This document shows positions 1 to 41,159 of a DNA stretch of 41,159 nucleotides, in pieces. The stretch is from NCBI GenBank assembly GCA_902587085.1, contig CACIJX010000004.1:1-41159 (forward strand), in the 5' to 3' direction. The notes under the pieces are model-generated. The model was not told where the DNA came from. It did not search any database and saw only the letters and a program-made list of their open reading frames with translations. The DNA comes from an uncultured Pelagibacteraceae bacterium. Lineage in GTDB: Bacteria; Pseudomonadota; Alphaproteobacteria; Pelagibacterales; Pelagibacteraceae. The translations under genes and the position numbers were made by a program. Within the stretch, counting starts at the first letter, position 1. Each line of letters opens with the position of its first letter.

Positions 1-1339
1 ATGTTTCCTTTTTTTTATTAAGAAAATCACTTGAAAGAATTTTTATTATTTTATTAGGAAAAATTTTTTTTAATTCTAAAAAAATTTTTTCTACACCTGG
101 TCCGTACATTTGAAATTCGCATTTTAAATTTTGTTTTTCGCATTTTTGTTTTATATTTGATTTGAAACCACAATGATGGCACATTGCTTTATTAATATGT
201 TTGTGGAATGTTAAAAAGATCGAACAATTTGGGCAAGAAAGTTTTTTTCCACAATTTTTACAAATCATAAAAGGGGCATAACCACGTCTGTTAAGAAAAA
301 AAAGAACTTGGTCTTTTTTTTCAAGATATTTTTCTACAAGATTTAAAGTTTTTGAGTCTATCCAAATATTTTTATTTTTTTTATTTGTACTTAATTTAAC
401 TATTTCTGTGTTTGGAAGAGAAAAGTCTTTGTACCTTTTCTCTAACTTAGTAAAGTTATATTTTTTATTTTTAACATTCTTATAGGTTTCTAGAGATGGA
501 ACAGATGTAGATAGTAAAATTGGTATATTTTCAATTGAAGCTCTATAGATTGCCATATCTCTTGCATTATATCTTATTCCTTCGTCTTGCTTATAGGAAG
601 AGTCGTGTTCTTCATCAACAACTATTAGTCCAAGATTTCTAAAAGGTAAAAACAATGATGATCTTGCACCTACAACTATTTTTATTTTCCCGTTCATGAT
701 ATTTTGCCACATTATTTTTCTATTTTTTTTTGTAATTTTTGAATGCCATATAGCAGGTTTAAATCCAAAATAGTTTTCAAACCTTAGGTTGAATTGACTC
801 GTTAAAAAAATCTCAGGTAACAGAACGAGTATTTGTTTTTTTTCTTTTATTTTTTTTTTTATTTTTTCAAAATAAACAATTGTTTTTCCAGATCCAGTAA
901 TACCTTGTAGTAAAGTTACATTAAATTTATCACCAAAACTTTCAATATCTTTAAGACATTTTATTTGTTCCTTGTTTAAATTAAATTTTATTTTATTTTT
1001 ACTTAAAATATCTTCATAAGAAATAATTTTATCTGAGTAGAATGATTTATCTCCTAAAAACATTTTTAAAACCATTCCTTTCGGCACAAGATTATAAAGT
1101 GAAAACCAATTTACAAACTTTATTATATTTTGATTAAAAGATACTGACTTTTTTTCTAAAATAGTTTTAATTTTAAATTTTCTATCTGTTTTTTCTTGTT
1201 TGTCCCAAATAACACCTATTTCTTCCTCTTTTCCAAAAGGAACTGTAACAATAGAACCAGGTTTTAATTTTCCATATTTTCCTGATAGATATGTATGAGG
1301 ATAATCAAAGATTCTTGGGATAAGAACTGGTACTTTCAT
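1..1339 (-). CDS. priA: Primosomal protein N' (PriA helicase), 3' end truncated by window edge
   Basis: Not in the ORF track (runs off the edge). Manual minus-strand translation from ATG at 1339: MKVPVLIPRIFDYPHTYLSGKYGKLKPGSIVTVPFGKEEEIGVIWDKQEK...LNKEQIKCLKDIESFGDKFNVTLLQGITGSGKTIVYFEK; also VVDEEHDSSYKQDEGIRYNARDMAIYR and Cys-rich Zn-binding segments near the edge. Confidence 0.93.
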   Translation of the reverse strand, partial: MKVPVLIPRIFDYPHTYLSGKYGKLKPGSIVTVPFGKEEEIGVIWDKQEKTDRKFKIKTILEKKSVSFNQNIIKFVNWFSLYNLVPKGMVLKMFLGDKSFYSDKIISYEDILSKNKIKFNLNKEQIKCLKDIESFGDKFNVTLLQGITGSGKTIVYFEKIKKKIKEKKQILVLLPEIFLTSQFNLRFENYFGFKPAIWHSKITKKNRKIMWQNIMNGKIKIVVGARSSLFLPFRNLGLIVVDEEHDSSYKQDEGIRYNARDMAIYRASIENIPILLSTSVPSLETYKNVKNKKYNFTKLEKRYKDFSLPNTEIVKLSTNKKNKNIWIDSKTLNLVEKYLEKKDQVLFFLNRRGYAPFMICKNCGKKLSCPNCSIFLTFHKHINKAMCHHCGFKSNIKQKCEKQNLKCEFQMYGPGVEKIFLELKKIFPNKIIKILSSDFLNKKKET

Positions 1340-1355
1340 TTAAAAATTATTTTTT

Positions 1356-2759
1356 CTAAAAATGAATAGGTCTTTTGTCAACTGCTAACGCAGCTTCCTT
1401 AATTGCTTCAGTATGCGTTGGATGGGCATGACAAGTGCGCGCTATATCCTCAGAACTTGCTCCAAACTCCATCGCTAAACCCATTTCAGCAATCATATCT
1501 CCACAATGAGGACCTATTATATGCACTCCTAAAACTTTATCAGTTTTTGAATCTGCAAGAATTTTTACAAATCCCTCTGATTCATTATTTACTTTTGCTC
1601 TCGAATTTGCAAGAAAAGGGAATTTTCCTATTTTATAACTAACATTTAATTTCTTTAACTCTTCCTCTGTTTTGCCAACTGTAGCTACCTCGGGCGATGT
1701 ATATATAACTCCAGGTATTACATCATAATTTACATGACCTGATTGGCCTGCCAATATTTCTGCAACTGCAATTCCTTCTTCTTCTGACTTATGCGCCAAC
1801 ATTGGACCTTTAATAACGTCTCCTATCGCATAGATATTATTAATAGAGGTTTGAAATTTTTTATTAACCTCTATTCTTCCTTTTTTATCTCTCTGAACAC
1901 CAATCTTTGATAAATTTAAACCTTCTGTGTAGGGCTTTCTCCCTATAGAAACCAAAACCTTGTCACAATCTATGTTCTCTTCTTTTTTGTTAGTATTGTT
2001 AGTAAAATTGACTTTTAATTTATTACCTAAAGCTTTTACATTAGTAACTTTATGATCTAATTTAAATTTTATTCCTTGTTTTGTTAAAATTTTTTGAAAC
2101 TCTTTTGATATCTCCCTGTCCATTCCTGGTATTATATGGTCCAGAAATTCAATAACTGTAACTTCGGAGCCTAATCTGGCCCATACAGAGCCCATTTCTA
2201 GTCCTATATATCCGCCACCAATTACAATTAATTTTTCAGGTACCTGTTCAAGGGAAAGTGCACCTGTAGATGAAATTATATTTTTTTCATCTATATTAAT
2301 GCCGGGTAATGAAACTGAGCAAGAACCTGTTGCAATTACAATATTTTTTGCTTTATAGGAAGTCTTTTTTCCCTCGTTATAAACTACAACGTCATTTTTT
2401 GAAAAAAGAACTCCTTTACCTTTAATATAAGAAACTTTATTTTTTTTAAACAAAAACTCTACGCCTTTTGTTAAAACTTGAACAGATTTACTTTTATTAG
2501 CCATCATTTTTTTTAAGTTTAATTTAATATTATCTGTTTCTATTCCTATGTTGCTAAAATTATTTTTTGCTTTTGAATACATTTCTGATGAATTCAGAAG
2601 ACTTTTCGAAGGTATACAGCCAATATTTAAGCAAGTTCCGCCAAGAGTTCCTCTTGACTCTATACATCCTGTTTTAAGACCTAATTGTGCAGCTCTAATG
2701 GCACAAACATAGCCACCAGGTCCACCACCTATAACTAAAAGATCAAAATTTTCTTGCAT
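1356..2759 (-). CDS. lpdA: Dihydrolipoamide dehydrogenase (E3)
   Basis: GGGPGGYVCAIRAAQLG, redox disulfide GGTCLNIGCIPSKSLL, C-terminal HAHPTHTEA; downstream of sucAB. Confidence 0.97.
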   Translation of the reverse strand: MQENFDLLVIGGGPGGYVCAIRAAQLGLKTGCIESRGTLGGTCLNIGCIPSKSLLNSSEMYSKAKNNFSNIGIETDNIKLNLKKMMANKSKSVQVLTKGVEFLFKKNKVSYIKGKGVLFSKNDVVVYNEGKKTSYKAKNIVIATGSCSVSLPGINIDEKNIISSTGALSLEQVPEKLIVIGGGYIGLEMGSVWARLGSEVTVIEFLDHIIPGMDREISKEFQKILTKQGIKFKLDHKVTNVKALGNKLKVNFTNNTNKKEENIDCDKVLVSIGRKPYTEGLNLSKIGVQRDKKGRIEVNKKFQTSINNIYAIGDVIKGPMLAHKSEEEGIAVAEILAGQSGHVNYDVIPGVIYTSPEVATVGKTEEELKKLNVSYKIGKFPFLANSRAKVNNESEGFVKILADSKTDKVLGVHIIGPHCGDMIAEMGLAMEFGASSEDIARTCHAHPTHTEAIKEAALAVDKRPIHF

Positions 2760-2763
2760 GAAT

Positions 2764-4101
2764 TTAAACGTTTAGAAAAAGCCTTCTTGGTTCCTCTAAA
2801 GACTCTTTTACATTTTTTAAAAATGATACTGCTTCTTTACCGTCTATGATCCTATGGTCATAAGAGAGAGCTAAATACATCATTGGTTGAATTATGACTG
2901 AACCATTTACTGCAACAGGACGTTCAATAATATTATGCATCCCTAAAACACCTGACTGTGGAGGATTGAGTATTGGAGTGGAAAGCATTGAGCCATATAT
3001 GCCTCCATTTGTTATTGTAAATGTCCCACCTTGTAGATCATTAATTGTTATCTGTCCGTTTTTTGCTTTTTCACTCAAAGATAAAATATTTTTTTCAATA
3101 TCTGAAAAAGACATAACATCAGAGTCTCTTAAAACTGGCACTACAAGACCTTTATCAGTACCTACCGCAAAACTGATATTATAATAGTTTTTAAAAACAA
3201 TTTCTTCATTTTGTATCTCAGCATTAATTGCAGGATAATTTTTAAGAGCAACTATACAAGCTTTAACAAAAAATGACATGAAGCCTAATTTTACAGAATA
3301 TTTTTTTTGAAATTCTTGTTGATAATCTTTTCTTATATCGATTATATTTTTCATGTTTACTTCATTAAATGTTGTAAGCATCGCTGCATTATTTTGTGCT
3401 TCTTTGAGTCTTTTAGCTATAGTTAACCTTAATCTTGTCATTTTAATTCTTTCTTCAGGACCGTTAGTTTGTCTTTTCAAATCTGGTTGCGGTTTAACAC
3501 CCATAAGGTCAAGTAGATCACCTTTTAAAATAGTTCCGTGTTTTCCCGTTCCTTCTATTTGACTTAAATCAATATTTTTTTCTTGCGCAATTTTTCTAGC
3601 AGATGGGGAAACAGCTCTTGGGTCTTTTTTTATTTTTACTTTTTTTTCTTCTTTTAAAACAAGTGCTGGCTCTTCGTAAACTTCTTGTAAAATTAAAGGC
3701 TGAGAGCCATTGCTAGAGGATTTTTCATTTCCGTTAGTTTTTTTTGTTTCATAATTTTTATTTTCAACAAACTCTTTTTTTTCCTCAAAAAGTGAAATGG
3801 GTTTTTCTTTTTTTGGTGGTGGAGTATATTTTTTTTCTTTGTGTTCTGATATTTTTTTTGGATTATTCTCACTTACACTGCCTAATAATGCACCTACCTG
3901 AACGGTGTTGCCCTCTTGCACATCAATTTTCTCTAATATACCTGTTTTAGGTGAGGGAACTTCAACATTAACTTTATCTGTTTCAAGTTCAACAAGGGGC
4001 TCGTCCGAGTTCACCTCCTGACCAACAGTTTTTAGCCATTTAGAGACTGTTGCTTCTGTTACTGATTCCCCTAATGCCGGTACTAATATTTTTTCTGCCA
4101 T
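2764..4101 (-). CDS. sucB: 2-oxoglutarate dehydrogenase E2, dihydrolipoamide succinyltransferase
   Basis: Lipoyl domain with [16 protein letters not shown], peripheral subunit-binding domain [32 protein letters not shown], catalytic domain ending [19 protein letters not shown]. Confidence 0.97.
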
Positions 4102-6999
4102 TTAATTACTTGTTACCTTTTCTAATATTTCTTTTTGTTCTGCAAGATGTTTATTAAGGTTACCTGTGGCTGGTGATGCAGCTGCATTTCGGCCTACATA
4201 TTTAACCTTTTCGCCTTTTACTCGAATGATTTCCAAAGTTCTATCAATATAATGTCGCGCTGTATTCCATGCTCCCATATTCATAGGCTCTTCTTGGCAC
4301 CAGAAAAATTCTGCGTTTTCATATCTTTTCAGTTGTTTTCCAAGCTGTTTGACTGGAAAAGGGTATAATTGTTCAATTCTTATAAAAACAGTTTTATCTT
4401 CCTTGTTTTTTTCACGTGCCTCAATAAGATCAAAGTAAATTTTTCCAGAGCACATTACTACTTTTTTTATTTTTTTGTCTTTTTTTAATTCAATTAAGTT
4501 ACTACCATTTAAATAAGCGTGATCTTCTAAAATTCTATGAAAAGAATTTTTTTTCGTAAAGTCTTCAAGATTTGAAATACATCTTTTATGCCTCAATAAG
4601 GATTTTGGAGTCAACACTATCAAAGGTTTTCTAAAACCTCTATGCATCTGCCTTCTTAGAACATGAAAGTAATTTGCTGGAGTTGTACAATTTACTACTT
4701 GTAAATTGTCCTGAGAACAAAGTTGTAAAAATCTTTCCAATCTTGCGGAAGAATGTTCGGGTCCCTGTCCTTCATAACCATGAGGCAATAGCATTACTAG
4801 ACCGCTTGCTCTTGACCATTTAGATTCTCCAGAAGCTATAAATTGATCAATTACAACTTGAGCACCATTTGCAAAATCACCAAATTGTGCCTCCCATAAA
4901 ACTAATGTTTCAGGCTCTGAAAGAGAGTAACCAAATTCAAATCCAAGAACTCCTAATTCAGATAAAAGGCTGTCTATTACTTCAAAATTTTTTTGTTTTT
5001 TTGATAAATTATGTAATGGAATGTATCTATCGTGATTATCTTGGTTCCTTAAAACTGAATGTCTTTGACTAAAAGTTCCTCTGCCAGAGTCCTGTCCTGA
5101 TAATCTGACAGAAAATCCCTCTTCTAAAAGGGTACCAAAAGCTAATGTCTCAGCTGTTGACCAATCAATTGGTTTATTTTCAGTGAACATTTTCCTTTTA
5201 AGATCAAATATTTTAGCCAAGGTTTTGTGAACACTAAACTCTTTGGGTATATGAGTAATTTTTTTTCCTATAGATATTAATTCCTTTTTTTCAACGCCTG
5301 TAACTCCTCTTCTGTCTTGTCCTATTTCAGGTTTAAATCTTGACCAAACCCCATCAAACCATTTCATTTTGATTTTGTAATCTTTGGCGCCTGAAAACTC
5401 TCTATCTAAAAAATTCCTGAACTCTTTAATTTTTGAGTCAATGTATGTCTCTGAAATCAAACCATCTTTTAAAAGTTTTTTACCATAAATTTTAAGAGTT
5501 GTAGGATGTGACTTGATTTTCTTATACATTAATGGTTGGGTAAAAGATGGTTCATCCCCCTCGTTATGTCCAAACCTTCTATAACAAACCATGTCAATCA
5601 CAACATCCCTATTAAATTTTTGTCTAAATTCAGTTGCAATTTTAGCGCAGTGAACTACTGCTTCTGGGTCGTCAGCGTTTACATGAAAAATCGGTGCCTG
5701 AACCATTTTAGCTAAATCAGAAGGATATGGGGAAGATCTCGCAAATCTTGGCGCTGTTGTAAAACCGATTTGATTATTTACAATAATATGAATGGTGCCT
5801 CCAATATTATGACCTGGTAAACCAGACATTGCAAAACACTCAGCAACTACGCCTTGTCCAGCAAAAGCTGCGTCACCATGAATTAATACTGGAACAACTT
5901 TTTTTCTATTTTTATCTTTATGAAAAAATTGTTTAGCTCTAACCTGACCTAAAACAACTGGGTTAACGGCCTCTAAATGTGAAGGATTATCTGTCAAACT
6001 AATGTGAACTAAATTGCCATCGAACTCCCTATTGGCAGATGCTCCTAAATGGTATTTCACATCTCCTTCAAAATCTTTTTTTGAATTAATACGTTCACCA
6101 AAAAATTCTTTGAAAATTGCCTTAAATGGCTTCTGCATCATATTTCCTAAAACGTTAAGCCTACCTCGGTGGGACATACCAATTTTGACCTCTTTAACAC
6201 CTAGGTGTCCCCCTCTTTTAATAATTTGCTCTAAAGCTGGAATTAACGACTCGCCACCGTCCAAACCAAATCTCTTTGTTCCAACAAATTTAACATGAAG
6301 GAATTTTTCAAAACCTTCGGCTTCCACTAATTTGTTGAGAATAGCTTTTTTACCATTTTCTGTAAAATTGATACCTTTCTCTTTGCCCTCTATTCTATCT
6401 CTAATCCAATTTTTTTCGTCTGGATCACTCATATGCATATATTCATATCCAATTTTTTGACAATAAGTTTTTTTTGCTGTTTCAATAACCTCTTGTAGAG
6501 TTGCTGTCTGCAAACCCATTACTCCGTCTAAAAATATTTTTTTATTTAAGTCTTTTCCTGAAAAGCCATAAGTCTCCTGTTTTAATTCAGGATGTTCATC
6601 ACTTTTTTGAAGGTTCAATGGATCTAAATTTGAAATTAAATGACCTCTTATTCTATATGCCCTTAGAAGCATGTTGGCTCTTATAGAATCTTTTGCTGCA
6701 TATAATATATCTTGATTGTCTGATTTAACATCTTGATTTCCATTTTGTTTATTAACATTTTTAAGATTTTCGTAATTATTAACTTTAATTTTTTTCTTGG
6801 GAGACCAACTTGGCCCGTTTGCATTTTTTAAAATTTTTTCTTTATCGTCATTAAGGCCCTCAAAAAATTTCCTCCATTCTTCAGAAAGCTTTTCAGGATT
6901 TTTAAGATATTCTGCATATAATGTTTCAACAAATTCAGAGCTGTTGTTACCTAAAAATGAGGTTTTTTCGAAAATATTATTATTCTTATTAGTAGACAT
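4102..6999 (-). CDS. sucA: 2-oxoglutarate dehydrogenase E1
   Basis: 965 aa; IGMSHRGRLNVLGN, HGDAAFAGQGVVAE, RRFGHNEGDEPSFTQP, LPHGYEGQGPEHSSARLERFLQL; immediately upstream of sucB. Confidence 0.97.
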   Translation of the reverse strand: MSTNKNNNIFEKTSFLGNNSSEFVETLYAEYLKNPEKLSEEWRKFFEGLNDDKEKILKNANGPSWSPKKKIKVNNYENLKNVNKQNGNQDVKSDNQDILYAAKDSIRANMLLRAYRIRGHLISNLDPLNLQKSDEHPELKQETYGFSGKDLNKKIFLDGVMGLQTATLQEVIETAKKTYCQKIGYEYMHMSDPDEKNWIRDRIEGKEKGINFTENGKKAILNKLVEAEGFEKFLHVKFVGTKRFGLDGGESLIPALEQIIKRGGHLGVKEVKIGMSHRGRLNVLGNMMQKPFKAIFKEFFGERINSKKDFEGDVKYHLGASANREFDGNLVHISLTDNPSHLEAVNPVVLGQVRAKQFFHKDKNRKKVVPVLIHGDAAFAGQGVVAECFAMSGLPGHNIGGTIHIIVNNQIGFTTAPRFARSSPYPSDLAKMVQAPIFHVNADDPEAVVHCAKIATEFRQKFNRDVVIDMVCYRRFGHNEGDEPSFTQPLMYKKIKSHPTTLKIYGKKLLKDGLISETYIDSKIKEFRNFLDREFSGAKDYKIKMKWFDGVWSRFKPEIGQDRRGVTGVEKKELISIGKKITHIPKEFSVHKTLAKIFDLKRKMFTENKPIDWSTAETLAFGTLLEEGFSVRLSGQDSGRGTFSQRHSVLRNQDNHDRYIPLHNLSKKQKNFEVIDSLLSELGVLGFEFGYSLSEPETLVLWEAQFGDFANGAQVVIDQFIASGESKWSRASGLVMLLPHGYEGQGPEHSSARLERFLQLCSQDNLQVVNCTTPANYFHVLRRQMHRGFRKPLIVLTPKSLLRHKRCISNLEDFTKKNSFHRILEDHAYLNGSNLIELKKDKKIKKVVMCSGKIYFDLIEAREKNKEDKTVFIRIEQLYPFPVKQLGKQLKRYENAEFFWCQEEPMNMGAWNTARHYIDRTLEIIRVKGEKVKYVGRNAAASPATGNLNKHLAEQKEILEKVTSN

Positions 7000-7035
7000 T
7001 ATTTTTTTAACTATAATAACATAAAAATTGATTTT

Positions 7036-7911
7036 TTAACTTTTAAGTTTATTTAAGAGTGTTTTTCCAATATCTGCGGGTGATTTTGATATTGTAATTC
7101 CTGCAGATTTCATCATTTCTATTTTTTCTTCAGCTCCGCCTTTGCCCCCAGATATAATTGCGCCAGCATGTCCCATCCTCCTACCTGGAGGTGCGGTAAG
7201 CCCAGCAACAAAACCCACTATGGGTTTTTTTATTTTAGATCTTTTTAAAAATTCAGCCGCTTCTTCCTCAGCTAAACCTCCGATTTCACCGATCATAACT
7301 ATAGAGTGTGTATTTTCATCTTTTAAAAACATATCTAGACAATCAATAAAATTTGTTCCATTGATAGGATCACCTCCAATACCGATACATGTTGATTGTC
7401 CAAGACCGCTCTGAGAGGTTTGAGCAACTGCCTCGTATGTGAGCGTACCTGATCTTGACACAATTCCAACAGTACCCTTTTTGTGTATGTTGCCAGGCAT
7501 TATCCCTATCTTGCATTCATCTGGAGTTATTATGCCGGGACAATTTGGTCCTATTAGCCTGGTTTTTCCTTTAACTATTTGTTGTTTAACCTTTAACATA
7601 TCTAACACAGGAATTCCCTCTGTTATGCAAACAATAAGATCTAAATTTGCGTTAATTCCTTCTAAGATTGCATCTGCTGCAAATTTTGGGGGCACATATA
7701 TCATTGAAGCATTTGCTCCTGTCTTTTCTTTTGCATCAATAACGGTATTAAAAACTGGCAAACCTAAATGTTTTTGACCTCCTTTTTTTGGAGTTACTCC
7801 GCCAACTAGTTGAGTTCCATATTCTATCGCCTTTTCAGAGTGAAAAGTTCCATGTGTTCCAGTAAATCCTTGGCATATAACTTTGGTATTTTTATTTACT
7901 AAGATTGACAT
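7036..7911 (-). CDS. sucD: Succinyl-CoA ligase alpha subunit
   Basis: [31 protein letters not shown], phospho-His region [15 protein letters not shown]. Confidence 0.97.
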
Positions 7912-9074
7912 TATTTTATTGCACTTACAATTTTTTTTGCCGCATCATTTAAATTAGATGCTGACAAAATTTTGAGTCCTGAGTCATCTAAAATTTTCTT
8001 ACCTTCTTCAAAATTGGTACCTGCTAGTCTAACGACTAAAGGTATATTTATATTAATTTCTCGAGCAGCCTCTATAACACCTTGGGCAAGAATATCGCAA
8101 CGCATAATTCCACCAAAAATATTAATCAATATTCCTTTTACTTTTTTATCTGATAAGATTAATTTAAATGCTGCAGATACTTGTTCTTTTGTTGCTCCTC
8201 CTCCAACATCTAGAAAATTTGCAGGCTCTTTGCCATATAGTTTAATTATATCCATAGTTGCCATTGCTAAACCTGCTCCATTTACCATGCATCCAATATT
8301 TCCATTTAACTTTATGTATGCTAAATCATGTTTACTGGCTTCGATTTCTACTGGATCTTCTTCATTTAAATCTCTCAATTTTAAAATTTCAGGTCTTCTA
8401 AATATTGCATTATCATCAAAATTCATCTTTGCATCCAAGCAAATAATTTTTTTTTCTTTAGTAATAATTAAAGGATTGATCTCAATTAAACTTGCATCTC
8501 TCTCTAGAATTATTTTATACAAAGAAATTATAAGTGCTTTGGCCTCTTTTTTTTGTAATTCGTCAAATTCAAATACCGAGATTATTTCTTCAATTTCTTT
8601 TTCGTTTGGACCCTTCTCATTAAATTCTATTTTTTTTGTTTTAATCTTTTTCGGAGTTTCTGCTGCCACTTTTTCTATATCCACTCCTCCTTCAGTGCTG
8701 CTAATAAATGCGATTTTTGAGGTCTCTCTATCTACAAGACAAGAAAGATAAAATTCTTTAGAAATATCCGAGGCTTCCTCTATATAAAGTCTTTTAACTA
8801 TTTTTCCCTCTGGACCTGTTTGATGAGTAATAAGTTTTTTTCCCATCATTTTTTTTGCCTCAAGCTCTAATTCGGAAATGCTTTTTACCAGCTTAACTCC
8901 ACCAGCCTTACCTCTTCCGCCTGCATGAATTTGGGCTTTTAAAACAAATTTTTCACTTTTTAACTTAGAAATTTTTTCTTTAATATTATCGGTTGAGAAT
9001 ATTACAGTGCCATTTGAGACTGGAGCTCCAAATTCTTTTAAAATTTCTTTGGCTTGATGTTCGTGTATATTCAT
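7911..9074 (-). CDS. sucC: Succinyl-CoA ligase beta subunit (ADP-forming)
   Basis: [68 protein letters not shown]; overlaps sucD by 1 nt. Confidence 0.97.
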
Positions 9075-9203
9075 TTGAATAATCTATATATATATAAAAA
9101 GGTTCATAAATACAGCAATAAATTAATAAAAAATTCGATTCTTAAAATTGTCTTAATCTTTACTAATATATAAATTAATCATATTAAAATTTAAACTTGT
9201 GCG

Positions 9204-10853
9204 ATGAGTCTTTTAAAACAAAATTCGAGTAAAGTTATTATATTAATTATTTTTTCAGGATTATTTCTTGTCGGAATAAATACTTATCAAGACTATGGGA
9301 TTTCTGTAGATGAAAAATTTCAAAGATCAAATGGCTTTTTTTGGCTAGATTATTTATTGAGTTACACCAATTTAAATGATTTAAAAAATTTAGTATCACA
9401 AAAACTAATTGATATAGAAGATTTTACTCTTGCTGATGTTAGTAAGTTTAAAATTTATGGTATTCTTTTTGATCTACCTGCAGCCTTATTGGAAGTTTTA
9501 TTAAAGTTAGAGGATACAAAAGATATATATAATTTAAGACATCTTTTAAATTTTCTTTATTTTTTTGTTGGATCAATTTTTTTTTATAAGATTTTAATAA
9601 ATAGATTTAACAGTTTTATTAGTTTGATTGGTACATTATTTTTTCTGTCGTCTCCAAGGATATATGGAGAAAGTTTTTATAATTCCAAGGATATTATTTT
9701 TCTTAGTTTTTTGTGTATTGCAATCTTTTATTGCTTTCAGTTTTTAAAGAAGAAAGGTGTATATAATTTAATTTTATTTTCATTTTTTACTGCAGCGTGC
9801 ATACAGACTAGGGTAATAGGGATTTTTTTACCCTTTTCATTTTTAATTTTTTACATATTCGCTATTATTTCCGATAAAAAAGAAATTACTTTCATTTCAA
9901 AATATCTATTTTACTTCGGAATGACTTTTTTATTTTTGTTTCTATTTTGGCCATATTTGTGGGGAAATCCTGTACAAAATTTATTAAACATTTTTTCTAA
10001 TTTATCCTCTTTAACTCCTGATATTAAAATTTTTTTTAATGGTAAGTTTATTGATGCAAGTTATATGCCTTATGAATATTTACCAACGTGGATGATTATT
10101 TCTTCTCCGATCATTAATTCGATATTATTTATTTCTGGTTCAATTTTATTATTTTCTAGACTATTTAAAAGACTAATTACTTTTGAAAATCTTAAATACA
10201 ATAAATTTGATTTATGGAGAAGCGTAAGTGAACAGAAAGATCTTTTTATTTTAATTAATTTTTATTTAATATTATTAATATTAATTTCATTTAACATTAC
10301 TTTAATTAATTCTTGGAGGTACGTATTTTTTTTACATATCTTTGTAATATATATTTCAACATTTTTTATTCATTATTTATTTACTAAATTTAAAGACAAA
10401 AAAAAGATTTTTGGTTTTAAATTTTTATTAATTTCATTTATTTTTTTAAATCTTTATAAAATTAATTCCTACCACCCTTTTCAAGGTCTTTACTTTAATT
10501 CATTGCTGTCTTCAAAATACAAAAATAATTTTGAAATTGATCATAGCTCTATATCAGGTAAAGATGCTTTGAACTGGATTGTTAATAATGAAGATAGTGA
10601 TAAAAAAATTAAAATTGGAACTGCATCTTGGTCTCCTTTGTATAGAAATATAGATGGTTTAGAAAAAGAGAAACGAGAACTTATCAATTTTGTCGGTCAG
10701 AATTACAGCGACGCAAAATATATATATACCAATAATATTTCTGAAGTTGATAAAACCAAAGATAAAAAATATGATATTCCAAAAGATTTTAAACAGATTT
10801 ATAGTTTTATGATAGATGACCTTGTTATATATGAAATATATAAAAGAAAGTAA
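9204..10853 (+). CDS. Multi-TM GT-C fold glycosyltransferase-like membrane protein (ArnT/PMT-GT39-like)
   Basis: 549 aa, many hydrophobic segments; an early acidic motif after TM1 (TYQDYGISVDEKFQ) typical of GT-C enzymes; soluble C-terminal tail. Confidence 0.6.
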   Translation: MSLLKQNSSKVIILIIFSGLFLVGINTYQDYGISVDEKFQRSNGFFWLDYLLSYTNLNDLKNLVSQKLIDIEDFTLADVSKFKIYGILFDLPAALLEVLLKLEDTKDIYNLRHLLNFLYFFVGSIFFYKILINRFNSFISLIGTLFFLSSPRIYGESFYNSKDIIFLSFLCIAIFYCFQFLKKKGVYNLILFSFFTAACIQTRVIGIFLPFSFLIFYIFAIISDKKEITFISKYLFYFGMTFLFLFLFWPYLWGNPVQNLLNIFSNLSSLTPDIKIFFNGKFIDASYMPYEYLPTWMIISSPIINSILFISGSILLFSRLFKRLITFENLKYNKFDLWRSVSEQKDLFILINFYLILLILISFNITLINSWRYVFFLHIFVIYISTFFIHYLFTKFKDKKKIFGFKFLLISFIFLNLYKINSYHPFQGLYFNSLLSSKYKNNFEIDHSSISGKDALNWIVNNEDSDKKIKIGTASWSPLYRNIDGLEKEKRELINFVGQNYSDAKYIYTNNISEVDKTKDKKYDIPKDFKQIYSFMIDDLVIYEIYKRK

Positions 10854-10855
10854 AA

Positions 10856-11122
10856 ATGAAAATATTTTTTTATAAATCTTTAATAACTTTTGTTTTAGTA
10901 TTTATTTTTTATCAACTTACTATTGGCGCAAAAGTAAGGGACTTAGAATCTAAGATTAATAATATCTCGTCTAAAGAAAATATTGAATATATAAAAGATA
11001 AGGTAAGAGAAGAAATGAAAAATGCAATAAATAAAGATAAATATTTTGAAGAGCAGGATGCTATACTTTTGAGGAACTTTTTAGATAAAATTTCATCTGA
11101 ATTAAAAATTAAACCAAATTGA
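10856..11122 (+). CDS. Small membrane-anchored coiled-coil protein of unknown function
   Basis: 88 aa, starts 2 nt after the preceding stop; one N-terminal hydrophobic helix, then a charged helical region. Confidence 0.6.
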   Translation: MKIFFYKSLITFVLVFIFYQLTIGAKVRDLESKINNISSKENIEYIKDKVREEMKNAINKDKYFEEQDAILLRNFLDKISSELKIKPN

Positions 11123-11194
11123 GTTGAATAAAATAATTTTTTTATTGGCTATGCATAATAACATAGTAGACATAAAAGTTTTGGATTTAAAAAA

Positions 11195-11800
11195 ATGCAA
11201 ATAACCAAAATTAAAAAAAAAATTAATAAAAAAAAGCTATTTGAAATAACTTCAATAATTCAATCTGAAAATAAATCATCAATAATTTCATCCCTTTCAA
11301 AAAGAAATATTGTTTTATTTTTAGAAAAAACAATAGAATCAAAAAAATTAGAATTATTTGTAGCAACATACAAAAAACGTATAGTAGGATACGCAATAGT
11401 TGCCCTTAGAAATAAGTATTTAAAACAAGTTTTTAATCAATACATTTTAAACTTTTTGTTCGATTTAATTTTTAGACTCAAAATAGTTACACTCTTAAAT
11501 GCATCAATGTCTTATATGAAATTGGATAATATTTTTTTAGGTAAATTTGAAAAAGAAAAAATTTCAAACTCAATAAATTTAAATATGATAGCTATACACA
11601 AAAAACATCAATCAAAAGGTATAGGTGAAAAGTTGATGAAATTTATAATAAAAGATTTTAGGAAAGATTCAAATTATATTTCATGCGAAATTGAAAATTT
11701 AAGATCTAAAAAATTTTACCAAAAAAAATTAGGTTTTAAACAAGTAGGAATTATATTGAGAATTCCAAAATTAATGCAAATATTAATTAAAAAGATTTGA
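11195..11800 (+). CDS. GNAT-family N-acetyltransferase-like protein
   Basis: Acetyl-CoA binding signature NMIAIHKKHQSKGIGEKLMKFII and the C-terminal SKKFYQKKLGFKQVG typical of GNAT. Confidence 0.75.
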   Translation: MQITKIKKKINKKKLFEITSIIQSENKSSIISSLSKRNIVLFLEKTIESKKLELFVATYKKRIVGYAIVALRNKYLKQVFNQYILNFLFDLIFRLKIVTLLNASMSYMKLDNIFLGKFEKEKISNSINLNMIAIHKKHQSKGIGEKLMKFIIKDFRKDSNYISCEIENLRSKKFYQKKLGFKQVGIILRIPKLMQILIKKI

Positions 11801-13040
11801 TCTTTTTCTTATAAAAGTCTGAAATTAAATAAACAATGAAGTTTATATAATTTTCTTTAATCTTTATATGATTGGGTAAACATAAGATTTTATTCTCATA
11901 AAAATTTTTATTACTTCTTTTAATATTATTAAAAATTTTTTGACAATCTACATATTGTATAAATTTCGTTTCTACTCCATTGCTTAATAAGTATTTTAAT
12001 AATTCATTTTTTCTTTCCACAATTATTGGAAAATCGTTAAAGTTTTGAAAAGTAGAGGTATTTAATTTTATTAACTTAACACCCTTGATATTCTTTTTTT
12101 TTAATTCACGATAATAAAATAAATTATTTTTTTCTTTGGTTTGTTGTATGGATTTAAAGTATTTGATATCCTCAAGTTGTAACCAAATCATATTTAAAGA
12201 AAATCTGCTAATCTTAGTAAAATAATTATTTGGTATAATTGTTTTCTTAAATTTCAAACTTGGATATAAAATTTTTAAGACATAATTAATATTATTTTTA
12301 TGGGCCCATTTAGTTAAAGGTAAAAATATTGGTTTATAAATAAAATTATTTGATAAAACTTTTAATATTAAAAATGTCTGACACTGAAAAAAATATTTTA
12401 AAAAGGGAAATCTTTTAAAATTTTTAATTTCATTTTTTGCATAATTTAAAAAATCTTTATTATTAGTTGAGACCATACCGCCGAACATCCCGCTAATATT
12501 TTTCATTATGTTAAAACTATGAAGAGTGTAATCACCAAAACTTCCTGCAAAAACCTTAATTTTTTTTGTTTTATAATAGTTACCAAAGTAAATAGCATTG
12601 TCCTCAATTAATGGAATATTGTTCTTTTTACAGATCTTTTTTACATCAATTATATCATTTTGATCGTTGAAAATATTAGTAGTAACAACGCAAAGTGTTT
12701 TTTTATTAATATCTTTAATTAAGTCATTGGATGAAAGCGAAAGATTTTTGTTAAGTTTTGAAAATACAAGCTTTAATTTTAAATTTTCACAAATATTTAC
12801 CATCTCAGCTAAATTATAAGAGCTTATGATTATTTCGTTTTTTTCTGGATTTACTAATTTTAAATATTTTAAAACTAAATAAAAACCTACCCTTAATTGA
12901 CTTGTTAAAATTGAATATTTTTTTTTTGTTATTTTATTAAATTTCTTACAAATTTCATTTTCAATATTTTTTTTATTTTTAAAAAATGAAATTAAGAAAT
13001 AAAAAATTTTGAGATATAGGAATATTCTAAAAAAACTCAC
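11787..13040 (-). CDS. DegT/DnrJ/EryC1/StrS-like PLP-dependent aminotransferase (divergent)
   Basis: PLEDNAIYFG and SFGDYTLHSFNIMKNISGMFGGMVSTNN align with the EDAAQ and SFsPTKNlttGEGGmv motifs; candidate PLP lysine retained (HSFNIMK). Confidence 0.7.
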   Translation of the reverse strand: MSFFRIFLYLKIFYFLISFFKNKKNIENEICKKFNKITKKKYSILTSQLRVGFYLVLKYLKLVNPEKNEIIISSYNLAEMVNICENLKLKLVFSKLNKNLSLSSNDLIKDINKKTLCVVTTNIFNDQNDIIDVKKICKKNNIPLIEDNAIYFGNYYKTKKIKVFAGSFGDYTLHSFNIMKNISGMFGGMVSTNNKDFLNYAKNEIKNFKRFPFLKYFFQCQTFLILKVLSNNFIYKPIFLPLTKWAHKNNINYVLKILYPSLKFKKTIIPNNYFTKISRFSLNMIWLQLEDIKYFKSIQQTKEKNNLFYYRELKKKNIKGVKLIKLNTSTFQNFNDFPIIVERKNELLKYLLSNGVETKFIQYVDCQKIFNNIKRSNKNFYENKILCLPNHIKIKENYINFIVYLISDFYKKKIKSF

Positions 13041-13042
13041 TT

Positions 13043-14446
13043 TTATATTAACTTTCCAATTCGCCTTGCATTAGCAATAACCCATCCTAATGGATATTTG
13101 TTTGACTTAAAATTAAAAACAGAACCATCAATGATATAAATATTTTTATTGCTTTTCAGTTGACATTTATCATTTACTGAAAGTTTTCCATTATTGTTAA
13201 AGGGGATCGTCCCAAAATAATGATAATCTGCTCCTGGGCCGGGATAAAGAGTTTTAAAAATCGGAAATATAATTTTATTTTCAAACAAAAATTTAAAAAT
13301 TTTTTTATTAGATTGCCTCAAATAATCTTTAGCATCAGTCTTTTTACTGTATATTTCGAATTTTTCTTTTGTTTTTTTTATAAAAATATTGCTATGTGAT
13401 GAATCTAATAAAATATTAGAAAAAATCATTCTGCTTTTAATAAAATTAAAGAAAAATTTGAAAGGTCTATAAAAAGGGTAGGCATCAATTAAAGACTCAG
13501 TAATTAACTCATTTCCCGGTCTAACATCTGCGCAAAATTTTCCTGATTTACTTTTAATTTGTAAAACTGAAGGAGTGAAATCTAAATTATATCTTAAAGA
13601 TTTTTTAGCTAAAAAAACACTTAATAATCTTTGATGGTGTTTTACTTTAATTTCTTTATTTACTTTTAAAAAATCAATAATAATTTTTGTTGTAGCTAAG
13701 GTACCAGAGGCAAAGACTACCTTGTTTGCCAAAAAGGTGACTTCTTTCTGGTCAAAATTATTACAAACTATTCTAATTTTTTTTTTATCTTTGTAAATTT
13801 TTTTTACATAATAGTTGTGAGAAATAATTTTACCTTTTTTTTTAATTTTATTAAAAAAGTTTTTTGAAGTTAATTTTGATTTTTCTTCTTTCACATTATT
13901 TAAATTATTCATTTTTAGATTCTTGGATAGAAATGCTAAAATCGGCTTTTCACATTTTAATTCGCTATTTCTTAAGTCTAAAATTTTTTGAAGAAAATTT
14001 GGTATCTTAAAATTATTATTATAAATAATTTTCCTATTTTTTTTAAATTGCCCTATTAAACCATATTTAACTAAAAATGTTCTAAAGTTTTTCTGGATAT
14101 CATTAAATAATTTTTTATTTATATTTTTTTGGTCATTATAAAATTCATTGTCCATCTGAAGACCCCAATAGTTTGAGAGGCCTCCGCTGTTAAGAACGCC
14201 TAGAACTTTACAATTATTGTTTAAAAAAAAATTATTATAATAAAAATATTTATCTACATCATTTTGCTCACTTTTCATTTGAGCAGGTAAAATTCTTTTT
14301 TTTTTATTTTTAATTTTTTTTAACTTTTTTGGGGAGATAACATGAATTTTTTTATGACTATCTAAGTATGTATCAATAAAATTTAAAGCAGAAAGCCCAC
14401 TTCCCACAACAATTAGATCTACTTTTTTTACAACTTCTTTTATCAC
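13043..14446 (-). CDS. GMC-type FAD-dependent oxidoreductase
   Basis: N-terminal dinucleotide-binding VDLIVVGSGLSALNFID; GGLSNYWG; VVFASGTLATTKIII; C-terminal DYHYFGTIPF...NIYIIDGSVF...YPLGWVIANARRIGKL. Confidence 0.7.
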   Translation of the reverse strand: MIKEVVKKVDLIVVGSGLSALNFIDTYLDSHKKIHVISPKKLKKIKNKKKRILPAQMKSEQNDVDKYFYYNNFFLNNNCKVLGVLNSGGLSNYWGLQMDNEFYNDQKNINKKLFNDIQKNFRTFLVKYGLIGQFKKNRKIIYNNNFKIPNFLQKILDLRNSELKCEKPILAFLSKNLKMNNLNNVKEEKSKLTSKNFFNKIKKKGKIISHNYYVKKIYKDKKKIRIVCNNFDQKEVTFLANKVVFASGTLATTKIIIDFLKVNKEIKVKHHQRLLSVFLAKKSLRYNLDFTPSVLQIKSKSGKFCADVRPGNELITESLIDAYPFYRPFKFFFNFIKSRMIFSNILLDSSHSNIFIKKTKEKFEIYSKKTDAKDYLRQSNKKIFKFLFENKIIFPIFKTLYPGPGADYHYFGTIPFNNNGKLSVNDKCQLKSNKNIYIIDGSVFNFKSNKYPLGWVIANARRIGKLI

Positions 14447-15990
14447 TATTCACACTTTTTAAATTCAAATTTAACAAAAAATTCATTTATTTTTTTTTCT
14501 TTTAAACATGTTTTATTAATTAGTGAATAAATATTTTCCGGTGTTACTGGAAATATTGAATAGATAACTTTAATGTTGTTATTTGCTATAACTTTTTCTG
14601 TTAGGTTCCTATAACTTTCAAAATATGAGCTTTGAGGAAGTGGATAGTCAGTTCCGTCAAGAACATGCCATCTAGTAGTAGAGTATAAATTTTCACCTAT
14701 AATAGCAGATAAAAACGGGTAGTTTCCTAGAACCATTTTTTTTCTTTTATCTTTTTTTAAATAAGTTTTGATTTCGTTTATAATTTTAATTTCATTCATT
14801 GGATCTTCCTTAAATTGAGGTGAAATCCATTTTAAACCGTCAAGTTTATTATCAATTAATTTAGCATCTACAGCTTTACTTAAGTTTACATCTTGCATTT
14901 CGTGAAACTTTCTCCCTTCGTTAAACCTCTCATGATATTTGATGGTTAATAAAAGACATAAAATAATAGTAAAATAACTCAAAAATTTTTGATTTACTAA
15001 AATGTTAATAACTCCAAGTATTAAAGGTATTAAAAAGAAAATAAATATTTGATTTCTTGTGAGGATTTGGTGAAAAATTAATATTAAAGCACAAGATATT
15101 ATTATTGCTGATATATAAGTATCCTTGCTAATTAAAAACCTATTTTTATTTATTTTTTTTGCACTTACAATAATTAAAATTAAAAGACCTAATAAAATGA
15201 ATTTAAAATTTCCCATTACGCCAATAATTGAAACATTTAAATTTTCAAATCTACTCGAGGCAATTGACTGGGGATAAACAAAGTACTGTTCGATAAAATC
15301 AGAATAGTTTATTCCAACTGAAAGCCCAAACAAAAAACTCATTAATATAAAAGAAATACTTCCATAAAATAAAGGAGGTAACAAATAAGTTTTTTTATTA
15401 AAAAAAATATAAAAAACAAAAATTGGAATAGTACTTGCCATTAAATAAATTGCAGGAACTTGTTTGGAAAAAAAGGCTAATATAAAAAAAATAGGAGTAA
15501 AAAAAGTTAAGTATTTTGACTCCGTATTAATACACATTAAAATCATATAAATTGCCAATAAAGAAAAAAATGATGAATGGTGATCAACAAATGGAGTGCC
15601 GCTTGATGGATAGGCTAAAATACTAAAACATAAAGAAAAAAATAAACTCTTTTTGAAATTTAGTCCCAAATTTCTAAAAGTTAAAAATGTAAATATTGAA
15701 ATAACTATATTTATTAGTGATGCATGAAATACATAGGTTTTCCAATTAACACCAAACAAAAGAAATAAAAATGCTTGTGAGTAATCAATAAATGGTCCTG
15801 ACACAACCCAGTAATCTTTAAAAGGGTGATATCCTTTTAATATCATTGAGCCTGTTTCGAAATGCGAAAAGCTATCGTGGGGAAAAACTCCTTGGTTTGC
15901 ATAGTATTGATTAACAGCCAATGAAAAGATTGAAATAACGATTATTCCAAAAAAATTATTCTGGTTTATTATATTTTTAAAAAAATTCAA
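14446..15990 (-). CDS. Multi-TM GT39-like / GT-C fold membrane glycosyltransferase-like protein
   Basis: 514 aa polytopic; NQGVFPHDSFSHFETGSMILKGYHPFKDYWVVSGPFIDY resembles the first-loop acidic and G.xPYxDxxxxxGP region of GT39-like proteins; overlaps the next gene by 1 nt. Confidence 0.6.
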   Translation of the reverse strand: MNFFKNIINQNNFFGIIVISIFSLAVNQYYANQGVFPHDSFSHFETGSMILKGYHPFKDYWVVSGPFIDYSQAFLFLLFGVNWKTYVFHASLINIVISIFTFLTFRNLGLNFKKSLFFSLCFSILAYPSSGTPFVDHHSSFFSLLAIYMILMCINTESKYLTFFTPIFFILAFFSKQVPAIYLMASTIPIFVFYIFFNKKTYLLPPLFYGSISFILMSFLFGLSVGINYSDFIEQYFVYPQSIASSRFENLNVSIIGVMGNFKFILLGLLILIIVSAKKINKNRFLISKDTYISAIIISCALILIFHQILTRNQIFIFFLIPLILGVINILVNQKFLSYFTIILCLLLTIKYHERFNEGRKFHEMQDVNLSKAVDAKLIDNKLDGLKWISPQFKEDPMNEIKIINEIKTYLKKDKRKKMVLGNYPFLSAIIGENLYSTTRWHVLDGTDYPLPQSSYFESYRNLTEKVIANNNIKVIYSIFPVTPENIYSLINKTCLKEKKINEFFVKFEFKKCE

Positions 15991-15991
15991 A

Positions 15992-16951
15992 TTAACTAAG
16001 AGTTTTATCTATTTTTTTTGCTGCATCAAATAATTCCTGCACAGAATTAATTGATTTTTTAAAATTTTTTTTCTCATCTTCAGTAAGATTTATTTCAATA
16101 ATTTTTTCAACTCCATTTTTGCCTATTATGGTTGGAACTCCTGCATATAGATTTTTTACTCCATATTCTCCATTCAAAAATGCAGCACAAGGCAATTCTT
16201 TTTTTAAATCTTTTAAATAACTTTCAGCCATTTCGACTCCTGATGCTGCTGGTGCGTAAAAAGCTGAACCTTTTTGAAGATGTTTTACAATTTCCGCCCC
16301 ACCTGTTTTTGTTCTTTCAATTATAGTGTCTAGTTTCTCCTTTTTAATTTTGCCCTCGGAAGTAAGCTCGCTAAGTAATTTTCCATTAATTTTTGTATGA
16401 TTAATCATTGCTACCATTGTATCACCATGACCCCCCAAAACTAAAGATTGGATTTGATTAATCGGAACATTCATTTCTTTTGACAAAAAATATTTAAATC
16501 TTGATGTATCCAATATACCTGCCATACCAACAACTTTAGTTTTAGGAAGTCCCGAATACTTTTGGAGAGCCATTACTATAACATCTAAGGGATTAGTTAT
16601 ACATATTACAAATGCATTGGGGGAATTCTTTTTTATTCCATCGGCAACTTGCTTAATAATTTTAAGATTGGTTCCAAGCAAATCATCTCTGCTCATTCCT
16701 GGTTTCCTTGGAACTCCTGCAGTAATAATTATTACATCCGAATTCTTAATATCTGAATATTTATTTGTACCTGTTAAACTTATATTAAAATTTTCTACTC
16801 CTGATGATTGAGCAATGTCTAAAGCCTTACCTTTTGCAATGCCCTCAACAACATCAAAAAGAACTACATCTCCCAATTCTTTTAGTGCGATAAGATGTGC
16901 GAGTGTTCCTCCTATTTGACCAGCTCCAATTAAAGAAATTTTTTTATTCAT
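15992..16951 (-). CDS. mdh: Malate dehydrogenase (LDH-like family)
   Basis: [53 protein letters not shown]. Confidence 0.97.
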
Positions 16952-16952
16952 T

Positions 16953-18446
16953 TTATTTCATAGTAGGCATTACAAATTCTGGATCTGATTTAATTCCTGA
17001 TGGCCATCTTGAGGTAATTGTTTTTAATTTAGTATAAAATCTTACACCCTCAGGTCCATGTATACTTTGGTCCCCAAATAAAGATCTTTTCCATCCACCA
17101 AAGCTGTGGAATGCCATCGGAACAGGTATTGGTATATTTATTCCTACCATTCCAATTTTTACATTACTCGCAAATGATCTACCTGTATCGCCATCTCTTG
17201 TAAATATACTTGTACCATTCCCAAATTCATGATCATTAACTAATGATAATGCTTCACTGTAATCTTTTGCTCTTACAACTGAAAGAACAGGACCAAATAT
17301 TTCCTCTTTATAAATTCTCATATCTTTTTTAACATGATCAAATAGACATCCTCCCATATAGAAGCCATTTTCGTAACCCTGAAGTTTTAAATTTCTTCCG
17401 TCCACAACAAGCTTTGCGCCCTCTTTAATTCCAACATCCACATAGCCTTTAACTTTTTCCAAGTGTTCTTTGGTAACTAATGGACCCATTTCTGATTTTT
17501 TATCTAATCCTGGACCAATTTTTAAAGACTCCACTTTTTTTGATAAACTTTTTACTAGAGGATCAGCAATTTTACCTACTGCTACTGCTACTGATTGTGC
17601 CATACATCTCTCACCCGCAGAGCCATATGCTGCCCCCATTAAACCATTTACTGCTTGGTCTAAATCACAATCTGGCATTACTACGCAATGATTTTTTGCT
17701 CCGCCTAGGGCTTGGACTCTTTTTTCATTTTTCGCACAATTTTCATATATATATTTAGCAATAGGCGTCGATCCTACGAAACTAACTGCAGCAATGTCTT
17801 TGTTGTTAATAATTGCATCGACAGCTTCTTTATCTCCATTAACAACATTAAACACTCCTGGGGGGAGACCGGCCTCTAAAAATAATTCTGCTAATTTCAT
17901 AGAGCAGGATGGATCTTTCTCAGAGGGTTTTAAAACAAATGTATTTCCACAAGCTATTGCAATTGGAAACATCCACATTGGGACCATTGCAGGAAAGTTA
18001 AATGGTGTAATGCCTGCACAAACTCCAAGTGGCTGTCTCATAGACCAACTGTCAACATTTGTACCAACATTCTCTGTAAATTCTCCTTTAAGCAATTGTG
18101 GTATACCACAAGCAAACTCTACGACCTCTAATCCTCTAGTCAAGGAACCTTTGGCATCTTCGTAGACTTTTCCGTGTTCAGAAACAATAATTTTTGTAAG
18201 CTCGTCATAGTTTTTTTCAATCAATTCTTTAAATTTAAAAAGGACTCTAGCTCTAAATAGTGGAGTTTTTCCTGACCAATTAGGTAAGGCTTTTTTGGCA
18301 GCATCAACAGCTTTGTTTAAATCAGCACTGCTTGCAAGATTCACATTAGAACTTACCTCACCGGTAGCTGGGTTAAAAATCTTTGCTGTTCTTTTAGACA
18401 AACCTTTTACAATTTTGCCATTAATAAAATGCTCTATTGAATTCAT
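16953..18446 (-). CDS. mmsA: Methylmalonate-semialdehyde dehydrogenase (CoA-acylating)
   Basis: ALDH family; [89 protein letters not shown]. Confidence 0.93.
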
Positions 18447-18472
18447 TTTGTTATTAATGATTAATTAAGCTT

Positions 18473-19249
18473 TTAGCCTGATGCAAGCATTTTTTTAATA
18501 GATCCAATTGCTTTAGCAGGATTTAAACCTTTTGGGCAGGAATTAGTGCAGTTCATAATTGTATGACATCTATACAGCTTAAGCTCATCTGCAACTTTTT
18601 TTAATCTTTCTTTTCTTTCCTCATCTCTGCTATCAGTTATCCAACGATATGCTTGTAATAAAACTGCAGGGCCCAAATATTTGTCTCCATTCCACCAATA
18701 ACTTGGGCAAGAAGTTGAACAACATGCACAAAGTATACACTCATAATATCCATCAAGTTTTGCTCTGTCTTCTTGTGACTGTTTGATCTCTGTTGATGTT
18801 TTTTCTCCAACTTTTGTTTTTAACCAGGGTTCTACAGACTCATATTGTTTGTAAAGTGTTGTTAAATCACCAACTAAATCCTTGATTACTTTCAAGTGGG
18901 GTAATGGATAAATATTTAATTCACCTTTAATATCAGAGTGGGATTTTATGCAGGATAATGTATTTACTCCATCGACGTTCATAGCACACGAACCACAAAC
19001 ACCATGCGCACAAGATCTTCTAAAAGTTAATGTAGAATCAATTTGATTTTTAATTTTGAAAAGAATGTCTAATACTTTTGGTCCACACTCATTTAAATCT
19101 ACTTCAAATGTATCAATTCTTGGATTTTCATTGCTAGATGGGTTCCACCTATAAATATTAACTTTTTTTAAATTATTTGATCCAGTTTTATCTTGATAAT
19201 ATTTGCCTTTTAAAATTTTTGAGTTTTGCGGAAGGCTAAACTGAACCAT
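18473..19249 (-). CDS. sdhB: Succinate dehydrogenase iron-sulfur subunit
   Basis: [62 protein letters not shown]. Confidence 0.98.
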
Positions 19250-21024
19250 TAATATACTCTCTCCCTTGGTGGAAAGTATTGAACATCATTTGTCAAAGTT
19301 TTTGCATGAACAGGTCTATAGGCAACTTTAACATTGTTTCCTTTTTGCCAAGCCAAAGTATGCGTCATATATTTTTTGTCATCTCTATTTTTATAGTCTT
19401 CTCTTGCGTGAGCTCCTCTGCTTTCTTTTCTATGATAAGCCGAGTCTATTGTTGTCATTGCCTGTCTTATAAGATTATCAAATTCTAGGGTTTCAACAAG
19501 ATCTGTATTAAATAGTAAAGATTTATCTGAAACAGATATATCTGTCATTCCTTCAAAAGGTTTTCTAATCTCATCCATGCCTTTTTTTAATGTTTTTTCT
19601 GTTCTGAAAACTGCACATTTAGATTGCATTGTTCTCTGCATTGACAATCTAAGTTCAGAAGTTTTTGTTGAACCAGATGAGTTACGAAGTTTATCAAATC
19701 TATCTAAACATTTATCAGTTTCACTTTTTGGTATATCTTCATGCGGAGTTCCGGGTTTAATAAGCTCGGCTGCTCTGTTTGCAGCTGATTTTCCAAACAC
19801 TACTAAATCTATTAAAGAATTTGACCCTAATCTATTAGCACCGTGAACGGAAACACATGCGGCCTCTCCTATGGCCATCAATCCGGGTACCGTAGACTCT
19901 TTTCCATTTAAAGTTAAAACTTCAGCTTTATAATTTGTTGGAATTCCGCCCATATTATAATGTACAGTCGGAACCACAGGGATCGGGTCTTTCCTTACAT
20001 CTACTTCACAAAATGTTTTTGCAGACTCTGCAATGCCAGGTAATCGCTCCTCTATTACTTTGGGATCAAGGTGATCTAAATGTAAATTAACATAATCTTT
20101 GTTTTTACCTACTCCTCTTCCTTCATTAATTTCAACTGCTATCGATCTACTTACAACATCTCTTGAGGCCAAATCTTTTGCTTTTGGAGCATATTTTTCC
20201 ATAAATCTTTCACCCTTTGAGTTTAAGAGATAACCACCTTCACCTCTAACACCCTCTGATATCAATGTTCCTACTCCGTAAATCCCAGTTGGATGAAATT
20301 GAACAAATTCCATGTCCTGTAATGGTAATCCTGCTCTTAACGCCATACCATTTCCATCTCCAGTACATGTATGAGCTGAAGTTGCAGTATAATAAACTTT
20401 ACCATAACCTCCTGTAGCTAAAATTGTTATATGTGATCTAAATCTATGTATTGTCCCATCATTCAAGTTCCAGGCAACAAGACCTTTGCACTGTCCATTC
20501 TTCATTAAAAGATCTAAAGCGAAATACTCTATATAAAATTCTGTATTATGTTTTAGTGCTTGTCCATATAACGTATGAAGTATAGCATGACCAGTTCTGT
20601 CGGCAGCTGCACAAGTTCTTTGGACAGAATCATTTCCGTAATTTTTGGTCATTCCACCGAAAGCTCTTTGATAAATTTTTCCATCCTTAGTTCTACTGAA
20701 TGGAACACCATACTTTTCTAATTCGATTACAGCCTTTGGAGCCTCTTTGCACAAATGCTCTATGGCATCTTGATCTCCAAGCCAATCAGAACCTTTAACA
20801 GTATCATACATGTGCCACCTCCAATCGTCCTCTCCCATATTACCTAGGGCAGCTGATATCCCACCTTGTGCAGCTGATGTATGACTTCTTGTCGGAAAAA
20901 CTTTTGAGATACATGCGGTTTTTAAACCAGCTTCAGAGAGACCTACCGCTGCTCTTAAACCTGAGCCACCTGCTCCCAAAACCACAACGTCGTATTCATG
21001 ATCTATAATTTTGTATGTGCTCAT
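19249..21024 (-). CDS. sdhA: Succinate dehydrogenase flavoprotein subunit
   Basis: [60 protein letters not shown]. Confidence 0.98.
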
Positions 21025-21028
21025 AAAA

Positions 21029-21352
21029 TTAAATTCTTAACAATAATATTACTAATAATAATGTGGATACTATACTAAATAAAACAAGGAATCTGTTTGC
21101 GGCATTTTTGAGTTTAAAATCACTAATATAGTCTTCAAAAACCTCACTTAATGTAAGAGAATAAAAAGTAAATGTTAATAAAAGGAATATTGAAAGTATT
21201 ATTTTTGTAGAAACCAAAGACATATAGTTGATCAATTGAGAATGGTTAGCATCAAAAAGTGAAACAAAGTTTATAATAAACCAGATCATAAAAGGAATTA
21301 ACAAACCTGATGAGATTTTAATTATTAACCATTTTTTTGTAGCTTTGATCAT
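21029..21352 (-). CDS. sdhD: Succinate dehydrogenase membrane anchor subunit D (atypical)
   Basis: 107 aa, three hydrophobic helices, LSEVFEDYI motif (normally ...VieDYv); position between sdhC and sdhA. Confidence 0.88.
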
Positions 21353-21353
21353 T

Positions 21354-21731
21354 TCAAATTAAATTCTTTCCAATTAAATAAAGTAAAATAGCCAGAATAA
21401 ATGATCCTATTATTGTTATAATTCCTGTTAATTGGGATATTTTTAAGTCAAAACCATATCCGAGGTCCCATGCGAGGTGCCTGATCTCATTTAAAATTTG
21501 AAAACTAAATGACCAGCATAAAGCTATAATAAAAAACTTACCAAAAAAAGAATTTGAAATTAATTCAAGAAATTGAAAGTTTTTGCCATTTAAAATTAAT
21601 AAAAATGATAAAAGAATAATGAGTATAAAGTTTACAATTCCAATAATTCGATGAGTTATTGATAGTAGAGATGATATGTGCCATCTGTAAACCTGAATAT
21701 GTGGTGAGAGAGGATTGTTTTTATTTTCCAT
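21354..21731 (-). CDS. sdhC: Succinate dehydrogenase cytochrome b556-type anchor subunit C (atypical)
   Basis: NPLSPHIQVYRWHISSLLSITHRIIGI and NEIRHLAWDLGYGF; three TM helices; first gene of sdhCDAB. Confidence 0.93.
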   Translation of the reverse strand: MENKNNPLSPHIQVYRWHISSLLSITHRIIGIVNFILIILLSFLLILNGKNFQFLELISNSFFGKFFIIALCWSFSFQILNEIRHLAWDLGYGFDLKISQLTGIITIIGSFILAILLYLIGKNLI

Positions 21732-22728
21732 AGTAATCTTTTATTAATTTCTCAGCTATTTGTACTGTATTCAATGCTGCCCCTTTTAGTAAATTGTCCG
21801 AAACGACCCACATGTTAATTGCTTTGTCGTTAGAGGAATCTTTTCGAATTCTTGAAACAAAAGTCATATAACTATTCTCAGCTTCTAGAGGTGTTATATA
21901 ACCTCCATTTTTTCTTTCATCTATAACTTTACATCCTTCTGATTTGTTTAAAATCTGTTTGACCTTTTCAATATCAAATGATTTTTCAAACTCTACATTG
22001 ATAGATTCAGCATGAGAAACCATCACAGGCACTCTTACACATGTTGCTGTTAATTTAATTTTTGGATCTAGAATTTTTTTGGTTTCATTTACCATTTTCC
22101 ATTCTTCTTTTGTATAACCTTCTTCAACAAACTCATCTATATGAGGAATTAAATTAAAAGCAATTTGTTTAGTAAAATTTTGAGAGTTAATTTTTTTTCC
22201 CGCAAGGAAATCTTTTGATTGGCTTGCAAGTTCATCCATTGGTGCTTTCCCGGCCCCAGAAACAGACTGATAAGTTGAAACTATAACTCTTTTAATACCA
22301 AAATTATCATGCAAAGGTTTTAAAACTACAACCATTTGTATTGTTGAACAGTTTGCATTAGCTATTATATTTTTCTTTTTATACATTGCTAATTTTTCAG
22401 GATTTACCTCAGGAACAACTAAAGGAACGTCTTCATCCATTCTAAAACATTTTGAATTATCAATTATAGTTGTTTTTTTACTTGCTTTTGGAACCCAATG
22501 TTCTGCTATTTTGCTTCCTGCTGCAAAAAAAGTAATTTGTGCACTTGAAAAATCGTAGTTTTCAAGGCTCTGGATCTGTATTTCTTTTCCTTTAAATTTA
22601 ATTTTTTTTCCCTCGCTTTTTTCTGATGCGACTAAGAATAAATTTGTAATTTTAATTTTAGATTTTTCTAAAATTTCTATTGTTTTTCGTCCAACGTTGC
22701 CGGTGGCACCAATTATTGCAAAATTCAT
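21721..22728 (-). CDS. asd: Aspartate-semialdehyde dehydrogenase
   Basis: FAIIGATGNVGRKTIEIL, ANANCSTIQMVVVLKPLHD catalytic Cys, VSTYQSVSGAGKAPMDEL. Confidence 0.96.
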   Translation of the reverse strand: MNFAIIGATGNVGRKTIEILEKSKIKITNLFLVASEKSEGKKIKFKGKEIQIQSLENYDFSSAQITFFAAGSKIAEHWVPKASKKTTIIDNSKCFRMDEDVPLVVPEVNPEKLAMYKKKNIIANANCSTIQMVVVLKPLHDNFGIKRVIVSTYQSVSGAGKAPMDELASQSKDFLAGKKINSQNFTKQIAFNLIPHIDEFVEEGYTKEEWKMVNETKKILDPKIKLTATCVRVPVMVSHAESINVEFEKSFDIEKVKQILNKSEGCKVIDERKNGGYITPLEAENSYMTFVSRIRKDSSNDKAINMWVVSDNLLKGAALNTVQIAEKLIKDYYGK

Positions 22729-22740
22729 TTTAAGATTATT

Positions 22741-23844
22741 TTAATTTAAATTTGATATAATTGCATCACCCATATCTGTGGTGGATACCTTTTTCTTTCC
22801 TTTTGACATTATATCTGGAGTTCTTAAACCATCTTCCAAGGTTTTTTCAACAGCTTTGTCTAAAGCAGCAGATTCTTTTTCCAATCCTAAAGAGTATTTA
22901 AGAGCCATTGAAAAACTCAAAATAGTTGCAATTGGGTTTGATATATTTTTGCCTGCAATATCAGGTGCTGATCCATGTACAGGTTCATACAAAGATCGGG
23001 TCTTGCCATTTTTATCTTTATCTCCTAGAGATGCAGATGGTAATAGTCCTAATGATCCTGTCAACATTGCAGCCTCATCAGATAACATGTCGCCAAATAA
23101 ATTGTCTGCCAAAATTACGTCAAACTGTTTTGGATTTTTTAGTAATTGCATAGCACAATTATCAGCAAGCATATGATTTAATTCGATTTTTTTATATTCT
23201 TTATCTTTTAGAGTCTGAACTTCTTCTCTCCATAAAACACCTGCTTCCATAACATTTGATTTTTCACAAGATGTTACTTTGTTTTTTCGTTTTGAAGCCA
23301 ATTCAAAAGCCACTTTAGCAATTCTTTTAATTTCCTTTGTTGTATAAACATGTGTATTAACACCTCTGCGTTCACCATTTTCTATAGGCTTTACTCCTCT
23401 AGGTTCTCCAAAGTAAATTCCGCCTGTTAGTTCTCTCACTATTAAAATATCAAGACCTGAAACTACCTCAGGTTTTAGTGTTGAAGAGTCTACTAATTGT
23501 TTAAAACAAATTGCCGGTCTTAAATTTGCAAATAATTTTAATTCTTTTCTTAATTTAAGAAGAGCTCTTTCGGGTTTCTTTGAAAACTCTAATTTGTCAT
23601 ATTGCGGTCCACCACATGCGCCAACAATTACAGCGTCACTTTCAAGTGCTCTGTAAAATACTTCATCAGTTATAGGAACTCCATGTTGATCTATAGCTGC
23701 TCCACCAATTAAATCTTGGTCAATTTTAAAATCTAATGATTTTTTTTTATTAAACCAATCAATTACTTTTTTTGTTTCACCAACTACCTCTGGACCAATT
23801 CCATCACCAGGTAACAATAATATTTTTTTTTGATTTATAGCCAT
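22741..23844 (-). CDS. leuB: 3-isopropylmalate dehydrogenase (start trimmed to MAINQKKILLLPGDG)
   Basis: LLPGDGIGPEVV, ELTGGIYFGEPRG, NLFGDMLSDEAAMLTGSLGLLPSASL. The track start (23901) extends into leuD; ATG at 23844 fits the family N-terminus. Confidence 0.95.
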   Translation of the reverse strand: MAINQKKILLLPGDGIGPEVVGETKKVIDWFNKKKSLDFKIDQDLIGGAAIDQHGVPITDEVFYRALESDAVIVGACGGPQYDKLEFSKKPERALLKLRKELKLFANLRPAICFKQLVDSSTLKPEVVSGLDILIVRELTGGIYFGEPRGVKPIENGERRGVNTHVYTTKEIKRIAKVAFELASKRKNKVTSCEKSNVMEAGVLWREEVQTLKDKEYKKIELNHMLADNCAMQLLKNPKQFDVILADNLFGDMLSDEAAMLTGSLGLLPSASLGDKDKNGKTRSLYEPVHGSAPDIAGKNISNPIATILSFSMALKYSLGLEKESAALDKAVEKTLEDGLRTPDIMSKGKKKVSTTDMGDAIISNLN

Positions 23845-23845
23845 A

Positions 23846-24442
23846 TTATAACCAAGGTTTACTTTGAGATATTTTGTCCTCAAATTTTTTAATATTTTCA
23901 ATTTTTTTTAGAGAAAGTGCAATATCATCTAAACCTTCTAATAAACATTTCTTTTTAAATATATCTAACTCAAATTTAAATAGTTTATTTCCATAAACAA
24001 TTTCTTGTTCTTCAAGTTTAACTTCTATATTTTCTTTTCTCGAAGAGTAATCTTTTAATTCATTTATAATATTTTCATTTGCAACGATGGGAAGTATCCC
24101 GTTTTTAAAACAATTATTATAAAAAATATCTGCGAAACTCTCACTTACTATTACTTTGACTCCAAAATCAAGTAATGCCCAAGGTGCGTGTTCTCTTGAT
24201 GAACCGCAACCAAAATTTTTTCCGGTTATCAATATTTTTGATTTTTTAAATGGTTCATTATCTAAAATAAATCCTTTAATTGGATTACCTTTTTCATCAA
24301 ATCTCATTTCATAAAATAAACTTTTTCCTAAACCAGATCTTTTAATAGTTTTTAAGAACTGCTTTGGAATAATTTTATCAGTATCTATATTCATTAATGG
24401 AATATAGGCAGGTATACTTTTAATTTTTTTAAATTTTTCCAT
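23846..24442 (-). CDS. leuD: 3-isopropylmalate dehydratase small subunit (start trimmed to MEKFKKIKS)
   Basis: IPLMNIDTDKIIPKQFLK, ILITGKNFGCGSSREHAPWALLDFGVK. Confidence 0.95.
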   Translation of the reverse strand: MEKFKKIKSIPAYIPLMNIDTDKIIPKQFLKTIKRSGLGKSLFYEMRFDEKGNPIKGFILDNEPFKKSKILITGKNFGCGSSREHAPWALLDFGVKVIVSESFADIFYNNCFKNGILPIVANENIINELKDYSSRKENIEVKLEEQEIVYGNKLFKFELDIFKKKCLLEGLDDIALSLKKIENIKKFEDKISQSKPWL

Positions 24443-24443
24443 A

Positions 24444-25850
24444 TTAACTATCAAATTTTCTAACATCAGTTAAACATCCTTCTATGGCAGCTGCGGCAGC
24501 CATAGCTGGAGAAACGAGATGGGTTCGTCCTCCACGTCCCTGTCTTCCTTCAAAATTTCTGTTTGAAGTTGATGCGCATCTTTCTCTAGGTTTTAATTGA
24601 TCTTCGTTCATTCCTAGACACATTGAGCAACCTGGTTCTCTCCATTCAAAACCTGAATTTTTAAAAATTTTGTCTAGACCTTCTTGTTCAGCTTGATTTT
24701 TAACAAGTCCAGATCCAGGAACTACCATTGCATTTACATGTTGTGCAATTTTTTTATCTTTCAAAAGTTTTGCCGCTTCTCTTAAATCTTGTATCCTTCC
24801 ATTTGTACAACTACCAATAAAAACTTTGTCAATTTTAATTTCAGTTATTTTCGTATTAGGTTTTAAACCCATATAATCAAGTGATCTCTCCATTGCATTG
24901 CGTCTATCTTTATCTTTCTCTTTTTTCGGATCTGGAACTGATCCGTTTACTGGCACAACATCTTGCGGAGAAGTTCCCCAAGTAACCTGGGGTACAACAT
25001 CATTTGCGTTAATTATTATTTCTTTGTCAAATTTACAATCGTTGTCTGATTTAAGTCCATTCCAGTAATCTAATGCTTTTTTCCATTTGTCCTTTTTAGG
25101 AGACATTGGTTTATTTTCTAAATATTTAAAAGTCTTTTCATCTGGCTGTATTAATCCAGCTCTTGCTCCACCTTCTATTGTCATATTGCAAATAGTCATT
25201 CTTTCCTCCATGCTTAAATTTTTTATAACATTGCCTGAATATTCAATTACAAAGCCTGTTCCCCCAGCGGTTCCTATTATTCCAATAATTTTTAAAATAA
25301 CGTCTTTAGCTGTTACTCCAACTGATAATTTTCCATCGACTTTTAGAAGTAAATTTTTTGATTTTTTCTGGATTAGCGTTTGAGTAGCTAATACATGTTC
25401 TACTTCAGAAGTACCAATTCCAAATGCCAAAGCTCCGAAAGCCCCGTGGGTTGCTGTATGACTATCTCCACATACTATTATAGTCCCTGGTTGCGTAAAT
25501 CCTTGCTCTGGTCCAATTATATGAACTATCCCTTGTCTGTTATCATTCATATCAAACAGAGGTACTCCAAATTCTTTACAGTTTTTTCTAAGAGTATCAA
25601 CTTGTATCCTTGATTCTTTATCATCTATTCCTTTTGATCTATCCGTGGTCGGGACATTGTGATCTGCAACCGCTAAGGTAAATTTTGGTTTTCTAACTTT
25701 TCTTTTATTTAATCTCAAACCTTCAAAAGCTTGAGGACTTGTTACCTCATGAACCAAATGTCTATCAACATAAAGTAGAGATGTTCCGTCATCTTGTTGG
25801 TGCACAAGGTGTTCGTCCCAGATTTTATCGTATAAAGTTTTAGGCATCAA
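24444..25850 (-). CDS. leuC: 3-isopropylmalate dehydratase large subunit
   Basis: [73 protein letters not shown]. Confidence 0.97.
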
Positions 25851-25854
25851 AAAA

Positions 25855-26367
25855 TTACTTTAAATTATCTTTTTTTTTTTCTGTTTTTTTTTCTGTAATT
25901 TTTTTTTCTGGCAAAGTTTTTATTTCTTCTTTTTTCTCTAGAGAAGACGTATTCTCAGAAATATCTTTTGGTGTTTCTGTTTTTACATCAACATTAATTC
26001 CAATATTTTTTTTAATTTTTTCAGCAATTCTGGCAGATTTACCTTTTCTATCACGCAAATAATACAATTTTGCTCTTCTAACTTTTCCAGAACGTATTAC
26101 TTTGATCGAGCCTATGACTGGGCTATAAAGTGCAAAAGTTCTTTCTACACCCTCTCCAAAAGAAATTTTTCTTACGGTAAAAGAGGAATTTATATCACGA
26201 TTTTTTTTAGCTATACAAACTCCCTCGAAGTACTGAATTCTCTCTCTTTTTCCCTCAACAATTCGAACGCCAACTCTTAAAGTGTCGCCCGGAAAGAATT
26301 CTGGGGTTTTCTTTTTAGATGCTATTTTTTGAACATAAGCTTTATTTATATCTTCAATATTTTTCAT
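25855..26367 (-). CDS. rplS: 50S ribosomal protein L19 with Lys/Glu/Thr-rich C-terminal extension
   Basis: [57 protein letters not shown]. Confidence 0.96.
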
Positions 26368-27059
26368 TTTTTATCTTTTTCTAAATATTTTTTCCACAAA
26401 TCTGGTCTTCGGCGACGTGTTATATCCTTTGATTGTGATAAACGCCAGTGTTTAATTTTAGCATGATCCCCTGATAAAAGTACTTCTGGAACACTTTTTT
26501 TTTCCCAAATTTGTGGTTTTGTATATTGAGGATATTCTAAAAGTCCTTCCTCAAAAGTTTCATCATCTTTTGAAGTATAATTTCCAAGAACATGAGGTAT
26601 AAGTCTTAAAACTGCATCAATCAAAACAATTGAAGCTGACTCTCCACCTGACAGAATGTAATCCCCAATACTAATTTCCTCTATATTTCTTGACGACAAA
26701 ATTCTCTCATCTACTCCCTCAAAATGTCCGCATACTAAGTTTATAGCTTTTTCTTTAACAAGTTCTTTTGCAAATTTTTGATCAAATTTTTTTCCCTTTG
26801 GAGACAGATAAAATATTCTTTCACTCTTCTTTACATTTTTATCTATGGATTTTCCTAAAACATCTGGTTTAATAAGCATTCCAGTTCCTCCACCAAAAGG
26901 TTTATCATCAACAGTTTTGTGTTTATCCGATGCTGAATCACGGATATTTATAACTTTTAAATCCCACAATTTTTTTTGTAATGCTTTTCCATAAAGTCCT
27001 TTATTTAAAGGACCAGGAAATATATCTGGATAAAGTGTAAATACTCTTACAGTCCACAT
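26364..27059 (-). CDS. trmD: tRNA (guanine-N1)-methyltransferase
   Basis: [68 protein letters not shown]. Confidence 0.97.
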
Positions 27060-27062
27060 TTT

Positions 27063-27437
27063 TTATTTTTTTGGTTCTTCTTTCTTGGCCTCCTGTTTAG
27101 GAGCTTCTTTTTTTGGTTCTTCTTTGCCTTCTTTTTTTCTATCCTTTTTTGGAATCGCTTTTTGAGGATTATTTCCAGCTTTAGGCATAGGCATAATATT
27201 GGCCTCTCCAAGAATTCTAGATACTCTTACAGTTGGTCTTGCTCCCTTGCTTAGCCAATGCTTAACTCTTTCAGTTTCTATTTTAATTCTTTCTTTTTTC
27301 TCTTTTGGTAAAAGAGGATTAAATGATCCAAGCTTTTCTATAAATCTTCCATCTCTTGGAAATCTACTGTCAGCAACGACAATTTTATATACTGGTCTCT
27401 TTTTTGCTCCACCCATTGATAGTCTTATTCTTAACAT
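27063..27437 (-). CDS. rpsP: 30S ribosomal protein S16 with Lys/Glu/Pro-rich C-terminal tail
   Basis: MLRIRLSMGGAKKRPVYKIVVADSRFPRDGRFIEKLGSFNPL. Confidence 0.97.
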   Translation of the reverse strand: MLRIRLSMGGAKKRPVYKIVVADSRFPRDGRFIEKLGSFNPLLPKEKKERIKIETERVKHWLSKGARPTVRVSRILGEANIMPMPKAGNNPQKAIPKKDRKKEGKEEPKKEAPKQEAKKEEPKK

Positions 27438-27447
27438 CTTGATCCTT

Positions 27448-28797
27448 TCATTTTAGATTGTTTAACAATTCATCAGGTATTTTACCTTCCGGCATATTTC
27501 CTTTTGACATTTTCTTCATCATCTTTGACATCATTTTAAATTGTTTTAACAACCTATTAATTGTTTGCACATCTGTGCCTGACCCCAAAGAAATTCTTTT
27601 TCTTCTAGAACCGCTAATAATTTCTGGGTTTTGTCTTTCTTTTTTTGTCATAGATAAAATTATAGCTTCATTTGCTGACAAAAGTTTTTCGTCTACATTT
27701 GCATTTTGCATTTTTTCTTTTACTTTTCCCACCCCTGGCAAAAGAGAGAGAACACCTTCCATCCCCCCCATTTTTTTCATCTGTCTTATTTGCATGAGAT
27801 AATCCTCAAAAGTAAATGCACCTTTTTTAAGATTTTCCTCTGCTGCTTTAATTTTTTCTTCATCAAGATCTTGTGATGCTTTTTCGACTAGAGAAACTAT
27901 ATCACCCATTCCAAGAATTCTGTTTGCTAGTCTATCCGGATGAAATGGTTCAAAATCATTTATTTTTTCACCAACACCAATAAATTTTATTGGCTTTCCG
28001 GTTGTTTGCTTCATGCTTAGAGCTGCACCGCCTCTACCATCTCCATCAACTCTAGTTAAAATAATACTGGTAAGTTCAACAGCTTTGTCAAACTCTGAAG
28101 CTAATTTAACAGCAATTTGCCCTGTCAAAGAATCTGCTACCAATATTGTTTCTACAGGGTTAGTCTCTGCCTTGATATTTTTTATCTCTGTCATCATATT
28201 TAAATCAATTTGAGTTCGACCAGCAGTATCAAAGACTATAATATCTGAACCGCTAAGGTTCGCTGCATTATTTGCTCTTTTTGCAATATCAATTGGAAGT
28301 TGGTCTTTTATTATTGGAAGAACATTTAAATTATTCTTTTCACACAAAATCCTTAATTGTTCCTGAGCAGCTGGTCTATATACATCCAAACTTACCAATA
28401 AAATTTTTTTCTTGAAATTTTTTTCTATATTTTTTGCAAGCTTAACTGCTGTAGTTGTTTTTCCTGATCCTTGTAACCCAACCAGTAATATGGATGCTGG
28501 TGAAACAGCTTTTAGGTCTATGTTCTCTACTTTGCCTCCAAGTACTTCAACTAATTGATCATAAACAATCTTAACCAGCATTTGTCCTGGTGAAGTAGAT
28601 CGTATAATTTCTTGGCCGATAGCTTTAGGTTTAATATCTTCTATGAATTTCTTAACTACAGGTAAAGCGACATCGGCACTTAGTAAAGCCTGTCTAATTT
28701 CTTTTAAACCAGTCTCAACCTGGGCTTTGTTAAGCGAAGGAGCTTTTTTTAACTTACTAAATATTCCCTCTAATTTATTTGTTAAATTTTCAAACAT
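27448..28797 (-). CDS. ffh: Signal recognition particle protein Ffh (start trimmed to MFENLTNKLEG)
   Basis: GLQGSGKTTTAVKLAKN, DTAGRTQID, M domain SGSRRKRISLGSG...MMSKMMKKM. The 46-aa N-terminal extension in the track corresponds to the leader region and does not look like Ffh. Confidence 0.96.
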   Translation of the reverse strand: MFENLTNKLEGIFSKLKKAPSLNKAQVETGLKEIRQALLSADVALPVVKKFIEDIKPKAIGQEIIRSTSPGQMLVKIVYDQLVEVLGGKVENIDLKAVSPASILLVGLQGSGKTTTAVKLAKNIEKNFKKKILLVSLDVYRPAAQEQLRILCEKNNLNVLPIIKDQLPIDIAKRANNAANLSGSDIIVFDTAGRTQIDLNMMTEIKNIKAETNPVETILVADSLTGQIAVKLASEFDKAVELTSIILTRVDGDGRGGAALSMKQTTGKPIKFIGVGEKINDFEPFHPDRLANRILGMGDIVSLVEKASQDLDEEKIKAAEENLKKGAFTFEDYLMQIRQMKKMGGMEGVLSLLPGVGKVKEKMQNANVDEKLLSANEAIILSMTKKERQNPEIISGSRRKRISLGSGTDVQTINRLLKQFKMMSKMMKKMSKGNMPEGKIPDELLNNLK

Positions 28798-28930
28798 TTT
28801 TATTTTTCCAACACCAATCGCACTAGTGGGCGAACCCTCGCTGACTAGTGTCGATCCCTTTATTTCTAAAGGCACCGCAAAATCTACTATTTGCGGAAGT
28901 GACGAGAAGCTACAATTAAGGGTTTTAAAA
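28798..28930 (-). promoter_or_regulatory. Structured 5' leader of ffh, candidate member of the published Pelagibacter ffh RNA motif
   Basis: GC-rich for this genome. Minus-strand hairpins: CCGCAA-N10-TTGCGG (28875-28896), CCTTTA-GAAA-TAAAGG (28857-28872), CACTAGT...ACTAGTG (28821-28850) with inner GCGA/TCGC. Location matches the ffh-associated motif described for Cand. Pelagibacter ubique; no covariance model was run. Confidence 0.75.
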
Positions 28931-28934
28931 GTCA

Positions 28935-29774
28935 ATGAATAAAGATACTAATCAAATTATGGCACTTTTAAACGCATATAGAATGGATGGTCTTGGAAAT
29001 AATTTTCTTATAATAGACAGAAGGCAAAATTCTTTTGAGCTAAACAGAAACAAAATTATTAGCTTAGCAAATAAAAAGCTTTTTCCATTTGATCAATTAA
29101 TTACTTTAGAAAAAGACGAAAAAAATGAGCATCCAATAAAAATTTTTAATCCAGATGGGATTGAAGTAAGTGCATGTGGAAACGGTGCTAGATGTATCGC
29201 ATATTTAATTTCTGAGGAAAATAAACAAAAAAAAATTTCAATAAAGACAAAAGAAAGAGTTTTAATTGCTGAGGTAGTTGGTAAACAAAATATTAAAATA
29301 AATATGGGTAAACCTAAATTTGAGTGGGAAGAGATTCCTTTAAGCGAGAGTATAGATACAAAAAGGGTTGGTATTGAATTTTTATATAAAGAACATGGTT
29401 ATGGATTTTGTCTTAACATTGGAAACCCTCATATTGTTTTTTTTGTGGAAAATTGCACTAAAATTGACATAAAAAAATTGGGACCAAAAATTGAAAATCA
29501 TAGACTCTTTCCGGAAAGAACAAATGTAACCTTTGCTCAAATTTTAGATAAAAAAAATATTAAAGTAAATGTCTGGGAAAGGGGGGCCGGTCAAACAAAA
29601 GCATGTGGTACTGCCGCCTGTGCAGTTGGAGTTGCTGCCTCAATAAAAAATTTGACAGATAAAAATTTACAAGTTCATTTTAAGGAGGGTAATCTTGAAA
29701 TTTACTACGAAAAAGAAATATTTATGACTGGGCCTGTTTCAAGAGTCAAAAAAGTAAATATAGATATTAAATGA
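28935..29774 (+). CDS. dapF: Diaminopimelate epimerase (alternative start at 28959, MALLNAYRMDGLGN)
   Basis: RMDGLGNNFLIID, both catalytic Cys motifs VSACGNGARCIAYL and TKACGTAACAVGVAA. Confidence 0.96.
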   Translation: MNKDTNQIMALLNAYRMDGLGNNFLIIDRRQNSFELNRNKIISLANKKLFPFDQLITLEKDEKNEHPIKIFNPDGIEVSACGNGARCIAYLISEENKQKKISIKTKERVLIAEVVGKQNIKINMGKPKFEWEEIPLSESIDTKRVGIEFLYKEHGYGFCLNIGNPHIVFFVENCTKIDIKKLGPKIENHRLFPERTNVTFAQILDKKNIKVNVWERGAGQTKACGTAACAVGVAASIKNLTDKNLQVHFKEGNLEIYYEKEIFMTGPVSRVKKVNIDIK

Positions 29775-30646
29775 AATTTTTTGAAAACTTTAAGTTTAGC
29801 AACTTATTTAGCAAAAAAAAAATAGACGAAGATTTATTAAATAAATTTGAAGAGCTTCTAATTGAGTCAGATGTTGGAACACAAATAGCTTTAGATTTAA
29901 AAGAAGAATTCAAAAAGGAAAAAATAGGAAAAGAAATTAAAGATGAGAGGGAAATATTTAATTTTCTTGGAGAGCAAATATCTAAAATACTTAATCCTTA
30001 TGAAAAAAAACTTGATAATCTTTATAAGAGCTCTCCGTCGATTATAGTTGTTGCAGGAGTAAATGGTGTAGGAAAGACAACCACAATAGGAAAACTTGGA
30101 AAATTTTTTAAAAATGATGGAAAAAAAATAGTCTTTGGTGCAGCTGACACTTTTAGAGCAGCAGCAATAGAACAGTTGGAACTTTGGTCTAAGAAAATTG
30201 GCGCTGATTTAGTTAAATCAGATCTGGGAACAGACCCAGCATCTGTTGGATATAAAACTGCCAAATTTGCTGAAGAAAATAAATCAGATATTGCATTTAT
30301 TGATACTGCAGGAAGATTACAAAATAAAAAGAATCTTATGGAGGAATATAAAAAAATATTTACTGTTCTCAAAAAAATAAATCCAGAGTATCCTCATGAA
30401 ACTATTTTGGTATTGGACGCCACAACAGGTCAGAACGCCTTAAATCAGGTTGAGGAATTTAAAAAAAATTCTAATTTGACTGGTTTAATAATTACTAAAT
30501 TAGATACTTCAGCAAAAGGAGGTATACTATTAGCAATATGTAAAAAATTTGGTTTACCAATAATTGCTGTTGGTATGGGAGAAAAAGATAGTGATTTATA
30601 TCCATTTAGTTCAGCAGACTTTTCTAAATTATTGGTTAAGTATTAA
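29771..30646 (+). CDS. ftsY: Signal recognition particle receptor FtsY (NG domains)
   Basis: LLIESDVGTQIALDL, VAGVNGVGKTTTIGKLGKF, GAADTFRAAAIEQLELW, LVLDATTGQNALNQ, TKLDTSAKGG. Confidence 0.97.
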   Translation: MKFFENFKFSNLFSKKKIDEDLLNKFEELLIESDVGTQIALDLKEEFKKEKIGKEIKDEREIFNFLGEQISKILNPYEKKLDNLYKSSPSIIVVAGVNGVGKTTTIGKLGKFFKNDGKKIVFGAADTFRAAAIEQLELWSKKIGADLVKSDLGTDPASVGYKTAKFAEENKSDIAFIDTAGRLQNKKNLMEEYKKIFTVLKKINPEYPHETILVLDATTGQNALNQVEEFKKNSNLTGLIITKLDTSAKGGILLAICKKFGLPIIAVGMGEKDSDLYPFSSADFSKLLVKY

Positions 30647-30647
30647 A

Positions 30648-31118
30648 ATGAAAATATCCAAAAAAATTGAACCAATTTTATCAGGAATATCTGCAGCAGT
30701 AGTTATAGGAGTTCTTGCATTTTTAACTTTGAGAACATCTTTAGGGATATGGTTAATGTTTTCTTTTGGAGCAACAGTTTTTCTGGTTTTTGCACTTCAT
30801 AATTTAGAAACAGCACAGCCAAAAAATATTTTTTTTGGACATCTGGTCTCTGTTATAGTTGGGATTATTATCAATGAAACAATTGGATTTTCATTTTACT
30901 CACTAGGTTTATCAGTTGGTGTGGCTGTGGTATTGATGGTTTATTTAAAAGTAATGCACCCACCTGCAGCTTCTAATCCCTTGGTAGTATTATTTACAGA
31001 TGTATCTTTTGATTTTATTTTATTTCCCGTTATTACCGGAACAATTGTAATAATCCTGATGTCTGTTTTTATAAATAAAATTATTTTAAAACGAAATTAT
31101 CCTACGAAATGGTTTTAA
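30648..31118 (+). CDS. HPP-family integral membrane protein (start trimmed to MKISKKIEP)
   Basis: MHPPAASNPLVVLF signature, LETAQPKN, four predicted TM segments; ATG at 30648 lies just after the ftsY stop. Confidence 0.85.
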   Translation: MKISKKIEPILSGISAAVVIGVLAFLTLRTSLGIWLMFSFGATVFLVFALHNLETAQPKNIFFGHLVSVIVGIIINETIGFSFYSLGLSVGVAVVLMVYLKVMHPPAASNPLVVLFTDVSFDFILFPVITGTIVIILMSVFINKIILKRNYPTKWF

Positions 31119-31926
31119 GAAAGGTATTTAGAGTTTTTAAAAGATCTTCATTATAATCCATCATATGATCATCATTATCTGGAAAATAAGAAAATTTTGG
31201 TGAGTTGGCATTTTCATAAACCTTTTTGCCCATGATAAAAGGAACTATTTTATCTTTTTTTCCATGCATTACTAAAATTGGAATTTTAATATTTTTTAAT
31301 TTATCTAGAGTTTGATACCTATCTTTTAATAAAAGTGAAACTGGTAAATAAAAATAATAATGTTTTCCTGCTTCAACCATCGAGGTGAAGGGTGATTCCA
31401 AAATAATTCCAGCAAATTTTTTATTTTGAGCAACTTCAACTGAAATGGCGGTACCTAAAGACTCCCCATAAATTATAATTTGGTCATCACTAATTTTCTG
31501 TTTTCGGAGCCAATCCAAAGTATATTTGGCATCTTCGTATAAACCTTCCTCAGTAGGTTTCCCTTTATTTCCACTAAAACCTCGATAGGCAACAATCAGA
31601 AAATTAATATCAAAATCTTTTATTAGATTTAGCTTATAAATTCTATTTTTTAAATTTCCAGCATTTCCATGAAAAAAAACCAAAGTTTTCTTTTTTTCAA
31701 GATTTTTCTTGTGAAACCATGCTTTTAAATTATTTCCATTTGATGTTGGAATATAAATTTCCTCATAAGGGAAATTAGCCTCATCTGAATTATAATTATT
31801 TTCAAATGGATGGTATAGAAGATTTCTTTGGTTAAAATATACAAAAAATATTACAAGTAAGTAACATAGAATTATTATTACTGCAGTAGTATACATATAT
31901 TTAATTTTTCTTTGCAAGGTAAACAC
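31102..31926 (-). CDS. Alpha/beta hydrolase, membrane-anchored (BEM46/ABHD13-like)
   Basis: N-terminal TM; LVFFHGNAGNLKNR, IIYGESLGTAISVEVA nucleophile elbow, VMHGKKDKIVP, DDHMMDYNE. Alternative start M11 at 31896. Confidence 0.85.
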   Translation of the reverse strand: MFTLQRKIKYMYTTAVIIILCYLLVIFFVYFNQRNLLYHPFENNYNSDEANFPYEEIYIPTSNGNNLKAWFHKKNLEKKKTLVFFHGNAGNLKNRIYKLNLIKDFDINFLIVAYRGFSGNKGKPTEEGLYEDAKYTLDWLRKQKISDDQIIIYGESLGTAISVEVAQNKKFAGIILESPFTSMVEAGKHYYFYLPVSLLLKDRYQTLDKLKNIKIPILVMHGKKDKIVPFIMGKKVYENANSPKFSYFPDNDDHMMDYNEDLLKTLNTFLKTIS

Positions 31927-32803
31927 CGATAAAAACTAAAAAAGCTCCAATTAAATGATAGTATTCCAAAGTTTCACCAAAAAATATAAGCCCATAAAAA
32001 GCACCATAAACTGTAAATAAATACAATGTAAACCCAGTTATTGATGCACCTAAATATTTTTGAACTTTAGCATAAAGAGTAAAAGCAATTATTGCAGGAG
32101 ATATTGCGGCAAAAATTACCCAAAAAAGAAAATTAAAATCGAAGCTTGTACTCTGTCTTTGAAATTCCTCTAATAAATAAAAAGGAAATAGCGATATTGA
32201 TCCAAACATTGCGATTAAAACAAATCTAGATAATAAATCAAACTTTGACTTCCAATTTAATAAATAAACGGAATAAAGAGCCCAACTTATCGCAGCTCCT
32301 AACATCCAAATATCTCCAACCGTAAATTCTAGACTTGATAAAAATGAAGAGTCTCCCTTAAAAATAATAAAAAAAACTCCAATTAGACAGAGTATTAATC
32401 CCAGAATTTGAATTAAATTTATTTTTTCATTGTAAATAAAACTTGATAACAAAATAATAAATATTGGAGAAGAGGTATAAATAACTGCCATATTTACAAC
32501 TGTAGTTGTTTGACCAGCTATGAAAGGAAATGCCCCACATATTCCACAACCGGTTAGTCCAAGGAAAAAAAGTTTAAAAAATTCTTTTTTAAAACTTTTA
32601 ATTTTTGTTAATATTGGCTTGTAAAAAAAAGGTATTAATAAAACAAAAACTGTTGTCCATCTCCAAAAGGCTAAAGAAATTGGAGGTACAAATTCTACAC
32701 CTCCTCTAGCAACAATTAAGTTGCTGGCCATAAATACTGGCTGCAAAAATAATAAAAAGTATGGAAAAATTAGATTTTTATTTTTTTTGGATGAAGGCTT
32801 CAT
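31901..32803 (-). CDS. DMT superfamily (EamA-like) permease
   Basis: Two EamA-type repeats of about 5 TM each; LAFWRWTTVFVLLIPFF, ALYSVYLLNWKSK, C-terminal FIGVYLAKKN. Confidence 0.9.
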   Translation of the reverse strand: MKPSSKKNKNLIFPYFLLFLQPVFMASNLIVARGGVEFVPPISLAFWRWTTVFVLLIPFFYKPILTKIKSFKKEFFKLFFLGLTGCGICGAFPFIAGQTTTVVNMAVIYTSSPIFIILLSSFIYNEKINLIQILGLILCLIGVFFIIFKGDSSFLSSLEFTVGDIWMLGAAISWALYSVYLLNWKSKFDLLSRFVLIAMFGSISLFPFYLLEEFQRQSTSFDFNFLFWVIFAAISPAIIAFTLYAKVQKYLGASITGFTLYLFTVYGAFYGLIFFGETLEYYHLIGAFLVFIGVYLAKKN

Positions 32804-32954
32804 AAATCATCATACAAATTACCAAGCCCATAAGTATGTAAACTGGAAGAACGTCAGTAAAACTAATCATCATAGATCTAGTTAATGTAGTAGCTAATCC
32901 AATTAAAAAAGCTATTGTTAAAGAACACCCAATTATACTTGTTAATTTATTCAT
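32778..32954 (-). CDS. 58-aa predicted two-TM membrane microprotein (not in ORF track)
   Basis: Manual translation: MNKLTSIIGCSLTIAFLIGLATTLTRSMMISFTDVLPVYILMGLVICMMIYEAFIQKK*. Start overlaps the amidase stop by 8 nt and the 3' end overlaps the DMT permease start; it fills an otherwise empty 143-nt gap. Confidence 0.65.
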   Translation of the reverse strand: MNKLTSIIGCSLTIAFLIGLATTLTRSMMISFTDVLPVYILMGLVICMMIYEAFIQKK

Positions 32955-34281
32955 CATCCTTACATTTTTTTTCTAACCAATTTGCAACACCTAAAAATCT
33001 TAAATCATCAAGTTTGTTACCAACTAACTGAACTCCTAATGGTAAGTTATTTTCTCCTGTAAGTAAAGGCAGTGATATAGATGGCAAACCCATATAGGTC
33101 CAGACTGTACAAAATTCTGGGCTACCAGTAAATTTTAATCCTTTATCAGCGACACCAGTTGATGCGGGTGTAATTACTCCATGATAGTCTTCAAAAACTT
33201 CACTGTATGATCTGTAGCTCTGTTCTATGAAATCTTTAGCCTCAGTGTACTGACTTGCAGAATACTTAAGTCCGCGTTCTATAGCTTCTATAAGTTTTTT
33301 TCCAAGCTTATTTTTAGAATTTTTGTAATATTTTTGAAAACTATTAGCCATATCTGTCTCATGTAAAATTTGTTGGTGTTTATGAATATCTTTAAAGTAC
33401 GAAGGTTCATCAAAAACTTCTATATTTTTTTTTAATTTTTTTATTAAAAATTCAAAGGCCTTTTGAGATTCTCGTTCTACATTTTTCCAGTTCGCTGTTT
33501 TATAAAATATAAATTTAGGATCAAAATGTGGACCCTTTCGGCATTCTTCTAGCATTTTATCTGCAGAGTAATGAACTGTGTCTTTGTCATATAAATCTTT
33601 TTTTATAAGACATTTTGCTATCAGAGCAACATCTTCAACATTTTTTCCAAACACACCAACGTGATCGAGTTTGGATGATTGTTTTAACACTCCATTTCTT
33701 GATATTAAACCAAAAGAAGGTTTATACCCTACTACTCCACAATAAGATGCGGGACGAATGATTGATCCTTTGGTTTGAGTTCCAACTGATAACGGAGTCA
33801 TATGTGCTGCAACGGCTGCTGCTGAACCACTTGATGATCCTCCGGGAGTTCTTGTTTTATCGTGTGGATTAGTTGTCTTTCCAGGATCAAAATAAGCAAG
33901 TTCTGTTGTCACTGTCTTTCCCATTATTATTGCGCCCGAAATTTTTAAAAGGTTAACTACCTCTGCATCTGCACTCTCTGAAATACCTTTTCTCAAAACT
34001 GTTCCACATTCTGTTGGCATGTCTTGAGTTCCGATAATATCTTTTATGCCGATGGGTAAACCATGTAATGGTCCAAGAGGTTTTCCTGATTTTCTATATT
34101 CATCCTTTTCTTCAGCCTTTTCTAATAAAAGTTTTTTATCAAAAAATGCCCATGCTTTAATATCTTTGTCAAATTTATCAATCCTTTTAATATACTCTTT
34201 GCACGCATCAACACATGATACCTCGCCACTTTTTAATTTCTTAACTAATTCAATAGCTGAAATTGACAGTATATTGCTCAT
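32947..34281 (-). CDS. Amidase signature family amidohydrolase
   Basis: GPLHGLPIGIKDIIGT (catalytic Lys), TRTPGGSSSGSAAAVAAHMTPLSVGTQTKGSIIRPASYCGVVGYKPSFG (cis-Ser/Ser). Confidence 0.93.
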   Translation of the reverse strand: MSNILSISAIELVKKLKSGEVSCVDACKEYIKRIDKFDKDIKAWAFFDKKLLLEKAEEKDEYRKSGKPLGPLHGLPIGIKDIIGTQDMPTECGTVLRKGISESADAEVVNLLKISGAIIMGKTVTTELAYFDPGKTTNPHDKTRTPGGSSSGSAAAVAAHMTPLSVGTQTKGSIIRPASYCGVVGYKPSFGLISRNGVLKQSSKLDHVGVFGKNVEDVALIAKCLIKKDLYDKDTVHYSADKMLEECRKGPHFDPKFIFYKTANWKNVERESQKAFEFLIKKLKKNIEVFDEPSYFKDIHKHQQILHETDMANSFQKYYKNSKNKLGKKLIEAIERGLKYSASQYTEAKDFIEQSYRSYSEVFEDYHGVITPASTGVADKGLKFTGSPEFCTVWTYMGLPSISLPLLTGENNLPLGVQLVGNKLDDLRFLGVANWLEKKCKDDE

Positions 34282-34290
34282 AATTTATTT

Positions 34291-35652
34291 TTAGTTAGCA
34301 AAAAGTAGATCGGGTAACCAAAGTGCTATTCCAGGAAACATGTACATTAAAAACATTGCAAAAATAACTATTAACAAAAATGGCATTATACCGCTGAAAA
34401 TTTCTAGCAGTTCAACATTTTTAGTTTGCACTCCCTTTAAATAATATGCGGACATGGCCATTGGAGGTGTTAGAAATGATGTTTGTAAATTTAATGCTAT
34501 TAACATTGCAAAAAAATATGGATTTACTCCAAAAAATTCAACAAGAGGTAAAAATATTGGAACAAATATTATTAGTATCTCTGTCCATTCCAAAGGCCAG
34601 CCAAGAAGAAATATAATGATCTGAGTGATAACTAAAAATTGCCAAGGCTGTAAATTCATGGATTTAAAAAAATGTTCGAATACTTCGTGTCCGCCTAAAT
34701 AAGAGAATACAGATGCAAAAGTCCATGATCCAATGAATAACCACATAATCATCGCAGTTGTTTTTGCTGTAAGAAATACAGACTCTTTAAAGTTTTTCCA
34801 TTTAAGCGTTTTGTAAAAATAAGATAAAACTAAAGCACCAAACGCTCCTACTGCTGCTGCTTCAGCTGGTGTTGCTAATCCTCCTAGAATGGTTCCCAAA
34901 ACTAAAATTATTAGTGAAAATAATGGTAAAAATGAAACTATAACTTCTTTAAGTATTACTGATCGAGGTGGAATTTCTTCAGCTGGTGGCTTCGGTGCAA
35001 TTGAAGGATTAAAGTAAGCTCTTGTAACTGCATAAAGAATATATAATCCAGCCAACATTATTCCTGGAAGAATAGCTGCCGCAAATAATCTCAGAGGTGA
35101 TAACTGAGCAATTACAGAATATACAATTAACATGATGCTAGGTGGTATTAGTATTCCTAGGCACCCCCCTGAACAAATTACTCCAGAAGCAAATTTTTTG
35201 TCATAGCCTGCTTTAATCATAGCTGGCCAAGCTAATAATCCCATTAATGTTACAACAGCACCTATTATACCTGTTGCCGTTGAAAACAAAGCACAAGTTA
35301 TTAAAGCTGCAACTGCCATAGATGCGGGTAATCCGTGAGAGGCTAAACGGATAGCAAAGAATAATCTTGAAACTATTCCTGCTCTTTCAACTAGATAACC
35401 CATAAATAAAAATAAAGGTACGGCAGTAAGAACTGTATTATCCATTACAGTATAAGTATTTTGCACAAATAATTGGAAAATCCTATTATCAAGTAGATGT
35501 TCCATTCTAGTTGGATCAAAATATGCGTAGTAACCAAATCCCACTCCCATTGCCATCAATGTAAAGGCTATTGGAAAACCTAAAAGAACTGCTAAAAGGA
35601 ATATTCCCATCATCATAATTGCAATTTCTGGATTGGTTAAACTAAATAACAT
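34291..35652 (-). CDS. dctM: TRAP transporter large permease subunit (DctM)
   Basis: PLFLFMGYLVERAG, SGGCLGILIPPSIMLIVY, GGLATPAEAAAVGAFGAL, LGWPLEWTEILIIFVPIFLP. Confidence 0.95.
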   Translation of the reverse strand: MLFSLTNPEIAIMMMGIFLLAVLLGFPIAFTLMAMGVGFGYYAYFDPTRMEHLLDNRIFQLFVQNTYTVMDNTVLTAVPLFLFMGYLVERAGIVSRLFFAIRLASHGLPASMAVAALITCALFSTATGIIGAVVTLMGLLAWPAMIKAGYDKKFASGVICSGGCLGILIPPSIMLIVYSVIAQLSPLRLFAAAILPGIMLAGLYILYAVTRAYFNPSIAPKPPAEEIPPRSVILKEVIVSFLPLFSLIILVLGTILGGLATPAEAAAVGAFGALVLSYFYKTLKWKNFKESVFLTAKTTAMIMWLFIGSWTFASVFSYLGGHEVFEHFFKSMNLQPWQFLVITQIIIFLLGWPLEWTEILIIFVPIFLPLVEFFGVNPYFFAMLIALNLQTSFLTPPMAMSAYYLKGVQTKNVELLEIFSGIMPFLLIVIFAMFLMYMFPGIALWLPDLLFAN

Positions 35653-36229
35653 CTTTTTGATCCTCGTCTTGAGAAGTTCTCATTAATATTTTCTCTGTTT
35701 CTTCTGCAACAACCATTCTTGCAGGCCAGTGACCAGTTTTAATACAAATTATAGATCTAAAAACTTCACTGATACCTTGAATTATAAGCAATACTCCTGC
35801 AGCAGGTATTAATGATTTTGCCATATAAATTTGTATTTGAGCTGGACTGTTCCAGCTAGTTTCTTTTATTTTCCAAGCTAGAGCTGCATATTCATATCCA
35901 TAAAATGCTAATGCAATTACGCCTGGAAAGAAAAAAATAAAATATAAAACTAAATCAATATAACCTTGTGTTTTAGGTTTAAATAATCTGTAAAGTACAT
36001 CTCCCCTTACATGAGCCTCTGTTGAGAGAGTATAGGCTCCTGCCATCATGAATATTGCGCCGTACATTTGTAGACTGAAATCAAAATTCCATAAAGTTGG
36101 AGCATTAAATGCATAAGCCATTACAACTTCATAACAAGTTCCGCCCATAAGTATCACTATGCACCAAGAAAAAGCTTTTCCTACCGAAGTGCTTAGATGA
36201 TCTGCAAAACCTATAAATTTTCGCATCAT
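35642..36229 (-). CDS. dctQ: TRAP transporter small permease subunit (DctQ)
   Basis: 195 aa, 4 TM; YEVVMAYAFNAPTLWNFD, GAYTLSTEAHVRGDVLY; overlaps dctM. Confidence 0.92.
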   Translation of the reverse strand: MMRKFIGFADHLSTSVGKAFSWCIVILMGGTCYEVVMAYAFNAPTLWNFDFSLQMYGAIFMMAGAYTLSTEAHVRGDVLYRLFKPKTQGYIDLVLYFIFFFPGVIALAFYGYEYAALAWKIKETSWNSPAQIQIYMAKSLIPAAGVLLIIQGISEVFRSIICIKTGHWPARMVVAEETEKILMRTSQDEDQKDVI

Positions 36230-36262
36230 TATAATTTATTATAATTTTTTTGTTATTACCAT

Positions 36263-36292
36263 AAAAAAAGGGGGCTACAAAAAGCCCCCTTT
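36263..36292 (-). terminator. Intrinsic terminator/attenuator hairpin between dctP and dctQ
   Basis: Minus strand AAAGGGGGCT-TTTTGT-AGCCCCCTTTTTTTAT: 10-bp stem including GGGGGC/GCCCCC, followed by a U run. Confidence 0.88.
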
Positions 36293-36309
36293 AATTTTTA
36301 AAAAAGCTA

Positions 36310-37467
36310 TTAAATTTTAACTTTTGCTAAAGCACCGAACTCATTTTCATAAGCCAGTCTGTAATTAGGCTGATTCATCAGCAAGTACTTCATTACTCTT
36401 TTAGCGTAAGCTTTTTGTGAGTCTACAATTTTCTTAAAGAATGCATCTTTCTTCACAAAGTCACCTATAACTTTGTCCCATCCTTTTAATTGTTGAGCTA
36501 AGATCTCATCTGAAGTTTGATAAACATTTACTTTATGTTGATTCATTAACTTAGATAAGTCAGCTGAATATCTCACTAATGCTTTGAAGTAGTTATCTGT
36601 ATTCGCAGCATAAGCAGCATTTTTTAGAATAGCCTGATGTTGAGGGCTTAATCCATTAAATGTTTTCTTATTAACTGGAATTTCAAACATCTCCTGAGAT
36701 TGGTGGAAGCTACCTAAGTGATAATGCTTAGATACATCTTGCATACCAAACTGTGAGTCTGATGTTGGGTTGTTAAACTCCGCAGCTTCGATCAAACCAG
36801 TTTTCATAGCTGGTTGAATTTCTCCGCCTGGAAGTTGTCTTACAACCATTCCCATAGCTGTTAAAACGTTAGTCGCTAAACCAACAGTTCTATACTTCAT
36901 ACCTTTAACGTCAGACACTTTAGTCACGTTCTTTTTGAACCAACCAAATGGCTGAGCAGGCATTGGCATATGGAAGAAACCTACATAATCAAAACCTACT
37001 TTTGATAAAGTTTCGTTATAAAGTTTTCTACCTCCGCCGTACTCCATCCATCCCATAACTTCTTGAGATGACATTCCGTACGAAGGTCCTGTTCCAAACA
37101 ACGATGCTGCTGGATTTTTTCCGTACCAGTATGCAGTTACCCAGTGTCCCATATCTAGAACTCCAGAACTTACTGCTTGACCGATTTCAGATGTTTTAAC
37201 AACAGCGCCAACTGGTTGAAGATCAATCTTCAATTCTCCACCTGACATGTCGCCAACCATTTTTGCATAGTCGCCAGCCATTTCGAAGAATATATTTGCT
37301 CCAGAAGGCCAAGCTGCTTGCATCTTTAAAGTTTTAGGAGCACCAAATGCTACATTCGGCATTGCAATTGTTGCTGCCGCTGCTGCACCCGTTGCTGCTG
37401 CTGCTTTAAAGAACTTACGTCTAGAAGGAGTTTTAACTCTCTTCAACGTTTTTTCATTTTTAGACAT
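36310..37467 (-). CDS. dctP: TRAP transporter periplasmic solute-binding protein (DctP superfamily, TakP-like) with Tat-type signal
   Basis: Twin-arginine signal SRRKFFKAAAATGAAAAATIAMPNVAFGA; KMQAAWPSGANIFFEMA; GMKYRTVGLATNVLTAMGMVVRQLPGGEIQPAMKTGLIEAAEFNNPTSDSQFGM. Confidence 0.9.
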   Translation of the reverse strand: MSKNEKTLKRVKTPSRRKFFKAAAATGAAAAATIAMPNVAFGAPKTLKMQAAWPSGANIFFEMAGDYAKMVGDMSGGELKIDLQPVGAVVKTSEIGQAVSSGVLDMGHWVTAYWYGKNPAASLFGTGPSYGMSSQEVMGWMEYGGGRKLYNETLSKVGFDYVGFFHMPMPAQPFGWFKKNVTKVSDVKGMKYRTVGLATNVLTAMGMVVRQLPGGEIQPAMKTGLIEAAEFNNPTSDSQFGMQDVSKHYHLGSFHQSQEMFEIPVNKKTFNGLSPQHQAILKNAAYAANTDNYFKALVRYSADLSKLMNQHKVNVYQTSDEILAQQLKGWDKVIGDFVKKDAFFKKIVDSQKAYAKRVMKYLLMNQPNYRLAYENEFGALAKVKI

Positions 37468-37479
37468 ATTTGTCTCCCT

Positions 37480-37493
37480 TAGTTAATTAACTA
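37480..37493. repeat. 14-bp perfect palindrome TAGTTAATTAACTA just upstream of the dctP ribosome-binding region
   Basis: Direct reading of ...CCCTTAGTTAATTAACTAGTTG...; 12 nt from the dctP start codon. Confidence 0.6.
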
Positions 37494-37574
37494 GTTGAAT
37501 TATTTAAGCACAAATAGATTTGAGAGTCTCGGGCAGAATTAATAAAGTTAAGAAAAATTCAATTATAGATTGTA

Positions 37575-38528
37575 CTAATTAACTTTGTTTTTAGCCGTTC
37601 CTGTTTTGAAATACTCATGAATATTATCAATAGCAAGGTCTGCCATGGCAGTTCTTGTTTTTTTAGTCGCGCTACCAAGATGAGGTAATATAAATGCTGT
37701 AGGTTGCTTTAAATATTCTGGATGAATTTTTGGCTCACCTTTATAAACATCTAGTCCTACGGCATAAATTTTACGGCTTACCAAAGCTTGAACCATAGCT
37801 TCGTCATCGATCATGTCTCCCCTTGCAACATTTGTTATAATTGCACCGGTTGGAAAATATTCCAAAGTTTCTTTATTAATAATGTCTTTAGTTTCTTTTG
37901 TAGCCGGACAACAAATTGATAATACATCTGAAACAGAGAATAAACTTTTAATATTGTCGTGAAAAGTTGCCCCCATTTCTTTATCGTTACTTAATTTAGT
38001 TCTATTTCTATAATGTATTTCCATACCAAAGCTTTTTGCTATTTTTGCTAAAGCTCTTCCAATTCTACCCATACCTAGAATACCAAGTCTCGATCCTGTG
38101 AGTTGCTTACCAATTAAAAAATCTGATGACCATTTCCAATTTTCCTTTTTAACCCAATCCATTCCCTCACTTGCTCTTCTACATGCGCCAAGAATCAATA
38201 ACATAGCAATTTCTGCAGTAGCATCAGTTAAAACATCTGGTGTATTAGTGACTATTATATTTCTTTTTTTTGCTGCCTCTATATCGATATTTCCAAAACC
38301 AACAGCAAAATTTGATATTATCTTTACTGTTTGAGGAAGTTTTTCAATAGTTTCTTTGTCTATTTTATCTGTTAGTGACGATAGAATACCATCACAACCT
38401 TCGCTCAATTCAATTAGTTTTTTTTGAGAATATAATTCGTCATTCGAGTTAAAATGAGAATTAAATAGTTTGGATGCTTTATCCTCGCAAGATCTCAATA
38501 ATTTTCTAGTTACAAGAACTTTTTTCAT
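37575..38528 (-). CDS. D-2-hydroxyacid dehydrogenase (glyoxylate/hydroxypyruvate reductase-like)
   Basis: NFAVGFGNIDIEAAKKRNIIVTNTPDVLTDATAE, LGILGMGRIGRALAKIAKSFGM, TNVARGDMIDDEAMVQAL, ILPHLGSAT. Confidence 0.92.
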   Translation of the reverse strand: MKKVLVTRKLLRSCEDKASKLFNSHFNSNDELYSQKKLIELSEGCDGILSSLTDKIDKETIEKLPQTVKIISNFAVGFGNIDIEAAKKRNIIVTNTPDVLTDATAEIAMLLILGACRRASEGMDWVKKENWKWSSDFLIGKQLTGSRLGILGMGRIGRALAKIAKSFGMEIHYRNRTKLSNDKEMGATFHDNIKSLFSVSDVLSICCPATKETKDIINKETLEYFPTGAIITNVARGDMIDDEAMVQALVSRKIYAVGLDVYKGEPKIHPEYLKQPTAFILPHLGSATKKTRTAMADLAIDNIHEYFKTGTAKNKVN

Positions 38529-38535
38529 TTTGATT

Positions 38536-39909
38536 TTAATTCAAATCGAAAATTTTACCCGGGTTCATTATATTGTTTGGATCAAGAGTTCTTTTTATAG
38601 ATTTCATAATTGGAATATTGTCACCATGTTCTTTTATAAGATATTCTTTTTTATGAAGCCCTATTCCGTGTTCTCCAGTGATTGTTCCATTTAATTCCAA
38701 GGTTTTTTTAATCAGTAAGTCACTAAACTCCCTTATCTTTTTATATGTTTCTTTTTTTTGAGGATCATAAGGCAAAACGACATGAAAATTTCCATCGCCT
38801 AAATGACCAACCATTGGAGCTCTAAGACCGAATTTTTTTGTGACGTCCTCTGCAAATTTAACACACTCAACTATTTTTGAAATTGGAAGACATACATCCG
38901 TAGAATAAACTCTTCCATTTTTAATTAATGCTTTTACAGAATAATATATATCCCAACGTGCTTGCCATAATTTATTACGTTCTTCCAAATCTTTGGCCCA
39001 TTTAAAAGCACTTCCTTTATTGTCTTTGGATATTTCTTCAACTACTTTAATATTTTCTTTGTTAGAGGACTCTGATCCATGAAACTCAAAAAATAATGTC
39101 GGTAAAACTTTCATGTCTTTTAACTTTGAATAATTAATGCTTATATCCATTTGTTCTTTATTAAGCATTTCAATTCGGGCTATCGGTACACCATATTGAA
39201 TCACTTGTTGTGCTGCTTGAACTGCGTCCTCAAGAGATGGGAAATGACAGACTGCGCTCATAATACTTTCTGGAATAGGGGATAGTCTTAATTGTATTTC
39301 TGTGATTATTCCAAGCGTTCCCTCTGAGCCAATAAATAAATTTGTTAAATTATATCCAGCTGAAGTTTTTTTTGTTCTGCTACCAGTTTTTATAATATCT
39401 CCATTAGAGAGAACTACTGTAAGACCTGTGATTACAGTCTTCATGGTTCCATATTTTACGGCCATAGTTCCTGATGCTGACGTTGATGCCATGCCACCTA
39501 TTGCTGCGTTTGCTCCAGGATCTATTGGAAAAAAAACTCCGTCCTCTCTCAAGTAATCATTCAATTGTTCTTTTGTAACACAAGCTTGCACTCTGCAATC
39601 AAAATCTTCTACATTCACACTTAAGACCTTGTTCATTTTTTCCAAAGATATCGTTATTCCTTTATCATTACCTACAACATTGCCCTCCAAAGATGTCCCG
39701 GTCCCAAATGGAACAACAGGAACTTTGTGATCATTACAAAGTTTAAGAATTTTAGAAACTTCCTCGTTAGTTTCTGGAAAAACTACAGCTTTTGATAACA
39801 CCGGATCATATGTATCCTCACCTCTAGCATAATTTGTTCTAGTAGAAACTGAGGTAGAAAATCTACCATTAAAAATCTTTTTTAATTCTGATTGTATTTG
39901 ATCGTTCAT
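38536..39909 (-). CDS. FAD-linked oxidase, D-lactate dehydrogenase (cytochrome)/GlcD-like
   Basis: PVVPFGTGTSLEGNVVG, PIDPGANAAIGGMASTSASGTMAVKYGTM, LFIGSEGTLGIITE, GHLGDGNFHVVLP, TGEHGIGLHKKEYL. Confidence 0.93.
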   Translation of the reverse strand: MNDQIQSELKKIFNGRFSTSVSTRTNYARGEDTYDPVLSKAVVFPETNEEVSKILKLCNDHKVPVVPFGTGTSLEGNVVGNDKGITISLEKMNKVLSVNVEDFDCRVQACVTKEQLNDYLREDGVFFPIDPGANAAIGGMASTSASGTMAVKYGTMKTVITGLTVVLSNGDIIKTGSRTKKTSAGYNLTNLFIGSEGTLGIITEIQLRLSPIPESIMSAVCHFPSLEDAVQAAQQVIQYGVPIARIEMLNKEQMDISINYSKLKDMKVLPTLFFEFHGSESSNKENIKVVEEISKDNKGSAFKWAKDLEERNKLWQARWDIYYSVKALIKNGRVYSTDVCLPISKIVECVKFAEDVTKKFGLRAPMVGHLGDGNFHVVLPYDPQKKETYKKIREFSDLLIKKTLELNGTITGEHGIGLHKKEYLIKEHGDNIPIMKSIKRTLDPNNIMNPGKIFDLN

Positions 39910-39953
39910 CTTTCTATAATGTTATTAAATTATATAGAAAAAATATACCTTAA

Positions 39954-41117
39954 TTAACCAAGCATCTTTTTGATTTTTTCTAAGGCTTGTGAGATATTAT
40001 CGCTAGAAGCTGCAAAACTAAATCTTACATAATCTTTAGCCGTTTTCCCAAATGCTGTTCCTGGAACAATGGCTACGCCTGCTTCATGCATACATTTTTT
40101 AGCAAATTCAGCACCATTCATACCTGTTCCTATGACTTTCGGGAAAGCATAAAATGCTCCACCAGGTAAACTACATTCTACTCCTGGTAAATTGTTTAAA
40201 CCTTCATAAATAAGTTTTCTTCTTATTGTAAATTTTCTCATCATTTCATTTATGGAGTCATCTGGACCGTCTAAAGCAGCAATGCCTGCAAACTGAGCAG
40301 CCGCATTTACACATGAAACACTATTTATTACTAATTTGTTTACATGTTCTACAAGATTTTTTGGCCAAAAACTCCAGCCCAATCTCCACCCTGTCATTGA
40401 ATAAGCTTTGCTCCAACCTTCAAGTACAATTAATCTTTCTCTTAATTCTGGATAATTAAAAAAAGTAGGCATTTCTTTGCCGTCAAAGATTTGTCTACTA
40501 TAAATTTCATCACTTAAAATTGTTACATGAGGATGTTTTTTTAATCCCTCTGCTAAAACATCTATATCTGATTTATCTACAAAACTGCCAGTTGGATTGT
40601 TTGGATTAATTAAAACCAATAACTTTGTTTTATCGGTTATCAATGATAAAATTTTCTCGGGGTTAAATTTTAAATCTTTATCTTCGGTTAAATCGTATGG
40701 AACTGGTTTAGCTCCAGTAAAATTGATCATGGACTCATAGATCGGAAATGCAGGTGTTGGGTGAATTATTTCTGCTCCTGGCTCGCCAAAACACTGAATT
40801 GCATAACTCATTGTAGGTTTGCCACCTGGCATTATTATTATTCTTTCTGGATCAATATCTTGTTTATAAAGTTTTTTAATCTTTCTTGTTACTGATTGTC
40901 TACATTCAAGTATTCCATTGGACAAAACATATCCATGATGGCCATCGTCTAATGCTTTTTTTGCAGCCTCAACAATATGTTTTGGAGTTTTGAAATCAGG
41001 CTGACCTAATCCAAGATGTATCATTGGTTTACCTTTGGCTTCTAATTTTTTAGCTTCTGCAAGAACGCTAAAAGCTGTCTCTGTTCCTAACCTATCTAAA
41101 CTTTTTGCAAGTTTCAT
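39954..41117 (-). CDS. Class I/II pyridoxal-phosphate aminotransferase (aspartate aminotransferase-like)
   Basis: LGLGQPDFKTPKHIVEAAKKALDDG, NPNNPTGSFV, SDEIYSRQIFDG, EGWSKAYSMTGWRLGW (PLP Lys), FSFAASSDNI. Confidence 0.94.
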   Translation of the reverse strand: MKLAKSLDRLGTETAFSVLAEAKKLEAKGKPMIHLGLGQPDFKTPKHIVEAAKKALDDGHHGYVLSNGILECRQSVTRKIKKLYKQDIDPERIIIMPGGKPTMSYAIQCFGEPGAEIIHPTPAFPIYESMINFTGAKPVPYDLTEDKDLKFNPEKILSLITDKTKLLVLINPNNPTGSFVDKSDIDVLAEGLKKHPHVTILSDEIYSRQIFDGKEMPTFFNYPELRERLIVLEGWSKAYSMTGWRLGWSFWPKNLVEHVNKLVINSVSCVNAAAQFAGIAALDGPDDSINEMMRKFTIRRKLIYEGLNNLPGVECSLPGGAFYAFPKVIGTGMNGAEFAKKCMHEAGVAIVPGTAFGKTAKDYVRFSFAASSDNISQALEKIKKMLG

Positions 41118-41159
41118 AATTATCTATATGCAATATTTGTTTTTTTTAAATCTTTAATG

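Follow-up and report, generated by a model that had tools for sequence, protein, structure and literature searches.

Background

The locus described here raises the question of whether a complex II can work when neither of its two membrane anchors offers the histidine that would hold heme b. What heme b contributes to complex II has long been an open question, and in Escherichia coli the heme is dispensable. We analysed a stretch of 41,159 nucleotides (hereafter, the window) in contig C4 of a SAR11 (Pelagibacterales) assembly of 700,770 bases that is 58% complete. The first-pass annotation of the window had proposed a functional complex II without heme.

Methods

The comparison set consisted of 203 fetched loci and the locus of the window. 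The states of the heme-site residues were taken from the alignment; a simple regular expression for the SdhD motif hit other DY pairs by mistake (57 disagreements), and a stricter motif, used to count the named loci again, missed many SdhD sequences. Trees were built on SdhA, and the anchor subunits were left out.

Results

Open reading frames and family models gave a compact minus-strand operon, sdhC-sdhD-sdhA-sdhB, which is a complete four-gene set of type C (Table 1). The operon is tightly packed, with 1-4 bases between sdhC, sdhD and sdhA, and 11 bases (21721-21731) of sdhC overlap the end of its upstream neighbour, a gene of 335 aa that presumably encodes an aspartate-semialdehyde dehydrogenase.

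Table 1 Genes of the sdhCDAB operon and heme-site residues in the window
Feature	Position	Strand	Basis
sdhC, large membrane anchor, 125 aa, three TM helices	21354-21731	-	PF01127 E 9e-24; TIGR02970 E 5e-28
sdhD, small membrane anchor, 107 aa	21029-21352	-	TIGR02968 E 5e-11, barely above cut-off; 1nek_D profile match E 2e-6
sdhA, flavoprotein, 591 aa	19249-21024	-	TIGR01816 E 1e-284, forward-type enzyme; residue check
sdhB, iron-sulfur subunit, 258 aa	18473-19249	-	family model; residue check
SdhC Gln78 (CAA), heme b axial-ligand position (E. coli His84)	21498-21500	-	codon and alignment; within helix 62-89
SdhD Phe63 (TTT), heme b axial-ligand position (E. coli His71)	21164-21166	-	codon and alignments; middle of helix 47-75
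SdhC Glu82 (GAG), invariant pocket glycine (E. coli Gly88)	21486-21488	-	alignment
SdhD Thr67 (ACA), pocket glycine (E. coli Gly75)	21152-21154	-	codon and alignment
SdhD Lys12, position of E. coli Arg20 (distal propionate)	21317-21319	-	alignment
SdhD Glu70, position of E. coli Gln78 (proximal propionate)	21143-21145	-	alignment; invariant in the SAR11 groups tabulated

In the AF2 models (pLDDT 87 for SdhC and 92 for SdhD), SdhC had long helices at residues 18-48, 62-89 and 96-124, and SdhD had three long helices and one short helix; the C-terminus of SdhC and the N-terminus of SdhD lie on opposite sides of the membrane. E. coli SdhC chains matched the SdhC model with a TM score of about 0.7, and the best PDB matches of the SdhD model were E. 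coli SdhD (TM 0.83-0.85). The predicted anchor fold is that of a type C enzyme, i.e., SQR-type with three transmembrane helices per subunit. With SdhD as a single query, phmmer found no relative in the PDB; the profile search did find one (1nek_D). FrdABCD of E. coli (type D) also has two membrane anchors and no heme; however, the genes of the window score as SdhC and SdhD with a forward-type SdhA, and the SdhD model matches SdhD with a TM score of 0.83 versus 0.54 for FrdD. Anchors of the FrdC/FrdD type, and with them a type D fumarate reductase, were ruled out by the family models and the SdhD structure match.

SdhC was present once per genome, as was the full-scoring SdhA. No second, heme-bearing SDH was found in nine genomes; the other flavoprotein matches were weaker and, going by length alone, of the AprA or NadB type. 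Ferrochelatase and a bc1-type cytochrome b were present in all nine of the genomes tested; thus, heme is still made and used, and loss of heme synthesis was ruled out.

The ligand region of SdhC in the window reads FQILNEIRHLAWDLGYG. The 204-locus alignment, which includes E. coli, placed Gln78 on SdhC His84 and Phe63 on SdhD His71, and the profile alignment with E. coli SdhD, ungapped over 99 residues, placed Phe63 on His71 as well. These are the assignments made in the first-pass annotation, of which the CAA and TTT codons proved correct when read directly on the minus strand. In heme-type enzymes, a conserved glycine stands four residues past each ligand, and both glycines are replaced in the window: Glu82 agrees with the earlier reading of a Gly to Glu change in SdhC, and our analysis adds the matching loss at SdhD Thr67. 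In the models, both residues lie in the same helices as the respective ligand positions (SdhC 62-89 and SdhD 47-75). The axial heme residue that a type C enzyme takes from each anchor, which is His in E. coli and in mammals, is absent from both anchors of the window (Gln78 and Phe63), and no conserved transmembrane histidine was found in the SdhD of the window's group.

The FAD-linking and active-site residues of SdhA are kept: His45, His242, Glu255, Arg286, His354 and Arg399 (E. coli numbers) are all present, and Ser replaces Thr254. SdhB has all 11 of the E. coli cysteines together with the Q-site residues Pro160, Trp164, His207 and Ile209 (E. coli numbers), and the ubiquinone-site residues of SdhB, SdhC and SdhD that characterize type C are all present. 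In the 96 SAR11 loci without the SdhD ligand, SdhC Ser24, Arg28, Arg84, His85 and Asp89 and SdhD Asp74/Tyr75 were invariant, and SdhC His27 was present in 94; the same invariance was seen within the window's family in 100 aligned loci without the SdhD ligand (duplicates included), where His27 reached 98%. The quinone site therefore appears to be under constraint, and the residue check and the alignment bear out the intact Q-site, SdhA and SdhB motifs described in the first-pass annotation.

The 128 distinct SAR11 loci comprised 73 that had lost both ligand histidines, 35 that had lost one, 19 that kept both, and one in which SdhD was unreadable. In the following per-genus counts, which contain a few duplicate loci, states are given as SdhC ligand/glycine + SdhD ligand/glycine: the substitution of the window was common to 24 loci of the same genus, which is mostly Gln/Glu + Phe/Thr with a subclade of His/Glu + Phe/Thr, and to genus g3, in which each of the 45 loci is Gln/Glu and has Phe or Tyr in place of the SdhD ligand. 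Genus g4 had 21 loci of His/Glu + Phe/Thr and six of Gln/Glu + Phe/Thr. Since the substitution is common to these relatives, a sequence error was ruled out. The isolate Ca. Pelagibacter ubique HTCC9565 (locus L204) was Gln/Glu + Phe/Ser. Intermediates that combine SdhC His and Glu with SdhD Phe amounted to 23 loci, and the end states at the lost ligands were diverse (Gln, Tyr, Phe and Asn). All four heme-site residues were kept in genera g5, g9 and g12, and in g2, g6 and g8 both histidines were kept and the SdhD Gly was Ser. In a second family (f2), genera g15 and g17 (L053-L065) had Tyr for the SdhC His and Cys or Ser for the Gly, with SdhD intact, and g16 kept all residues. One locus assigned to the window's genus, L037 (G004), has an intact heme site and an SdhC that is only 50% identical, and adjoins the genus in the SdhA tree; it is either a basal member of the genus or a misbinned contig.

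Outside SAR11, all four residues (both His and both Gly) were kept in 66 of 67 loci from other Alphaproteobacteria drawn across the class and in 49 of the 50 loci drawn from the phylum as a whole, so the pattern in SAR11 is far from chance. The first-pass annotation had considered the loss unexpected for an alphaproteobacterium; it is not a one-genome oddity, since most of the SAR11 loci examined have lost at least one ligand. At the SdhD ligand position, the two non-SAR11 exceptions carry Tyr; one of them has a sister genome with His. In L144 (G228), Tyr and Ser stand at the SdhD ligand and glycine, and L147 (G316) of the same genus keeps His and Gly; this difference is a recent event, and the two genomes are well suited to a comparison. 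In L317 (G640), from an alphaproteobacterium of 1.5 Mb whose family otherwise has large genomes, SdhC reads VHHMVGCIRHIVW and SdhD reads LYYMKLGMQVVIEDY, that is, the SdhD His is replaced by Tyr and the SdhC Gly by Cys; it is likely another independent loss of the heme site. In the phylum draw, L314, L315, L318, L319, L322-L324 and L329-L331 (mainly family f151) have Arg-Phe, not Arg-His, at the position of E. coli SdhC His91 and keep both heme ligands.

On the SdhA trees, about 5-7 changes were needed for the SdhC ligand state, and about 5-7 likewise for that of SdhD. The change counts give no direction; their reading as losses rests on the outgroups and several deep-branching genera, in which the residues are kept. 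A single clade of all SdhC-Gln loci was rejected (p-AU 1e-6), and a single clade of all g1, g3 and g4 loci without the SdhD ligand was weakly rejected (p 0.035). These trees thus suggest that several parallel losses are needed. When ligand loss was tested against glycine loss over independent pairs, all five differing pairs went in the expected direction (p 0.06), the pairs being too few for significance. Because SdhC His/Glu occurs together with SdhD Phe in g4 and at the base of g1, the most likely order there would be loss of the SdhD His and replacement of the SdhC Gly by Glu first, and SdhC His to Gln after. In family f2, the opposite side (SdhC) would have gone first, in a mirror of the route of the first family.

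Discussion

We consider it highly likely, judging from the sequences, that the window encodes a working type C succinate:quinone oxidoreductase that is free of heme, its heme site having been dismantled stepwise and side chains having taken the place of the heme. The heme-less functional complex II of the first-pass annotation is favored by the sequence, by the joint loss of the pocket glycines and by conservation in relatives; the absence of heme and the activity are what we infer. Since heme b lies off the path of electrons from FAD to quinone in E. coli, its loss can be tolerated. Electrons would pass from succinate through FAD, [2Fe-2S], [4Fe-4S] and [3Fe-4S] to ubiquinone, bound presumably by SdhB Trp186/His229, SdhC Ser24/Arg28 and SdhD Asp74/Tyr75. 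The cavity would be closed by side chains, with Gln78 and Phe63 in place of the ligands and Glu82 and Thr67 in place of the glycines that accommodate the porphyrin. In the lineage of the window, the SdhD His would have been lost together with the SdhC Gly to Glu change, followed by SdhC His to Gln.

In its working, the closest known enzyme is complex II of yeast (Saccharomyces cerevisiae), which is free of heme by cryo-EM and spectra (PMC13066397). In yeast Sdh4, Tyr108 stands at the ligand position, and Glu112, at the position of the glycine, bridges Sdh3 Arg97 instead of a propionate (PMC13066397). Both enzymes have the type C fold and Q site, have lost the axial His of the small subunit and carry Glu for a glycine four residues past a ligand (in yeast, this Glu contacts the Q-site Arg); in contrast, yeast keeps the Sdh3 His and has the Glu in Sdh4, whereas the window type has lost both His and has the Glu in SdhC. 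The SAR11 state is bacterial and of independent origin. By sequence, the window enzyme has the marks of the yeast-type heme-free form, namely loss of at least one axial ligand and replacement of a pocket glycine; it is type C by fold, genes and Q site, yet it lacks the cofactor residues that define the type. A subdivision of type C has been called for by the authors of the yeast study (PMC13066397). That article also cites complex II of Tetrahymena thermophila and Perkinsus marinus as heme-free. These would share with the SAR11 enzyme the lack of a membrane heme, but they are highly divergent protist enzymes in supercomplexes, with many extra subunits in Tetrahymena (PMC10238741), whereas SAR11 has a compact four-gene enzyme. 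The engineered heme-free SdhCDAB of E. coli (Tran et al. 2007, as described in PMC3290573) has significant activity and supports growth on succinate, a likeness to what we propose for SAR11; it differs in having no compensating changes, and the isolated E. coli enzyme is said there to need heme for stability. In the open-access literature, we found no report of an SDH free of heme, either from SAR11 or from a natural sdhCDAB of any other bacterium.

As for what replaces the heme, Glu was found at the SdhC glycine position in all 96 distinct SAR11 loci without the SdhD ligand (g1, g3, g4, g7 and g14), an association that does not amount to 96 independent events since the loci are related, and Gly was found there in all same-family loci with both ligands. 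Lys occupies the SdhD Arg20 position in 91 of the 96, and Arg in 61 of 67 loci from other Alphaproteobacteria. In E. coli, the distal propionate is held by SdhC His91 and SdhD Arg20 (with SdhB His207), and the proximal one by SdhC Arg31 and SdhD Gln78, the two pairs being related by a pseudo-two-fold axis (PMC3290573). SdhC Glu82 stands at the pseudo-symmetric counterpart of the yeast Glu112 site, so its natural partner would be SdhD Lys12, and a salt bridge between the two may take over the propionate contact. By analogy with yeast Sdh4 Glu112 and Sdh3 Arg97, a contact of SdhD Glu70 with SdhC Arg28 may do the same; Glu70 predates the heme-site losses and is thus not a specific compensation, and it may have made the losses tolerable.

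A wider reading is that much of the SAR11 order dismantled the site repeatedly, by a selected swap of heme for ionic contacts and along two routes, of which one began with SdhD in the Pelagibacter family and the other was a change of SdhC His to Tyr in the second family. In that case, a large part of the complex II of surface-ocean bacteria would be heme-free, and living intermediates would display the path. We hold this tentatively, at a little short of an even chance. Its rival, which concerns selected replacement and not the absence of heme, is neutral decay: heme b would be dispensable, and the site would have drifted with neither benefit nor compensation. The many end states and the activity of the heme-free E. 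coli variant fit such drift, which we regard as a serious possibility of somewhat lower standing. It agrees less well with the retention of the site in about 112 of 114 other proteobacterial loci (the class and phylum draws combined, which overlap by a few genomes), and with a highly patterned replacement (Glu) that recurs in parallel, this last point being suggestive only, as the loci are partly dependent phylogenetically.

Iron saving in an iron-poor ocean, the rationale offered in the first-pass annotation, would explain why the heme was given up and is compatible with its absence. SAR11 is marine and streamlined, and the gene expression of a SAR11 isolate responds to iron limitation (PMC2864753). 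However, the loss spares one Fe of about ten per complex, which makes a weak case for iron economy alone; moreover, the two heme-related genes remain in every genome tested, and several SAR11 genera keep the full site. We think this account unlikely.

Heme b might instead still be bound through SdhC His85 or His27, or be held five-coordinate or loosely; these histidines are retained, and a weak single ligand is conceivable. The E. coli single mutants SdhC H84L and SdhD H71Q reportedly kept heme, H84L in low-spin form through another ligand; hence, SAR11 loci that have lost one ligand need not be heme-free, and our confidence that those forms lack heme is lower than that for the window enzyme. 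For the latter, binding through such a ligand seems quite improbable. His85, the homologue of E. coli His91, was never missing from the SdhC sequences examined, whether from SAR11 or from other Alphaproteobacteria (67/67 of the latter, and His27 in 66/67), so nothing was gained; the counterparts of both are propionate, heme-face or Q-site residues in E. coli (PMC3290573). His85, suggested earlier as a possible ligand, is thus a ubiquitous propionate and Q-site residue and gives no evidence for a new one. The SdhD of the group has no conserved transmembrane histidine to offer, and both glycines that pack the porphyrin are replaced, one by Glu. The chance that the changes stem from faulty sequencing or binning, or that the genes are degenerate pseudogenes, is negligible: only the incompleteness of the assembly speaks for it, whereas the same residues recur across dozens of species, in single-cell genomes and in a cultured isolate, and the reading frames and Q-site residues are intact.

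Conclusions

Abundant SAR11 bacteria thus probably run a heme-free complex II, without a cofactor that almost all other proteobacteria examined apparently keep. In the proteobacteria surveyed, heme b is kept near-universally despite its dispensability in E. coli; SAR11 provides a natural experiment in which close relatives, cultured strains included, have the site in full, half lost or wholly lost, and these forms allow direct tests of the part of heme b in stability, turnover, reverse electron flow and ROS. Annotation is also affected, since 'cytochrome b556 subunit' is the name that the family model gives to these genes. Confirmation would widen the range of heme-free complex II beyond a few eukaryotes, to bacteria that rank among the most abundant in the sea.
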